Of a stretch of 64,000 nucleotides of DNA, positions 1 to 64,000 are shown piece by piece. The stretch's first letter is position 1, and the number at the start of each line of letters is the position of its first letter. Source of the stretch: Polynucleobacter paludilacus (lineage in GTDB: Bacteria > Pseudomonadota > Gammaproteobacteria > Burkholderiales > Burkholderiaceae); contig NZ_CP061298.1 in NCBI RefSeq assembly GCF_018687595.1, positions 1,550,001 through 1,614,000 of the forward strand, given 5' to 3'. Made by a program: the position numbers and the translations under genes. The notes beneath the pieces were generated by a model. That model had not been told where the DNA came from and ran no database searches. It was given only the letters and a program-made list of their open reading frames with translations.

Positions 1-19
1 AATTCTCTCTATTGAATAT

Positions 20-274
20 TTACGCTAAAAGAAGGTCTAACTGTCCAGCACGATCTAGGGCTACCAGATCATCATATCCACCAACATGGGTATCGCCAAT
101 ATAGATTTGTGGCACGGTTCTACGACCCGTTTTTGTCATCATGATTTCGCGCTGAGCTGGATCTTTGTCGATCAAAATCTTCTCTAGATTGCTTATACCT
201 TTTTTCTGCAAAAGCTTTTCGGCCATCACGCAGTAAGGGCAAACTTGGGTGCTATACATCAAGACTTGTGGCAT
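20..274 (-). CDS. grxC: Glutaredoxin 3
   Basis: Small cytoplasmic dithiol glutaredoxin (84 aa) that reduces protein and mixed glutathione disulfides using glutathione. The active site CPYC is at residues 12-15, the cis-proline segment TVP at 53-55, and the glutathione-binding GGYDDL motif at about 65-70. Length and motif order are full and typical of the GrxC family. It lies 5 nt downstream of the rhodanese gene on the same strand, so the two probably share a transcript. In relatives secB commonly follows; the window ends before that can be seen. Confidence 0.95.
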   Translation of the reverse strand: MPQVLMYSTQVCPYCVMAEKLLQKKGISNLEKILIDKDPAQREIMMTKTGRRTVPQIYIGDTHVGGYDDLVALDRAGQLDLLLA

Positions 275-279
275 ATTTT

Positions 280-693
280 TTACTTAACTAAAGGCAAAGC
301 GGCTGCTTTCCAAGCAGCGATTCCGCCGTCTAAGACGGCTACTTCAGCAAATCCAAGCGTTTTGACCACTGCAACAGCCTTGCGGGAGTCGCTACCATTC
401 TCACAAATTAAGACCACTGGATGCTTGCGATCCAGCTTGAGCTTACCCATCTCAGCCCCCAAGGTGGCTGCAGCGACGAATTTCGCCCCAGGCAAGTGAC
501 CTGCTTTAAAGGCATCTTCAGAGCGCAAATCAAAGACATAGGCCTTACGACGATTGATCCAAATCGTCGCCTCGGTTGGAGAGAGGCCCTTTCCACTGAT
601 AAGCGTAGATAATGTGGGTAGGAAGAGTGCGATACCTGAAACAGCTAGTAAGGCAATCAGCGCTAAATTGTCAATTTGAGTGAAAAAGTTCAT
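280..693 (-). CDS. Membrane-anchored rhodanese-domain protein
   Basis: Single rhodanese domain (137 aa) behind one N-terminal membrane segment (about residues 7-32), so probably anchored at the inner membrane. The active-site loop CENGSDSR (97-104) keeps the catalytic cysteine, and the DLR and GHLPGA motifs are present. Family members transfer sulfane sulfur; the physiological acceptor is not visible here. I start it at the ATG at 693; a GTG lies directly upstream at 696. No Shine-Dalgarno is evident. The gene is divergent from gpmA with only 22 nt between the starts, and grxC follows it. Confidence 0.85.
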   Translation of the reverse strand: MNFFTQIDNLALIALLAVSGIALFLPTLSTLISGKGLSPTEATIWINRRKAYVFDLRSEDAFKAGHLPGAKFVAAATLGAEMGKLKLDRKHPVVLICENGSDSRKAVAVVKTLGFAEVAVLDGGIAAWKAAALPLVK

Positions 694-699
694 CACCAG

Positions 700-705
700 A
701 TTATA
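700..705 (-). promoter_or_regulatory. Possible -10 box for the rhodanese-grxC unit
   Basis: On the minus strand a perfect TATAAT ends 6 nt before the rhodanese ATG at 693. Transcription from it would begin at or next to the start codon, giving a leaderless mRNA, which fits the absence of a ribosome-binding site. No convincing -35 hexamer sits 16-18 bp upstream, inside the gpmA start, so this remains a weak assignment. Confidence 0.3.
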
Positions 706-715
706 GAATGGCTCT

Positions 716-1405
716 ATGAAACAACTTGTTCTTATTCGTCACGGCGAATCCGCTTGGAATCTTGAAAACCGCTTCACCGGCTGGGCCGATGTTGATTTGA
801 CCCCAAATGGGGCAAAACAAGCGCATGCTGCAGGTGAAAAGCTTCTCAAAGCGGGTTACGTATTTGACATCGCCTATACCTCCGTTCTCAAGCGTGCGAT
901 CCGAACCTTGTGGGGCGTTCAAGATGCTATGGACCTCATGTGGATTCCGGTGGTCCATAGTTGGCGTTTAAATGAGCGTCACTATGGCGCATTAACGGGT
1001 TTGAATAAAGCAGAGACTGCAACTCAGTATGGTGACGAGCAAGTCCATATTTGGAGAAGGTCATATAACATCCGCCCTCCTCTATTAGAGACGCATGATG
1101 AACGCAATCCCCAAAAAGATCGCCGCTATGAAAAACTCCACCCCTCTGAAGTGCCGCTTGGAGAATGCCTGGAAGACAATGTCGAGCGGGTCCTACCATT
1201 GTGGAATGAGTCGATCGCCCCTGCACTCAAGGGTGGCAAGCGAATTGTCTTGGTTGCACACGGCAATAGCATCCGGGCACTCATCAAATACTTAGATCAA
1301 CTTTCTGATGAAGCCATCATGGAAGTGAACATTCCCAATGGTATGCCCTTGGTATATGAGCTTGATGACAATCTCAAGCCCATTCGCCATTTCTATTTAG
1401 ATTAA
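716..1405 (+). CDS. gpmA: 2,3-bisphosphoglycerate-dependent phosphoglycerate mutase
   Basis: Glycolytic and gluconeogenic enzyme interconverting 3- and 2-phosphoglycerate in the cytoplasm. The phosphohistidine motif RHG is at residues 8-10 (His9), the acid Glu87 lies in LNERHYG, and the second histidine His182 in VAHGNS. At 229 aa it is the usual length of the dPGM family. The start gives the canonical [12 protein letters not shown] beginning. There is no clear Shine-Dalgarno. ctpA follows after 12 nt on the same strand, so the two are likely co-transcribed. Confidence 0.96.
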
Positions 1406-1417
1406 AAAAGAAAAAAT

Positions 1418-2857
1418 ATGCGCCAATTTTTAAAGAATTTTGCCCTCATTGCAATTGGCTTAATTGCTGGAGTTGCAGCAACGATTCAATTGTCGGCAAC
1501 TGCCCAACAAAATACAACTCTGCCTTTAGATGAGCTTCGCACCCTCTCTAACGTATTTGCCCAGATCAAACGTGAATATGTTGAACCAATCGAAGATAAG
1601 CAATTATTAACAGATGCAGTAAAGGGTATGGTCAGTAGCCTTGACCCTCACTCCACATTTCTAGATAAAAAAGATTTTGAAGAGATGCAGGAGCTAACTA
1701 CAGGTAAGTTTGCTGGTCTCGGAATTGAAATCACCTCTGAGGATGGCTTGGTGAAAGTCTTGAATCCCATTGAAGGCAGTCCCGCAGAGCGTGCTGGCCT
1801 TCAGGCTGGGGATTTAATTACTCGCTTAGACGACAAGCCTGTCCGTGGCATGTCTCTTGATAAAGCCGTTCGAACCATGCGTGGCACTCCTGGTACAAAA
1901 ATTACTTTGACCATTTATCGCAAGAGCGAAGAACGGACATTTCCTGTCACAATCACTCGCGCAGAAATTAAAGTGCAATCAGTCAAAGCCAAGATTTTAG
2001 ATAAGGATATTGCTTGGGTGCGCGTCACCAGCTTTCAAGAGCGAACCGTTCCAGATCTTGCTAAAAAACTGACTGAGTTGGCAGCGCAAGATCCCAAGCT
2101 AAAAGGGATTATCTTGGACCTTCGCAATAATGGTGGTGGCCTCTTACAAGGTGCAGTCGGTGTTGCAGCGGCATTTTTACCAAACGATGCAGTGATTGTT
2201 TCTACCAAAGGTCAAACGCAAGATTCAAAGCAAGTATTTAATGCCACTCCAGCCATGTATCGATTAAATGAGCCTGGCGATCCCCTTGCTGGCGTCCCTG
2301 AAATCTTTAAGAAACTTCCGATGGTAGTTTTGGTAAACGCCTACTCTGCTTCAGCCTCTGAAATTGTGGCAGGTGCTCTACAAGATTACAAACGTGCAAC
2401 GATTATCGGTAAGACCACCTTTGGTAAAGGTTCCGTACAAACTGTGCGCCCCCTCACCAATGACAGCGCCCTCAAGATTACGACTGCTTACTACTACACA
2501 CCTAATGGCAGATCTATTCAAGCTTTTGGTATTAAGCCTGACATTGCGGTAGATCAAAGTAAAGATGGCGATCCAGATGATGTCCTGATTACTCGCGAGG
2601 TAGATAGCGAGAAACATCTTCGTAATAAACAGGCATCTGAAGAAAAATTAATTGCTGATCGTGAAAAGCGTCGTTTAGAAGAGATGCAGCGCATTGAAGA
2701 AAAAAATGCAAAGAAGACCGATCAAGAAAAAGAAGCTGAAAAGGCTAAGGCTAAAAAGCCTATCGAACTTGGTAGTCCTGATGACTTTATGCTCGAGCAA
2801 GCTGTCTCCTACTTAAATGGTGGCACTGTTAAGCGTTCTGCTTCCAAACTCGAATAA
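1418..2857 (+). CDS. ctpA: S41-family C-terminal processing peptidase (CtpA/Prc type)
   Basis: Periplasmic serine protease (479 aa) that trims C-termini of exported proteins. An N-terminal signal or anchor segment covers about residues 7-27, a PDZ domain about 88-165, and the S41 catalytic core follows. The dyad is Ser312 in the SASASE motif and Lys337 in FGKGSVQ, 25 residues apart as in characterised Prc and D1-processing proteases. The last 80 residues are a charged, Lys/Glu-rich predicted coiled coil. The gene lies in a plus-strand run gpmA-ctpA-moeB/thiF, an order seen in other betaproteobacteria. Confidence 0.93.
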   Translation: MRQFLKNFALIAIGLIAGVAATIQLSATAQQNTTLPLDELRTLSNVFAQIKREYVEPIEDKQLLTDAVKGMVSSLDPHSTFLDKKDFEEMQELTTGKFAGLGIEITSEDGLVKVLNPIEGSPAERAGLQAGDLITRLDDKPVRGMSLDKAVRTMRGTPGTKITLTIYRKSEERTFPVTITRAEIKVQSVKAKILDKDIAWVRVTSFQERTVPDLAKKLTELAAQDPKLKGIILDLRNNGGGLLQGAVGVAAAFLPNDAVIVSTKGQTQDSKQVFNATPAMYRLNEPGDPLAGVPEIFKKLPMVVLVNAYSASASEIVAGALQDYKRATIIGKTTFGKGSVQTVRPLTNDSALKITTAYYYTPNGRSIQAFGIKPDIAVDQSKDGDPDDVLITREVDSEKHLRNKQASEEKLIADREKRRLEEMQRIEEKNAKKTDQEKEAEKAKAKKPIELGSPDDFMLEQAVSYLNGGTVKRSASKLE

Positions 2858-2884
2858 ATCCGTTAGCACCTCTCGAGATAGAAA

Positions 2885-3637
2885 ATGAATGATGAACAGC
2901 TACTGCGCTATTCAAGGCACTTGCTTCTCGAAGAGATTGATGTTGCTGGCCAAGAAAAACTGCTTGCCTCACACGCAGTCATTATTGGTGCAGGAGGACT
3001 TGGCAGTGCTGCAACCCCCTACCTAGCTGCAGCAGGTATCGGCAAACTGACTTTGGTTGATCATGACCAGGTTGATTTAACCAATCTTCAACGGCAAGTG
3101 ATGCACTCCCACAAAACGATTGGGCAAAATAAAGCTGCATCTGGAAAACAATTTCTGGAGCAGCTGAATAGCACGATTGAACTCATTGCTGTTGAGGAAA
3201 GGGCAAGCGCCGAGTTGCTGAATCTACTTCTGCCAACAGCACAGATTGTCTTGGATTGCACTGATAACTATGCGACAAGACAGCTCATCAATCTCGCTTG
3301 TGTCGAGCACCAGTTGCCCTTGGTTTCAGGAGCTGCGCTTCGCTTTGACGGCCAGGTGAATGTCTTTGATATTCGTAGTCCTGAATCACCCTGCTATGCC
3401 TGTATCTTTTCTCCAGAGGAGCAGTTTGAAGAAACAAATTGTGCAAGTATGGGTGTCTTTGCCCCACTAGTAGGCATCATTGGGAGCATTCAAGCAGCCC
3501 AAGCCCTTCAACTCCTGATCGGCTTTGGTGATCCATTGATCGGCAGAATGCTGCTTTGGAATGCGCTCACCACCCAAATCGATGAAATTCGCTTAAAACG
3601 CAATCCTGAATGCTCAGTTTGTGGCAATCGTCACTAA
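2885..3637 (+). CDS. MoeB/ThiF/HesA-family sulfur-carrier adenylyltransferase
   Basis: E1-like enzyme (250 aa) that adenylates the C-terminal glycine of a ubiquitin-fold sulfur carrier (MoaD in molybdopterin or ThiS in thiamine synthesis). The ATP-binding loop GAGGLG is at 35-40, followed by VDHDQVDLTNLQRQ-like residues. Zinc cysteines form two pairs, Cys170/Cys173 and Cys243/Cys246. There is no C-terminal rhodanese domain, which favours the short bacterial MoeB/ThiF form. No moa or thi gene is adjacent, so I cannot say which carrier it serves. It converges with ptsI, 19 nt away. Confidence 0.88.
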   Translation: MNDEQLLRYSRHLLLEEIDVAGQEKLLASHAVIIGAGGLGSAATPYLAAAGIGKLTLVDHDQVDLTNLQRQVMHSHKTIGQNKAASGKQFLEQLNSTIELIAVEERASAELLNLLLPTAQIVLDCTDNYATRQLINLACVEHQLPLVSGAALRFDGQVNVFDIRSPESPCYACIFSPEEQFEETNCASMGVFAPLVGIIGSIQAAQALQLLIGFGDPLIGRMLLWNALTTQIDEIRLKRNPECSVCGNRH

Positions 3638-3656
3638 ACCGATTTACTAAGTGAAT

Positions 3657-5411
3657 CTAACTCGCTAAGAGGTGCTCAAGCGCGATCGCCTGAGCCTCTG
3701 GCTCAACTGCTTTCAGTATTTCAGGGAGGTGAGATTTGAGCTCACTGACATTGGCCTTCAGTATCTCACGCTTCACCAGTAAAAGTTGACTGAAGTGCAT
3801 GGAGAAGTCAGTTAAGCCCATTGCCAGTAATAGCTTAGTCAATGTAGGGTCGCCAGCCATCTCACCACAAATAGCAATCGGTGTCTTCGCTTCATTTGCC
3901 TGGGTGATGATGGTGTAAAGCAAACTCAAGATGGCGGGATGCAAAGGGTCATACAAATGTGCCACGGCATGATCAGCCCGGTCAATTGCTAGAGTGTATT
4001 GAATTAAATCGTTTGTCCCAATCGATAAAAAATCAAAGTGGTGAATGAATAAAGGAAGCGTCAAAGCAGCCGCAGGGATCTCAATCATGGCTCCAACTTG
4101 GATGTTGGGATTAAATGATTGGCCTCGTTGATGCAACTGCAGTTTGGCCTTTTCAATCAAGCGAAATGTTTCATGAATCTCTTTTGCATGCGCCAGCATC
4201 GGAATCATGATCCGAGCCTGTCCATGAGCTGATGCCCGCAAAATTGCTCTTAATTGCGTTAGGAAAATTTCTGGTTCAGTGAGGGACCAACGAATCGCTC
4301 GCAAGCCTAATGGTGAAGTTCCTGTTTGCGATAAATCACTGCCAGCCCCAAGGGCTTTATCTGCGCCCACGTCTATCGTCCTGATATTCACTGGCAAGCC
4401 ATGCATTAATTCGATAACGCGCCGATATTCCTCGTATTGTTGCTCTTCATCTGGCAATGCCTGATTACGATCCATGAATAAGAATTCAGAACGAAATAAA
4501 CCCACACCGACCGCCCCAAACTCAACAGCCTGAATAGCATCTTCAGGAAGCTCAATATTGGCAAATAATTCAATGGCTACTCCATCTGCTGTACAGGTTT
4601 TGGAGTGCTTCAGATTCTGTAACTTACTAGTTTCTTCGATTGCTTTGACTTGAAGAGCGCGATACTCAGCTAATAATTGCTCATCTGGAGCAACGATCAC
4701 TACCCCATGCTCTCCATCCAAAATGAGCCAATCGCCATGCCGAATCATTTCACTAGCGTGTCGCACGCCAAGCACTGCAGGTATTTCCATACTGCGCGCC
4801 ACAATGGCGGTATGCGAGGTCTTACCTCCGAGATCCGTTACAAAGCCCGTGAAAGCATGTTCTTTAAAACGCAACATATCATGCGGAGCAATGTCATGCG
4901 CAACGATAATGGCATCTGCTCCAAGCTCGCTCGTTGGTAGAGCATCGGGTTCTTGTAAAGAATCGGATTGCTGATTACTAAGAGCCTTTAAAACACGCTC
5001 AGCCACCTGACGAATATCATTTGCACGCTCTTTGAGATAGGCATCCTCAATCTCAGAAAACTGCTCGAGTAAATCATTCAATTCGGTTGTCAGGGCCCAG
5101 GCTGCATTTAAGCGCTCAGTCCGAATCAGCTTGAGTGGTTTTTCAGCAAGTGCAGGATCGGCCAGAATCATGCCATGAACATCCAAGAAAGCCGCCATCT
5201 CCTGAGGGGCATCTTTAGGCAGGCCTTTGCGCAACTGATCTAGCTCTAAACGAACTTGCTCAAAGGCATCTAATAATTTTTGCGCTTCCGCTTCTTCTTT
5301 GCCCGGCTCAATCACATGGTGACTGACCTCTAATGCCGCACGCGAAATCAACACTGCCTTGCCAATTGCAATACCCTTCGATACCGGAATACCGTGCAAG
5401 GCAAATGTCAT
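3657..5411 (-). CDS. ptsI: PTS enzyme I (phosphoenolpyruvate-protein phosphotransferase)
   Basis: First component of the phosphotransferase system: takes phosphate from PEP and passes it to HPr in the cytoplasm. The phosphorylated histidine is His200 in GGKTSHTAI. The C-terminal PEP-binding barrel shows GLFRSEFLFMDR and CGEMAGD. The 584 aa length is normal. It is the last gene of EIIA-ptsH-ptsI and starts 2 nt after ptsH. No sugar-specific EIIB or EIIC gene is nearby, so the chain probably regulates rather than imports sugars, as proposed for betaproteobacterial PTS-like relays. Confidence 0.95.
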   Translation of the reverse strand: MTFALHGIPVSKGIAIGKAVLISRAALEVSHHVIEPGKEEAEAQKLLDAFEQVRLELDQLRKGLPKDAPQEMAAFLDVHGMILADPALAEKPLKLIRTERLNAAWALTTELNDLLEQFSEIEDAYLKERANDIRQVAERVLKALSNQQSDSLQEPDALPTSELGADAIIVAHDIAPHDMLRFKEHAFTGFVTDLGGKTSHTAIVARSMEIPAVLGVRHASEMIRHGDWLILDGEHGVVIVAPDEQLLAEYRALQVKAIEETSKLQNLKHSKTCTADGVAIELFANIELPEDAIQAVEFGAVGVGLFRSEFLFMDRNQALPDEEQQYEEYRRVIELMHGLPVNIRTIDVGADKALGAGSDLSQTGTSPLGLRAIRWSLTEPEIFLTQLRAILRASAHGQARIMIPMLAHAKEIHETFRLIEKAKLQLHQRGQSFNPNIQVGAMIEIPAAALTLPLFIHHFDFLSIGTNDLIQYTLAIDRADHAVAHLYDPLHPAILSLLYTIITQANEAKTPIAICGEMAGDPTLTKLLLAMGLTDFSMHFSQLLLVKREILKANVSELKSHLPEILKAVEPEAQAIALEHLLAS

Positions 5412-5413
5412 GG

Positions 5414-5683
5414 TTATTCAGCCTCACCAAAACGATTATTAATCAGCTCGGTTAAGGCCTGCATGGCCTCATCCGCTTTATCACCAATCGTTTCAAGCGT
5501 CACAGTACTGCCAATACCGGCGGCTAACATCATGACACCCATAATACTTTTTGCATTAATTTGACGTCCATTGCGTGATAGCAATATTTCACAGGGAAAC
5601 TCAGCCGCTAGTTGAGAGAGCTTAGCAGAGGCCCGAGCATGTAATCCAAGCTTATTCACAATCTGAATATCGGCAACTGGCAT
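5414..5683 (-). CDS. ptsH: PTS phosphocarrier HPr
   Basis: Small phosphocarrier (89 aa) between enzyme I and EIIA. The phosphorylated His15 lies in NKLGLHARAS. Ser46 in the KSIMGV motif is the position modified by HPr kinase in organisms that have one, so this HPr could be under both kinds of phosphorylation; an hprK gene is not in this window. It sits between the EIIA gene (its start directly follows the EIIA gene's last base) and ptsI, clearly one operon. Confidence 0.95.
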   Translation of the reverse strand: MPVADIQIVNKLGLHARASAKLSQLAAEFPCEILLSRNGRQINAKSIMGVMMLAAGIGSTVTLETIGDKADEAMQALTELINNRFGEAE

Positions 5684-6124
5684 TTATGTTTGCTCCTGAA
5701 TTTTTTCTGTGGCAACTTTATTTCCCAAGCGAAGGATTCCGTTTTGACCGCCTTGCAAGGCCTTGAGGGCCAAAGAATCTAGCCCATCTTCTCGGTGTGA
5801 AATACAACGCATCAACATTGGCAGATTTAAGCCTGCCAAAACAATGACTTTTGGATGCAGACCAGATGACGAGCCACTGGTCTCTAATTTAGTGGCCACA
5901 TTAGCAGGAGTGGCGCCCATCACATCGGTTAGTACTAGAACTCCATTGCCATTATCAACTTCATTCGCCGCTTGTAGCACCCGCTCAAAACTGACCTTTG
6001 TATCCTCATAAGGTGGAATATCAATTGCCCTGACTCGCTCAGGCGATTTACCAAAAATGTGCTCTGCAAACCCGTACATGGCACTTGCTACCGGAGTATG
6101 CGCAACAATAATAATTCCAGCCAT
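5684..6124 (-). CDS. PTS mannose-family EIIA component
   Basis: EIIA domain of the mannose/fructose family (146 aa), accepting phosphate from HPr on His9 of the IIIVAH motif. The later VLTDVMGATPANV stretch is typical of the fold. I start at the ATG at 6124; an upstream in-frame extension of 12 residues is unlike the family and runs into gshB. The stop of gshB is 2 nt upstream, so gshB and the PTS genes look co-transcribed. With no EIIB/EIIC partner here, it is probably a regulatory acceptor of the phosphorelay. Confidence 0.9.
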   Translation of the reverse strand: MAGIIIVAHTPVASAMYGFAEHIFGKSPERVRAIDIPPYEDTKVSFERVLQAANEVDNGNGVLVLTDVMGATPANVATKLETSGSSSGLHPKVIVLAGLNLPMLMRCISHREDGLDSLALKALQGGQNGILRLGNKVATEKIQEQT

Positions 6125-6126
6125 TT

Positions 6127-7068
6127 TTATTTCAATGCTTTCTCTAAAGCCTCTAGCCAAAACTGAGCTACATCAAAGCCACTTTGCTCAGTTATCTCAA
6201 CAAAACAAGTCGGGCTTGTGACATTGATTTCAGTCAAATACCCGCCAATTAAATCTAATCCTACTAAAAATAAACCGCGTTGATTCAGCAATGGGGCCAA
6301 CTTTTGTGCAAGGCCTAATTCTTGAGGAGTGAGCTGCATTGCCACCCCCTTACCTCCAGCAGCTAAGTTACCCCGAATCTCACTCCCCTGCGGGATACGG
6401 GCCAAGGCAAAAGGCACTACCTCACCGCCAATCAAAAGCACCCGCTTGTCACCCTGCGCAATCTCTGGCAAGAAACGCTGAATCATTAAGGTTCTAGAGC
6501 CATTCTCTCCCAGCGTTTCAACAATACTTGCCAAGTTGAGGCCATCAGCCCCGACACGAAACACACCCATTCCACCCATACCATCCAATGGCTTAATGAC
6601 AATATCGCGATGCGCTTCATGAAACTTCACTACGGCAGAAAGTTCACGAGTCACTAAAGTTGGGGGGGTAAGCTCAGGAAATTCAGTGATCGACAACTTT
6701 TCTGAATGATCACGAATGGCGTTTGGGTCGTTGAATACCTTCGCACCTTGACGTACAGCCGCCGACAAGAGCCAAGTGGTATTCAGGTATTCAATATCAA
6801 AAGGAGGATCGGTACGCATCAGTACTGCAGAAAAATCTTTTAGAGCACGTGCCTCGGTTTTGCTCAACTCAAACCAAGAATGTCCACTGGGCTTGATTGC
6901 TAGCGCTTGGCAATCAGCAATGACTGTCTCGCCGCTCCAAAGAATATTGCGACTTTCTGCAAACCATAATTGATGCCCTGCTGTCTGGGCAGCGCGCATC
7001 ATCGCCAAGGTGGAGTCTTTCGAGACCTTAAAACTCTCGAGTGGATCGGCAATAAATAAAAAATCCAT
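6127..7068 (-). CDS. gshB: Glutathione synthetase
   Basis: ATP-grasp ligase (313 aa) joining gamma-glutamylcysteine and glycine to make glutathione in the cytoplasm. The start MDFLFIADPLESFK is characteristic. The central VIKPLDGMGGMGVFR loop binds ATP, and the C-terminal EINVTSPT segment is the metal- and substrate-binding end. Length is normal. gshA lies 38 nt upstream on the same strand, so both steps of glutathione synthesis are in one unit, with the PTS genes downstream. Confidence 0.96.
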   Translation of the reverse strand: MDFLFIADPLESFKVSKDSTLAMMRAAQTAGHQLWFAESRNILWSGETVIADCQALAIKPSGHSWFELSKTEARALKDFSAVLMRTDPPFDIEYLNTTWLLSAAVRQGAKVFNDPNAIRDHSEKLSITEFPELTPPTLVTRELSAVVKFHEAHRDIVIKPLDGMGGMGVFRVGADGLNLASIVETLGENGSRTLMIQRFLPEIAQGDKRVLLIGGEVVPFALARIPQGSEIRGNLAAGGKGVAMQLTPQELGLAQKLAPLLNQRGLFLVGLDLIGGYLTEINVTSPTCFVEITEQSGFDVAQFWLEALEKALK

Positions 7069-7106
7069 TCATCTACCTCTATATCGCCATTAGCAATGCA
7101 GGCACA

Positions 7107-8405
7107 TTAAACGACTTCAGCATCAGGATCGGTCCGCTCCAACTCCAGAGAGGCGGCCAATAAAGCCAGACGAGCAACAACGCCATACAGATAAAAACGG
7201 TTTGGTGCTGCGCTACCGGGCTTGGCCTGCAGATCAGGCATTGAGTTTTGCTCAAAAGCCAGTGGTACGAAATGCATTCCAGGGGCATTGAGGTTTTCAT
7301 CTGGTCCACGATCAGTATGAACACGATAGAAGCCACCAATGACATAACGATCAATCATATAAACCACCGGCTCCGCCACAGCTTCATTAACTTTCTCAAA
7401 GGTGTAGACACCCTCTTGGATCAATACATCGTTGACCTCAAGACCTTCCTTGATAACGCTCATTTTGTTGCGATCTTTGCGATTGAGATCTTTTAGCTGC
7501 GCAGGATCATGTACCACCATGACTCCCATGCCGTAGGTGCCAGCATCGGCTTTGACTACGACATAAGGTTTCTCTTTAATGCCGTACTCACGATATTTCT
7601 TGGCAGTCTTTTTCAGAATCTGCTCAACAGCTGTTTGTAGCTCGTCTTCACCCCTGCGCTCATGAAAGTTCACATTCTTACAGCTCGTGAAAAAGGGGCT
7701 AATCATCCAAGGATCGATATCGACCACTTTAGAAAACTTCTTCGCAACCTCTTCGTAGGCTGCAAAGTGATTTGATTTACGACGAGTCTGCCAGCCTGCG
7801 TGCAAGCCGGGCAATAAATACTGCTCATAAATATTTTCTAGAACAGGAGGAATTCCTGCAGATAAATCATTGTTGAGCAAAATGGAACAAGGATCAAAAT
7901 CTTTCAAGCCGAGGCGCTGCTTCTTCAAACCCAAGCGCTCTAAAGGCTCCATCAATAAACGATTGCCGTCGGGCAACTCAATCCAAGTTGGTTTCTGAAT
8001 CTCGTCTGACAAAGTACCTAAACGGACATTCAAACCTGCTTGACGCAAGATAGAAGATAAGCGAGCAATATTTTGCAGATAGAAGGTATTGCGGGTATGA
8101 CGCTCCGGAATCAATAATAGATTCTTTGCTTCAGGGCAGATCTTCTCAATTGCAGCCATCGCTGCCTGAACGGCAAGAGGCAACATCTGGGGCGATAAAT
8201 TATTAAATCCGCCTGGGAATAGATTGGTATCTACTGGCGCGAGCTTGAAACCCGAATTTCGGAGATCAACTGAGCAGTAAAACGGAGGGGTGTGCTCTTG
8301 CCACTCCAGCCTAAACCAGCGCTCAATTGTTGGGGTTGCTTCTAGAACCTTGGACTCGAGCTCGAGCAAGGGACCGCTAAGGGCTGTGATGAGATGTGGA
8401 ACCAT
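7107..8405 (-). CDS. gshA: Glutamate-cysteine ligase, A. ferrooxidans-type
   Basis: First enzyme of glutathione synthesis (432 aa), forming gamma-glutamylcysteine. It resembles the distinct proteobacterial family described from Acidithiobacillus ferrooxidans rather than the E. coli or plant types. Recognisable segments are DTNLFPGGFNNL near residue 60, VVKADAGTYGMGV and the C-terminal FYRVHTD. It is followed by gshB. A TACAAT box at 8412-8417 on the minus strand ends only 6 nt before the ATG and may be its -10. Confidence 0.92.
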   Translation of the reverse strand: MVPHLITALSGPLLELESKVLEATPTIERWFRLEWQEHTPPFYCSVDLRNSGFKLAPVDTNLFPGGFNNLSPQMLPLAVQAAMAAIEKICPEAKNLLLIPERHTRNTFYLQNIARLSSILRQAGLNVRLGTLSDEIQKPTWIELPDGNRLLMEPLERLGLKKQRLGLKDFDPCSILLNNDLSAGIPPVLENIYEQYLLPGLHAGWQTRRKSNHFAAYEEVAKKFSKVVDIDPWMISPFFTSCKNVNFHERRGEDELQTAVEQILKKTAKKYREYGIKEKPYVVVKADAGTYGMGVMVVHDPAQLKDLNRKDRNKMSVIKEGLEVNDVLIQEGVYTFEKVNEAVAEPVVYMIDRYVIGGFYRVHTDRGPDENLNAPGMHFVPLAFEQNSMPDLQAKPGSAAPNRFYLYGVVARLALLAASLELERTDPDAEVV

Positions 8406-8424
8406 TTCACCATTGTAAGATTAT

Positions 8425-8457
8425 TAAAAGAAAGACGCGGAATCCAAGGATTCCGCG
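8425..8457 (-). terminator. Second (distal) terminator of the porin-glnK-amtB operon
   Basis: Perfect 10-bp arms (8436-8445 and 8448-8457) with a 2-nt centre; effectively a 9-bp stem with a 4-nt loop. Read on the minus strand it is followed by a T-rich run TCTTTCTTTT. It lies just downstream of another hairpin terminator for the same operon and just upstream of gshA. Confidence 0.75.
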
Positions 8458-8460
8458 CTT

Positions 8461-8490
8461 AAAAATCAGGCAACCTGAAGGCCGCCTGAT
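8461..8490 (-). terminator. Intrinsic terminator after amtB
   Basis: On the minus strand the 7-bp arms ATCAGGC/GCCTGAT (8484-8490 and 8465-8471) with a 12-nt loop run directly into TTTTT. It begins 18 nt after the amtB stop. Together with the hairpin at 8436-8457 it makes a double terminator insulating gshA from ammonium-regulated transcription. Confidence 0.8.
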
Positions 8491-8508
8491 TGAGGGGTAA
8501 TGAACTAA

Positions 8509-9975
8509 TTAAGACTCGTAAGCTGATTCTTCGTGGGAAGCAATATCCAGGCCTTCGCGCTCTTCTTCTTCCTTAACACGCAGACCAATAACCATATCGA
8601 TCAACTTAAAGGCGATGAAAGAAACTACGCCAGACCAGATCAAGGTAGTAATCACGCCTTGAGCTTGGATCCACAATTGGCTGGCAATAGAGTAATCAGG
8701 GGCAACTGCATTAGCAACATAATCCCAGATACCTGTGCCACCCAATGCTGGGTCAGCAAACACACCGGTTAACAAGGCGCCCAAGATACCACCAACGCCG
8801 TGTACACCGAATACATCTAAGCTATCGTCAGAGCCCAAGATTTTCTTGAGTCCTGTTACGCCCCACAAGCAAACTACACCTGCAGCAACACCGATAGCGA
8901 GAGCACCCATTGGGCCTACAAAGCCAGCAGCTGGAGTAATAGCAACCAAACCTGCTACGCAACCAGATGCGCCACCTAACATGGATGGCTTGCCTTTGAG
9001 AATCCACTCAGCACATGACCAGCCGATAACAGCTGCAGCAGTTGCCAAATAGGTGTTAACGAAAGCCAATGCAGCACTACCGTTAGCCTCAAGAGCTGAT
9101 CCAGCATTAAAGCCAAACCAACCGAACCACAAGAGTGCAGCACCAGACATAACGTAAACCAAGTTATGTGGCTTCATTGGCTCTTTGCCGTAACCCAAAC
9201 GCTTACCGATAACGAAGGAGCCAACCAAACCAGCGATAGCAGCGTTGATATGAACAACGGTGCCACCAGCAAAGTCGAGAATACCCTTCTGCCACAACCA
9301 ACCAGCACGAGCTGTAATAGCGTCGAGTGATGCGGCATCTTTGATGTCATCAGGACCAGGCCAGAACCAAACCATGTGTGCGATTGGCAAGTAGCTGAAT
9401 GTGAACCAGAGGATCATGAAAATCAAAATTGCAGAGAACTTAGCGCGCTCAGCGAATGAACCAATGATCAAACAGCAAGTAATTGTCGCGAACACAGCTT
9501 GGAAAGCCATGAATACGTACTCAGGAATACCAACACCCTTTGAGAAGGTTGCTGCAATAGAGTCTGGAGTCAAGCCAGCCAAAAAGAGTCGATCTGTTCC
9601 ACCGATGAATGCTCCGCCTTCCGTGAACGCCAAACTGTATCCATAAAGCGACCAGAGTACCGTTATCACTGAGAAGATCATGAAGCACTGCATACAAATA
9701 GACAGTACGTTTTTGCTACGTGTCAGACCGCCGTAGAACAAAGCCAAACCAGGAAGGGTCATCAACAGCACGAGTGCTGTAGAAATCAACATCCAAGCGG
9801 TATCGCCTTTGTTTACTGTGTCGGCAGGAGCCGCAGCAGCTGGAGCGGCAGCAGGCGCAGAAACAGCAGGCTTCGCTGTATCAGCAAATACTGGTGCGCT
9901 AACCATGACACCGGTTGCGCCGATAGCCATAGCCATCGCGCTACCAGCGATAAGTCGTTTCATCCAAGTTAACAT
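8509..9975 (-). CDS. amtB: Ammonium transporter AmtB
   Basis: Inner-membrane ammonium channel (488 aa). A signal peptide ending near VFADT is followed by an Ala/Pro-rich linker and then about eleven hydrophobic segments of the Amt fold. Typical motifs are FYGGLTRSKN, DFAGGTVVHINA and FGVHGVGGILGALLTG. The C-terminal tail is the GlnK docking region. I chose the ATG at 9975, preceded by a good AGAGAGG Shine-Dalgarno; the upstream extension overlaps glnK and is basic and unlike the family. glnK is 13 nt upstream, the standard partner arrangement. Confidence 0.95.
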   Translation of the reverse strand: MLTWMKRLIAGSAMAMAIGATGVMVSAPVFADTAKPAVSAPAAAPAAAAPADTVNKGDTAWMLISTALVLLMTLPGLALFYGGLTRSKNVLSICMQCFMIFSVITVLWSLYGYSLAFTEGGAFIGGTDRLFLAGLTPDSIAATFSKGVGIPEYVFMAFQAVFATITCCLIIGSFAERAKFSAILIFMILWFTFSYLPIAHMVWFWPGPDDIKDAASLDAITARAGWLWQKGILDFAGGTVVHINAAIAGLVGSFVIGKRLGYGKEPMKPHNLVYVMSGAALLWFGWFGFNAGSALEANGSAALAFVNTYLATAAAVIGWSCAEWILKGKPSMLGGASGCVAGLVAITPAAGFVGPMGALAIGVAAGVVCLWGVTGLKKILGSDDSLDVFGVHGVGGILGALLTGVFADPALGGTGIWDYVANAVAPDYSIASQLWIQAQGVITTLIWSGVVSFIAFKLIDMVIGLRVKEEEEREGLDIASHEESAYES

Positions 9976-9988
9976 TTTCAACCTCTCT

Positions 9989-10339
<351 letters not shown>

Positions 10340-10351
10340 TCAGGGAAAGAA

Positions 10352-11269
10352 TTAGAAAGTTTTTGTCAGAGCTACAACTGCGTTACCGCGACCTTGGTTA
10401 CCACCGTTAGGAGTGGCATAAATGTAAGTGCTTCCAACCTTCTGAGCACTTGTACCAGTGTAGTAAGCAGAACCAGATAAGCCACCACCGAAGTCTTTAG
10501 TCAAGCCAAGCTTCCAGTCAGCGTAGCTTGAATTCCAAGTACCGGCATATGCACCGCTATTAACAACGATGTTATTTGGTACATATTGGTAACCAACGTG
10601 TGCATTTACAGTTACGCCGAACATGCCTGTGTCATAGTTTGCTGTCAAGTCTGGGTAGAAAGACCCGCTTGAATTGTAGATACCGAAGAGGTTAGTTACT
10701 GCATAGGAAAACTTCAAGAATCCAGTTGCAGGGCCAAATGTAAAGTTTTGCGCTGCATATAACTCAGTAGTGCTGGGATTTACACCGGCAGCTTGACGTG
10801 CTGTTGGATTTGCATTAACGGTAGCACTTGACTGAATTCCTGGCAGGCCAGATGTTGAGTAGTAATACTGCAAGACGCCGACGTCAGACGCAAAACCTTC
10901 ACCGATCAATTCCTTCTTGAAGCCAGCATAAAAGTCCATCTCAATTGGTGCTGATACTCCAGCGACAGTTTTTGGATTACTAGAGGCACCATAACCATCA
11001 TTGATCCAGCTAATGTTCGAGTTCCAGTTACCAATATATAAACCACTCTCATGAGCGTAATCAAATCCGCCCTGAATAGCTGGTTTGTTATTGGTTTGTG
11101 TCAAGCCACGATAAATATAGTTGCTTGCGACAGTCACGTTGGCAGTGATTGGGCTGACTTCAGGCGCATCAGCTGCTGGTGCGTCTTCCGCGAATGCTGA
11201 TGCACACGCCAAGCCAGTCAACAAGCCTACAGCTACTGCAGAGATTGCTTTCTTTTGTAAAGATTTCAT
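10352..11269 (-). CDS. TorF-family putative porin
   Basis: Outer-membrane beta-barrel candidate (305 aa). A classical signal peptide ends near CASAFAED, the mature part alternates polar and aromatic residues with many Gly/Asn/Tyr, and the last residue is Phe, the outer-membrane assembly signature. It matches the TorF-type putative porins found ahead of glnK-amtB in betaproteobacteria. The context suggests a role in small nitrogen compound entry, which is inference. The ATG at 11269 has a GGAG Shine-Dalgarno and begins the signal peptide; an upstream in-frame start is less likely. Confidence 0.85.
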   Translation of the reverse strand: MKSLQKKAISAVAVGLLTGLACASAFAEDAPAADAPEVSPITANVTVASNYIYRGLTQTNNKPAIQGGFDYAHESGLYIGNWNSNISWINDGYGASSNPKTVAGVSAPIEMDFYAGFKKELIGEGFASDVGVLQYYYSTSGLPGIQSSATVNANPTARQAAGVNPSTTELYAAQNFTFGPATGFLKFSYAVTNLFGIYNSSGSFYPDLTANYDTGMFGVTVNAHVGYQYVPNNIVVNSGAYAGTWNSSYADWKLGLTKDFGGGLSGSAYYTGTSAQKVGSTYIYATPNGGNQGRGNAVVALTKTF

Positions 11270-11381
11270 AAAATTACTCCTACTGGTTGTAAATAAAAAA
11301 GGGGTTAATGCATATTGCATGGTGCAATCATGAGGGTTTGTCATGAGACTGAAACTTTAGAATTCACCAATTCAATGCATA

Positions 11382-11398
11382 TGCACCAAAATGGGACA
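11382..11398. promoter_or_regulatory. Candidate NtrC binding site
   Basis: The 17-bp sequence TGCACCAAAATGGGACA matches the NtrC dyad TGCACC-N5-GGTGCA at 10 of its 12 defined positions. It is about 113 bp upstream of the porin start, a usual enhancer distance. A weaker half-site pair with an extra spacer base (TGCATA-N6-GGTGCA) is at 11309-11326. I could not find a convincing sigma-54 -24/-12 promoter in the gap. The rest of the 262-bp intergenic region (11270-11531) is AT-rich and also carries the unresolved ubiK promoter. Confidence 0.5.
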
Positions 11399-11531
11399 TA
11401 AATTACATTGAAAACTGCCATTTAGGCCAGTTTTAGGGTCTTTTTAGGCACGGCCACCTTAAATTCCCATCCAAATTAAAATGAATCCTGTGACTTTTAA
11501 GCAACATTAACCAATTTGGGCCCTTTAGATC

Positions 11532-11786
11532 ATGCAAAAACCCGGTGAAATCCTCGAGCAAATTCAACGTATCGCAGGTGATATGCAAAACAAAGTGAGT
11601 GAGGCGATTAAAAATTCACCGGCGCAAGAGATCGAAAAGAATGTGCGCGCCATGATGAATCAAGGTTTTCAAAAAATGGATCTGGTTACTCGCGAAGAGT
11701 TTGAATTGCAATCCAAAGTACTTGCAAAGACTCGTGAGAAATTAGAAGCACTCGAAGCTAAAGTGGCTGCCCTGGAAAAGGCTTAA
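11532..11786 (+). CDS. ubiK: Ubiquinone biosynthesis accessory factor UbiK
   Basis: Small protein (84 aa) of the UbiK/YqiC family, formerly called membrane fusogenic proteins, which assists the soluble ubiquinone biosynthesis complex with UbiJ. The C-terminal half from about residue 52 is a clear coiled coil (heptad-like LAKTREKLEALEAKVAALEK). Start and length match the family. It stands alone on the plus strand, and its stop overlaps the convergent lipoprotein stop by the palindrome TTAA. Confidence 0.88.
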   Translation: MQKPGEILEQIQRIAGDMQNKVSEAIKNSPAQEIEKNVRAMMNQGFQKMDLVTREEFELQSKVLAKTREKLEALEAKVAALEKA

Positions 11787-12409
11787 TCGAGTTTGAACTC
11801 TTCAAAAAACGGTGAGAATGCTTCATTCGTTAAAACTGTTTTTGGATCTTCTTTGCTAGCGCCAGTTCTTAATACAGCCAGCTGATAAATCCATACGCCA
11901 TTATTTTCAACAGCACTCTCAACCCACATTACGCGCATGAGTTGATGAGTTGGATTATTTTTTTCGCTTGATGGAAATTCTAAAAAATAATTCTTTGCCG
12001 CAATACGTTGTTGATTTGCATTGCGATAGTAGCTCTCTTGAGTCACTGCATTTTGCAGATTAACCCCGGCTCTGTTCAATACATTATTTTGCAGTTGCTC
12101 CAAAATCTTTGGCAAGAACTCTACTTGCTTTCCAACCAGATGAATACTGCTAACCGAGTAGATATCGTCACCAACTTTAGCAGCTTGGAGCACCTGATGA
12201 ATCTCTTGATCTTGAAACGGAAGATTTCTTTCTAGCTTATCGGGCTTCGCTGGAAATAAAGTCGAATAACTTTCTTCAGGGGCTTGAACAGTGCGCCAAT
12301 TCAAGCTTGGACTGCAAGCCAGCATTCCAAACGTTAATGCAATGCTCAATAGGGCTTGAGCAATCTTTGCTCTAAACAAGCCCAGCCTCGTGAGCTTGTT
12401 GATCGGCAT
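11783..12409 (-). CDS. Uncharacterised lipoprotein
   Basis: About 208 aa. A short basic N-region, a hydrophobic stretch and the lipobox MLAC near residue 33 mark it as a lipoprotein. The mature part contains no domain I recognise. I start at the ATG at 12409, giving a 38-nt overlap with the end of lipA; longer starts run through lipA and lose the signal sequence. It follows lipB-lipA and is probably translated from the same transcript, but no functional link to lipoate is implied. Its stop shares TTAA with ubiK. Confidence 0.7.
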
Positions 12410-13388
12410 GATAACTAGAACGTACCATAGCGCCAACAGCCGCATGGGAGAAGCCCATCTTGTAAGCTTCTTCTTCAAAATGCTTAAAGACATCAGGGTG
12501 CACATAGCGCATGACAGGCAAGTGGTGACCTGAAGGCGCCAAGTACTGACCAATCGTAAGCATGTCAATATTGTGCTCGCGCATATCGCGCATCACTGCC
12601 AAGATTTCTTCATCGGTTTCACCGAGACCCACCATCAGACCACTCTTAGTGGGAATATGGGGGAAGCGAGCCTTGAAATCTTTTAATAACTTTAGCGAGT
12701 GTAAATAGTCTGCGCCAGGACGCGCTTCCTTGTATAGACGAGGAACTGTTTCTAAATTGTGATTCATCACGTCAGGCAGACCCATGGGCGCATGCTCTGA
12801 AAAAATATCCAGGGCTTTATCTAGGCGCCCCCGAAAGTCTGGCACCAACACTTCAATGCGGGTCTTCGGTGAGAGCGCTCTACTTTGAGTAATGCAGTCA
12901 ACATAATGCATCGCACCACCATCACGTAGATCATCACGATCCACGCTAGTAATCACGACGTAGTTGAGCTTGAGTGCAGCAATCGTCCTAGCTAAATTGT
13001 GAGGCTCTTTCTGGTCAAGTGGATCCGGCCTTCCATGACCGACATCACAAAATGGGCAACGGCGTGTGCACTTATCACCCATGATCATGAAAGTTGCAGT
13101 ACCTTTACCAAAGCACTCGCCAATATTCGGACAGCTCGCTTCTTCGCAAACGGTTACCAACTCGTTCTCACGTAAAATCTTTTTGATCTCTGAAAAACGA
13201 GAATTGCCAGAGGCTGCCTTAACTCGAATCCAATCTGGCTTTTTTAGCATCTGCTCGAGCGGGACAATCTTGATCGGAATACGCGCCGTCTTCTCGCTCG
13301 ACTTTTGCTTGCGAGAGGCGTCATAGTTCAGATCTTTGCGCTCTTCAATCTGGGGGTCGTTTTTATTGGTAGTCATTGATGAAGTCAT
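12372..13388 (-). CDS. lipA: Lipoyl synthase
   Basis: Radical-SAM enzyme (338 aa) inserting two sulfurs into octanoyl groups on the E2 and H proteins. Both iron-sulfur motifs are visible: the auxiliary cluster Cys81, Cys86, Cys92 ([12 protein letters not shown]) and the SAM cluster Cys107, Cys111, Cys114 (CTRRCPFC). The N-terminus has a basic extension of about 45 residues, common in the family. It overlaps lipB by one base (TAATG), so translation is coupled and the two steps of lipoate assembly are encoded in order. Confidence 0.96.
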
Positions 13389-14029
13389 TACTTCTGTAGG
13401 TGTCGCTTTAAGTTCTCCACTAACTTTTGGGAAACATTCTCTATATTGTCCTTGATCCCTAAGGTTTGCATATCCACTGTCCGCAAACCCTCATATCCAC
13501 AAGGGTGGATACGGCCAAAAGCCGCCAAATCAGTCGATACATTTAAGGCTAAGCCATGATAAGAATAGCTTTTGGAGACTTTCAGACCCAAGGCAGCAAT
13601 CTTCGCGCCTACCCACTCCTGTGGCACTTTTTCTTGCGCTGCTATATAGATACCGGGGGCGCCTGCCTGGCGCTCTGCTTGCAGTCCATATTCAGCCAGG
13701 GTATCCATCAGGGCTTGCTCAATCCTCGAGACTAGCTCTTTCACAAATATCCCAAGACGCTTCAGATCCAGAAGTAAATAGATCACGATTTGCCCAGGGC
13801 CATGATAGGTAATCTCACCACCTCGATCGACTTCAACCAGAGGTATATCAGCACTAGGCGAATGCAGGTTCTGTGGATCACCCGCGAGACCTAAAGTAAA
13901 GACAGGGTGATGCTCTAGCACCCAAATCTCATCAGAAGCATCGGCTGTTCGTTTCTGGGTAAATTCACGCATCGCTTCATAGGTTGCGGAATAGTCTACT
14001 AAGCCCAATTGCTTTACAAGAATACGCAT
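13388..14029 (-). CDS. lipB: Lipoyl(octanoyl) transferase
   Basis: Transfers octanoate from acyl-carrier protein to lipoyl domains (213 aa). The substrate motif [12 protein letters not shown] is at 69-80. The catalytic pair is Lys143 (GAKIAALG) and Cys177 (HPCGYEG), matching the Cys/Lys dyad known for LipB. Length is standard. It is upstream of and overlaps lipA by one base. A DUF493 gene and a hydrolase gene lie just upstream on the same strand; ybeD (DUF493) beside lipB is a widespread arrangement. Confidence 0.95.
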
Positions 14030-14058
14030 TGATAAGATTAATTGCCGGTACTTGGCTC

Positions 14059-14325
14059 TTACAACACCATACTCACGAGGGGATGGGTTGATAGCGTTCT
14101 ATATAACTCATCGAGTTGCTCACGACTTGTTGCATTAATAGGCAAAGTAATACCTAGGTAATTACCATCCTTAGAAGGCCTTTGCTCAACCTTGCTCTCA
14201 TCAAAAATGGGGTCGAATTGTTTAGCGATGTGAATAATCGCTGGCAAATATTCAGGAACTGATTTACCCATCACCTTAATCGGAAAAACAGATGGGTATT
14301 CAATCAGGGATTTTTCTTCAGCCAT
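14059..14325 (-). CDS. DUF493 (YbeD-like) protein
   Basis: 88-aa protein of the DUF493/YbeD family, a small ACT-like fold of unproven function. The segment [14 protein letters not shown] near the start and the C-terminal THPLVSMVL are typical. It sits between the alpha/beta hydrolase (one-base TAATG overlap) and lipB (29 nt gap). The ybeD-lipB neighbourhood is conserved in E. coli and elsewhere, suggesting a link with lipoylation, which remains inference. Confidence 0.85.
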
Positions 14326-15041
14326 TATTGACTCCGGTGATCAGGCATACCTAACCAGGCGCCTGTAATGATGTTACGAATCAAGTGAAGGCGCCGATGA
14401 AAAAAATGATCTGCTCCAGGAACCACTTGGACAATGAGCTCTTGAGGGCGCGCCCAATTTAAAACATCGATTAGGGGGATCGTTTCATCTAACTCGCCAT
14501 GAATCAAAATCGTATCCGCCGGGACAGGAGCTAGCTCCCATTTGCCCGCAGCACTACCCACCATCACCAGGCGCTCGGCCGGACGCCCCAAGTCAATGAG
14601 TCGTTGGATTAAATGGCTACCTACAAAGCTCCCAAAGGAAAAGCCTGACACCACAAAAGGCAAATCATTCGCAGCGTTTACCCAATTCTGAGCTTGCGTC
14701 ACTGGAAGGTTTGCCCAAGAAGATGGGGTTCGCATCCAGTCACTAATATGCAACAGGTCTTCCAGCTCACCGCGACCATCATCATGCACGCCAGCCGTTT
14801 CACCAACCCCCCGAAAGTTTGGGCGGACGCTAACATAGCCGAGCTGATTGAAGGCGCGCGCCATCGTTTGCGCAACCTTGTTGTCCATTGTGCCGCCCAG
14901 TAAGGGGTGAGGGTGTGCCACCAAAGCCAAGCCCCTGACAGGAAATGCGGGGTCAACTTTGAGCTCATCAGGCAGATCAATCGAGATTTGAATCGGACCA
15001 ACAAGGCCGGCAATCGTCATCACTTGGGTGCGACTATTCAT
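14325..15041 (-). CDS. Alpha/beta-fold hydrolase
   Basis: Cytoplasmic alpha/beta hydrolase (238 aa) similar to the COG2945-type and dienelactone-hydrolase-like group. Early HPHPLLGGTMDN and RPNFRGVGET motifs are characteristic. The nucleophile is Ser135 in GFSFGS, with the acid near HGELDE (about 178-183) and the histidine in GADHFFHRR (about 210). Substrate is unknown. It lies 11 nt downstream of the ferredoxin gene and overlaps the DUF493 gene by one base, so it is part of the lipB-lipA run. Confidence 0.85.
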   Translation of the reverse strand: MNSRTQVMTIAGLVGPIQISIDLPDELKVDPAFPVRGLALVAHPHPLLGGTMDNKVAQTMARAFNQLGYVSVRPNFRGVGETAGVHDDGRGELEDLLHISDWMRTPSSWANLPVTQAQNWVNAANDLPFVVSGFSFGSFVGSHLIQRLIDLGRPAERLVMVGSAAGKWELAPVPADTILIHGELDETIPLIDVLNWARPQELIVQVVPGADHFFHRRLHLIRNIITGAWLGMPDHRSQ

Positions 15042-15052
15042 AAAAATATTCT

Positions 15053-15361
15053 TTAAATTAATTGCAAACGTTCAACTACACGTCCTTCAATTAGATGAGA
15101 CTGAATGACCTCTTCAACATCTTCAGTATCTACAAAGGTGTACCAAATTCCTTCTGGATAAACGACCATCACAGGACCATCATTGCAACGGTCTAGGCAG
15201 CCGGCTTTATTCACACGAATCTTTCCAGGCCCGGCTAAGCCCAATTCTTTTACTCGGTTTTTGGCATATTCAAATAGTGCGAATGCATTGTGTTGAGCAC
15301 AACAATTGTCACCGTTGCTACGCTCATTGAGACAAAAAAATAGATGGTGTGAGAAGCTCAT
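15053..15361 (-). CDS. Thioredoxin-like (2Fe-2S) ferredoxin
   Basis: 102-aa protein of the thioredoxin-fold 2Fe-2S ferredoxin family. The cluster ligands are Cys10, one of Cys20/Cys21, Cys55 and Cys59, in the family spacing, with the C-terminal motif GCLDRCNDGP. Such stand-alone ferredoxins are annotated as electron carriers, but the partner is not known. It precedes the hydrolase gene by 11 nt and follows the VanZ gene, on the same strand. Confidence 0.85.
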   Translation of the reverse strand: MSFSHHLFFCLNERSNGDNCCAQHNAFALFEYAKNRVKELGLAGPGKIRVNKAGCLDRCNDGPVMVVYPEGIWYTFVDTEDVEEVIQSHLIEGRVVERLQLI

Positions 15362-15376
15362 AAGAAATTATATCGA

Positions 15377-16471
15377 TCAATATTTCAGGCGAATGCTCAA
15401 TTTATCCCACAATAGCCAAACTAAGGCTAGGGGTAGCCATGCTATGGAGACCCATTGCATTAAATCATTAAAGTGCAGTAAGCGTCCTTGATACCAATGG
15501 CGCAAGGTCAAAATAAAATAGGGGTTATCAGGTAATACATACATTGCTAAAGAACTCCCGAGTAAGCAGACCAAAGCCAGCCACGTTTTGAGAACTTTCG
15601 GTAACTGCAATGCCCATTTCAAAGTTACGCTAGCGATCAGCATCCCCCAGAGTGCGCCATCGGTCAACCAAAGCAAGCTGTACTCAGCGCCAAACTGTAA
15701 GGCGGTGAAGAGCGTCTTAATGAGAATAGTCAGCAATAGCAAGCCATTGAGGATGCGCCACTGTGGCGCCTTTGGTCTCATCCCCAGGGAAAGGAGTAAA
15801 GCAGCGCCCAGCCAGCAGATTGAGGTAATCAATGTCTCCTGCAAAAAATGGTTAACCACCGTCGTGCCCCAATCAATCGAGCCAAAAATGGCTTGCCCCC
15901 ATACCCCAGTACCCAGCCAAGAGCTTTGCGGGTAAATCTGAGCCCAAGGAAAAAGCAGCAGTAAGGCACAAGCAATCCAATTCAGACCAAACCATTGGTC
16001 AAAACATCGCCTAATGACGCTTCCGGAAAGCCATTCTGGCCCCAAGGGGATAGCTAGCAAGCCTCCCAAGACACCACCCAGGATATTTGCCCACCAATCC
16101 ATCTGACTCGGAATACGGGTCGGCAACCAGGTTTGAAGAGATTCCACGAGGAATGCCAATCCAGCGCTAGCCAAGAGCGCTAATCCCAAGGCTACAAAAT
16201 TGCGCCAACGTGGATAGGCAGCAAAAACCAGCAAAAATCCCAGCGGGATATAAGCCAGGATATTGACCGAAACATCAAAGAGGGTAATGAATCGGGGTAA
16301 TGGGGCATCCAACCAGGCCCAGGGGGCTAGGCTAGTTTCAAAGTCAAAATCAAAGGGATTCAGGCTCACATACAGAATTAATAGTGCATAGGCCAAACTC
16401 AATACCCTAGCCATAGGCATGGCCTGTACTGGCCAAACCAACTTCCGGGGTCTTTGATCTTGAGCTTGCAT
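15377..16471 (-). CDS. VanZ-family membrane protein
   Basis: Polytopic inner-membrane protein (364 aa) with many hydrophobic segments. The N-terminal part matches the VanZ-like domain: NPFDFD near residue 40, then DVSVNILAYIPLGFLLVF and SQMDWWANILGGVLG. VanZ proteins relate to teicoplanin resistance in Gram-positives; in Gram-negatives their role is unknown. It is longer than a minimal VanZ domain, with further transmembrane segments after residue 170. A GGGGGA Shine-Dalgarno precedes the ATG. It diverges from birA. Confidence 0.8.
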   Translation of the reverse strand: MQAQDQRPRKLVWPVQAMPMARVLSLAYALLILYVSLNPFDFDFETSLAPWAWLDAPLPRFITLFDVSVNILAYIPLGFLLVFAAYPRWRNFVALGLALLASAGLAFLVESLQTWLPTRIPSQMDWWANILGGVLGGLLAIPLGPEWLSGSVIRRCFDQWFGLNWIACALLLLFPWAQIYPQSSWLGTGVWGQAIFGSIDWGTTVVNHFLQETLITSICWLGAALLLSLGMRPKAPQWRILNGLLLLTILIKTLFTALQFGAEYSLLWLTDGALWGMLIASVTLKWALQLPKVLKTWLALVCLLGSSLAMYVLPDNPYFILTLRHWYQGRLLHFNDLMQWVSIAWLPLALVWLLWDKLSIRLKY

Positions 16472-16482
16472 TCCCCCAATTC

Positions 16483-16509
16483 TAGGCTAGACCTTTCTAC
16501 AATAGCCTA
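16483..16509. promoter_or_regulatory. Inverted repeat between vanZ-like gene and birA
   Basis: Perfect 7-bp arms TAGGCTA (16483-16489) and TAGCCTA (16503-16509) with a 13-bp spacer. It fills the 38-bp divergent gap and its right arm ends on the base before the birA ATG. This could be an operator for both genes or a hairpin in either 5' end. No matching factor is recognised. Confidence 0.35.
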
Positions 16510-17304
16510 ATGAGTAGCCATTGCATCCTTGAACGCGTCGCAGAGACCGAATCCACTAATGATGATCTTATGGCGCGCTGGCGTGCTGGTGAGTTAATTG
16601 ATCCAATTGCGCGTCTGGCTCAACATCAGACCGCCGGCAAAGGTAGAGCAGGGAGATCTTGGTTAGCCAGTCCAAAGGATTCACTATGTTTTTCCTTGGC
16701 ATACCCCTTCCACAGAAAACTCGCAGACCTCTCTGGTTTGAGCCTACTGGTCGGATTAGCAGCAATCTCAGGGATTTCGAAAGCACTAAATCTTTCAGAA
16801 GATATTCTCTACCAAAGGGGATTACGCCTCAAATGGCCAAACGATTTATTGCTAAATCAAGGAAAGCTAGGCGGCATTTTGATTGAAGGTGGTCAAACAA
16901 AAATCGGTGATCCAAGCTGGATGATTATTGGCATTGGGATCAATCTACAAAATGCGCATGCTTTTAATGAGGCATTGCAGCAAGAATATCCCATTACCGC
17001 ATTAGATCAACTCCTCAATCCGCAAGAAACAGTGCCCGATGCAGAATGGATTTGGTTAAAAATGGTTGAGGAATTGGAATTTGTACTGTCTTATTTTGAT
17101 CAAGCAGGTTTTAGCCAATATCAAAAACTTTGGATGCATTGGGATGCTTACCAAAATCATCCTGTCCGCATTACTGGAGCAGGCCAAGAAGTGATTGAGG
17201 GCATTGCGCGAGGAATCGATGCTTCTGGCGCTCTTAGATTAGAGACTGAAGAAAAAATGATCAGCATTCATGCGGGAGATGTTTCCTTGAGGATTACAAA
17301 ATGA
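16510..17304 (+). CDS. birA: Biotin--[acetyl-CoA-carboxylase] ligase
   Basis: Attaches biotin to the carboxyl carrier protein (264 aa). The biotinyl-AMP loop appears as KGRAGRSW at about residues 45-52 and the KWPNDLL motif near 113. There is no N-terminal helix-turn-helix, so this is the monofunctional type without repressor activity. The C-terminal domain after about residue 215 is the small SH3-like cap. It overlaps coaX by 4 nt (ATGA), a common birA-coaX pairing. Confidence 0.93.
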   Translation: MSSHCILERVAETESTNDDLMARWRAGELIDPIARLAQHQTAGKGRAGRSWLASPKDSLCFSLAYPFHRKLADLSGLSLLVGLAAISGISKALNLSEDILYQRGLRLKWPNDLLLNQGKLGGILIEGGQTKIGDPSWMIIGIGINLQNAHAFNEALQQEYPITALDQLLNPQETVPDAEWIWLKMVEELEFVLSYFDQAGFSQYQKLWMHWDAYQNHPVRITGAGQEVIEGIARGIDASGALRLETEEKMISIHAGDVSLRITK

Positions 17305-18119
17305 GTCTCTACTTATTGTTTGATATTGGCAATACCCGAATGAAATGGGCTGCGATTGAATCCACTCATAATCCCTCTGATCGTCAGAAAAAATTATGGG
17401 CTTACTCTGGTTCAATCAGTAGTAAATCTTTAGAGTCTGCTGAACATCGGGCTGAACTTGCTGACTACATTGCTAAGACCCTTCCCAAACCTGATGCCAT
17501 TGCTTTTGCTTGCGTCGCCGGCGACAAAGCAATCGCCAATCTGAAAACGCTGTTTCCGCAATGGGATGATCTGGTCTGGCAAGAACTCACTGGCAACACT
17601 ACATTCAATGGAATGCGGACGCTGTATCAAGAGCCTAAGAAGCTTGGGGCAGACCGCTGGGCTGGCCTCATCGGTGCTCGCGCACTATCCAGCGCCAATA
17701 CTTTAGTGGTCAATAGTGGAACGGCAACGACGATTGATTTACTGGGAGCGAATGGCATACATTACGGCGGCTGGATTCTGCCAGGCTTAGATTTGATGCA
17801 ATCCGGGCTGCAAGTAAATACTGCTCAGCTACCTCTAGCTATTCGTTCAGCCGAGCACTCCGGCTTTGGACTCAATACAAATGATGCAATCATTTCTGGC
17901 TGTGATGCAGCACAGCTTGGCGCAATTGAATATGCTGCACAGATTGCTAAGTCAATCAATCATCCAATTGAGCGGATTTATTTAGATGGCGGTAATGCCA
18001 AAATTTTGCATCAAGCGATTCAAAAAGGCTTAACGCCAAGCTTAGGCCTTGTTGAATGCGTTGATGGTTTGGTACTGCGCGGACTATGGTCCTGGCTACT
18101 GCAGTCTCAAAAGTCTTAA
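17301..18119 (+). CDS. coaX: Type III pantothenate kinase
   Basis: First committed step of coenzyme A synthesis (272 aa). The N-terminal phosphate-binding segment LLFDIGNTRMKW and the LGADRWAGLIGA and VVNSGTATTIDLL motifs are diagnostic of the CoaX family, unlike CoaA. Translation is coupled to birA by a 4-nt overlap. It converges with rfaE2 and shares the stop palindrome TTAA with it. Confidence 0.94.
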   Translation: MSLYLLFDIGNTRMKWAAIESTHNPSDRQKKLWAYSGSISSKSLESAEHRAELADYIAKTLPKPDAIAFACVAGDKAIANLKTLFPQWDDLVWQELTGNTTFNGMRTLYQEPKKLGADRWAGLIGARALSSANTLVVNSGTATTIDLLGANGIHYGGWILPGLDLMQSGLQVNTAQLPLAIRSAEHSGFGLNTNDAIISGCDAAQLGAIEYAAQIAKSINHPIERIYLDGGNAKILHQAIQKGLTPSLGLVECVDGLVLRGLWSWLLQSQKS

Positions 18120-18604
18120 GACCGAATACGCCCTAATAAGGTAGTGGTTGAGCGCTCATACACGAAAGGGATCGCAATCGCTTTGCCACCCCAAGTCTTA
18201 ACCAGTTTTGTCTCATCGAGCGTATCAATTTCATAATCACCGCCCTTGACATAAATATCGGGACGAATCTGCTCAATGAGCTTCACAGGGGTTTTCTCAG
18301 TAAAGATCACTACCAGATCTACGCTTTCTAATGCTGCTAATAAGGCTAAGCGATCGGCTTCACTGTTAATCGGACGATCATCGCCTTTGCCCAACATCTT
18401 GACAGAGGCATCTGAGTTGACTCCAACCACCAAACTAGCGCCCAAGGATTTTGCTTGCGCAAGGTAGCTTGCATGGCCGCGGTGAAGAATATCGAAAACC
18501 CCATTAGTAAAAACCAGAGATCTGGGCAATTGTGCAATCCGCTCGTGTAACTGCTCAGGCGGGCAGATTTTTTCCTCAAAAGATGGCATTGGCAGCGAAG
18601 TCAT
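18116..18604 (-). CDS. rfaE2: Heptose 1-phosphate adenylyltransferase
   Basis: Nucleotidyltransferase (162 aa) that makes ADP-heptose from D-glycero-beta-D-manno-heptose 1-phosphate for the LPS inner core. The motif NGVFDILHRGH contains the HxGH signature, and GGDYEIDTL and ERSTTTLLGRI are typical of the C-terminal domain of HldE. The kinase domain is absent, so this is the stand-alone transferase found in organisms with split hldE. It diverges from the lipid cassette with a 92-bp gap in which I see only weak promoter-like hexamers. Confidence 0.9.
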   Translation of the reverse strand: MTSLPMPSFEEKICPPEQLHERIAQLPRSLVFTNGVFDILHRGHASYLAQAKSLGASLVVGVNSDASVKMLGKGDDRPINSEADRLALLAALESVDLVVIFTEKTPVKLIEQIRPDIYVKGGDYEIDTLDETKLVKTWGGKAIAIPFVYERSTTTLLGRIRS

Positions 18605-18696
18605 GACTCAATATTAAAGGCTTTTGATACTGTCAAACGACATTCCCCAGAATGTCTTAGACTTGCACACCTAGACACCTTATTTACAGGCGCACC

Positions 18697-19278
18697 ATGA
18701 CCCGATTTCATAGATTAATAGCACTTCTGAGCATGACTCCATTTTTACTAGGATTAGGCATGGATTCCGTTAAAGCTGCGCCAGCAAGTTGCAGCCCCTT
18801 GCTTTCTCATACCTTCCCTCGCCTTCAGGACGAAGCGCCTCAAAATCTTTGCCAATACCAAGGCAAGGTGCTATTGGTCGTCAATACTGCCAGCTACTGT
18901 GGCTTTACGGGTCAATACGAAGACTTAGAGAAGATTTATGCCAAATATAAGGATCAAGGCTTTGTCGTTTTAGGATTCCCATCGAATGATTTTGGCCAGC
19001 AAGAACCGGGCAGTAATAAAGAGATTGCCGACTTTTGTAAAAATACCTACGATGTCAAATTTCCGATGTTTGCCAAGAGCTCTGTGAGCGGCTCAACTGC
19101 GAATCCTTTGTTCAAAATGCTAATCGCTAAAACTGGTACAACTCCTAAATGGAATTTCTATAAATACTTAATCGATCGTAATGGCAATGTTGTAGATTCT
19201 TTTGGGAGCATGACCAAGCCAACAAGTAGCAGTGTGCTTGATGAAATCCAAAAGCTATTAGGGGAAAAGGTTCAGTGA
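18697..19278 (+). CDS. Glutathione peroxidase family protein, exported
   Basis: Thiol peroxidase of the glutathione peroxidase family (193 aa). A signal sequence (about 1-28, ending near VKAAPA) predicts a periplasmic location, unusual for BtuE-like enzymes. The catalytic residue is Cys68 in NTASYCGFTGQY; the Gln in FPSNDFGQQ and the Trp in PKWNFYKYL complete the catalytic set. It reduces organic or lipid hydroperoxides, probably using thioredoxin-like donors. It is the first gene of a five-gene cassette with a GTGA overlap to the next gene, which hints at lipid peroxide defence. Confidence 0.88.
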   Translation: MTRFHRLIALLSMTPFLLGLGMDSVKAAPASCSPLLSHTFPRLQDEAPQNLCQYQGKVLLVVNTASYCGFTGQYEDLEKIYAKYKDQGFVVLGFPSNDFGQQEPGSNKEIADFCKNTYDVKFPMFAKSSVSGSTANPLFKMLIAKTGTTPKWNFYKYLIDRNGNVVDSFGSMTKPTSSSVLDEIQKLLGEKVQ

Positions 19279-20663
19279 GTAAAAAAAGAATTGCCATCAT
19301 TGGCGCGGGTATTTCTGGGCTTGGTTGCGCCTATGCATTAAGACAGTGTCCTGAGACTGAAATTACCCTCTATGAAGGCGGCGATCATATTGGCGGCCAT
19401 AGCAATACGGTAGATTTTTCTTTAGATACGCCAAGCGGCAAAATTCAATATGGCATTGATACTGGTTTCTTAGTTTTTAATCGCAAAACCTATCCTCGCT
19501 TACTGCGCTTATTTGAGCAAATCAAAGCACCGATCGCGAATTCTGAGATGTCTTTTTCTGTTTCGATCTCGCCCGATGATCAACACCGCGGTGACCGCAA
19601 GATTGAATGGGCTGGCAATGATCTCAATTCCTTTTTTGGACAAAGAGCAAACCTATTCTCTAGATCATTCTGGACAATGGCTTTCGATATTTTGCGCTTT
19701 AATCGTCTTGCCACTAAGTTGGCTCAGAAACAAATTCTTGCTGGGCAAGAATATGCAGAACCCGATGAGCCTATCGCTGATTTTTTAAATCGCAATCGCT
19801 TCAGCCAAAGCTTTAGAGAGAATTATTTTCTTCCGATGATTGGTGCGATCTGGTCTTGCTCGGTTGAGCAAATGCTGGAGTTCCCAATTCAAACGATGGT
19901 GCGCTTCTGTCATAACCATGGACTATTACAAATCCAGAATCGCCCTCAGTGGCTTACAGTCCAGGGTGGATCGAGAGAATATGTAAAGCGTATCGTAGCT
20001 GTGCTCGAGCAGCATCAAGTAAAAATTCAGCGGGAAGCAGTGATTCAAGTCAATGCTAGTCAAGATGGTGATTCGCCAGTCGAAGTCATCAGTTTAAATG
20101 GCAGCGCTCTATTTGATGAAGTGGTGATGGCCTGCCATAGTGATCAAAGTTTGGAACTCGTCAAAGGGATCGATCAGACTGCACAAAACATTTTGGCTGC
20201 CATTCCTTATCAAAAGAACCGCGCCTTTTTGCACACGGATCAGCATTTCCTACCCAAAACACAACGCTGTTGGGCAGCCTGGAATTACACCGCGAAATCT
20301 GGCGCAGCACCTTCTTCAAAGAAACACGTGAGCGTGAATTACCTCATCAATCGTTTGCAGCCTTTGCCTGATGCACTTAAAAATACACCCATCATTGTCA
20401 GCCTCAACCCATCGACTGATCCGGATCCTCGATTGGTACATTCAGAGATTGAATACTCCCATCCCGTTTTTGATATGGCAGCCATTCAGGCGCAAAAGCA
20501 ATTACCGTTGATTCAAGGAAATAATGGAATTTGGTATTGCGGTGCATGGACTGGCTTTGGCTTTCATGAAGATGGCTTGCGCTCGGGTGAACTGGTTGCA
20601 GAAGACTTACTTGAAAATATTCACTCGCCCTCACAATCTCGTCGGACCCAAGACGCCCAATAA
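19275..20663 (+). CDS. FAD-dependent amine oxidase-like protein (lipid cassette)
   Basis: Flavoprotein of the NAD(P)-binding/amine-oxidase superfamily (462 aa). The dinucleotide fold begins with IIGAGISGLG (residues 8-17) followed by YEGGDHIGGHSNTV, and the C-terminal GAWTGFGFHEDGLRSG closes the FAD site. Members next to DUF1365 and cfa genes are associated with fatty-acid modification, not amine oxidation. The start is GTG, overlapping the peroxidase stop. The exact reaction is unknown; desaturation or oxidation of a phospholipid acyl chain is the likely guess. Confidence 0.88.
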   Translation: MSKKRIAIIGAGISGLGCAYALRQCPETEITLYEGGDHIGGHSNTVDFSLDTPSGKIQYGIDTGFLVFNRKTYPRLLRLFEQIKAPIANSEMSFSVSISPDDQHRGDRKIEWAGNDLNSFFGQRANLFSRSFWTMAFDILRFNRLATKLAQKQILAGQEYAEPDEPIADFLNRNRFSQSFRENYFLPMIGAIWSCSVEQMLEFPIQTMVRFCHNHGLLQIQNRPQWLTVQGGSREYVKRIVAVLEQHQVKIQREAVIQVNASQDGDSPVEVISLNGSALFDEVVMACHSDQSLELVKGIDQTAQNILAAIPYQKNRAFLHTDQHFLPKTQRCWAAWNYTAKSGAAPSSKKHVSVNYLINRLQPLPDALKNTPIIVSLNPSTDPDPRLVHSEIEYSHPVFDMAAIQAQKQLPLIQGNNGIWYCGAWTGFGFHEDGLRSGELVAEDLLENIHSPSQSRRTQDAQ

Positions 20664-21449
20664 ATGAATCAAGCCAAGATCAATTTTGGATTAGTTCAAC
20701 ATCGTCGTTTTAGACCAGCTCAAAATGCGTTTTCTTATGGAGTCTTTACGCTATCTATACCGATGCGCTCCAGAAAACAAGCGCCCCAACTGTTAAGCAA
20801 GCATGGGGTTAGCGATAACCAAGCCGGATTATTTGCTTTTCATGATCGAGATCATGGCCTAGGAGGCAGCTGCTCCCTCCAATGGATTGAAAAAATTCTA
20901 GAGGTAAATCACATTCCAAATGTTGATGGCGAAATCTGGCTGCAAACCTTCCCCAGAATATTGGGCTACGTTTTTAATCCTGTCAGTTTTTGGCTATGCA
21001 CTCGCGCCAATGGTGAAGTTCAAGCAGTTCTGGCAGAGGTGAATAATACTTTTGGCGAGCGACATTGCTATCTTCTATTTAAGGATTCTGGTGAACCTCT
21101 CTGCTCCGGGGAGACCCTGCTCTCTCAGAAAGTCTTTCATGTTTCTCCATTTTGCTCGGTGAGCGGCGAATACCACTTCCGCTTTCTCTTTCCTAACGAT
21201 AGCAATAGCAAACATCACTCCCTATACCGTATTGAATTGCATGACGATGGCTTGCCCTTAATCAATACCAGCATCAGCGGGGAGGCTCGCGAGCTGAGTC
21301 GAAAAATGCTTTACATAGCATTCTTGCGTTATCCTTTAATGAGCTTAGGTGTAATTTTTAGGATTCACTGGCAAGCATTGAAGTTGTGGCTTAAAGGCGT
21401 TCCTTTTCACTCAAAACCCAAACCTCCTGAACTTGAAGTTAGTAGATGA
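20664..21449 (+). CDS. DUF1365 protein
   Basis: 261-aa protein of the DUF1365 family, function not established. Typical features are the opening [13 protein letters not shown], the [15 protein letters not shown] motif near residue 95-110 and NTFGERH. It starts immediately after the amine-oxidase-like stop and overlaps cfa by 4 nt. The conserved amine oxidase-DUF1365-cfa order suggests a shared job in membrane fatty-acid modification. Confidence 0.88.
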
Positions 21450-22726
21450 ATCGTCCTGGTCAATCCCTTCTCTCTCGTCTGAGCTTCTCGCGTCCTGAGA
21501 GAAAAAATAACAAGCCCCATCAGGGAGGCTTTGCTGCAAGCTCATTACTGAAGCTTCTAGAAAAGCTCCAGACTGGGTTTTTGGTGATGCGCCTTCCGGA
21601 TGGCAGCACTCGCCAATTTGGATCATCGTCGGACATCCTGCATGCTGAAATTCAAATTCTGGATTGGTCTGTATTTAAGGCCACCCTTTCTCATGGCGAT
21701 ATTGGTTTTGCCGAAAGCTATATCAAGGGTCACTGGGATACACCAGATTTAAAAGCAATACTAGATTTGGCTGTTTGTAACCGTGCTTTACTAGAAAAAG
21801 TGATCTACGGTAGCTGGTACGGATCTCTGTTTTATCGCATCAAACATTTTCTGCGCGATAACACCAAATCAGGTAGCCGAAAAAATATTCATGCTCATTA
21901 CGATCTTGGAAATGCCTTCTACACGCTTTGGCTCGATCCAACCATGAGCTATTCCAGCGCATGGTTTGCAAATGACGACAAACAAACATTAGCTAGCGCC
22001 CAAAAAGCCAAGATTAAGCGCATTCTTCAATCTCTTAATATCAAGCCCAATAGCGAAATCTTAGAAATTGGCTGTGGCTGGGGTGGCTTTATGGAAGAAG
22101 CCATTCATGCAGGCATGAATGTCATCGGGCTGACGCTATCAACTGAACAAAAGCGCTTCGCAGAAGAAAGACTGAAAAACCTTGGTAGTCAGAATCAGTT
22201 TGAAGTCCATCTTCAGGACTATCGAGACTGCAAAGAGCGATTTGACGGTATTGCCTCGATTGAAATGTTCGAAGCAGTTGGCGAGAATCACTGGCCTGAA
22301 TATTTTCAAACGATTGCGGATTGCCTCAAGGTAGGTGGTAAAGCCTGTATACAGACAATTGTGATTGCTGACGAACTCTTTGCACGCTACCGCAATAGCA
22401 CAGACTTTATCCAGCAATATGTTTTCCCGGGCGGAATGCTGCCATCGCGTTCAGTATTTAAATCCTATGCTGAAAAGGCAGGGTTGAAAATTGAATCTGA
22501 ATTTGCATTTGGTCTGGACTATGCAAAAACACTTTGTATTTGGCGCGATAGCTTTAATGGCAAGCTACAAGAGGTAAGACGTCTTGGGTTTGATGAAGCA
22601 TTTATTCGCTTATGGAATTTCTACTTAATGTACTGTGCGGCAGGTTTTGCTCAGGGCAGTATTGACGTCATTCAATTCACACTCAGCCATCAATCCGGGT
22701 TAAAAGCCCAAGGGGCCCCTCACTGA
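21446..22726 (+). CDS. cfa: Cyclopropane-fatty-acyl-phospholipid synthase family methyltransferase
   Basis: SAM-dependent methyltransferase acting on unsaturated acyl chains of membrane phospholipids (426 aa). The SAM site [10 protein letters not shown] is at about 204-213, and [20 protein letters not shown] before it is a hallmark of the CFA family. Whether the product is a cyclopropane or a methyl-branched or furan precursor cannot be read from sequence. It overlaps the DUF1365 gene by 4 nt and the SDR by 1 nt. The name is by family; a CfaB-like or UfaM-like role is also possible. Confidence 0.88.
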
Positions 22727-23502
22727 TGAAGCAAAAAGGCATTGAGCAATTCGCAGGTAAACGAGTCTGGGTCATTGGGGCTTCTAGCGGAATTGGTGAA
22801 GCCTGCGCCAAGGCCTTACTTTCACAATCCGCCAAAGTCGCCTTATCTAGTCGTCGTGTTGAGCGACTGAATACGATTGCAGCGGAATATTCCCAATCTC
22901 AGAGCTTGGTTCTTCCTCTAGATGTTACTAATACAGAGCAAATGCAAGCTGCCTATCAAACCATCTCGAATCAATGGGGAGGAATTGATTTACTCCTCTT
23001 TGTTTCGGGCCTATATATTCCACTAAGAGCGGATCAATTTGGGATAGATGCTGCTGAAAAAACAATCGATGCGAATTTACTAGGCCCGATGAGGGCCGTA
23101 TCGATTGTCTTACCTGCTATGCTCAAGGCACATGATGGACATATCGCAATTGTGGGGAGTGTAGCGGGCTATAGTGGCTTACCTAAAGCACTAGCTTATG
23201 GTCCAAGTAAAGCGGGCATCATCAATTTTTGCGAGACCCTCTATTACGACTTGCTTCCTGATGGAGTGAGCGTGCATATGATTTCCCCTGGATTTGTCGC
23301 TACCGAGGCTACAGCCCAAAATGATTTCGAAATGCCTGCACTCATCACTGCTGAAAAGGCTGCCCAAGAAATCTTATCTGGCATTCAAAAGGGGGAGTTT
23401 GACATTCACTTCCCAAAGCAATTCTCAGGTTTTTTGAAGTTCCTCAGAATTTTGCCCTACCCTATTTACTTTTGGATCGTCAGACGCTTCGTGAAGATTT
23501 AA
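22726..23502 (+). CDS. Short-chain dehydrogenase/reductase (lipid cassette)
   Basis: NAD(P)-dependent SDR (258 aa). The cofactor motif GASSGIGE is near residues 18-25, and the catalytic Tyr/Lys pair lies in AYGPSKAG (about 164-170). The hydrophobic C-terminus with FLRILPYPIYFWIVRRF may touch the membrane. It is the last gene of the peroxidase-oxidase-DUF1365-cfa unit, joined by a TGATG overlap. Substrate is probably lipid-derived, by context only. Confidence 0.85.
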   Translation: MKQKGIEQFAGKRVWVIGASSGIGEACAKALLSQSAKVALSSRRVERLNTIAAEYSQSQSLVLPLDVTNTEQMQAAYQTISNQWGGIDLLLFVSGLYIPLRADQFGIDAAEKTIDANLLGPMRAVSIVLPAMLKAHDGHIAIVGSVAGYSGLPKALAYGPSKAGIINFCETLYYDLLPDGVSVHMISPGFVATEATAQNDFEMPALITAEKAAQEILSGIQKGEFDIHFPKQFSGFLKFLRILPYPIYFWIVRRFVKI

Positions 23503-23509
23503 TATCACC

Positions 23510-23525
23510 TCTAGCAAGAGCTAGA
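23510..23525. terminator. Weak hairpin between convergent SDR and dsbA
   Basis: Six-bp arms TCTAGC/GCTAGA around AAGA in the 23-bp gap. On the plus strand it is followed by TTATTTG, which falls in the dsbA 3' end. It may act as a modest terminator in both directions, but the stem is short and AT-rich. Confidence 0.3.
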
Positions 23526-24182
23526 TTATTTGTAACGATCCTTGCGAATCTTGTCTTCCAAGAAAGTTATCACTTCGATTGCCTTTGCTTTGGAGCCAGC
23601 AATAGAAGGTGAAGTAACGTAGCGACCTTGCATCACAATCGTTGGCACACCATCAATGCGGTATTGCATCACCAATTGGTTGGCCGCTTTTGCTTTTGAA
23701 ACCACTGCAAACGAGCGATAGTTCGTTAAAAACGCATTTCGATCGATGCCCTGTGAGGCTACCCAATCTGCAATTTCATTTTCAGTTAAGAGGCGTTTAT
23801 TTTCTTTATGAATTGCATAGAAAACTTTGTCATTCAGAGCATCGGCCTTACCCATGGCCAATAGCGCATAGTAAAGCTGGCTATGCGGTAAAAAATCCTC
23901 TCTAAAGGCAACTGGTACCCTATGAAAAGCAACATCTTTGGGCTGGCTCTTAACCCAGGCACTTAATTCAGGTTCAAAGTCATAACAGTGTGGGCATCCG
24001 TACCAAAAGAATTCGATAACCTCAACCTTTCCCTTTGCAGTAACTGGCTGCGCATCAGGCAATACTCGATATTCAAATCCTTCTTCAATTTTTCCGCCAG
24101 GTATTTTGCCTTGCGCGTTTGCTACCCCAACTAATAGTAAGCAGGAAATAAAAAGGATTGCTCTTCTATTGAATGTGATCAT
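23526..24182 (-). CDS. dsbA: Thiol:disulfide interchange protein DsbA
   Basis: Periplasmic oxidase introducing disulfides into exported proteins (218 aa). Signal peptide to about residue 24 (VANAQG). The thioredoxin-fold active site is Cys63-Pro-His-Cys66 within FFWYGCPHC, the classic DsbA dipeptide, and the cis-proline loop is GVPTIV. It overlaps the SPOR gene by 4 nt (ATGA), so translation is likely coupled. Confidence 0.95.
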   Translation of the reverse strand: MITFNRRAILFISCLLLVGVANAQGKIPGGKIEEGFEYRVLPDAQPVTAKGKVEVIEFFWYGCPHCYDFEPELSAWVKSQPKDVAFHRVPVAFREDFLPHSQLYYALLAMGKADALNDKVFYAIHKENKRLLTENEIADWVASQGIDRNAFLTNYRSFAVVSKAKAANQLVMQYRIDGVPTIVMQGRYVTSPSIAGSKAKAIEVITFLEDKIRKDRYK

Positions 24183-24769
24183 GATTTATTGGATTTAATC
24201 AGAGTAGTTTTGATGCCCATTTTACTTAGCTTATCGCTGACCGCTTTACTGTCATCGGCTGAGTTGAATGGACCAACTCTGACGCGCCACACCGTATTGC
24301 CATCAGTTGTGAGCTCGCTGAGCTGCGATTGCACTCCCTGAATCGCTAAGTTTGCTTTTTGAGCATCTGCATCTGCTTGCTTACTAAAAGCGCCGACTTG
24401 CAAAAAGAATTCAGCCTCTGCTTTGGCCGCTGGGGCCGGATCAGGAGCCTTCTTGCCACTAACTAAATCCCCAATCGGATCTAAAGCCGGTGCAGTCGTT
24501 TTACCTTGCAAGGGTTTATTTAAATCTAGTGGCGCTGGCGGTGTTGAATCCTGGCCATCCGAGCTTGGAGCAGATTTGATATTTAAGGGGAGATTTGGGG
24601 CGCGTACTCCAGGTCTTTCCTGGGGTGTATTTTTGGACAAGTAAAACGCAATCAAAAGAGCGGCCCCAAGACCGACTGCGAGACCAAGCACGAATCCGAT
24701 GAGAGTCCCACCATGTTCAGAATGGTCTTGAGTTGTGAAGCGTGACAATTGATTCGATTTTTTCATCAT
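24179..24769 (-). CDS. SPOR-domain membrane protein (FtsN-like)
   Basis: 196-aa protein with a short cytoplasmic tail, one membrane segment (about residues 23-44), a Pro/Ala-rich periplasmic linker and a C-terminal SPOR domain (about 118-196; FLQVGAFSKQADADAQK). SPOR domains bind denuded septal peptidoglycan, so a cell-division role like FtsN is likely. Two ATGs occur in tandem (24769 and 24766); the second has better spacing from GAGG. In betaproteobacteria this gene regularly lies between argS and dsbA, as here. Confidence 0.85.
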   Translation of the reverse strand: MMKKSNQLSRFTTQDHSEHGGTLIGFVLGLAVGLGAALLIAFYLSKNTPQERPGVRAPNLPLNIKSAPSSDGQDSTPPAPLDLNKPLQGKTTAPALDPIGDLVSGKKAPDPAPAAKAEAEFFLQVGAFSKQADADAQKANLAIQGVQSQLSELTTDGNTVWRVRVGPFNSADDSKAVSDKLSKMGIKTTLIKSNKS

Positions 24770-24802
24770 ATCCTCATCTTACATTTTCACTGCAAGCCTT
24801 GC

Positions 24803-26545
24803 TCACATCTTAGTGGGTGCTGAAACCCCTAGCAATTTCAGGCCATTTTGCAGCACTTGCCGCGTTGCAGAAAGCAAAGCGATGCGCGCTAACTTTAAGG
24901 CTGGATCATCGACCAAGACCCGGTCAGCATTGTAAAAAGTATGGAAATCTCCTGCTAAATCTCGCAGATAAAAAGCGAGGGCATGAGGTGCTAGCTCTGT
25001 TGCTGCCGTTGCCAGCATTTCCGGATATTCGGCCAAGCGCCTTAAAAGATGATCAGAAGCTTTGCTATTGAGTAAAGATAAATCTGCAGTCATCAACTCA
25101 CTAGGCTGACCACCCCACTGTTGGAGGATCGAACAAATCCGTGCGTGGGCATATTGCACATAAAACACAGGGTTCTCATCATTTTGTTGCAGAGCTAAAT
25201 CAATATCGAATACGAATTCAGTATCAGCTTTGCGCGAAATTAAGAAGAAACGCACTGCATCACGACCACGCTGCAAAGCAAGGGCACGATCTGCCTCGTT
25301 CATCTCATCACTAACACCACCAGACCATTCAACCAGATCTCGGACGGTGACATAAGATCCTGCGCGCTTAGAAATCTTGACTTCCTCGCCATTGCGCATC
25401 ACGGTTACCATCTTATGCAAGACATATTCAGGATAGGTTTTGGGAATAGTCCATCCCCGCTTTTGTGCTACACCCTGAAGACCTGAGCGAACTCGTGCGA
25501 TCGTACCGTGGTGATCGCTTCCCTGAACATTAATCACCTTCTCAAAGCCACGTTGCCACTTGCTGGTATGGTAGGCAACATCAGGCACAAAGTAAGTAAA
25601 ACTTCCATCAGACTTGCGCATCACACGATCTTTATCGTCTCCATCCGAAGTCGTATTGAGCCATAAGGCGCCCTCAGACTCATAGGTCTTTCCGACCTGA
25701 CTTAAGTCTTGCACGATTTGAGCAACACTGCCATCGGTATATAAAGAAGATTCAAGATAGTAACAATCAAATTGCACACCAAACGTTTTAAGATCAATAT
25801 CTTGTTCATTGCGCAAATAGGCAACTGCAAACTGACGAATTGCCTCCAAGCGATCTTCTGTGGAAGCGCTAGATATATCTGCTGCAGACCCTTTAAATGC
25901 CTGTGCAATATCAGCAATATATTCACCGTTATAAGCCTGCTCCGGCCACTCTGAATCGCCAGGCTTTAGTCCATCAAGACGTGCCTTAACTGATAGCGCC
26001 AGATTGGCGATTTGTACGCCTGCATCGTTGTAATAAAACTCTCGATGTACACGTATACCTTGGGTAGCCAATAAATTAGCCAGAGCATCACCAAGTGCGG
26101 CCTGTCTTCCATGTCCAACATGCAAAGGTCCCGTTGGGTTAGCAGAGACAAACTCGATCATGGCTTTAGGAGAATTTGGGCCAACCGGTACAACTCCAAA
26201 AGCTTCGCCAGCAGTCAAGACCTCATTGATCACTGAAGTCTTGGCCGCATTACTCAAACGAAAGTTAATAAATCCTGGACCAGCAATCTCACAAGCTTGA
26301 ATTAACTCATCATAGCCAGCCTGTATTTTGAGGCGCTCGACTAGAGCTTGAGCCAATTCCCGAGGATTCATTTGCCATGCTTTAGCAATCTGTAGTGCAA
26401 TATTGCAAGCAACATCACCATGTTCAACCGCTTTAGGCCGCTCTAGGCGTGGCTGAGCCGACTGCGCTTGGCCATGCTCTAGGGCCAAACTCTTTAAAGC
26501 GGCGCTCAGCATTGCGACTAAACGATTTTTATTGGTTAGCAACAT
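24803..26545 (-). CDS. argS: Arginyl-tRNA synthetase
   Basis: Class I aminoacyl-tRNA synthetase (580 aa). The HIGH motif appears as HVGHG in [11 protein letters not shown] (about 135-145). A KISKR sequence stands where other class I enzymes have KMSKS; many ArgRS have a degenerate form there. The N-terminal Add-1 domain and the C-terminal DALR anticodon-binding domain (from about residue 450) are present. No Shine-Dalgarno is obvious before the ATG. It diverges from the DUF1840 gene with a 35-bp gap. Confidence 0.96.
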
Positions 26546-26580
26546 AGAAGAGTGAGTTTATCAGGTGGTAAGCTATCAGA

Positions 26581-26874
26581 ATGATCTATCAATTTCGCTC
26601 CAAGGCGGGCCCCGATGTGATTATGCTCAGCGATTTGACTGAGCGGATTTTTGCTATTCTGGGGCGCCAACTCGAAGCTCAGGGTATCTTTACCGTTGAG
26701 CAGCTCCCCAGCTTAATCACTTTGCTAGAAACTGCCATTTTGAATGACCTAGAGGAGCGCAAAGAAAACGATAAACCTAAACAAAGCGATCGCTTGGGGC
26801 AGCGCGCCTACCCTTTTTTAGAACTTCTAAAAGAATCGAGCGCTAAAAAAGAGCCGGTAATGTGGGGTGTTTAG
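26581..26874 (+). CDS. DUF1840 protein
   Basis: 97-aa protein matching the DUF1840 family of betaproteobacteria, function unknown. It opens with IYQFRSKAGPDVIML and ends with the conserved PFLELLKES region; the interior is mostly helical and charged. It stands alone on the plus strand between divergent argS and convergent metH (11 nt from the metH stop). Confidence 0.8.
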   Translation: MIYQFRSKAGPDVIMLSDLTERIFAILGRQLEAQGIFTVEQLPSLITLLETAILNDLEERKENDKPKQSDRLGQRAYPFLELLKESSAKKEPVMWGV

Positions 26875-26885
26875 GCTAATTTAGC

Positions 26886-29609
26886 TTAATCAAGTGAGCT
26901 GGATAATTGGCGCCGAACATCTTCAATTGCCTCACCACGACGCAGCGCTAAATCAGCTAACTGATCTTCAGAAACCCTACCCACATTAAAGTAACGGGCC
27001 TCAGGATGGGCGAGGTAAAAACCGCTCACGCTCGACGCCGGATTCATGGCCATCGATTCAGTCAAAGTCATTCCAATGTCCTCCGAACCCAGAACCCGTA
27101 ATAAATCCTCTTTTACTTCATGCGCAGGGCAGGCGGGGTAACCAGGGGCCGGACGAATGCCTCGATACTCTTCATCGATCATTTGTTCATTAGTCAAAAT
27201 CTCATCAGTGGCGTAGCCCCACAAATCGGTTCGTACTCGGTGATGCATTAACTCGGCAAAAGCCTCAGCCAATCGATCCGCCAAGGCCTTCAACATAATT
27301 GCGCTGTAGTCATCATGCTTAGCCTGAAACTCAGAAACTTTCTTTTCCACACCATGACCTGTGGTAACAGCAAAGCATCCCAGATAATCAGCAACACCAG
27401 AATCCTTGGGAGCAACATAATCCGCTAAACAACGATTGGGGCGACGTACTCCATCGACAATTGGCCGCTCGGATTGTTGGCGTAAGTTATGCCACACGAA
27501 TAGAGGATGCTCTTTCGACTCATCGCTATATAAAACAATATCATCGCCAACTGTAGCGGCTGGGTAAAACGCTACTACAGCGTCAGCTTGTAACCACTGG
27601 CCCTGAATGAGTTTTTTCAATAAGACTTGGGCATCTTCAAAGACTTTGCGAGCCTCAACTCCAACGACCTCGTCATCCAAGATTGCTGGAAACTTGCCAG
27701 CTAAATCCCAAGTTTGAAAAAATGGTGTCCAGTCAATGTACTTGGCAATCTCACTGAGAGCAAAGTTCTTAAACACTCTACGCCCAATAAATTTGGGCTT
27801 CTCTGGCGTGTAATGCGCCCAATCAATTAATTCACGATTCTTGCGGGCTGCTTCTAACGAAATGGTTGGGGCGGCCTTTCGATTGGCGTGCTGTTTACGA
27901 ATCCGCTCATAGTCATCGCGCAAATCTTGAATAAACTTTTTGGCACTCTCATCAGAGAGCAGACTAGAAGCAACCGAGACTGAGCGGGATGCATCTGGTA
28001 CATATACAACTGGACCATCATAGTGAGGAGCAATCTTGACTGCAGTATGCACGCGCGATGTAGTAGCGCCACCAATCATGAGCGGAATCTGCTTCTCACG
28101 GAAATATGGATCGCGCTGCATTTCTTGCGCGACATAGGTCATCTCTTCTAAAGATGGAGTAATCAAGCCCGATAAGCCTACGATGTCTGCATTCTCATCT
28201 TTGGCTTTCTGTAAGATTTGAGCGCAAGGTACCATCACCCCCATATTAGCTACTTCAAAGTTATTACATTGCAACACTACAGTCACAATATTCTTACCAA
28301 TGTCATGCACATCGCCCTTGACGGTAGCCATCACAATTTTGCCCTTGGCTTTAGCTTCTCCACCAGCGGCAACATGCTGACGCTTCTCTTCTTCAATATA
28401 GGGGATCAGTAAAGCAACAGCTTGCTTCATGACGCGAGCGCTCTTTACGACTTGGGGCAAAAACATCTTGCCTTCTCCAAATAAATCACCAACTACATTC
28501 ATACCATCCATTAATGGACCTTCGATCACCTCGATCGGTCTACCGCCACCGCCCATGATCTCGGCCCGTAATTCTTCGGTATCTTCTTCAATAAAGCTGG
28601 TAATGCCGTTGACAAGCGCATGCGTTAAACGGGATCGCACAGGATCATCACGCCAAACCAAGTTCTCGACCTGTTTTGTGCCATCCCCTTTAAATTGATC
28701 AGCGATGGCCAACAATCTCTCGGTTGGAGTCTGACCATCTTTTTCTTTAAAGCGATTGAGAACAACATCTTCAACTCGCTCTTTGAGCTCGGGGTCGAGA
28801 TCCTCATAAACACCCAACTGACCCGCATTGACGATACCCATGTCCATGCCGGCTTTAACAGCGTGATATAGAAAAACGGTATGAATTGCTTCACGAACCC
28901 GTTCATTGCCTCTAAATGAGAAGCTCACATTCGAAACACCGCCACTGATTTTGGCTCCAGGTAAGTTTTCCTTAATCCACCGAGTCGCATTAATGAAATC
29001 CACCGCATAGTTATCGTGCTCTTCAATACCAGTCGCAATCGCAAAAATATTGGGATCAAAAATAATGTCTTCTGCTGGAAATCCCACTTCATTGACGAGG
29101 ATGTCATAGCAGCGCTTACAAATCTCCGTTTTGCGCTCATAGGTGTCCGCTTGACCCTGTTCATCGAAGGCCATTACTACTGTGGCGGCACCATAACGAC
29201 GAATCAATTTTGCCTGCGCCCTAAAAGATGCTTCGCCTTCTTTTAAGGAAATCGAGTTAACAATTGGCTTGCCTTGAATACATTTCAAGCCCGCCTCAAT
29301 CACACTCCATTTAGAGGAGTCGATCATGATCGGTACGCGGGCAATATCGGGTTCTGAGGCAATCAGATTGAGGAAGCGGGTCATGGCTGCTTCAGAATCC
29401 AACATGGCTTCGTCCATGTTGATATCAATAATCTGAGCGCCATTCTCAACTTGCTGTCGAGCAACCGTTAAGGCCTCATCAAATTGATTATTCAAAATCA
29501 TCCGTGCAAAAGCTTTTGAGCCGGTGACGTTGGTTCGCTCGCCGATGTTTACAAAGCGTAAGTCTGCTGAAAGATTGAAGGCCTCAAGACCGGAGAGCTT
29601 CATCGTCAT
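26886..29609 (-). CDS. metH: Methionine synthase, folate/B12/activation half of split MetH
   Basis: Cobalamin-dependent methionine synthase lacking the homocysteine domain (907 aa). In order: pterin-binding domain from the start ([13 protein letters not shown]), cap and B12-binding domains with the cobalt-ligand motif DVHDIGKNI (His435) and GLSGLITPS, then the SAM-dependent reactivation domain ([13 protein letters not shown]). It transfers methyl from methyl-THF via cobalamin. The homocysteine-binding half is the upstream gene, overlapping by 4 nt (ATGA), so the two polypeptides should act together. Not a frameshift: each half has complete domain boundaries. Confidence 0.95.
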
Positions 29610-30670
29610 TCATCTACCTCAACAGTTTCTCGATAAAACGCCCGCGGCTTTCTTTTGGCAACCGCTTGAGCAATTGCCCGAATATGTTCTGGGGTTGTGC
29701 CACAGCACCCGCCTACGAGATTGACTAAGCCGTCTTTGGCAAAGCCATCAACCAAACTAGAAGTGATATCCGGCGTTTCATCAAAGCCGGTATCGCTCAT
29801 CGGATTGGGCAAGCCTGCATTGGGATAGCAAGAGACTGCGGTATTACAGATTTTTGCGAGCTCAGCAATATAAGGGCGCATTAATGCGGCACCTAGAGCG
29901 CAATTTAATCCAAAGGTTAAAGGTTGTATATGACGCAGGCTATTCCAGAAAGCTTCAACAGTTTGCCCAGAAAGAATCCGGCCCGAGGCATCGGTCACCG
30001 TGCCAGAGATCATGACTGGTAGGCGCTCACCGGTTTCTTCAAAAAATTCATCCAAGGCAAACAAAGCGGCTTTTGCATTTAAGGTATCAAAGATAGTTTC
30101 TACTAGAAACAAATCCACGCCACCATCAAACAAGCCCTCAATCTGTTCACGATAAGAAGTGCGTAAGGTATCGAAACTCACATTACGCGCACCTGGATCA
30201 TTAACATCGGGAGAGATACTAGCTGTCTTTGGTGTAGGTCCAATCGCGCCCGCAACAAAACGGGGCTTATCTGAAGTGCTGTATTTGTCACAAGCTAGGC
30301 GCGCCAACTTGGCTGAGACTTCATTCATCTCACGAGCCAATTCTGGCATTTTGTAATCCTCTTGGGCTACCGAAGTAGCGCCAAAAGTATTGGTCTCGAT
30401 AATGTCTGCGCCAGCCTCCAAGTACTCCTCATGAATCTTCTGAATGATCTGGGGTTGGGTTAAAACCAATAACTCGTTATTTCCTTTAAGGTCGCCTGGG
30501 TGATTCTCAAAACGGGTATTACTAGGCAAACCCCGATAATCTTGTTCTGTAAGCTTGTACTGCTGGATCATGGTGCCCATTGCCCCATCCAGAATCAGAA
30601 TGCGCTGTTTCAACAGCTCAGGCAGCGTCTGGCCACGCGTATAAGATGGAAAATGGGCTTTAGATTGCAT
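29606..30670 (-). CDS. metH: Methionine synthase, homocysteine-binding half of split MetH
   Basis: Homocysteine S-methyltransferase domain protein (354 aa). [11 protein letters not shown] begins the barrel, and the zinc cysteines lie in GLNCALGA and the C-terminal [10 protein letters not shown]. It activates homocysteine for the B12 domain encoded by the next gene. I start at the ATG at 30670; a TTG three codons upstream is possible. No good Shine-Dalgarno precedes either. It diverges from phaM. I see no room for a cobalamin riboswitch in the 77-bp gap. Confidence 0.93.
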
Positions 30671-30747
30671 TGTTACCAAACGAAGATTAATCTCTAGAAT
30701 CCCTTATTCTATCGGCTTTAGCCACTTTTATCTGAATCGGAGCATAT

Positions 30748-31191
30748 ATGTTCGGAACTATCCCTGAATTTAATCAAAGCCTTGAAATGTTTAAAACCAT
30801 GTGGGGTCAAAATGCCGCTGGTCAGATGCCGGGGCAATTCCCCTTTACCGCCGATTCCAGCAAGGCTAGCAATGGTTTTGCTGCAGCATTTCCAGGCCTA
30901 GATGTCGATGAGCTAGAAAAGCGTATTAAGGACCTCAAGAGCGTCGAAAACTGGCTCAATCTCAATCTCAATATCCTGAAATCAACTATTCAGGGTCTTG
31001 AAGTACAACATGCCACCATGATGGCTCTGAAATCTTTTGGAGATGCTGTTTCAGCCTCGACCAACGACCTCAAACAAAAGAGCGCTGCACCTAAGGCTGC
31101 GGCTAAACCACGGAAAACCGCAAAACCCCGTCGTCGCAAAGCTGGCGACGCAACTTTCCTCGACGCAGTAGGTAATTCAGATGAGCAATAG
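30748..31191 (+). CDS. phaM: PhaM-type polyhydroxyalkanoate granule protein
   Basis: 147-aa protein similar to PhaM of Ralstonia, which activates PHA synthase and links PHB granules to the nucleoid. It opens with a MFGTIPEFNQSLEMFKTMWG-like start; the helical centre includes LDVDELEKRIKDLKSVENWL. The last 35 residues are Lys/Arg/Ala-Pro-rich (KPRKTAKPRRRK), fitting DNA binding. A GGAG Shine-Dalgarno precedes the ATG. Its 3' end overlaps the convergent MBL-fold gene by 89 nt, including most of the basic tail. No phaC is in the window. Confidence 0.82.
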   Translation: MFGTIPEFNQSLEMFKTMWGQNAAGQMPGQFPFTADSSKASNGFAAAFPGLDVDELEKRIKDLKSVENWLNLNLNILKSTIQGLEVQHATMMALKSFGDAVSASTNDLKQKSAAPKAAAKPRKTAKPRRRKAGDATFLDAVGNSDEQ

Positions 31192-32194
31192 ATTCACCCA
31201 TGGCAAAAGTCATTTGGTGAATATCGAGTTCTCGTCTAAATAAGACGGACACGATCTCTCTCGCATGCGCAGGTTTTTGGCATGCGGCCATCGTTTCCGC
31301 GAGACGCTCATCGTGATGTTTCTTGAGCTGAGCTACTCTTACTTTGATTCCTGTAAAAGGTTTGCCATGGGAAGGCAAGACTAGCGTTTCATCAGGTAAT
31401 GGTAAAAATCGCTCCAAAGAATCTAAATACAAACCCAATGGATCGGCATCGGGGTCTGCATCGTAGACACTCACATTGGTGGAGATGCGGGGTAATAACA
31501 TGTCCCCTGATATTAAAACGCCTAAGTCTTTACAAAAAAGAGATGCATGTTCGGGCGCATGTCCAAACCCCATAATGACTTGCCAATCATGTCCCCCAAT
31601 GATAATTTGCTCGCCATCAATAATGCGGCGATATTGTCTTGGTACACCAGGAACCATCTTGCTGTAGTAACTTGAGCGTCCCCGAATTTTTTCTAGGTCT
31701 TCTGGAGTGGTCAAACCATGTTTCTGAAAATGATCAGCTGAGCCTCCGCTGCCCGCCCTGTTACCATCTGCAGCCCCGCCCTCTTTGTGACTTAACCACT
31801 GCGCTGTCAAATAATCCGTCATTGAAATCCACAAAGGAGCATTCCAACGTTCGCATAGCCACTGTGATAAACCGATGTGATCAGGATGCATATGCGTCAC
31901 GATGACACGCAAGACTGGCAAACCTTTCAACTGAGTGGCAAAGATCTGCTCCCACCCCGCCTGAGTCTCTTCATTAGCGATTCCGCAATCCACAATTGTC
32001 CAACCAGCAATACCATCAATTTGATCTTTTAAGAGCCACAAATTAATATGATCTAAAGCAAACGGCAGTCGCATTCTGAGCCAATACACTCCTGTTGCCA
32101 CCTCAATACATTCGCCCATCTGGGGCAATTGATCGGCTAAGGGATAATGAATGGCGCGCTCTTGATCTGCTTTGCTTTGACTTTGTGTATTCAT
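31103..32194 (-). CDS. MBL-fold metallo-hydrolase
   Basis: Metallo-beta-lactamase fold hydrolase (363 aa). Metal ligands are visible in THMHPDH, in the histidine of GFGHAPEH, and in the ISGDMLL and PSHGKPF motifs. A C-terminal winged-helix-like region (LNYLLRRGKLRR) resembles glyoxalase-II-like and LACTB2-type proteins. Substrate unknown. The ATG at 32194 begins the family-like N-terminus; no strong Shine-Dalgarno. Its end is antisense to the phaM end for 89 nt, and its start is one base from the divergent DUF1289 reading frame. Confidence 0.85.
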   Translation of the reverse strand: MNTQSQSKADQERAIHYPLADQLPQMGECIEVATGVYWLRMRLPFALDHINLWLLKDQIDGIAGWTIVDCGIANEETQAGWEQIFATQLKGLPVLRVIVTHMHPDHIGLSQWLCERWNAPLWISMTDYLTAQWLSHKEGGAADGNRAGSGGSADHFQKHGLTTPEDLEKIRGRSSYYSKMVPGVPRQYRRIIDGEQIIIGGHDWQVIMGFGHAPEHASLFCKDLGVLISGDMLLPRISTNVSVYDADPDADPLGLYLDSLERFLPLPDETLVLPSHGKPFTGIKVRVAQLKKHHDERLAETMAACQKPAHAREIVSVLFRRELDIHQMTFAMGESIAHLNYLLRRGKLRRQLCDDGVLRFSVV

Positions 32195-32195
32195 A

Positions 32196-32378
32196 TTGAT
32201 TGGTCTTGCTTTGACAACCGTTCCATCACCTTGTAATAACCATTGCAAAATTGACCCTCATAATGGATATTGCCGTGGTTGTTATCGATCGCTTCCAGAA
32301 ATCACAAGCTGGTCCGTAATGACTGATGAGGAAAAACTTGGGGTCTACGCTCACATCTCTGAACGTAGACCCAAATAA
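32196..32378 (+). CDS. DUF1289 protein (Cys-rich, small)
   Basis: 60-aa protein with the DUF1289 cysteine pattern: PCNNHC, then CRGC and the SLPEITSW motif, which look like a metal-binding knuckle. Function unknown; family members often accompany unrelated genes. There is no ATG start in frame. The options are TTG at 32196 or TTG at 32211, and upstream is a stop at 32178. The last codons lie in the hairpin at 32341-32372 that serves as the acuI terminator. Confidence 0.7.
   Translation: MIGLALTTVPSPCNNHCKIDPHNGYCRGCYRSLPEITSWSVMTDEEKLGVYAHISERRPK
32341..32372 (-). terminator. Terminator hairpin of acuI inside the DUF1289 3' end
   Basis: Perfect 9-bp arms GGGTCTACG and CGTAGACCC with a 14-nt loop. 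On the minus strand it starts 14 nt after the acuI stop and is followed by CAAGTTTTTCC. On the plus strand it is followed by AAATAAAATT, so it may end both transcripts. It overlaps the last codons of the DUF1289 gene. Confidence 0.65.
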
Positions 32379-32385
32379 AATTAGC

Positions 32386-33369
32386 TTACTTATTTACATC
32401 CACAATTAAGCGTCCACGCACATTGCCAGCCATCAACTTTTGCGCATACTCAATAGAGTCTGCCAGGCTGATTTCGTGAGAAATCTCATCTAGTGTTTTT
32501 AGATCTAGCAACTTGCTGAGTTGCTCGTAAGCAGCAATCCGTTTTCCACGTGGCACAGTAACGCTATTAATGCCATACAAAGTGACGCCACGCAAGATAA
32601 ATGGCGCAACGGTTGAAGGAAAGTCCATGCCTTGTGCAAGACCGCAAGCGGCTACCGCGCCATCACTCTTAGTCTGGGCGCAAGCATTTGCAAGAGTATG
32701 ACTGCCCACACTATCAACCACGGCAGCCCAACGCTCTTTAGCCAGTGGCTTGCCTGGGGCAGATAAGCTTGCGCGGTCAATCACTTCAGTGGCGCCCAGC
32801 TTTTTCAAGTAATCTGCCTCTGCCATCCGCCCAGTACTTGCAACTACCTTGAAACCCAACTTACTGAGTAAGGCGATCGCAATGCTCCCAACACCGCCAG
32901 CCGCACCTGTCACCAAGACCTCGCCATCGCTAGGTTTGGTTCCATGCTTTTCCAGCGCCATGATGCATAACATGGCCGTATACCCAGCAGTTCCAATAGC
33001 AAGCGCTTGCTTGGCAGTTAAGCCCTTGGGTATTGGAATCAACCAATCTGACTTCACTCGAGCCTGTTGCGCCAAACCACCCCAATGACCCTCACCTACA
33101 CCCCAGCCATTCAGAAGCACCATATCGCCCACCTTAAAGTCGGGACTACTGCTCTCCAAGACCTCGCCGGCAAAATCAATGCCGGGCACCATCGGAAAAC
33201 TTCGCACTACTGGGCCTTTGCCAGTAATCGCTAAGCCATCTTTGTAATTTAGGGTGGAATACAGCACTTTTACCCTGACATCCCCCTCAGGCAGGCTAGA
33301 TTCATCGACTTGAGCCAACTCAGCCCGATACCCCTGATCATCCTTATTTACTAAAATGGCCTTAAACAT
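32386..33369 (-). CDS. acuI: Acryloyl-CoA reductase (AcuI/YhdH family)
   Basis: NADPH-dependent medium-chain reductase (327 aa). The opening LNYKDGLAITGKGP and VPGIDFAGEV motifs and the nucleotide loop TGAAGGVGSIA mark the AcuI/YhdH branch, which reduces acryloyl-CoA to propionyl-CoA and detoxifies acrylate, for example from DMSP breakdown. No other DMSP genes are adjacent. A promoter with a 17-bp spacer is visible upstream (33380-33408) and AGGA precedes the ATG. Confidence 0.88.
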   Translation of the reverse strand: MFKAILVNKDDQGYRAELAQVDESSLPEGDVRVKVLYSTLNYKDGLAITGKGPVVRSFPMVPGIDFAGEVLESSSPDFKVGDMVLLNGWGVGEGHWGGLAQQARVKSDWLIPIPKGLTAKQALAIGTAGYTAMLCIMALEKHGTKPSDGEVLVTGAAGGVGSIAIALLSKLGFKVVASTGRMAEADYLKKLGATEVIDRASLSAPGKPLAKERWAAVVDSVGSHTLANACAQTKSDGAVAACGLAQGMDFPSTVAPFILRGVTLYGINSVTVPRGKRIAAYEQLSKLLDLKTLDEISHEISLADSIEYAQKLMAGNVRGRLIVDVNK

Positions 33370-33379
33370 ATCCTATCCT

Positions 33380-33408
33380 TATATAAAATCCCGTTTTACG
33401 ATAAACAA
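33380..33408 (-). promoter_or_regulatory. Sigma-70-type promoter of acuI with overlapping inverted repeat
   Basis: Minus strand: -35 TTGTTT (33403-33408), 17-bp spacer, -10 TATATA (33380-33385), placing the RNA start about 4-5 nt upstream of the ATG. A perfect inverted repeat GATAAAC-N14-GTTTATC (33400-33406 and 33421-33427) overlaps the -35 and could be an operator. The gap also serves the divergent lipoprotein gene. Confidence 0.55.
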
Positions 33409-33458
33409 ACTGCTTAAAAGGTTTATCCTAGCAAGCATTATTGACGATGGACGTTCCC

Positions 33459-33755
33459 ATGAAAAAAATTCTACTCTTAAGTATTGTTTCAAGCTTCATT
33501 CTCACTGGATGCTACCCAGCTTCAGTAGACATGTCCCTGGGTAATATGCGTCTGATTACCTCTAGCGCAGATCCTCAAGATACCGAGAACTTTGCCATGA
33601 AGACTTGTAAGAACGATTTTTATGAAGGGGCTAGCTTCTTATCTAAGGCTGGCAAAGAATATCGCTTTAAGTGCGTTAAGGCTGAAGAGAATGAAGTCTT
33701 GATTCCGATTCCTGGTACCACCATCAACCCAGAAAACACAGCCGGAGCGAAGTGA
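33459..33755 (+). CDS. Small uncharacterised lipoprotein
   Basis: 98-aa protein with a lipoprotein signal peptide (MKKILLLSIVSS) and lipobox LTGC around residue 17. The mature part has two further cysteines (KTCKND, FKCVKA) that may form a disulfide. No domain is recognised. I start at the ATG at 33459 because it begins the signal peptide; an earlier ATG at 33447 adds four residues. Its stop overlaps the GTG start of the flavin reductase (GTGA). Confidence 0.7.
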   Translation: MKKILLLSIVSSFILTGCYPASVDMSLGNMRLITSSADPQDTENFAMKTCKNDFYEGASFLSKAGKEYRFKCVKAEENEVLIPIPGTTINPENTAGAK

Positions 33756-34246
33756 GTCCTTTTACCTCACAAGAACTTCGCAAGGGCTTTTCTTCTTTCG
33801 CAACTGGGGTGACTGTCATCACCTGTTTAGATGACAGTCATCAAGCTCATGGCATCACCATCAGCTCCTTTAATACGGTCTCTCTTGAGCCGCCACTCAT
33901 CTTGTGGAGCTTAAAAAAGCATTCTCGTTTAATGCCCTTCTTTGAAGTTGGGCATCTACAGCTAATTCACGTTCTTGCAAGAGGTCAGGAAGATCTTGCG
34001 ATGCATTTTGCTACTGTCAAAGAAAATCAGTTTGATGGCGTAGCCCACTGTGTCACTGCAAACGGACTGACACAGGTTAATGATTGTGTTGCTTATTATG
34101 AGTGCGAGACCATCTCTGTATATGCCGGCGGCGATCACAACATTATTGTTGCTAAAGTACTGCAGCTCCAAAATCATCCGGAGCGTGAGCCCCTCATTTT
34201 TGCCAAGAGCAAATTTGTTGGTCTTGATTTAGCAACGAATAACTAA
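33752..34246 (+). CDS. Flavin reductase-like domain protein
   Basis: Flavin reductase of the FMN-binding split-barrel family (164 aa), the kind that supplies reduced flavin to two-component monooxygenases. FATGVTVITC near residue 16-25, GITISSFNTVSLEPPLIL and the C-terminal HNIIVAKV are typical. The start is GTG, overlapping the lipoprotein stop. No monooxygenase gene is nearby, so its partner is unknown. It converges with glmS, 19 nt away. Confidence 0.87.
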   Translation: MSPFTSQELRKGFSSFATGVTVITCLDDSHQAHGITISSFNTVSLEPPLILWSLKKHSRLMPFFEVGHLQLIHVLARGQEDLAMHFATVKENQFDGVAHCVTANGLTQVNDCVAYYECETISVYAGGDHNIIVAKVLQLQNHPEREPLIFAKSKFVGLDLATNN

Positions 34247-34265
34247 ATCGTCGAACCAAGCAGGA

Positions 34266-36098
34266 TTACTCGACAGTTACACTCTTTGCAAGATTGCGAG
34301 GTTTGTCGACATCCGTTCCGCGTGCACAGGCAGTGTGATATGCGAGTAACTGCAAAGGTACAACGTGCAGGATAGGGGATAAATTGCCGTAGTGCTCAGG
34401 CAATCGAATCACATGAATTTCGTCAGTGTTCACAATATCAGTATCGTGATCAGCAAATACGTAGAGCATTCCACCACGCGCCTTAACTTCTTGCATGTTC
34501 GACTTGAGCTTCTCGAGCAATTCATCCTTTGGCGCGATGGTGACTACAGGCATCTTGTCGGTGACTAATGCCAAAGGGCCATGTTTAAGCTCTCCAGCGG
34601 GATAAGCTTCAGCATGAATATAAGAAATTTCTTTGAGCTTGAGTGCGCCTTCTAAAGCAATTGGGTAATGCATGCCTCTTCCCAAAAACAGCGCATTCTC
34701 ACATTTAGCAAAGGCCTCACTCCACGCAATGATTTGGGGCTCGAGCGCTAAAACGGAATGTAGCGCTTTAGGCAAATGCCGCAACTCTCTTAAGAGTTTC
34801 TTTTCTTGATCAGCATTTAACTTACCAGCGCGCTTTGCAATCGACAATGTCAGTAGGTAAAGCGCGAGTAATTGGGTTGTAAATGCTTTGGTAGAGGCAA
34901 CACCAATCTCAGCTCCAGCCTTGGTCAAAAAATGCCAATCGGTTTCGCGCACCATCGCACTAGAAGCGACGTTACAAATTGCCAGAGTAAAGCGATGTCC
35001 CAGGCTTTTAGCATGCCGCAGGGCCGCCAAAGTGTCAGCCGTTTCACCCGACTGGGAAACCACAATGACTAGAGTGTTAGGAAAAGATACTGTTTTGCGA
35101 TAGCGATATTCACTCGCAATTTCTACTTGAGTAGGAATACCCGCAATCTCTTCTAACCAATACTTCGCAACGCAAGCCGAGTAATAACTTGTACCGCAGG
35201 CCAAAATCAAAATCTGATCAAAGGTATTCCAATCTGCTGGCTTCGCTCCAAATAATTCAGCTCCAAATTGAGTAATGTTGGCAAGGGTATCGCCGATTGC
35301 ACGAGGTTGCTCAAAAATCTCTTTTTGCATGTAATGCTGGTATGGGCCCAGATCGACCGCTTCTGATTGAGTAGGCATGGGCTTAGAGGCCCTCTTCACT
35401 TCTTGTCCAGCCTGGTCCAGAATCTGGATAGTGCTCGCTTTAATGACTGCTACATCACCCTCTTCTAGATACACCATAGAGTGGGCGCGTCCAGCTAATG
35501 CAAGAGCATCTGAGGCCAGGAAGTTTTCGCTCTCACCCAATGCGATGACTAAGGGCGACCCTACGCGAGCCCCGATCAGAAGCTCTGGCTGATCTTGCGC
35601 AATGACGCCGACGGCATATGCGCCATGCAATCTCGGTAGTACTGATCTCACAGCGAATCCAAGATCTTTTTGTCCTTCAGCTACATAAGCTTGATGAATT
35701 AAATGGGCAATGACCTCAGTATCTGTTTCTGAGGTAAATACGTAGCCTGCGGACTGAAGCTCTGACCTAAGAGCTTCATAATTCTCGATGATGCCGTTAT
35801 GGACGACTGCAATCAGTCCATTTGAAATATGGGGATGAGCGTTCTGTGTATCAGGCTTGCCATGGGTTGCCCAGCGTGTATGCGCAATGCCTAAGGTGCC
35901 AATAAATTGCTTACCTTGCTCAGCCAACTCAGCAACACGCGCAGTGGTTCTAGCACGCTCAATAGGATGTTTGGTGTCAGCACTATTAATAACAGCAAAG
36001 CCGCAAGAGTCATAACCGCGGTACTCTAAGCGACGCAAGCCCTCAATCAATACTTCGACAATATTTTTACTAGAGACAGCGCCGACGATTCCGCACAT
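34266..36098 (-). CDS. glmS: Glutamine-fructose-6-phosphate aminotransferase (isomerizing)
   Basis: Makes glucosamine 6-phosphate for peptidoglycan and LPS (610 aa). The N-terminal glutaminase starts with Cys2 (MCGIVGAVS), the nucleophile after Met removal; two SIS domains follow (ACGTSYYSA and the [16 protein letters not shown] region), and the C-terminal [13 protein letters not shown] end is canonical. It overlaps glmU by one base (TAATG), so the amino-sugar pathway is an operon with ttcA upstream. Confidence 0.97.
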
Positions 36099-37558
36099 TA
36101 CTTGCGACCCTTCAGTACCTTCTTGGCTACCTTCTTCACTGCTTGCTTAGTAGCGGCTTTAACGGTGACTTTTTTTGTAGGTCGCTTCCACTCTAAAGAG
36201 ATTTGCTTCACTCTCGAAATCGTCAATTGATTAGCGGGCGCATCTTTGGTCAGAGTGGTACCGGCACCCAAGGTCGCTCCACGCTTCACCCGAATTGGTG
36301 CCACTAACTGAGTGTCGGAGCCAATGAAGACATCATCTTCAATAATCGTTTGATGTTTATTGACGCCATCGTAGTTACAGGTAATAGTACCCGCCCCAAT
36401 ATTGACGCGGGCACCCACAACTGAATCGCCAACATAAGATAAGTGATTGGCCTTACTATTGCTTCCAATCTTGCTATTTTTCACTTCGACGAAGTTCCCG
36501 ATATGCACTTCATTGGCGAGCTCGGCACCAGGACGTAAGCGAGCATAAGGGCCAATCACCGCATTTGCCCCCACCTTTGCGCCATCTAAGTGGCTGAAGG
36601 GGTGAATGGAAACGTCTTTACCAATGTCGCAATCGCGAACGATGCAATAGGGTCCGATCTTCACTCCCGAGGCTAGGCGCACGCTTCCCTCAAAAACACA
36701 ACCTACATCAATGAAAACATCACTTCCGCAATCGAGCTTGCCACGAATATCAATCCGAGCAGGGTCAGCCAAAGATACGCCGCCCTCCATTAAGTCTTTT
36801 GCCAATTGCAGTTGATATACCCGCTCTAGGCTAGCCAATTGCTCACGGCTATTCACCCCAATGATTTCAAACTCACGATCAGCTTGCGCTGTCCGAATGG
36901 GAACGCCATCCTTCACTGCCATGGCGATGACGTCAGTTAAATAGTATTCCCCTTGAGCATTATTAGCACTTAATGACTTCAGCCATTTTTTTAGGGGAGT
37001 CGTTGGCAACACCATGATGCCGGTATTAATTTCAGTAATCTGCTTTTGTGCAAACGTCGCATCTTTCTCTTCAACAATGGCACATACTGCACCATTGGAA
37101 CCTCGGATGATGCGGCCGTAGCCTGTTGGTACATCAACATTTTGGGTCAATAAAGCTAGGGCAGATTCCTGACCACGAGCGCCATCTGCTAATTTAGCGA
37201 GGATGCTGAGCGTTCTCTTACTAGTCAGCGGAACATCTCCATAAAGAACTAAAGTGGGCTCTTGGGAATCCAGCTTACTCAAGGTCTGCAAAAGCGCGTG
37301 GCCGGTCCCTTTTTGCTCTGCCTGCAAAACAGTGCTGACTTTATTAAAGACAGGATGTTGGGCTAAAAACTGCTTGACGTCTCCTGCGCCGTGACCAACA
37401 ACAACAATCGGGCCTTGTTTAACCTGCTTTCCCAGCAAAGATAAAGCGGTATCCAGCACATATTGCAAGAGGGGCTTGCCAGCGAGATTTTGCAAAACTT
37501 TGGGCAATGCGGATTTCATCCGCTTACCCTGTCCTGCAGCCAAAATGACGATGTTCAT
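36098..37558 (-). CDS. glmU: Bifunctional UDP-GlcNAc pyrophosphorylase / GlcN-1-P acetyltransferase
   Basis: Cytoplasmic enzyme completing UDP-GlcNAc synthesis (486 aa). The uridylyltransferase motif [11 protein letters not shown] is at the start, and the left-handed hexapeptide helix from about residue 260 carries the acetyltransferase ([22 protein letters not shown]). The last 25-30 residues form a Lys/Val/Ala-rich tail beyond the normal end of the family at about 456, histone-like in composition. It overlaps glmS by 1 nt and ttcA by 4 nt. Confidence 0.96.
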
Positions 37559-38463
37559 ATCAAAGGATTATAAGTCCCTGGAATCAGGGTTCCACAAGCC
37601 AATTCATCCAATTCAGCCTCATCGATCGCCTTGTCTCCAGCCGATCTAGCGGCAATTCCAGACAGAACTGAAGAAATATCAAGGTTTTTAAAATCAAAGG
37701 CCTCTGCGTCCATTAAGTGCGAAGGGACGATGTGATGCATTGCTCGAAATATATTCTCTACGCGGCCCGGATATTGCTTTTCCCATTCGCGCAACATTTG
37801 TTTCATAGCCTGCCGCTGTAAATTTGGCTGGCTACCGCACAAGTCACATGGAATGATTGGGAAGTTCATATCAGCCGCATACCGCTCTAATAATTTCTCT
37901 GGCACATACGCTAATGGACGAATCACAATATGCTTGCCATCATCCGAACGGAGTTTAGGTGGCATACCCTTAAGTTTGCCCGCATGAAATAAATTAAGTA
38001 ATAAGGTTTGCAAAATGTCATCACGATGATGGCCAAGTGCAATTTTTGTGGCACCCAACTCATCCGCTACGCGGTACAAAATGCCACGACGCAAGCGTGA
38101 ACATAATCCACAAGTTGTTTTGCCTTCTGGAATCACCCGCTTCACAATGCTATAGGTGTCTTGCTCTTCAATATGAAAAGGCACGCCCAATGCAGACAAG
38201 TAATTTGGCAAAGTCTCCGCGGGAAAGTTAGGTTGTTTCTGATCTAAGTTAACAGCGACAATCTCAAACTGAATCGGGGCTCGCTCACGCAACTTGAGCA
38301 ATATATCAAGCATGGCAAAACTATCTTTTCCACCCGATACACAAACCATGACTTTGTCACCATCTTCAATCATGCCAAAGTCGCCAATGGCTTGACCGGC
38401 CAAACGACAAAGCTTTTTCTCTAGCTTATTTTCTTCGAAGGCGACTTTACGAATATCGTTCAT
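37555..38463 (-). CDS. ttcA: tRNA 2-thiocytidine(32) synthetase TtcA
   Basis: PP-loop ATPase (302 aa) that thiolates C32 of some tRNAs. The P-loop SGGKDS is at about 44-49; two CxxC pairs, CGLC and CDLC, hold the iron-sulfur cluster needed for activity. Length is normal. It overlaps glmU by 4 nt, giving the order ttcA-glmU-glmS, and folB ends 12 nt upstream. Confidence 0.94.
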
Positions 38464-38475
38464 AGCATTTAAAAA

Positions 38476-38871
38476 TTAGCCCGGCTTGATGCGAAAAACT
38501 TCTACGCCTACTGAATGGCAGTCAGGATAGACATCTGGCTTGGCAGTGCTAACACGAACCGCCAACACTTTTGGGTGAGCCAGCATAGCGGCAACAATAT
38601 CATCACAAAAAGTTTCTTGTAAGTGGATATGGCCCTGCAAAGCCCTATTCTTAATGGTTTCGCGGATAAAGTCATAGTCAACCACCTCTCCCAATAAATC
38701 TTGTTTAGGAGTATTGAGTCCAAGTGGAATATATAAATCCACATTGAGAATCACGCGTTGTTCCGCTTTCTTCTCAAAATCATGAACGCCGATATTGATG
38801 TAAATCTCGTAGTCGCGCAAATATAAACGGCGGCAGTCAATCAGACTAGGATGGGAGAGAATGGCTTGCAT
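38476..38871 (-). CDS. folB: Dihydroneopterin aldolase
   Basis: Folate-pathway aldolase (131 aa) converting dihydroneopterin to 6-hydroxymethyl-dihydropterin. The opening LYLRDYEIYINIGVHDFEK and the VDYDFI segment match FolB; the C-terminal motif ends in YPDCHSVGVEVFR. It follows a pteridine-reductase-like SDR with a 21-nt gap, so the two folate-related genes are probably co-expressed, ahead of ttcA. Confidence 0.9.
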   Translation of the reverse strand: MQAILSHPSLIDCRRLYLRDYEIYINIGVHDFEKKAEQRVILNVDLYIPLGLNTPKQDLLGEVVDYDFIRETIKNRALQGHIHLQETFCDDIVAAMLAHPKVLAVRVSTAKPDVYPDCHSVGVEVFRIKPG

Positions 38872-38892
38872 GAGTTAATTTACCTTGGTCAT

Positions 38893-39696
38893 TTAGTGAG
38901 TCTTGAACATCACATCTCGCTCCGATGGCAACAAATGTTGCCCACCATCAACGTAGAGTGTCGTTCCAGTAATTGCAGATGACTCTGCTAAAAATATAGC
39001 GGCTTTAGCCACATCGATTGCCTTAGAAGAGCGACCGAGCGGGGTCATTTGATGCGCCTTTGAAAATCCCTCTGCTGTTTGATCGCCAGAAGGGAGCGTA
39101 ATTCCAGGAGCTAGTCCAATCACGCGGAGTAAAGGGGCAAAATCGACTGCCAAAATTTCGATTGAGCTGAGTAAGGCGCTTTTTGATAGCGTGTAAGACA
39201 AGTAATCTGGATTGGGATTAATGAGTTTTTGATCTAGTAGCTGTATCACTGACGGAATACATTCCCCTTGTAACTGATATTGCTTCTGATGTTCAAAAAA
39301 CATTTGCGAAAGAATGATTGGCGCTGTCAAGTTCACCTGCATATGTGCCAATACATTTTTTCCACTTAAAGGAGTATCTGAATTCGCCCGATCATATTCA
39401 AAAATTGAAGCACTATTAATGATGCAGCCTAGATTCGGAAATGCCTTAGCTACAGCTGTAAATAGTTCTTTTGCTTCTACCTCGTTACTCAAGTCAGCCT
39501 GAAAAGCTAGCGCCTTGACCCCGAGGGCAAGGATATCGGAAACCGTCTGCTTTGCTTCAGTAGCGGATCGACCATAATGAATAGCAATGTCCCAACCCTG
39601 ACGAGCAAATTCCAAAGCAATTTCTCGACCCAAACGCTTTGCAGCGCCGGTCACTAAAACGGCTTTATTTGACGTAAATTGGGACGCAGAACTCAT
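38893..39696 (-). CDS. SDR oxidoreductase, pteridine reductase-like
   Basis: Short-chain dehydrogenase (267 aa) with the cofactor loop TGAAKRLGREIA, the variant found in pteridine reductases and FolM (dihydromonapterin reductase) rather than classical TGxxxGIG. The catalytic Tyr/Lys pair is in YLSYTLSKSAL, and the C-terminal GTTLYVDGGQHL is typical. Next to folB it probably reduces a pterin cofactor; this is inference. It diverges from midA. Confidence 0.82.
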   Translation of the reverse strand: MSSASQFTSNKAVLVTGAAKRLGREIALEFARQGWDIAIHYGRSATEAKQTVSDILALGVKALAFQADLSNEVEAKELFTAVAKAFPNLGCIINSASIFEYDRANSDTPLSGKNVLAHMQVNLTAPIILSQMFFEHQKQYQLQGECIPSVIQLLDQKLINPNPDYLSYTLSKSALLSSIEILAVDFAPLLRVIGLAPGITLPSGDQTAEGFSKAHQMTPLGRSSKAIDVAKAAIFLAESSAITGTTLYVDGGQHLLPSERDVMFKTH

Positions 39697-39727
39697 GTGC
39701 AGTTAAATTCTCTTAGACTAGCGAGCT

Positions 39728-40915
39728 ATGGATATTACCTTGACCAGCCTAGAAGCGGAGCATAGCCAACTGCTCAGCAGCAAAATTCGTGCTGAAATCA
39801 ATGCTAAAGGCGGCTGGATCCCCTTCTCCCACTTTATGCAAATGGCCCTGTACGAACCCGGCATGGGCTATTACAGCGCTGGCGCCCATAAACTGGGAGC
39901 AGGGGGTGACTTTACGACAGCTCCTGAATTAAGCCCATTATTTGGCTCCGCAGTTGCCAATACCCTCTTACCGGTTCTGGAAGGGTTTAAATCAAAAGGT
40001 CTGCCAAGCAAAATTTTAGAATTTGGAGCTGGCACCGGAAAATTGGCTGAGGCGATTTTGCAGCACCTGGGCAAACAGGGCTTTAGCCTCGATGCTTACG
40101 AAATTATCGAAATCTCTCCAGACTTGGCTGCCAGACAGCAATCGCGTCTAAACCACCTAATCGCTAGTCAAGAGAGCAGCACTACTTGTCACTGGCTAGA
40201 TGAATTACCCCAAAACTATCAGGGGGTGATTATTGCTAACGAGGTCATCGACGCCATTCCTTGTGAGCTGATTATTTTTGAGAACGGCTTTTGGCATTGG
40301 CGCGGAGTCTCTGATGAGAATGGGCAGTTTCTTTGGAAGACCGGTAAACCGGTTAACCAAAATGCATTACCCACAATCTTATTAAATGGAAATTTTCCCG
40401 AAGGCTACACGACTGAACTGCATCCGCAAGCTCACGCTTGGATGCGTCAAGTCGCACAGCAACTTCAGACTGGATTATTTCTGACTTTAGATTATGGCTT
40501 TCCAGAGTCTGAGTACTATCACGCTCAAAGACAAGAAGGTACTTTGATTACGCATCACCGCCACCATGCAATACCCGACCCCTTTCATTTGCCGGGTCTT
40601 TGTGATTTAACGACACATGTGGAGTGGCTTGAGCTTGCTCGTATTGCTCTCGCAGAACAAGCAGATGACGTTTTCCTGACTAATCAAGGGGCTTATCTGC
40701 TAGACGCAGGGATCGGTGAACTGGCTTTAGAGCTTGCTGATCCAAAAGACGCTGAAACATTTTTGCCAATCTCCAACGCCTTACAAAAACTACTCTCTGA
40801 AGCAGAGATGGGCGAGCTCTTTAAAGCGTTTGCTTTCTCAAAGAATTTGAGTGATCTCATTCCAGGACAACATCTTCAAGACTTGCCCGGTTTGGGTGGT
40901 CGTAATCGCCTCTAG
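39728..40915 (+). CDS. MidA/NDUFAF7-family SAM-dependent methyltransferase
   Basis: Class I methyltransferase of the DUF185 family (395 aa), whose eukaryotic member NDUFAF7 methylates an arginine of a complex I subunit. Diagnostic motifs are MQMALYEPGMGYYSAG, GGDFTTAPELSPLFG, the SAM site LEFGAGTGKLA (about 97-107) and TLDYGFPESEYYH. The target in bacteria is uncertain. Its stop directly abuts that of convergent cca. The nearby NDUFA9-like gene gives a possible complex I theme. Confidence 0.86.
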   Translation: MDITLTSLEAEHSQLLSSKIRAEINAKGGWIPFSHFMQMALYEPGMGYYSAGAHKLGAGGDFTTAPELSPLFGSAVANTLLPVLEGFKSKGLPSKILEFGAGTGKLAEAILQHLGKQGFSLDAYEIIEISPDLAARQQSRLNHLIASQESSTTCHWLDELPQNYQGVIIANEVIDAIPCELIIFENGFWHWRGVSDENGQFLWKTGKPVNQNALPTILLNGNFPEGYTTELHPQAHAWMRQVAQQLQTGLFLTLDYGFPESEYYHAQRQEGTLITHHRHHAIPDPFHLPGLCDLTTHVEWLELARIALAEQADDVFLTNQGAYLLDAGIGELALELADPKDAETFLPISNALQKLLSEAEMGELFKAFAFSKNLSDLIPGQHLQDLPGLGGRNRL

Positions 40916-42040
40916 CTAAAGAGCTGCAGCAATCGCTGCTAAGCGCGCCTTTTCCACCACTAGCCGAATCTTCTCGCCGTTATTTCTATCGGAGGAGTCA
41001 AGATCAGCAATGCATTGCGCTAACTCTAGGGCTTGGGCTTTTTGTAAGGCCTGAATCAGATCGCTCACCTCAAAGCCGATTTGTTTGGCCAGGGTCAAAA
41101 CCATCATCGCTCGCTCTGGCTTGCGCCACACATCAGCACGATTAAACCAAGCCAGAATCTCTTGAGCAGTATTTTTCTGATCTCCTCTTTGCTTTAACAA
41201 GAGATTCAGTTCGCTAAAAATTTCACTGAAGTCGCGAACTTCATTTGGCATCTTTACCGCCTCTGACCATGCTCGAATTTCAGTAGCAGGTAAATTCATG
41301 AGCACCACTGCACAACGCTCCTCTAATGTTGGAGGGACAATCCGCAAATAGTCTCGCAAGCTCTCTCGTTGTGGTTCATCGATGAGCTGCGCATTTAGAC
41401 TGCTTGGTAACAGCAATTTTGCAGCGCCAGCATCCAGTAAGACCTGAAACATCCGCATGGGCTTAGTGGCTGTTAGACCTCTTGATAGCTCTTGCCAAAT
41501 TCTTTCCGATGAGAGTGCTGCCAGCTCGCCAGATCGAACGATTGCTTGAATTGCGAGGAGGGTTTCCTCGGCTACGATAAATTCAGGAAAGCGGGCGGCA
41601 AAGCGGGCCACCCGAAGTAAACGTAGAGGGTCCTCAGCAAAAGCATCGGAGACATGACGCAAAATCTTTTTCGCTAAATCTGCTTGTCCATTAAATGGAT
41701 CAATGATGGGGCCCACCCACTCGCCATTTTCAGAGAGCTCTTGTGCCATGGCATTGATGGTTAAATCACGACGCTCAAGGTCTTGCTCCAGGGTGACAGA
41801 AGGATCTGTATGGAATACAAAACCTTTATACCCAGCGCCTGTTTTGCGCTCTGTTCTAGCCAAGGCATATTCAGCTTGAGTGGCGGGATGTAAAAAAACA
41901 GGGAAGTCCTTGCCGACTGGACGAAAACCTTTTGCAAGCATTTCCTCTACAGAACTTCCTACCACCACATAATCGATATCGTGGGCTGGGATGCCCATCA
42001 GGGTATCTCGTATTGCGCCACCAACAGCGTAGGTTTTCAC
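40916..42040 (-). CDS. cca: CCA-adding tRNA nucleotidyltransferase
   Basis: Adds or repairs the 3' CCA of tRNA (374 aa). Class II nucleotidyltransferase signature: VGGAIRD near the start, DIDYVVVG with the metal-binding acids, and [12 protein letters not shown] see no obvious C-terminal HD phosphohydrolase motif, so it may be a shorter form than the 412-aa E. coli enzyme. The NDUFA9-like gene is 3 nt upstream on the same strand. Confidence 0.93.
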
Positions 42041-42043
42041 GAA

Positions 42044-42952
42044 CTAGCCCATTCCTTCAAGCGTATGGCGACTCATTCCAAAGACATCCACTAAGGCATC
42101 TTGACTATTAACAGGCAAAGTATTGGGCAAACTCATCGAAGCAATATTATCTCGAGACATTAGCGTAGGTCCCGGTAAATATTCAAATGCAAGGGCTTGC
42201 AAATACCCGACTAGATTGGGCACAGGAATAATTAAACACTTTGTCTTGGCTTTACGAGCCGCAAACTCCACAATGGCCTTCATCGTTAATACATCTGGTC
42301 CAACTAAATCATAGGACTGGTGAATTGTCTGGGGCATAGTGAGCGATTTCACAAATGCACTGGCTACATCATCAACGCTGACAGGCTGAAACTGTGCATC
42401 ACAATGCGCTAAAGGCAAAGCCGGAAATAATGTTGTTAGCTTAGAAAATAAATTAATGAACTGATCGGCCGCACCAAAAATGACAGAGGGTCTAAAGATT
42501 GTCCAATCGAGATTGCTCGCCTTCACTGCAGCCTCTCCAGCGCCTTTACTCCGCTGGTACATCGAAGGGCCGTGCTCGTCGGCACCTAAAGCACTCATAT
42601 GAAGATAGCGCTTCAGGCCATGCAATTGCATTGCGGTAATAATGTTTTTGGGCAGCTCGACATGCGCCGCCTTAAATACTTTGCCATAGGGTTTGTCGGG
42701 CTGATCATGCAGAACGCCTACCAAATTAATCACGGCTCCATGAGAGCGCACGCGACCGCATAAATTTTGTAGCTCATCAAAATCATGAATATCAGCATCC
42801 TCAAGATGCACCTTAGGTAACATTCTGAGTTCACGAGCCGCGCTTAAATGTCGAGTAGGCAGCAATACTGAATAACCCGCATTTTGTAGTTTTGCCGATA
42901 AAACGCGGCCCACAAATCCATTGCCACCGATGAGTAAGATGTCGTATTTCAT
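42044..42952 (-). CDS. NAD(P)H-binding protein, NDUFA9-like
   Basis: Atypical short-chain dehydrogenase (302 aa) of the complex I NDUFA9-like family. The Rossmann motif LIGGNGFVGRVL starts the protein, followed by VINLVGVLHD and RYLHMSALGA. Related bacterial proteins bind NAD(P)H but have no proven enzymatic role. It lies between slt (16 nt upstream) and cca on the same strand. Confidence 0.82.
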   Translation of the reverse strand: MKYDILLIGGNGFVGRVLSAKLQNAGYSVLLPTRHLSAARELRMLPKVHLEDADIHDFDELQNLCGRVRSHGAVINLVGVLHDQPDKPYGKVFKAAHVELPKNIITAMQLHGLKRYLHMSALGADEHGPSMYQRSKGAGEAAVKASNLDWTIFRPSVIFGAADQFINLFSKLTTLFPALPLAHCDAQFQPVSVDDVASAFVKSLTMPQTIHQSYDLVGPDVLTMKAIVEFAARKAKTKCLIIPVPNLVGYLQALAFEYLPGPTLMSRDNIASMSLPNTLPVNSQDALVDVFGMSRHTLEGMG

Positions 42953-42968
42953 AAGATTGATTATCTTC

Positions 42969-44933
42969 TTAAGGTAAATCGCTTTGCGTTGCCGCTTTTG
43001 GAGTAATGGTGCCCAAGCGCTGTTTTAAGGATTGTGACTGCCCTTGCATGACAGATGCGTAATAACTGGAATTAGACAATACGTTCTTGACGTAGGTGCG
43101 AGTCTCGTTAAAAGGAATAGTCTCAGCAAAAATAGCGCCTTCAACTGGCCCATCCAATTTCTCGCGCCACTGTTTTGAGCGGCCCGGGCCAGCATTGTAG
43201 GCAGCCGAGGCTAGCACCCACGAGCCATCCAAATCATTTAGAACCATATTGAGGTAATTGCTACCGAGCGTCAAGTTGGTATTTCTATCTTGGAGCTGTT
43301 GGCTGGTATATGAAGTCATCCCGATTTTCTTGGCAACATACTTTGCAGTATTTGGCATGACTTGCATCAAGCCTGCCGCGCCGACATTCGATGAAGCATT
43401 CATAATGAAACGGGACTCTTGGCGGATGAGTCCATATGCCCAAGCCAAATTCAAATCAATCTGTTTAGCAATCGGTGCCAAGTCATCCTTAAAAGGGGTT
43501 GGGTAGCGCAAGGTGAAATCATGCTCTTGCTTGGTTCGATCAGCAGTATTGACAACACGATCATATAAATTCACCCTCTTTCCATACTCCGCAGCAGCTA
43601 ACAATTGCTTATCAGACATATTACGCAGCTCCCAATTCCACTCTCGATTGCCTTCAAATCGAAGATTCATTGCGTAAAGATGTTGTGCCCGAATAAAACC
43701 ATTGCGATTTGCCATCACATCAATTTCTTGCTCAGAAACTTTAGTTCGAGCTGGAGCATGATTCGATTTACCCAACTCTTCGCGCGCTAGTTGTCCGTAA
43801 AAATTAAATTGATCCTGAATCAGCTCAAAGGATTCGCGAGCTTTGGCGTCTTGTCCATCTGCCTTCAGTGCACGACCATACCAGTAGGTCCAGGCCGGAT
43901 CTCGACTGCGGACCGCAGGATTCATGCCCTCGATGGCCTGCTTCACTAAAGTCCAATCTTTCACTCTCAAGCCTGCTCGAACCTTCCACTCTTGACTCTC
44001 TGTAGAGAGGAGCTCGTTATAACCTAAAGCCTGCTGCAGTCGATAGGCATCATCGGCATTGGGATCCAGCTTCTTAGCCAAAAATTGGCCGATCACTCCC
44101 CAGGCGACAGCCTGGTTCTCTTTGCTGTAGCGATTACCGATTTGCTGAAAATCCTTATATGCTCTAGCTGGATCCGTTTTCGCCATCTTCACCACATCAG
44201 CAATGGGATCTTCGCCACCTAAACGACGCGACATCGTATCAAAGCCCATTTCATTAGCAGCGCGACCGATGGCCCTACCCTCGCTTGGCGTCATGCCTCC
44301 AGCCTGAACTAGAAGTGGCACCAATTCTTGACAAGATTGCCCAAAGTAACGAGGGTCAATCAAAATGCTGCGCGCATCAAATGCAACCTTGCTAGTATTC
44401 TCACCTTGAGCTAAATGCGATTGCAATACATAGCATTTGACCGTTGTATCGTCATCGACTACAAACTTGGCGTACTCAGCATCAAAATTACTCCAATCTT
44501 TTCGCTTACCCAATACCAGCAACCAGTCATTGCGCATTCGATCCGCAATCGCACTCCCTTGATACTGATTCAAAAAAGCGTTGACTTGAGTATCTGCACC
44601 AGTATCTGCGCGGGCGCCGCCTCCACTATCAAATAATTGGGGCTTAATTCGAAAGTAAGCAACGTAATCGTCGTAAGGGTAATTTGCTAAAGCTGCAGCC
44701 AATTGCTGCGACCTGAAGACATCATTTTTTTTCGCGGCTTCCCGTAACTCTATAAAAGTCCGGTCTGCATCGGTAATTTCCTCTGGGGCAAGCTTACTTT
44801 CATAAGACTTAGGCAAATGGACTTTCTTTGACTTGTCTGCAAACGCGCCTGGACTCATCAGGGCTGCCCATAGGATCAGGAATCCAGAAAGGATTTTCAA
44901 TGCTGGTGGTGGGTTTTGGTGCGACTTTCTCAC
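42969..44933 (-). CDS. slt: Soluble lytic murein transglycosylase
   Basis: Periplasmic peptidoglycan-cleaving enzyme (654 aa), forming 1,6-anhydro-muropeptides. A signal peptide ends near GAFADK, a long alpha-helical superhelical U-domain follows, and the C-terminal SLT domain carries the catalytic Glu in IRQESRF, then NVGAAGLMQVMP and NLTLGSNYLN. I start at the GTG at 44933, which has AAGG 8 nt upstream; a longer ATG start would add 19 residues ahead of the signal. Products are imported by AmpG, encoded at 53.6-54.9 kb. Confidence 0.92.
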   Translation of the reverse strand: MRKSHQNPPPALKILSGFLILWAALMSPGAFADKSKKVHLPKSYESKLAPEEITDADRTFIELREAAKKNDVFRSQQLAAALANYPYDDYVAYFRIKPQLFDSGGGARADTGADTQVNAFLNQYQGSAIADRMRNDWLLVLGKRKDWSNFDAEYAKFVVDDDTTVKCYVLQSHLAQGENTSKVAFDARSILIDPRYFGQSCQELVPLLVQAGGMTPSEGRAIGRAANEMGFDTMSRRLGGEDPIADVVKMAKTDPARAYKDFQQIGNRYSKENQAVAWGVIGQFLAKKLDPNADDAYRLQQALGYNELLSTESQEWKVRAGLRVKDWTLVKQAIEGMNPAVRSRDPAWTYWYGRALKADGQDAKARESFELIQDQFNFYGQLAREELGKSNHAPARTKVSEQEIDVMANRNGFIRAQHLYAMNLRFEGNREWNWELRNMSDKQLLAAAEYGKRVNLYDRVVNTADRTKQEHDFTLRYPTPFKDDLAPIAKQIDLNLAWAYGLIRQESRFIMNASSNVGAAGLMQVMPNTAKYVAKKIGMTSYTSQQLQDRNTNLTLGSNYLNMVLNDLDGSWVLASAAYNAGPGRSKQWREKLDGPVEGAIFAETIPFNETRTYVKNVLSNSSYYASVMQGQSQSLKQRLGTITPKAATQSDLP

Positions 44934-44984
44934 TATGTAACCTTGTTTACTATATTTCTTAATTTTCACCTGATAATGCTCAAT

Positions 44985-45596
44985 ATGCACGGTAATTCAA
45001 CCAAATCTCTCCGCCAAGACTTACTCAGGCAACGCAGTGAGTTTATGGCATCGCCAGACTATGCTCAAACCGAAGCCAGGCTAATTGGGGTATTGAATCA
45101 ATTTTTGACAAACCATTCTCCAGAACTTAAATCTATCGCCTTATATTGCCCCATCCAAAATGAAATTGATTTACGGCCTACCCTATTGGATTGGGCAAAT
45201 AATCAGGCTGATCGACAACTAGCGCTGCCATTTGCAAAAGAAGATAAGCATTTGGATTTTTATCTTTGGCAAGCGGGTGATGTTTTAAGCCCAAGCAAGC
45301 ATGGGGTGCCAGAGCCGATTCCCAGCAACTCTCAAAGACCCCAAATTCTTCCTGACTGTATTTTGCTGCCCTGTGTTGGCTGGTCAGAGTCACAGGACAA
45401 GAAAAAGCATTGGCGACTAGGTTATGGTGGAGGCTACTTTGACAGAACCCTGGCTCTTTTGAAAAAACTGGGGCGCCAGCCGATCTGTATCGGCATCGGC
45501 TTTGATTGGCAAAAACTAGGTGACACCAAGTGGTCTGCTCAAACCCATGATGAGCCTCTGACCTACATGCTGACCGAGTCTGGCTTAAGACCCTAG
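44985..45596 (+). CDS. 5-formyltetrahydrofolate cyclo-ligase
   Basis: Converts 5-formyl-THF to 5,10-methenyl-THF (203 aa). The C-terminal motif RLGYGGGYFDRTL (about residues 137-149) is the family signature, and the earlier EIDLRPTL and LPFAK segments fit. I start at the ATG at 44985; an ATG at 44976 is also possible, and neither has a strong Shine-Dalgarno. It diverges from slt and converges with metF, overlapping it by 12 nt. Sometimes named ygfA or fau. Confidence 0.88.
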   Translation: MHGNSTKSLRQDLLRQRSEFMASPDYAQTEARLIGVLNQFLTNHSPELKSIALYCPIQNEIDLRPTLLDWANNQADRQLALPFAKEDKHLDFYLWQAGDVLSPSKHGVPEPIPSNSQRPQILPDCILLPCVGWSESQDKKKHWRLGYGGGYFDRTLALLKKLGRQPICIGIGFDWQKLGDTKWSAQTHDEPLTYMLTESGLRP

Positions 45597-46415
45597 ACTG
45601 AGGTTGTCTGCAATAGCCAAAACGGCTTCTGCCTGGTTCAATGAATAAAAGTGCAATCCCGGGGCGCCGGCTACTAACAGTTGATCACAGAGATCAGTAA
45701 CCACTTGTTCACCAAAAGCTCGAATCGAGGCTACATCATCGCCATAGGACTGTAGGCGCAATCGAATCCAGCGAGGAATTTCAGCGCCACAGGCATCTGA
45801 AAAACGCAGTAACTGCGTACTGTTAGTGATGGGCATAATCCCCGCAATGATAGGCTGCGTAACACCCATTTCGTAGGCTTCATCTACAAAGCGAAAGTAG
45901 GCGTCGGTATTGTAAAAATACTGAGTCACAGCAGAATTCGCGCCCGCCTTCATTTTCTGAACAAAAAAGTCAATGTCACTCGCTGGTGATTTCGCTTGAG
46001 GATGGGTTTCTGGATAAGCAGCTACATCGATATGAAACCAGTCGCCTGTCTCCGAACGAATAAATTCCACCAGCTCATTCGCATGATGGAACTCACCGTA
46101 TTGGCCCATGCCCGATGGCAGATCACCACGCAAGGCAACGATGCGCTTAATACCCAGCGCTTGATATTGCTTCAGCATCTGACGCACACTCTCACGCGAA
46201 CTACCCACACAAGACAAGTGTGGAGCAACCATTGCACCTGCCGCATGAATATCACTAACCACTTTTAAAGTCCCAGACTGGGTAGAGCCACCAGCACCAA
46301 AAGTAACAGAATAAAACGCGGGCTTGAGAGTTTCACTCAAGCGCTCGCGTACTAAACGTAATTTATTCTCACCTTCTGGTGTTTTAGGGGGAAAGAATTC
46401 AACGCTCAGTTCCAT
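45585..46415 (-). CDS. metF: 5,10-methylenetetrahydrofolate reductase
   Basis: Flavoprotein making 5-methyl-THF for methionine synthase (276 aa). It opens with SVEFFPPKTPEGE, and SVTFGAGGS and RGDLP (in IVALRGDLPSG) are characteristic. Length is that of the bacterial catalytic-domain form. It follows ahcY by 30 nt and is likely on the same riboswitch-controlled transcript, with 3' ends overlapping the cyclo-ligase gene. Confidence 0.95.
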   Translation of the reverse strand: MELSVEFFPPKTPEGENKLRLVRERLSETLKPAFYSVTFGAGGSTQSGTLKVVSDIHAAGAMVAPHLSCVGSSRESVRQMLKQYQALGIKRIVALRGDLPSGMGQYGEFHHANELVEFIRSETGDWFHIDVAAYPETHPQAKSPASDIDFFVQKMKAGANSAVTQYFYNTDAYFRFVDEAYEMGVTQPIIAGIMPITNSTQLLRFSDACGAEIPRWIRLRLQSYGDDVASIRAFGEQVVTDLCDQLLVAGAPGLHFYSLNQAEAVLAIADNLSLGS

Positions 46416-46445
46416 TACCTTAGCCTAGTCTTTTTAGTAGCTTGA

Positions 46446-47897
46446 TTAATAACGATAGTGATCAGGCTTGTAAGGCCCTTGCTTAGTGACGCCAATATAA
46501 GAAGCCTGCTGATCACTTAACTCCGTTAACTGTGCATTGAGCTTCTTCAACTGTAAGCGTGCCACCTTCTCATCAAGATGCTTAGGCAAGGTATAAACAC
46601 CAACAGGGTACTTGTCTGTACCGACCGCATTCCACAATTCAATCTGAGCAATCACTTGATTGGCGAAAGAAGAGCTCATGACATAGGAAGGATGGCCAGT
46701 TCCGCAACCCAGATTTACCAAACGACCCTTAGCCAAAATAATGATGCGCTTTTCAGGCACCCCATTAGCGGCCGGGAAAATCACATGATCAACCTGAGGC
46801 TTAATTTCTTCCCAACGGTACTTTTCAATACCAGCCACATCAATCTCATTATCGAAGTGGCCAATATTACAAACGATCGCTTGATCTTTCATCTTGACCA
46901 TATGGTCATGAGTGATGACATGGTAATTGCCTGTCGCAGAAACAAAGATATCTGCCTTATCAGCAGCGTAGTCCATTGTCACAACACGATAGCCTTCCAT
47001 TGCAGCTTGTAGGGCACAAATGGGATCGACTTCAGTGACCCAAACCTGGGCAGATAAAGCACGCAAAGCTTGTGCAGAGCCCTTACCCACGTCACCATAA
47101 CCACAAACTACAGCTACCTTACCGGCAATCATTACATCCGTTGCACGCTTAATCGCATCTACCAATGACTCACGGCAACCATAAAGATTATCAAACTTAC
47201 TCTTGGTGACGGAGTCGTTCACATTGATCGCAGGAAACTTGAGTTCTCCCTTTGCAAACATTTGATAGAGACGATGCACGCCTGTTGTAGTTTCCTCTGT
47301 AACACCTTTGACTTTCTCCAGACGAGTTGAATACCAAGTTGGATCAATAGCCAATTTATTTTTAATGGTGGCGAACAGAATGGTTTCTTCTTCGCTGGTT
47401 GGATGACTAATACAGGCTTGATCTTTTTCAGCGCGTGCACCAAGGTGCAATAACAAAGTAGCATCACCACCATCATCCAAAATCATATTGGTGAATCCAC
47501 CGTCGGCCCACTCAAAAATACGGTGTGTGAAATCCCAATACTGCTCGAGGGTCTCGCCTTTAATCGCAAACACAGGTGTACCGTTTGCTGCAATCGCTGC
47601 AGCAGCATGATCTTGAGTCGAGAAAATATTACAAGAGGCCCACTGTACTTCGGCACCAAGCGCCTCTAGGGTTTCAATCAACACGGCTGTTTGAATGGTC
47701 ATATGCAAAGAGCCAGTAATACGGGCTCCACGCAAAGGTTGTTGCGCAGAAAATTCATCGCGAATCGCGATGAGTCCAGGCATCTCGGTCTCAGCAATGG
47801 CAATTTCTTTACGGCCAAAGTCAGATAAAGAAATATCAGCAATCGCGCAACGAGTAGCTACGAAATCCTGTAGATTGAAATCAGAAACGGTATTCAT
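46446..47897 (-). CDS. ahcY: Adenosylhomocysteinase (SAH hydrolase)
   Basis: Cleaves S-adenosylhomocysteine to homocysteine and adenosine, removing the inhibitor of methyltransferases (483 aa). The NAD-binding loop [12 protein letters not shown] and the C-terminal [10 protein letters not shown] are diagnostic. I choose the ATG at 47897 with a GGAG 5 nt upstream; the 20-residue upstream extension overlaps the leader RNA and is not part of the family. The preceding leader contains an SAH riboswitch, so expression should rise with SAH. metF lies downstream. Confidence 0.97.
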
Positions 47898-47957
47898 GAA
47901 TGCTCCAGCTAAATACGACCCAATGCCGGAGTAGATACTCGCTAGCCATTGAATCAT
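47898..47957 (-). promoter_or_regulatory. Expression platform of the SAH riboswitch
   Basis: Three mutually exclusive helices can be read on the minus strand. An anti-aptamer hairpin pairs CTCGCTA (47962-47968) with TAGCGAG (47938-47944). A sequestor pairs CTCCGGC (47925-47931) with GCTGGAG (47903-47909), covering the ahcY Shine-Dalgarno. A small hairpin GAGTA/TACTC (47929-47940) uses bases of both. SAH binding would free TAGCGAG, block the sequestor and expose the ribosome site. Confidence 0.6.
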
Positions 47958-48065
47958 GGGTTAGCGAGCGCGGTTGCAATAAGTAAATTCGGGATAGAAA
48001 AATTTACTCCCTCCAAGCCTGGGGATTGGCTGGTTCACAGCAATCCTTGCAACGCTCCTTGAAGG
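47958..48065 (-). ncRNA. SAH riboswitch aptamer
   Basis: The minus-strand leader of ahcY matches the S-adenosylhomocysteine riboswitch pattern. The strand GGAGCGTTGCAA (48047-48058) pairs with TTGCAACCGCGCTC (47966-47979). A GGATTG...CAATCC hairpin spans 48023-48046, and CCAGGCTTG supplies CTTG (48014-48017) for a pseudoknot with CAAG (48058-48061). An extra AGTAAATT/AATTTACT hairpin lies between. This class is known upstream of ahcY in beta- and gammaproteobacteria, where it turns expression on when SAH accumulates. Confidence 0.87.
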
Positions 48066-48068
48066 TAT

Positions 48069-48092
48069 GGGGAAATTGTAAACAATTTCCCC
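48069..48092. promoter_or_regulatory. Long palindrome over the probable ahcY -10
   Basis: Perfect 11-bp arms with a 2-bp centre, right arm GGGGAAATTGT when read on either strand. On the minus strand the central TACAAT (48075-48080) could be a -10, with TTGAGT 19 bp upstream as a weak -35. RNA would then begin just before the riboswitch aptamer. It could be an operator, or a 3' hairpin of metK; no T-run follows it on the minus strand. Confidence 0.45.
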
Positions 48093-48111
48093 GCTCTTAA
48101 CTCAATACTGC

Positions 48112-49278
48112 TTACAAACCTGCTGCAGCCCTTAATGCAGGGGCTTTATCACATTGCTCCCAAGTAAATTCAGGCTCTTCACGACCAAAGTGGCCATAAG
48201 CAGCTGTTTTACGATAGATCGGACGCAGTAGATTGAGCATCTGTACGATACCCTTGGGACGCAGATCAAAGTGCTCTGAAACCAACTGAGCAATCTTTTC
48301 ATCAGAAATCTTGCCAGTGCCAAAGGTGCTGACCATCACTGAAGTAGGCTTAGCTACACCAATCGCATAGGAGATCTGGATCAAGCATTTGGTAGCCAAT
48401 CCAGCAGCAACAACGTTCTTAGCAACATATCGACCTGCATAAGCAGCTGAGCGGTCAACCTTAGAAGGGTCTTTTCCTGAGAAAGCACCGCCACCGTGGG
48501 GAGCTGCACCGCCGTAGGTATCGACAATAATCTTGCGGCCTGTTAAACCGCAATCACCCTGTGGACCACCAATCACAAAGCGGCCGGTAGGATTAACGAG
48601 ATACTTAATAGCCCCTTTGACTAAATGCTTTGGCAATACCGGCTTGATGATTTCTTCGATGACTGCTTCGCGCAATTTCTCCAAAGAGATGTCTTCAGCA
48701 TGCTGGGTAGAAAGCACTACCGTGTCGATCGAATCCGGCTTGCCGTCTACATAACGCAGGGTCACTTGGGATTTCGCATCTGGGCGCAACCAATTTAAAC
48801 GACCATCACGACGCAGTTGAGATTGACGCTCGACCAAACGATGCGACAAGTGAATTGGCAAAGGCATTAACTCAGCAGTTTCATCGCAAGCGTATCCAAA
48901 CATCAAGCCTTGGTCGCCGGCACCCTGATCGAGACCATCGTCATGGGCCTTATCAACACCTTGAGCAATATCTGGGCTTTGCTTGTCATAGGCCACTAAG
49001 ACTGCGCAGCCTTTGTAATCAATACCATAAGCGGTATTGTCGTAACCAATTTCACGCAAGGTATTACGGGCTACTTGAATGTAATCTACGTTGGCATTGG
49101 TTGTAATTTCTCCAGCCAATACCACTAAACCGGTATTACAGAGTGTCTCAGCCGCAACACGGGCAGTTGGATCTTGGGTCAGGATGGCATCGAGGATGGC
49201 ATCAGAGATCTGATCAGAGACTTTATCGGGGTGACCTTCAGAAACCGATTCTGAGGTAAAGAAGTAATCGCTAGCCAT
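48112..49278 (-). CDS. metK: S-adenosylmethionine synthetase
   Basis: Makes SAM from methionine and ATP in the cytoplasm (388 aa). Motifs [10 protein letters not shown] at the start, [12 protein letters not shown] and the phosphate-binding [17 protein letters not shown] are all intact. I start at the ATG at 49278, preceded by AAGGAA at 7-nt spacing; an upstream extension of 21 residues lies in the leader RNA. A sigma-70-type promoter about 130 bp upstream and a structured leader precede it. ahcY and metF follow on the same strand, forming a SAM-cycle cluster. Confidence 0.97.
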
Positions 49279-49398
49279 TGCATATTCCTTTAAAAAAATT
49301 AACACGATCATTAGGACAACTCGACGTGCCAGGAACCACAACGGCGACGCTTTAGCAGATTTTTTGAATCGCCCTGCAAGTTGTCTTAACTCGGCGAT
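49279..49398 (-). ncRNA. Structured metK leader, unassigned
   Basis: About 120 nt between the predicted RNA start (about 49398) and metK. A closing helix pairs GACAACT (49379-49385) with AGTTGTC (49315-49321). Inside lie TGC-AGG against CCT-G-GCA and GCGA against TCGC. The apical segment GTTCCT (49331-49336), in the loop of TGTG/CACG, can pair with the metK Shine-Dalgarno AGGAA (49285-49289). It does not match SAM-I, SAM-II or SAH aptamers. The TTCCTGGC stretch recalls the SAM/SAH riboswitch of Rhodobacterales metK leaders, but the spacing differs. Confidence 0.4.
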
Positions 49399-49404
49399 GG
49401 ATCA

Positions 49405-49434
49405 ATTTTATCCCAAAAATAAGAAATATTTCAA
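49405..49434 (-). promoter_or_regulatory. Sigma-70-type promoter of metK
   Basis: Minus strand: -35 TTGAAA (49429-49434), 18-bp spacer, -10 TAAAAT (49405-49410). Both hexamers are close to consensus, and the site is isolated from coding sequence. It predicts an RNA start near 49398 and a leader of about 120 nt. Confidence 0.65.
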
Positions 49435-49460
49435 GATCGTCCAGAAATTTGGTTCTATAC

Positions 49461-49479
49461 CAATGATTGAATATCATTG
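49461..49479 (+). promoter_or_regulatory. Inverted repeat just upstream of the lpxL-like GTG start
   Basis: Perfect 7-bp arms CAATGAT and ATCATTG with a 5-bp spacer, ending 4 nt before the GTG at 49484. If transcribed it would fold over the ribosome entry region of a gene that has no visible Shine-Dalgarno. As DNA it could equally be an operator. Confidence 0.4.
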
Positions 49480-49483
49480 ATAG

Positions 49484-50344
49484 GTGCAAAAACTCCTACT
49501 AAAGCCCGTTCTTGTTTTGATTGCTGTGCTGCCCTTATGCATTGTGCAAATGATCGGCGCTGGCTTGGGTCTCTTGGCTTATCTTGGCTCGGCAAGCTAT
49601 CGACAACTTTTTCGCTCTCAATATCTTGCTGTCCTCAAGGCTCATCAATTGCCCTCGCGTCTCTGGACCGCAGTAATGGCCTCAGGCCAGCTCTTTTCAG
49701 ATAGCTTCTGGATTTGGCGTAACCCCAAACAGGCACTGAAATTAGTCGAGATCCAAAATTGGAATTTGGTAGAGGCTGCGATTAATGAAGGACATGGGCT
49801 TGTGATGTTGACACCGCACTTGGGTGGCTTTGAAATCATTCCACGCGTGCTGGCTCAACATTTTCCTGCAACCATCCTCTATCGCCCTTCGCGTCAGAAT
49901 TGGCTCAATAGTATTGTGGAAGAAGGTCGTGCTTATCCTAATATGCATTTTGTGCCAACCAATTTAAATGGGGTGAGACAAATGACGCGCGCCTTAAGCA
50001 AAGGTGAAGCGATTGGAATATTGCCTGATCAAGTTCCCAGTGGTGGCGATGGAGTTTGGGTGCCTTTCTTTGGTCGTCCCGCCTACACTACACCCCTGCC
50101 AGCCCGCCTTGCCAATCGCAACAAGACTCCCGTCATCATGTTTACTGCTAAGCGTAAAAATCTAGGGCAAGGCTGGTTAATGCAAGCAACGCGCCTTGCT
50201 CCATTTTCAGAGGATGCAAATCTAGCCGCCACTGAGATGAATCAGGCAATTGAACATGCGATTCTCAAAGCGCCAGAGCAATTTATCTGGGCGTATAACC
50301 GCTATAAACATCCTGCTGGCGCAGAGTTGCCTCCGAGCAATTAA
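49484..50344 (+). CDS. Lipid A biosynthesis acyltransferase (LpxL/HtrB family), first of two
   Basis: Inner-membrane acyltransferase (286 aa) adding a secondary acyl chain to lipid A. An N-terminal hydrophobic segment (about 8-36) and the HX4E motif His112-Glu117 (TPHLGGFE) are present, followed by YRPSRQNW and the GIGILPDQ-like segment (GILPDQVPSGGDG). The start is GTG because a stop precedes it in frame; no Shine-Dalgarno is seen. A paralogue follows 18 nt downstream; together they probably complete the hexa-acyl lipid A. Confidence 0.88.
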   Translation: MQKLLLKPVLVLIAVLPLCIVQMIGAGLGLLAYLGSASYRQLFRSQYLAVLKAHQLPSRLWTAVMASGQLFSDSFWIWRNPKQALKLVEIQNWNLVEAAINEGHGLVMLTPHLGGFEIIPRVLAQHFPATILYRPSRQNWLNSIVEEGRAYPNMHFVPTNLNGVRQMTRALSKGEAIGILPDQVPSGGDGVWVPFFGRPAYTTPLPARLANRNKTPVIMFTAKRKNLGQGWLMQATRLAPFSEDANLAATEMNQAIEHAILKAPEQFIWAYNRYKHPAGAELPPSN

Positions 50345-50362
50345 TTCATATCGATACCCGAC

Positions 50363-51262
50363 ATGATTTGGCTCCAAAACTTCTTTAATTTTTTAGCGCT
50401 CAATCTGCTCCGCTTATTTGCATTCTTGCCTTATCAACTCACGATTTGGATTGGTTACGGTCTTGGCTGGCTTGCAGCGTATATTCCAAATGAGCGTGCA
50501 AAAGTTGTCAAAACCAATTTGCGTTTATGTTTTCCAAATCTGAGCGAGTCTGAAATTGATGCATTAGCGATCGAGCATTGGAAATTATTTGGTCGAAGTG
50601 TGCTGGAGCGCAGTCGTATTTGGCTGGGAAGTGATAAACAAATCACAGACATCGTTTCGATTGAGTCTCAAATTACCCTGGGTGATCGCAAGCCTCGTCT
50701 ATTAATTAACCCGCACTTTGTTGGTCTGGAGGGCGGCTTCATGGCACTGTCTGCTCTAGCGAGCAAGCATGACTGGCCTCGGGGGGCTGGTCTTTATCAA
50801 AATATGAAGAATCCCCTCTTCAACCAAAAGATGATTGAATGGCGCAATCGCTTTGGCGGCAAGTCGATTGAGCGACAAAGTCGTCTACGCGATCTCATTC
50901 GGGAAATTCAAACGGGCAATTTCATATTTATTGCACCCGATATCGACCTTGGTCCTAAAGATTCCGTGTTCGTTCCCTTCTTCGGCATTCCAACGAATAC
51001 GATCACCTCCGTGTCTCGTCTAGCTAAATTAAGCGGAGCTGAGGTCTGTCTGATGACTACCACTTTGAATGCAGATCGAAATGGCTATACCTGTCATATC
51101 AGCGCTCCACTGCCGAACTTCCCATCTGATGATGTGGAAAAAGATACAGCAAGACTAAATCAATACATTGAGGAGCTTGTGAGAGAAAGGCCGGCAGAGT
51201 ACTATTGGGTTCATAAGCGGTTCAAACATCGGCCGCCAGGCGAACCAAGCCTCTACTCTTAA
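50363..51262 (+). CDS. Lipid A biosynthesis acyltransferase (LpxL/HtrB family), second of two
   Basis: Second lysophospholipid-acyltransferase-fold enzyme in tandem (299 aa). N-terminal membrane segment to about residue 40; HX4E motif His118-Glu123 in [10 protein letters not shown]; later [20 protein letters not shown] is typical. It differs clearly from its neighbour, so the two likely differ in acceptor or acyl-chain choice, as LpxL and LpxM do; which is which cannot be told. dapF starts 17 nt downstream. Confidence 0.88.
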
Positions 51263-51279
51263 TTGAAGGACTTTGTACT

Positions 51280-52176
51280 TTGAATACCTCATCACGCAAA
51301 CTGCGCTTCACCAAAATGCATGGTGCTGGTAATGATTTCATTGTCGTGAATGGCATCGACCAAGACCTGAGCAAGATCACATCTGATCAATGGCGTTCAT
51401 TATCAAATCGTCAATTCGGAATTGGCGCAGACCAAATCTTATTAATCGAAAAACCCACTCGCCCTGATGCGGATTTTCGTTATCGCATCTTCAATTCAGA
51501 TGGTGGCGAAGTGGAACAATGCGGCAATGGCTCGCGCTGTTTTGTCCGCTATGTTCACGAGCAGGGTCTCTCGAAAAAAAATCCGCTGCAAGTAGAGGTG
51601 GCTCATACTGTCATTAGTCTTAGGGCTCTCGACAATGGGGATGTCGAGGTAGATATGGGCGCCCCTATTTTTGAGCCTGCCTTAGTTCCATTTAATCCTG
51701 AAGGCATTGCTAGTAAGCAAGAGTTTCATGAAACGCTCTACGCACTACCCATTGGGAAAAATCCCGGCGCTCACGATGATTGGGTTGCTGTTTTATCGAT
51801 GGGCAATCCCCATGCGGTTCAGGCTGTACTGGATGTCGACAGTGCTCCAGTTCGTATTGAAGGCCCCTCGATCGAAATGCATCCCGCATTCCCAAAGCGG
51901 GTGAATGCAGGCTATATGCAGATTCTCAATCGCCATGAAATCAAATTACGGGTCTTTGAACGTGGCGCAGGCGAAACGCTAGCCTGTGGCACTGGTGCAT
52001 GTGCTGCGGTGGTATCCGGAATTCGCCGCGCCCTTTTAGATTCGCCAGTGAAGGTTCACACCCGTGGCGGTGATCTCGAAATTTCCTGGAAGGGAATCGT
52101 CGATGGCGTGGCTCAGTCCGTCATGATGACTGGACCTGCCACCACTGTCTTTGAAGGCGAACTAGAGCTTAGTTAA
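51280..52176 (+). CDS. dapF: Diaminopimelate epimerase
   Basis: Converts LL- to meso-diaminopimelate for lysine and peptidoglycan (298 aa). [12 protein letters not shown] starts the fold, and the two catalytic cysteines are Cys81 (CGNGSRC) and Cys236 (ACGTGAC). The start is TTG at 51280 with a GAAGGA Shine-Dalgarno 9 nt upstream; no nearer ATG gives a complete N-terminus. It follows the lipid A acyltransferase pair, an envelope-related run. Confidence 0.95.
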
Positions 52177-52179
52177 GCC

Positions 52180-52848
52180 CTACACGCCGTACTGATCGCG
52201 ATAGGCTTTAACAGCAGGCAGATAGTTAGCGAGCTCGGTATTACTGGAAGCAGCTAAGAAACTCATCAAGTCTGCCAAGTTCGCAATGGCAATTACTGGC
52301 AAACCAAACTCTTGCTCAACAGCCTGCACCGCAGACTGCTTTCCAATTTCAGTAGCAGTGCCTGATTTTTCCATTCGATCCAGGGCAATTAATACTGCCA
52401 CTGGCTCGGCACCAGCAGCGCGAATCAAGTCAACAGACTCACGAACAGAAGTTCCTGCTGAAATCACGTCATCCACAATCACAACCCTGCCCTGAACTGG
52501 TGCGCCCACTAGTGATCCGCCCTCGCCATGATCTTTGGCTTCTTTACGGTTGTATGCGTAAGGCACATTGCGTCCTTGATCAGCCAGTGCAATCGCAGTA
52601 GCTGCAGCCAAGGTGATCCCTTTATAAGCTGGGCCATACAACATATCAAACTGAATTTGAGAGTTGCTGAGGGCTTGAGCATAGTAATGACCCAGGCTGC
52701 TTAAGCGCTTTCCATCATTGAAGCCACCCGCATTAAAAAAATAAGGGGATAGACGTCCCGCTTTAGTTTTAAACTCGCCAAAGGACAAAACCTTTGCCTC
52801 TAAGGCAAAACGAATAAAGTTATCTTGATTAGAATTTTCTGAGCTCAT
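52180..52848 (-). CDS. pyrE: Orotate phosphoribosyltransferase
   Basis: Pyrimidine-synthesis enzyme (222 aa) making OMP from orotate and PRPP. The PRPP-binding motif VVIVDDVISAGTS is central, and FGEFKTKAGRLSPYFFNAG near the start is the substrate loop. Length is standard. It converges with dapF, 3 nt away, and diverges from xth with only 8 nt between starts. Confidence 0.95.
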   Translation of the reverse strand: MSSENSNQDNFIRFALEAKVLSFGEFKTKAGRLSPYFFNAGGFNDGKRLSSLGHYYAQALSNSQIQFDMLYGPAYKGITLAAATAIALADQGRNVPYAYNRKEAKDHGEGGSLVGAPVQGRVVIVDDVISAGTSVRESVDLIRAAGAEPVAVLIALDRMEKSGTATEIGKQSAVQAVEQEFGLPVIAIANLADLMSFLAASSNTELANYLPAVKAYRDQYGV

Positions 52849-52856
52849 AGGCCTCC

Positions 52857-53639
52857 ATGTTACGCATCATTTCCGCTAACCTCAACGGTATTCGTTCCGC
52901 AAGCAAAAAAGGCTTTCTGCCATGGATGCTTGCTCAAAAGGCAGACTTTGTCTGCATGCAAGAACTCAAAGCCCAACGAGACGATCTCGAAGAAGACATT
53001 CTCAATCCCGGGGGACTAAACGGCTTCTTCCACCATGCTGAAAAAAAGGGTTACAGTGGCTGCGGTATTTATACCCCCCACCAACCTGATGATGTTCTTT
53101 ATGGCTTTGGTAATCCTGAGTTTGATGCTGAAGGTCGCTATGTCGAAGCCCGCTTTAAAAAACTGTCGATCATCTCGGTATATATGCCCTCTGGCTCAAG
53201 CTCAGAGGATAGGCAGGTAGCCAAGTTTCGCTATCTTGAGGCTTTTTTGCCCCACCTCGTTAAGCTGAAAAAGTCTGGTCGTGAAATTGTGCTCTGTGGC
53301 GACGTCAATATTGCCCATCAAGAAATCGATCTTAAAAACTGGAAGGGCAATCTCAAGAACTCAGGTTTCTTGCCTGAGGAGCGCGCCTGGCTCACCAATT
53401 TATTTGATCAAGTGGGCTATGTGGATGTCTATCGTCAGCTTGAACCAAGTGCTAGTGAAGAGTGCTATACCTGGTGGAGCCAGCGTGGGCAGGCCTATGC
53501 GAAGAATGTTGGGTGGCGGATTGACTATCAAATTGCTACGCCTGAAATTGCCAGCAGCGCTCTGAAAACGTCGATTTATAAGGCAGAACGTTTCTCAGAT
53601 CATGCGCCCCTCATTGTTGATTACGATTGGTCGATCTAG
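52857..53639 (+). CDS. xth: Exodeoxyribonuclease III / AP endonuclease
   Basis: Base-excision repair nuclease (260 aa) of the EEP superfamily. Motifs in order: SANLNGIRSA, CMQELKAQ with the metal Glu, GDVNIAH with Asp/Asn, and SDHAPLIVDY at the end with the catalytic Asp-His. Complete. It diverges from pyrE with 8 nt between starts. Its stop shares CTAG with the convergent ampG stop. Confidence 0.95.
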   Translation: MLRIISANLNGIRSASKKGFLPWMLAQKADFVCMQELKAQRDDLEEDILNPGGLNGFFHHAEKKGYSGCGIYTPHQPDDVLYGFGNPEFDAEGRYVEARFKKLSIISVYMPSGSSSEDRQVAKFRYLEAFLPHLVKLKKSGREIVLCGDVNIAHQEIDLKNWKGNLKNSGFLPEERAWLTNLFDQVGYVDVYRQLEPSASEECYTWWSQRGQAYAKNVGWRIDYQIATPEIASSALKTSIYKAERFSDHAPLIVDYDWSI

Positions 53640-54901
53640 GGCTCGTATGAGGGATGGACTTCCGTAGTGTCATTCCATGGAGCAATCTTCATTAATAAAA
53701 GCATTCCTGGAATGGCTAGAGCAAAACACAATACAAAGAAATCAAACCAGCCTAGGGCCTCAACAATATAGCCCGTGATGGCATTGATGAAGGTGCGAGG
53801 TACTGCAGCCAGGCTTGTAAACAACGCAAATTGGGTGGCGGTGTAGCGAGGGTCAGTAACCTGTGCAATGAATGAGGTAAACGCAGCAGTTCCAAGCCCC
53901 ACAGCAAATGCCTCAAACCCAATCACCCAAGCCAAAACCCATGGGCTTAGACCTACCTTCGCCAAGATCGCAAAACCCAGAATAGCCATGGCCTGCAAAA
54001 CCCCAAAGATCCATAAACCGCGGGCAATCGTCATTTTTTGTAACCAGTACGCACCTAAAAACCCACCTGCTAAGCTGGCCCATAGGCCTGCGTTCTTTGC
54101 CACCAAGCCAATTTGGGTTCTCGTAAATCCCAAGTCCATATAGAAGGGAGTTGCTAGTGCGGTTGCCATCGAATCGCCGAGCTTATATAAAAAAATAAAC
54201 GCCAGAATAGTCAGAGCAAAACCCCAGCCTTTGCGAGAAATAAATTCTTTGAAGGGCTCTAGTACTGCCTCACGCAAAGTGTGTGGTGGTGTGCCGCGCA
54301 AGCTGGGCTCAGGAAGCATTAGCGTGACGATTGGCCCGATTGCGATGAATGCGCCGGTAATCATGAAGACGGTAGACCAAGGCAAGTAATCAGAAAGAAT
54401 TAACGATAGCGATCCCGGCACTAGGGTAGATAACTTGTAGGCATTTACAAAGAGCGCAGTACCCGACCCCAATTGCTCATCGCTTAACCACTCACGACGA
54501 TAGGCATCGACCACAATATCTTGACTAGCCGAAAAGAAAGCCACTACTGCTGCCAAGCCTACGACGATCCAGATCTCAGAAACGGGATTGAAGAAACCCA
54601 TTCCCATGACTGCGAGCATCGTAATAATTTGGGTGACCAACATCCAACCCCGTCGCCTTCCGAGAAATGGCAAGGGGAAGCGATCTAAAAAAGGCGACCA
54701 CAAAAATTTCCAAGTGTATGGAAAACCAACTAGGGCAAATAAGCCAATGGCTTTGAGATCGACGCCCTCTGACTTAAGCCAAGCTGAGAGCAAGTTATAG
54801 AGAATGAATAAAGGTAAGCCGCTGGCAAAGCCCAGAAAAGCACAGGCAATGAATGCTCTGGTATTGCTGGGTGCACTAGAGGCTGTCTGGCTATTACTCA
54901 A
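53636..54901 (-). CDS. ampG: AmpG-family muropeptide MFS transporter
   Basis: Twelve-segment major-facilitator permease (421 aa) importing 1,6-anhydro-muropeptides for recycling. FASGLPLFILYNLLSAW near residue 21 and the DAYRREWL segment are typical of AmpG. It would take up the products of Slt, also encoded here. metW is 15 nt upstream on the same strand. Substrate is assigned by family. Confidence 0.87.
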   Translation of the reverse strand: MSNSQTASSAPSNTRAFIACAFLGFASGLPLFILYNLLSAWLKSEGVDLKAIGLFALVGFPYTWKFLWSPFLDRFPLPFLGRRRGWMLVTQIITMLAVMGMGFFNPVSEIWIVVGLAAVVAFFSASQDIVVDAYRREWLSDEQLGSGTALFVNAYKLSTLVPGSLSLILSDYLPWSTVFMITGAFIAIGPIVTLMLPEPSLRGTPPHTLREAVLEPFKEFISRKGWGFALTILAFIFLYKLGDSMATALATPFYMDLGFTRTQIGLVAKNAGLWASLAGGFLGAYWLQKMTIARGLWIFGVLQAMAILGFAILAKVGLSPWVLAWVIGFEAFAVGLGTAAFTSFIAQVTDPRYTATQFALFTSLAAVPRTFINAITGYIVEALGWFDFFVLCFALAIPGMLLLMKIAPWNDTTEVHPSYEP

Positions 54902-54916
54902 CAGATTCTGAAATGG

Positions 54917-55498
54917 TTAAGCGCGAGAAATCCGAAACAGCGCGAGGCTACCGAAGAGATTAGGAAGTAGCGTGACCTCCCGCCCTTCATGCAAGATGCA
55001 TTGATCAATCACTTTCAAACCGAGATTGGATGCCAGCTTCTCAAAGTCCGCTACTGTCAGCACTCGGACATTGGGGGTGTTGTACCACTGGTAAGGCAGA
55101 CTCTTCGATACCGGCATGCGCCCCAAACCTACAGCTAGGCGATGTGACCAGTGTCCAAAATTCGGAAAGGAAATAATTGACTCCTTGCCCACCCTGACTA
55201 CTTCACGCAAAATCTTCTCAGTTTGATGAATGGTTTGCAGCGTTTGTGAGAGTACAACGGTATCAAAACTATCGTTCTCAAATAAGGCTAAGCCACCCTC
55301 AAGATTTTGCTGAATGACATTCAACCCTTTATGCACGCATGAGAGGACTCTTGAATCATCTATCTCCACACCATAGGCATGTACTGGTTTTTGCTCTTGT
55401 AGATACTTCAAAAAGCTACCGTCGCCACAACCCAAGTCAAGTACCTGACTATTAGGGGCTATCCACTTCGCAATCGCTTGAAAGTCATTCCGTATCAT
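54917..55498 (-). CDS. metW: Methionine biosynthesis protein MetW
   Basis: SAM-methyltransferase-fold protein (193 aa) that pairs with MetX. The motif [15 protein letters not shown] is near residue 18-32, followed by GVEIDDSRV and QNLEGGL. MetW improves MetX activity in other betaproteobacteria; whether it methylates anything is not known. It overlaps metX by 4 nt (ATGA), the classic metXW pair. Confidence 0.92.
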
Positions 55499-56634
55499 CT
55501 GCGTGCCTCATGCATTTGATCAAAATACGCCCGAATTAAATGGTGATAACGAGGATCATCTAGCAAGAAGGCATCATGACCATGCGGCGCATCGATTTCC
55601 GCGTAACTGACTTCACTCTTATTACCAAGCAGAGCCTGAACAATCTCTCGGCTGCGATTCGGTGGAAAACGCCAATCCGTTGTAAAACTCACTACTAAAA
55701 ACTTCGCCTGTACCTCAGCTAAGGCACGCTGTAGGCTGCCCTCATAGCGGCGGGCTGGATCGAAATAATCTAAAGCGCGTGTAATCAGCAAATACGTATT
55801 TGCGTCAAAGTATTTAGAGAACTTCTCACCTTGGTGGCGTAAATAACTCTCTACTTCAAATTCCACATCAAAACTAAAGCGGTAATCGTTTGATTCTCCG
55901 TCGGGACGTTGCAGCTCTCGGCCAAACTTCTCTGCCATATCGTCATCAGACAAATAGGTGATGTGACCAACCATACGCGCAAGCTTCAGACCAGACTTGG
56001 GGATGACATTGTGCACGTAGTAATTGCCACCATGAAAATCAGGATCTGACAAAATCGCATTTCGTGCTACTTCATTAAATGCAATATTTTGTGCACTCAG
56101 TTTAGGTGTTGAAGCAATGACGATGCAATGATCGATACGCTTCGGAAATTGAATGGCCCAGGCCATCGCTTGCATACCGCCTAAACTTCCGCCCATCACT
56201 GCTGCAAATTTACGAATACCTAATTTATCGGCAAGTCTAGCCTGAGTGTTTACCCAGTCTTCTACCGTAATGACTGGAAAATCAGCGCCATAAGGTTTGC
56301 CTGTTGCAGGATTAGTACTCATTGGTCCAGTTGAACCAAAACAAGAGCCCAAATTATTTACGCCAATGACAAAAAAATGATCTGTATCTATTGGCTTACC
56401 TGGACCAATCATGTTGTCCCACCAGCCAATATCTTGAGGGTCATCAGGATTTGGCCCTGCAACATGATGCGATGCATTTAAGGCATGACAGACTAATACA
56501 GCATTACTTTTACCGGGATTGAGTCGACCGTAAGTTTCAATAACTAAATCGTAACCCGCCAATATGGCGCCACTCTGCAAAGGCAAGGGCTCGGCAAAAT
56601 GGATAGTATTTCTAGAGAGATGTAACTCGCTCAT
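55495..56634 (-). CDS. metX: Homoserine O-acyltransferase
   Basis: Activates homoserine for methionine synthesis (379 aa). Alpha/beta-hydrolase fold with catalytic Ser150 in GGSLGGMQ, the Asp in FTTDWRFPP and the His in APHGHDAF. It carries the MetX-type LNASHH and GSCFGSTGP motifs. Whether acetyl- or succinyl-CoA is used cannot be decided by eye. It overlaps metW and slmA by 4 nt each. Confidence 0.94.
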
Positions 56635-57269
56635 TCGGACAGAAGAATGCGCAGACTGATGTCAGATGCATCGGTTGGTAGTTTTTTGAAACCACTTCGT
56701 GCAAATCGATGCCAGCGCCCTAAAACAAAGCTCATCAACATCGCCGCCCGAATGCTTACCTCGTCCTGACTCACCTGAGACCAAGCCCCGCCCTGAGTCT
56801 GGGCAATTCGCAAGGCTTGCTTCAAGGAGGCCTCTACACGATCAAGCACTTGGGTAATGCGTTCTTGCAAACGATCATCCTCTTGCAATAAAGCATCTCC
56901 TAAAAGCACACGTGTCATACCAGGATTTTTTTCAGCAAAGAATAAAAGCATTTGCAAAATGCCGCGAGCCTGAGCAAGGCCAGACTCTTCTTTTTGGTTA
57001 ATTTGATTAATCAGCCCAAAGACAGTTTGCTCAATAAAAGCAATTAAGCCTTCAAACATTTGCGCCTTGCTGGCGAAATGACGATAGAGTGCAGCCTCTG
57101 AAACTTGAATCTTCGCCGCCAAAGCTGCAGTAGTGACTCGCTCACCTTTGGGGTTTTGCAACATCTCAGCCAGAACCTGCAATATTTGTAAGCGACGCTC
57201 GCCAGGACGCGGACGTTTGCGCGTCTTATCAGCATCCATATTGCTCGCTGGATTCAAAGAATCTGGCAT
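56631..57269 (-). CDS. slmA: TetR-family nucleoid occlusion factor SlmA-like
   Basis: 212-aa TetR-fold protein. The helix-turn-helix is at about 45-68 ([20 protein letters not shown]), and [15 protein letters not shown] is a conserved SlmA segment. SlmA binds DNA sites over the chromosome and blocks FtsZ assembly. The C-terminal ligand-like domain is complete. It precedes metX with a 4-nt overlap and follows argB by 21 nt. A metabolic TetR repressor of metX is an alternative, but the motif fits SlmA better. Confidence 0.83.
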
Positions 57270-57290
57270 CTCTTATCGCTTATTCAATGT

Positions 57291-58193
57291 CTATCGAGAA
57301 CGAATCATCGTTCCGAAAGCTTGCTCAGTCAAAATTTCTAGCAATAGGGAGTGTTCAATTCTGCCATCAATAATATGAACTGAATTCACACCACTTTTAG
57401 CTGCATCTAGCGCAGAGGAAATCTTAGGCAACATGCCCCCAGAAATCGTTCCGTCTGCAAATAATTCATCAATCTCGCGGGCTGTTAAATCCGTCAAGAG
57501 CTTGCCATTCTTATCGAGTACGCCAGGAATATTGGTCATCATCACTAATTTCTCGGCATGCAAAATTTCAGCCATCTTGCCAGCCACCAAATCTGCATTA
57601 ATGTTGTAGGCTTGACCCTCTTCGCTAAATCCAATTGGGGAAATGACTGGAATAAAAGCATCGTCTTGGAGGGCCTTCACTACCGCAGGATTAATGGCTT
57701 CAATCTCACCTACAAAGCCAATATCAATATTCTCACCGCGCTTATTTTCATCAGGTACTAATAGTTTTCTAGCATGAATTAAGCCACCATCTTTTCCAGT
57801 TAAGCCAACTGCTTGACCGCCAAAATGATTAATCAACATCACGATATCTTGTTGCACTTCACCACCTAGAACCCACTCAACCACTTCCATGGTTTCTTCA
57901 TCGGTGACGCGCATACCTTGAATAAAGGTGCCAACTTTGCCAATCTTTTTGAGTGCTTCATCAATCTGTGGTCCGCCTCCATGAACCACTACCGGGTTCA
58001 TGCCAACGAGTTTGAGCAAAATCACATCACGTGCAAAACTTTCTTTCAGGCGCTCTTCAACCATCGCATTGCCGCCGTACTTAATCACAATAGTCTTGCC
58101 GTGATATTGGCGAATGTATGGCAATGCTTCGGCCAGAATCTCCGCCTTCAAAATTGGCGGAATATCGGCGAGCGTAGGCAAGGAATTGGTCAT
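57291..58193 (-). CDS. argB: Acetylglutamate kinase
   Basis: Second step of arginine synthesis (300 aa), phosphorylating N-acetylglutamate. KYGGNAM and VHGGGPQID start the fold, and [10 protein letters not shown], the NINADLVAG segment and the [11 protein letters not shown] region complete it. The N-terminal helix of about 30 residues suggests the arginine-inhibited hexameric form. It lies between dksA (12 nt upstream) and slmA. Confidence 0.95.
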
Positions 58194-58205
58194 CAGAAAA
58201 GCGAT

Positions 58206-58676
58206 TTATTCGCCAAATAGTTTTTGACGCAGCTCGCGACGCTCTTGCGCCTCAAGCGATAAGTTCGCGGTAGGTCTCGCGATTAAGCGCGATAGGCCAA
58301 TAGGTTCGCCAGTCTCTTCACACCAGCCGTAGTCTCCTGACTCAATACGGGCCAGGGCTTGCTCAACTTTTTTCAAGAGTTTGCGTTCGCGATCACGGGT
58401 CCGCAATTCAAGCGCATGCTCTTCTTCAATCGTTGCCCGATCAGCTGGATCAGGAACCAAAATGTTTTCACGAAGATGCTCGGTAGTCTCCGAAGCATTC
58501 TTCAAGATATCGTCTTTGAGGGTTAAAAGCTTTTGACGGAAAAAATCCAATTGAGCGGCATTCATGTACTCCTTCTCGGACATCTTCATTAAAGTGTCCT
58601 CAGTGAGTGGGGCACCTTTAACTGCTTTGCTGGCTGTTTTAGCTGCTGCAGGTTTTGTTGCTGTTTTTACCGTCAT
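58206..58676 (-). CDS. dksA: RNA polymerase-binding transcription factor DksA, single-Cys type
   Basis: 156-aa DksA that works with ppGpp at RNA polymerase. The coiled-coil tip motif DPADRA (76-81) has the critical Asp76, Asp79 and Ala81. The zinc finger is degenerate: Cys119 remains, but the other three positions are Thr122, Ser140 and Ala143, so zinc is not expected to bind. The N-terminus has a Lys/Ala-rich extension of about 25 residues. An AGGAAAG Shine-Dalgarno precedes the ATG. The 102-bp gap upstream contains a TTGATA that could be a -35. Confidence 0.92.
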   Translation of the reverse strand: MTVKTATKPAAAKTASKAVKGAPLTEDTLMKMSEKEYMNAAQLDFFRQKLLTLKDDILKNASETTEHLRENILVPDPADRATIEEEHALELRTRDRERKLLKKVEQALARIESGDYGWCEETGEPIGLSRLIARPTANLSLEAQERRELRQKLFGE

Positions 58677-58778
58677 TTCATTCTTTCCTGGGTTTGAAGC
58701 ATTATTGCCTCATTCTGCCAAAGTTTTGCGACCTTTTATCAATATTTACTGTGGCGGTGGATTGTATCGGAATCCGGC

Positions 58779-59837
58779 TCAGACCAAGCAGCCTTCTAGG
58801 CCAGCCAGCAATGTGTCCTTCGGCAGATCAATCCCAATGAAGACCATGCGGGTTTGTTTAGGCTCAGAGCCCCAAGGGCCGGCTAAATCGCTGCCCATCA
58901 TCTGATGAACCCCCTGAAAAACCACCTTGCGGGGGCTCCCCTTGACATATAAGACCCCCTTATAGCGCAGCATCTTCTCACCAAATACCTCCAAAATGCC
59001 GCCCAGGAAGTCTTCTAGCTTTTGATGATCAAAGGGTTTATCACTACGAAATACGAAAGACTGGATGCGATCTGTGTGTCCTGCGTGCCCATGATGATCG
59101 TGTGCATGGTCGTGGTCATGATGATGGTGCTCATGATCATGACTGTGGTCATGCCCACAAGTACTGTGATCATGATCTTCTTGCTCCAGAAAATGAGGAT
59201 CAATGTCTAATTTGGCATTGAGATTGAAGCCTTTGAGGTCCAGCACCGCATTTAAAGGAACAATCCCTTTGGCAATCCCCTGAATTGGTGCACGGGGATT
59301 CATATGCATTAAGCGATTCTTCAGAGCCTCCACTTCAGCCTGGCTAACCAGATCCGTTTTGGTGATGAAGATTTGATCGGCAAAGCCTACCTGTCGCTGA
59401 GCCTCTTCATGCTCAGAAAGCTGTTGTTGGCCATGCTTGGCATCCACCAGCGTCACCACTGCGTCTAAGACATAGTGATCCGCAACATCATCATCCATAA
59501 AGAAGGTCTGGGCTACAGGTCCTGGGTTGGCAACCCCCGTAGTTTCAATGACGACCCGATCAAAGCTGATTTTTTTGTCTTTACGCTCTTGCCAGAGCGC
59601 ATTGAGGGCCTCAACTAAGTCCCCGCGGATTGTGCAGCAAATGCAGCCATTGCTCATTTGCACAATATTTTCTTGATGATCTTGAACCAAAATATCGTTA
59701 TCGATATTTTCCTCACCAAATTCGTTTTCAATCACGGCAATTTTCTTGCCGTGTTGCTCGGTCAAAATATGTTTGAGGAGAGTAGTTTTACCGCTGCCTA
59801 AAAAGCCGGTCAGGATTGTTACAGGAATTAATGCCAT
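58779..59837 (-). CDS. CobW/G3E-family GTPase with His-rich metal region
   Basis: Metal-chaperone GTPase of the G3E group (352 aa). P-loop GFLGSGKTT at 11-19, the CxCC metal motif at 65-68 (GCICC), and VETTGVANP for Walker B. Residues about 219-251 are a His/Asp-rich stretch ([14 protein letters not shown]) typical of zinc-handling members. The C-terminal CobW_C domain contains FHQMMGSD-like residues. I start at the ATG at 59837. Zinc delivery is the likely role; no Zur box was identified. Confidence 0.88.
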
Positions 59838-59897
59838 CACAGGTCCATTCAAAATTCAGATTTCCCACAAAGGGAAACTCATATATTACCGAGTTGC

Positions 59898-60890
59898 TTA
59901 GCCTTTGCCTACTTTTGCACGTGGGTGGGCTTTGTCATAGGCCTGAGCTAAATGCTGGAAATCCAAAGAGGTATAAATTTGGGTACTGGCGATACTGGCA
60001 TGACCCAACATCTCCTGCACCGCCCTTAAATCTTGGGATGATTGCAAAACGTGACTAGCGAAGCTGTGCCGCATCATATGAGGATGCACATGGGTTGGAA
60101 GCCCCGCCCTCATCGCCAGGCTTTTCAGGCGTGATTGAACTGTTCTAGGTGATAGGCGAACCCCATTAGCTGAGATAAACAAGGCGATTGATTGAGTGGC
60201 ATGAGGTGATGCATCACGCAGATCTCTCCAGGCCTTCAAGGAGCTCATGGCAGGGACGCCCACCGGGACAGAGCGTCGCTTACCACCCTTTCCTAATACT
60301 GTCACCTCAGCAGCATTCCAGTCCAGCCAGCCAGCCGACTCCTGTTGGCGATCCTTGCTCTGCAATACATCAATCCCCAACAACTCTGAAAGACGCAATC
60401 CCGATGAATACAGAAGATCGATTAGCGCTGCATCACGAACGGTTTCCAAATCGTTTTTCTCTTGAGCCTCACGCACTGCCTGATTAACCAAAGCCAAAGC
60501 CTGCTCAACGGAGAGCGCTTTGGGTAATGACTTCAATCGCTTGGGGGCTTTGACATCGTCTACAGGATTGACAAGCAAACTGTGCTTTGCTGAACGCGCA
60601 TCCTTCTCAGTTATCCAGTCGAACCATCCTCGCCATGCAGAAAGCGCCCTAGCAATAGTTCTGGATGATTTGCCTTTGGCATGTAACTTACCCGCCCAGC
60701 GTCGAATATGCGCATTGCTGACTTTCAGTAATTCAACAGCATCCTCAACAGCAAAATTTTGCAGAGTAGAAAGATCTTGGCCATACGCCTTTAGCGTATG
60801 TGGTGAAAGTTGACGTAATACATGTAGCTCATGCAAATACTCTTGCATCAGCGGATGAAGCGGCTGAGTTTCAGCTGCCGCTGTCTTCAT
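59898..60890 (-). CDS. xerC: Tyrosine recombinase XerC
   Basis: Chromosome dimer resolution recombinase (330 aa) acting with XerD at dif. All catalytic residues are present: Arg166 (SSGLRLSE), Lys201 (GKGGKRR), His271 and Arg274 (HMMRHSF), His297 (LGHASI) and nucleophile Tyr306 (TQIYTSLD). The N-terminal SAM-like core-binding domain is complete. I start at the ATG at 60890, overlapping the DUF484 gene by 20 nt; an upstream start would extend further into it. Not a phage integrase: the length and neighbours match chromosomal xerC. Confidence 0.93.
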   Translation of the reverse strand: MKTAAAETQPLHPLMQEYLHELHVLRQLSPHTLKAYGQDLSTLQNFAVEDAVELLKVSNAHIRRWAGKLHAKGKSSRTIARALSAWRGWFDWITEKDARSAKHSLLVNPVDDVKAPKRLKSLPKALSVEQALALVNQAVREAQEKNDLETVRDAALIDLLYSSGLRLSELLGIDVLQSKDRQQESAGWLDWNAAEVTVLGKGGKRRSVPVGVPAMSSLKAWRDLRDASPHATQSIALFISANGVRLSPRTVQSRLKSLAMRAGLPTHVHPHMMRHSFASHVLQSSQDLRAVQEMLGHASIASTQIYTSLDFQHLAQAYDKAHPRAKVGKG

Positions 60891-61545
60891 ATGCTTTAAC
60901 ACGGTCCAAAGCTGCAGCAGTGAGTTCTGCAATCTGCTTTAAATAGAAGGCGCCCATATCTGCCGTAAAACGGGTTTCATCCTTGCTAGCCAACAGCAGG
61001 ACAGCTGGAGAGTGAGGAGTTGACGCGTGTTTCGCAATTGGTAGGCCAATGGCAACCATACTTTGCCATGCTGGATCAATTGCTGTTTGCGTTGCCAACA
61101 AATCTACGCTTGCCGCTGCCAATTCTTTTGCAGATCCGCACAAGGGCGTGTCGATCCAAGGACCGAATGCAGAATGGGGTGAGAGCAGTTGGGCGCTGTC
61201 GACCTCAAAGACTTCTGCCAATCCAATCGTTACTGCACTCTCGACCTCAGCCTTAGTATTAGCACGCATCAATTGCAACAACCAAGCAACGAGTGCCTGC
61301 TGGGTTTTGTCATTACGGCTACCAAAATAAAGCATCTCACTTAAGCGACGATTCAATTCTTGGTTTTGTGTGCGCAGCAGAGTCATCTGCCGCTCTTGTA
61401 AAGAAATCGCGCGATCTTCGTGCGGATGCTTGAGGCGAATCTCATTTAATAGATTGGCGTAGCGCTCAAAGAAACCAGGGGTTGCTCGTAACCACTCTGC
61501 TACTAATTCTTCTTGCTCGGCTTGTTTGCTATCAATTACGCTCAT
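60871..61545 (-). CDS. DUF484 protein
   Basis: 224-aa protein of the DUF484 family, which has a GAF-like fold and is usually encoded next to xerC, as here (20-nt overlap). WLRATPGFFERYANLL near the start and RAISLQERQMTLLR are typical. Function unknown, but the conserved partnership suggests a role with XerC or dimer resolution. Confidence 0.87.
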   Translation of the reverse strand: MSVIDSKQAEQEELVAEWLRATPGFFERYANLLNEIRLKHPHEDRAISLQERQMTLLRTQNQELNRRLSEMLYFGSRNDKTQQALVAWLLQLMRANTKAEVESAVTIGLAEVFEVDSAQLLSPHSAFGPWIDTPLCGSAKELAAASVDLLATQTAIDPAWQSMVAIGLPIAKHASTPHSPAVLLLASKDETRFTADMGAFYLKQIAELTAAALDRVKAYEDSGS

Positions 61546-61568
61546 CTATCTATCTCTCTGTTTTCTCT

Positions 61569-63041
61569 TTAGCTTAACTTCTTACGTAACAGCTCATTGA
61601 CTTGGCCTGGATTCGCTTTACCTTGGGAGACTTTCATGATTTGTCCGACCAAAGCATTAAAAGCCTTTTCTTTTCCAGAGCGGAACTCTTCAACCGATTT
61701 TTGATTGGCTGCCAATACCGCATCAATGATTGCCTCTAAGGCACCGCTATCGCTAATTTGTTTTAAGCCTTTAGCTTCAATAATTTGATCAACTGAGCTA
61801 ACGGGTTTTCCAGAGAGCGCTTCCTCCCAAAGGATTGCAAATATATCTTTAGCAATCTTGTTAGAGATGGTGCCATCAGCAACCCGTTGTAATAAGGGAG
61901 CAAGGTGAGTCGCCTGCAGCGGTGAAGCGGCGGCAGAGATGCCAGCGCGATTGAGTGAAGAAGCAAATTCACCAGCAATTAAATTGGCAGCGGCCTTAGC
62001 TAATGGCTTGCCAACAATTGCTAGTAAGGCTTCAAATAAGTTAGCTGTGTCGCGATCTTGTGTGAGTAGCTGCGCATCGTAAGCACTCAAGCCGAACTCG
62101 CTTTGCCATTGCTGGCGTAGCTGAGCAGGCAATGCTGGCATCGTTTCACGGACTGCTGCAATCCAAGCATCATCAATGATGACTGGCAATAAATCGGGGT
62201 CAGGAAAGTAGCGATAATCATTGGCATCTTCTTTGCTGCGCATGCTGCGAGTCTCACCGCGATCAGGATCATAGAGACGCGTCTCTTGCACCACCGTGCC
62301 GCCATCTTCAATCAACTCGATTTGACGCCGAATCTCATACTGAATAGCTTCTTCTAAAAAACGGAAGGAGTTGAGATTTTTAATCTCACAGCGTGTACCA
62401 AATTCTTTTTGTCCCACTGGTCGAACTGAAACGTTGGCGTCACAACGGAAAGAACCTTCTTGCATATTGCCGTCACATACTCCTAGCCACACCACCAAAC
62501 CATGCAAAGTTTTAGCATACGCAACCGCTTCTGCAGCACTGCGCATCACTGGCTCAGTGACGATTTCCAATAAAGGAGTACCAGCACGATTCAGATCGAT
62601 GCCGCTAGAAGCTTCGCCATGGGGGCCAATAAAGCCCTCCTCATGCACAGACTTGCCTGCGTCTTCTTCAAGATGAGCGCGGGTCAATTCAATTACTTTG
62701 ACTTCATCGCCAACTAAGATTTCTAAGTGACCGCCCAAGACTACCGGAATTTCATACTGACTAATTTGGTAGCCTTTCGGTAAGTCAGGATAGAAATAAT
62801 TCTTGCGGGCAAAAATACTAGCCGGCGCAATCTTGGCTCCAATTGATAAGCCAAATCGAATGGCATGCTCGACAGCAGCGCGGTTCAGTACCGGCAAGAC
62901 ACCAGGCAAGGCCAAATCAACTGGACAGGCTTGTGTGTTTGGTCCAGCACCAAAGCGTGTGCTCGCGCCACTAAAAATTTTGGATTGGGTTTGTAACTGC
63001 GTGTGGGTCTCTAGCCCGATAACAACTTCCCATTGCATCAT
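61569..63041 (-). CDS. gatB: Aspartyl/glutamyl-tRNA(Asn/Gln) amidotransferase subunit B
   Basis: GatCAB subunit that phosphorylates and amidates mischarged Glu-tRNA(Gln) or Asp-tRNA(Asn) (490 aa). [13 protein letters not shown] starts the kinase-like domain, and [14 protein letters not shown] and the C-terminal GatB/YqeY domain (from about 340) follow. The start is the ATG at 63041, overlapping the gatA stop as ATGA; a second ATG at 63038 has better spacing from GAGGT. It works with GatA encoded upstream; gatC lies outside the window. Confidence 0.96.
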
Positions 63042-64000
63042 GCCACCTCGCTTGCTTGACGCAAATGCCAATCACTGGCTTGCTGGTAGTGGTGAGCAAC
63101 TTGCAATAAGCGAGCTTCAGAAAAATAATTACCAATCAACTGCATGCCAATTGGTAAATTCTGTGAATTAAATCCGCAAGGAGCGCTCATTGCTGGGAGT
63201 CCCGCTAGATTTGCCGACAAGGTATAGATATCTTCTAAATACATCTGCAAGGGGTCTTTTGACTTTGCGCCTAGACGCCAAGCAACATCCGGCGCGACTG
63301 GACCCAGAATCACATCGCAACTCTGAAATGCGGTTTGGAAATCAGCGGCAATAATCCGCCGAATTTTTTGAGCCTGTAAATAATAAGCATCGTAATAACC
63401 ATGAGACAACACATAGGCACCAATCAAAATACGGCGCTTAACCTCAGCACCAAAACCTTCAGTGCGAGATTTTTTATACATGTCATTGAGATCGCGATAC
63501 TCACTGGCGCGATAGCCATAACGCACACCATCAAAGCGGCTTAGGTTGCTTGAAGCTTCCGCAGGCGCCAAAACGTAATAGACCGGGATAGACAACTTGG
63601 TCTTTGGCAGGCTGACTTCGATTATCTGGGCGCCCAAACTTTCTAATAATTTTGCTGCCGCCTGGACAGACTTGGCGACCTCTTCGGATAGCCCTGCTGC
63701 AAAAAATTCTGCCGGCATGCCAATCCGCAAACCTTCTAAGGGTTTTGCAGGGTTTGCATTTCCTGCGCGCCAATCCTGCTGGAGATAACGGCTGTAATCC
63801 TCGCCAGAATCTGCCAAAGAAGTCGAGTCGCGCGGATCGTGCGACGACATCGCTGAAAGCAATAATGCGCAGTCTTCGGCACTTTTTCCCATTGGCCCAG
63901 CTTGATCGAGGGAAGAGGCGTAAGCAATCATCCCGTAACGGGATACACGCCCATAACTTGGTTTAATGCCGGTCAATCCACAAAAAGCTGCAGGCTGACG
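63038..64000 (-). CDS. gatA: Aspartyl/glutamyl-tRNA amidotransferase subunit A (5' end beyond window)
   Basis: C-terminal part of the GatA amidase, about 320 codons; the gene continues past the right edge. The visible part begins at [23 protein letters not shown] and runs through [13 protein letters not shown]-like ([13 protein letters not shown]) and [12 protein letters not shown] motifs to the stop. The catalytic Ser-Ser-Lys region lies outside the window. The enzyme makes ammonia from glutamine for GatB. It overlaps gatB by 4 nt. Confidence 0.95.

Follow-up and report, generated by a model that had tools for sequence, protein, structure and literature searches.

According to the available text of PMC4239095, SAH riboswitches are found in beta- and gamma-proteobacteria, and their core regulon consists of ahcY and metF; the main text of that paper has no occurrence of Polynucleobacter, and the text available to us gives no expression-platform details. 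The SAM/SAH riboswitch (RF01727), as described in the available text of PMC7367207 and PMC2864571, likewise binds SAH and controls translation, but differs in its fold, in its location upstream of metK in Rhodobacterales and in its OFF direction, with the Shine-Dalgarno sequence (SD) placed in the pseudoknot helix. We considered RF01727 as the identity of the ahcY leader element described below and rejected it: the fold, the context and the direction are all different. A literature search, with most subscription journals outside its coverage, found no published description of the platform analysed here.

We examined a 64 kb stretch of the genome of the freshwater bacterium Polynucleobacter paludilacus (‘the window’, 64,000 nt), in which folding models make it likely that the leader of ahcY, and probably of metF, is an SAH-responsive translational ON riboswitch. 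As the sensor class is already known, the find itself is unsurprising; what it provides is a folding scheme for an ON riboswitch that is specified in full and open to test.

An SAH riboswitch aptamer precedes ahcY and metF

The minus-strand element upstream of ahcY-metF is the Rfam SAH riboswitch aptamer (RF01057). The features of the locus are the following:

47959..48066, minus strand: SAH riboswitch aptamer (RF01057); cmscan, 52.1 bits, full model
48047..48057, minus strand: aptamer pseudoknot helix, 5' strand GAGCGUUGCAA; read from the sequence
47966..47979, minus strand: aptamer pseudoknot helix, 3' strand UUGCAACCGCGCUC; sequence and duplex energy
46446..47897, minus strand: ahcY, adenosylhomocysteinase, start ATG 47897; TIGR00936, 584.9 bits
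45585..46415, minus strand: metF, methylenetetrahydrofolate reductase, downstream gene; TIGR00676, 313.0 bits
48069..48092, minus strand: palindrome with perfect 11-bp arms and a -10-like TACAAT (48080-48075) inside; directly upstream of the aptamer

A preliminary description of this DNA had proposed an SAH riboswitch, and the covariance model bears the identification out: the match (48066-47959, E 9.8e-07) is well over the gathering score of 37 and runs over the full model, 1-78, without a cut, with the conserved two-stem core in place. RF01057 is the sole Rfam family over gathering in the window, and the 1,670,875-base genome contains one copy. Among named relatives, those closest in ahcY are Polynucleobacter. 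In its full-length match, its pseudoknot strands and its position upstream of ahcY and metF the element is a regular member of the class; the minus-strand order is metK (48112-49341), aptamer, ahcY, metF, with names by NCBIfam. The pseudoknot role of the two strands listed above is established for SAH riboswitches. The helix that they form is absent from the base pairs of the Rfam model and was therefore located by complementarity only: 48057-48047 is complementary to 47979-47966, and the duplex of the 5' strand, one extra 5' base included, with 47979-47966 comes to about -12.6 kcal/mol.

The palindrome at 48069-48092 is unique in the genome with up to 3 mismatches allowed. A consensus promoter scan found no promoter and did not flag it; given its TACAAT, the palindrome may have a promoter role. 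In other clades, TACAAT or TATAAT was seen by eye near the palindrome position, in some cases overlapping the metK stop codon. We did not move the ahcY start to an in-frame ATG at 47957, which would give a 503-aa ORF, as this ATG is located within the switch arms and, by eye, lacks a visible SD; we treat the extension as a probable chance occurrence. An open in-frame upstream AUG is present in 47 of the 84 genus platforms introduced next.

RF01057 matches were found in 143 of the 151 Polynucleobacter genomes searched. Sampling 129 of these 143 gave 129 leader rows, counting the window and L001, which is its own copy; these reduce to 84 distinct platforms. Two loci were excluded because no ahcY match was obtained for them, namely L201, a second copy that does not precede ahcY, and L027, where the ahcY start is present at a contig end. 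Five of the eight genomes without a match do have ahcY. In four of them (G028, G092, G112 and G139) a contig end lies 1-74 nt from the start of the ahcY match, and G129, 180 nt from a contig end, has sequence ahead of the platform that reads as unrelated; these five misses are taken as assembly effects. Two further genomes, G057 and G143 (78% and 81% complete), yielded neither RF01057 nor an ahcY match, and the same is true of G033, which is listed as 100% complete in a single contig. A plasmid search gave no match. One genome, G015, carries a second SAH riboswitch (L201, 301-394, 53.3 bits) that by eye precedes a metH-like frame; its strands 1 and 2 are of the kind seen in the ahcY leaders.

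Four strands form two predicted locks on the SD

The expression platform between aptamer and start codon is built of the following elements:

47959..47969, minus strand: strand 1 GCUCGCUAACC; first 4 nt common to the aptamer, partner is strand 2 or strand 4
47937..47947, minus strand: strand 2 GGCUAGCGAGU, anti-aptamer arm; strand 3 is a second partner of its 3' part
47947..47957, minus strand: outer 5' arm of the ON hairpin AUGAUUCAAUG; partner is 47925-47915 when strand 1 is held
47925..47932, minus strand: strand 3 ACUCCGGC, SD sequestor; its ACUC part also pairs with strand 2
47915..47925, minus strand: outer 3' arm of the ON hairpin CAUUGGGUCGU; from held-strand folds and cross-clade pairing
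47902..47912, minus strand: strand 4 UUAGCUGGAGC, holding the SD GGAG (47906-47903); partner is strand 3 or strand 1

The SD lies 5 nt upstream of the ahcY ATG. Strand 1 has the consensus GCUC-R-CUAACC in 84 of 84 distinct genus platforms, the extraction of which searched for this very motif (with a looser fallback and zero leaders lost). The preliminary description had placed four of the pairing segments correctly, CTCGCTA at 47968-47962, TAGCGAG at 47944-47938, CTCCGGC at 47931-47925 and GCTGGAG at 47909-47903. It had drawn the 3' strand of the aptamer helix as 47962-47979; the overlap with CTCGCTA is real, while the true strand is 47979-47966. Because 47965-47962 is outside it, the aptamer and the helix of strands 1 and 2 (helix 1:2) compete for GCUC (47969-47966) only.

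In the mechanism that we propose, strand 1 would be free when SAH is absent and would lock the SD through either of two nearly equal folds. In OFF-A, strand 1 would pair with strand 2 (helix 1:2, -16.0 kcal/mol in the window), leaving strand 3 to cover the SD (helix 3:4, -10.4 kcal/mol). In OFF-B, strand 1 would sit directly on the SD flank UUAGC..GAGC, with strands 2 and 3 forming a hairpin of their own; its pairs in the window run from G47969-C47902 to C47966-G47905 and from G47965-C47908 to A47961-U47912. The two locks can be told apart at 47912-47910 (UUA), which is within helix 1:4 and outside 3:4, and at 47926, which is paired in 3:4 only. On binding of SAH, the pseudoknot would hold the GCUC of strand 1, depriving both locks of their key strand, so that the 2:3 hairpin (47957-47915) would stand and the SD would open. 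A build-up of SAH would in this way yield more SAH hydrolase, the enzyme that clears the methylation by-product S-adenosylhomocysteine. Since strand 1 is common to both locks, the predicted sign of regulation is the same for either.

The anti-sequestor is where the earlier scheme has to be replaced. It had been given as GAGTA/TACTC, but five pairs would leave a 2-nt loop and cannot form; what does form, GAGU/ACUC with the loop AUCU, has 4 bp and, alone, -2.5 kcal/mol, and we rejected it as a stand-alone helix and retained it as a hairpin tip. The actual anti-sequestor includes the outer arms that had been missed: with strand 1 held, the predicted fold in the window is a hairpin of 17 pairs, 47957-47937 with 47932-47915 (A47957 to U47915), at -15.5 kcal/mol.

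Free folds of the window give -26.4 kcal/mol for OFF-A and -25.7 kcal/mol for OFF-B, and the full window leader folded without the pseudoknot adopts OFF-A. The ON state can be estimated at between -21.7 kcal/mol (hairpin, -15.5, plus GAGCG/CGCUC, -6.2) and -26.5 kcal/mol (the fold with GCUC held, -20.3, plus the same -6.2). Without ligand, OFF would thus be favoured by about 0 to 5 kcal/mol, in sums that are rough because the pseudoknot is outside the model.

Predicted accessibility of the SD follows strand 1

Over the 84 distinct genus platforms, the mean probability that the SD is unpaired, computed with a folding program that ignores the pseudoknot and the ribosome, is 0.12 in the free leader, 0.61 with GCUC held and 0.68 with the 11 nt of strand 1 held; the corresponding values for the window are 0.11, 0.73 and 0.69. 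The translational ON logic of the preliminary description agrees with these predictions: holding strand 1 raises SD accessibility by more than 0.2 in 77 of the 84 platforms, and holding GCUC only does so in 64. The mean rise on holding strand 1 is 0.56 as compared to 0.07 in dinucleotide-preserving shuffles of the platform middle, in which strand 1 and the SD region were kept. A rise of more than 0.4 is seen in 68/84 real platforms versus 306/3360 shuffles, and the window’s rise of 0.58 was reached in none of its 40 shuffles. Holding 8 nt in the loop of helix 3:4 instead, as a control, changes accessibility by -0.08 on average.

Some platforms (L010, L119, L129 and L030) keep the SD closed when GCUC alone is held; with strand 1 held, the SD of L030 stays at 0.04, and that of L132 drops slightly, from 0.25 to 0.16. 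A close relative of the window, L022, has a naturally occurring G-to-U substitution in strand 2 at the position matching window 47938, which weakens both 1:2 and 2:3; its predicted SD accessibility is 0.18 in the free leader, 0.57 with strand 1 held and 0.15 with GCUC alone.

Cross-clade tests favour the helices

The preliminary description made covariation among related leaders a test of the helices. Comparison between clades supports them; inside single clades, compensatory changes are no more numerous than in shuffles, neither in the window clade (where 42 of its 51 platforms were aligned) nor in a sister clade of 6. The arms hardly vary within the window clade, so the closest leaders neither support nor oppose the helices.

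We compared 14 clade representatives, one per group; the groups come from single-linkage clustering of the platforms with an alignment-score cut-off of 0.80 and are not independent lineages. Own-clade pairing is favoured over cross-clade pairing in permutation tests for 1:2 (the CTCGCTA/TAGCGAG anti-aptamer helix of the earlier scheme, thereby upheld; p 0.0008), for 3:4 (p 0.0022), for 1:4 (p 0.0032) and for strand 2 with the downstream stretch (p 0.0062), tests that are not mutually independent because the strands share letters. The ON hairpin gives the lowest values, at p 0.0001, which is the floor of 10,000 permutations: its outer arms have -5.6 kcal/mol within and -3.2 kcal/mol across clades, and the full 2:3 hairpin has -17.2 versus -11.7 kcal/mol. 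In 9 of the 14 clades no foreign partner pairs as well in the full ON hairpin. The complementarity of strand 1 peaks at the SD, with -6.6 as compared to -1.6 to -3.1 at four upstream offsets. The window clade itself goes the other way for 1:2, its own duplex having -13.7 kcal/mol versus a cross-clade mean of -17.2 kcal/mol, with none of the 13 cross-clade pairings weaker.

When 50 of the 84 platforms were aligned with MAFFT, strand 3 came out, by eye, one column out of register between clades; we accordingly used the alignment for helix 1:2 only and relied on alignment-free energies and permutation for the other helices. In this alignment 97.5% of the cells of helix 1:2 are paired. The helix shows one GC-to-AU double change, in 10 rows of a single clade, the strand 1 G-to-A change and that of its partner being confined to this clade, and an A-C mismatch in 13 of the 50 rows, of the window clade type.

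Candidate mechanisms: relay, direct lock and alternative modes of control

In the relay of the preliminary description, taken alone, OFF-A would be the only OFF fold, with strand 3 as the lock. When each kind of pairing is penalised in turn, the window ensembles differ slightly in favour of the relay (-27.2 versus -27.0 kcal/mol). A lead of more than 1 kcal/mol goes to the relay in 34 of the 84 platforms (about 12 kcal/mol at most, in L010) and to the direct fold in 6; in the other 44 the two are closer. Helix 3:4 has cross-clade support, and when window transcripts of increasing length were folded, as a crude series, helix 1:2 was the free fold at 33, 40, 46 and 55 nt. Against an exclusive relay, strand 1 in the window divides its mean pairing probability between strand 2 (0.57) and strand 4 (0.42), and in the growing series the 62-nt transcript has the 2:3 hairpin as its free fold, with 1:2 back at 67 nt, when strand 4 is complete. 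We regard the relay alone as quite possible, if somewhat short of probable. The CTCCGGC/GCTGGAG sequestor of the preliminary description is hence supported as a helix (3:4), but, with a second OFF fold of nearly equal energy, it may be neither the sole nor the main lock.

The converse reading, in which 1:4 covers the SD, with the 2:3 hairpin as a constant spacer and minor parts for 1:2 and 3:4, draws on the same near-equality, OFF-B being less than 1 kcal/mol from OFF-A in the window. Among the 14 clade representatives, 4 have as their lowest free fold the direct one, in which the pairing of strand 1 with strand 4 encloses the 2:3 hairpin, and outside the genus strand 1 folds onto the last 28 nt up to the start codon in 26 of 27 short platforms. 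A purely direct lock is nevertheless unlikely, as 1:2 and 3:4 carry cross-clade support of their own and the L025 clade favours OFF-A by 8.6 kcal/mol on average.

Transcriptional control, with the 1:2 stem as an intrinsic terminator or with Rho acting on the untranslated leader, we consider highly improbable for the window. The genus does contain terminator-like forms: a U6 or longer tract starts within 0-1 nt after strand 2 in 13 of the 84 platforms, and beyond those U6 occurs anywhere in one further platform only. On the ahcY tree (55 rows, 9 with the tract, 40 without and 6 uncounted) the trait needs two changes, forced by well-supported branches, with two gains and a gain plus a loss being indistinguishable. 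To go by the U-tracts, the 1:2 stem may act as an added terminator in two other clades. The window is absent from the 13 and has no U-tract after strand 2, its platform is not of the intrinsic-terminator kind, and a scan of 47880-48400 found no terminator-like site, in agreement with the terminator-less leader of the preliminary description. The U-tract stem of L025 went unflagged by the scan as well, under short-loop rules that allow 8 nt where its loop has 12.

An OFF switch, in which SAH binding would hide the SD, is barely conceivable: we found no points in its favour, accessibility falls by more than 0.2 in 0 of the 84 genus platforms with strand 1 held, and such a switch would presumably make little metabolic sense for SAH hydrolase.

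A more far-reaching reading, which we put forward tentatively and hold to be less likely than not, is that the four strands form a closed ring (1:2, 2:3, 3:4 and 4:1) that offers two SD locks of about equal stability and a single key strand owned by the aptamer, and that this ring has been retuned along the genus between the direct lock, the relay and, in two clades, a terminator in series with the translational lock. With relay-favouring, direct-favouring and terminator-like forms among 84 natural platforms of one genus, the series is suited to asking how a platform mechanism changes while its sign stays.

Platforms outside Polynucleobacter

Outside the genus, 79 loci were taken (some genomes twice); in 4 of them no start or motif could be recognised, and the other 75 were analysed. 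Measured from the aptamer GCUC through the start codon, 27 platforms are short (28-51 nt) and 48 are long. The short platforms of related genera resemble OFF-B in that strand 1 is the key strand and folds onto the region before the start (the 26 cases above place at least 5 of its first 10 nt there); they differ in having no room for strands 2 and 3, the Polynucleobacter platforms being 74-84 nt long. In the long platforms strand 1 folds to the middle in 25/48 and to the end in 21/48. Mean SD accessibility outside the genus is 0.25 free, 0.38 with 4 nt held and 0.42 with 9 nt held, a smaller rise, so the clear effect seen in Polynucleobacter is not general.

The long platforms of Azonexus and Dechloromonas (L103 and L106) do show it in prediction: accessibility is 0.00 in the free leader, and holding 4 or 9 nt lifts it to 0.54 or 0.94, respectively. 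Their free fold has strand 1 near the SD, like OFF-B; their arm sequences are different, and they are 95 nt long. The paper on the SAH riboswitch class by Wang et al. in 2008 reportedly used Dechloromonas aromatica.

A 2022 review, in its available text, names SAH among the riboswitch classes not found in tandem (PMC9481103). In 4 of the 60 order-level genomes searched, we observed two full-length RF01057 matches 44-95 nt apart (L264 501-731, L265 1001-1222, L266 1001-1264 and L267 1001-1285); all 8 matches are over gathering, and each pair, by eye, precedes an ahcY-like frame.
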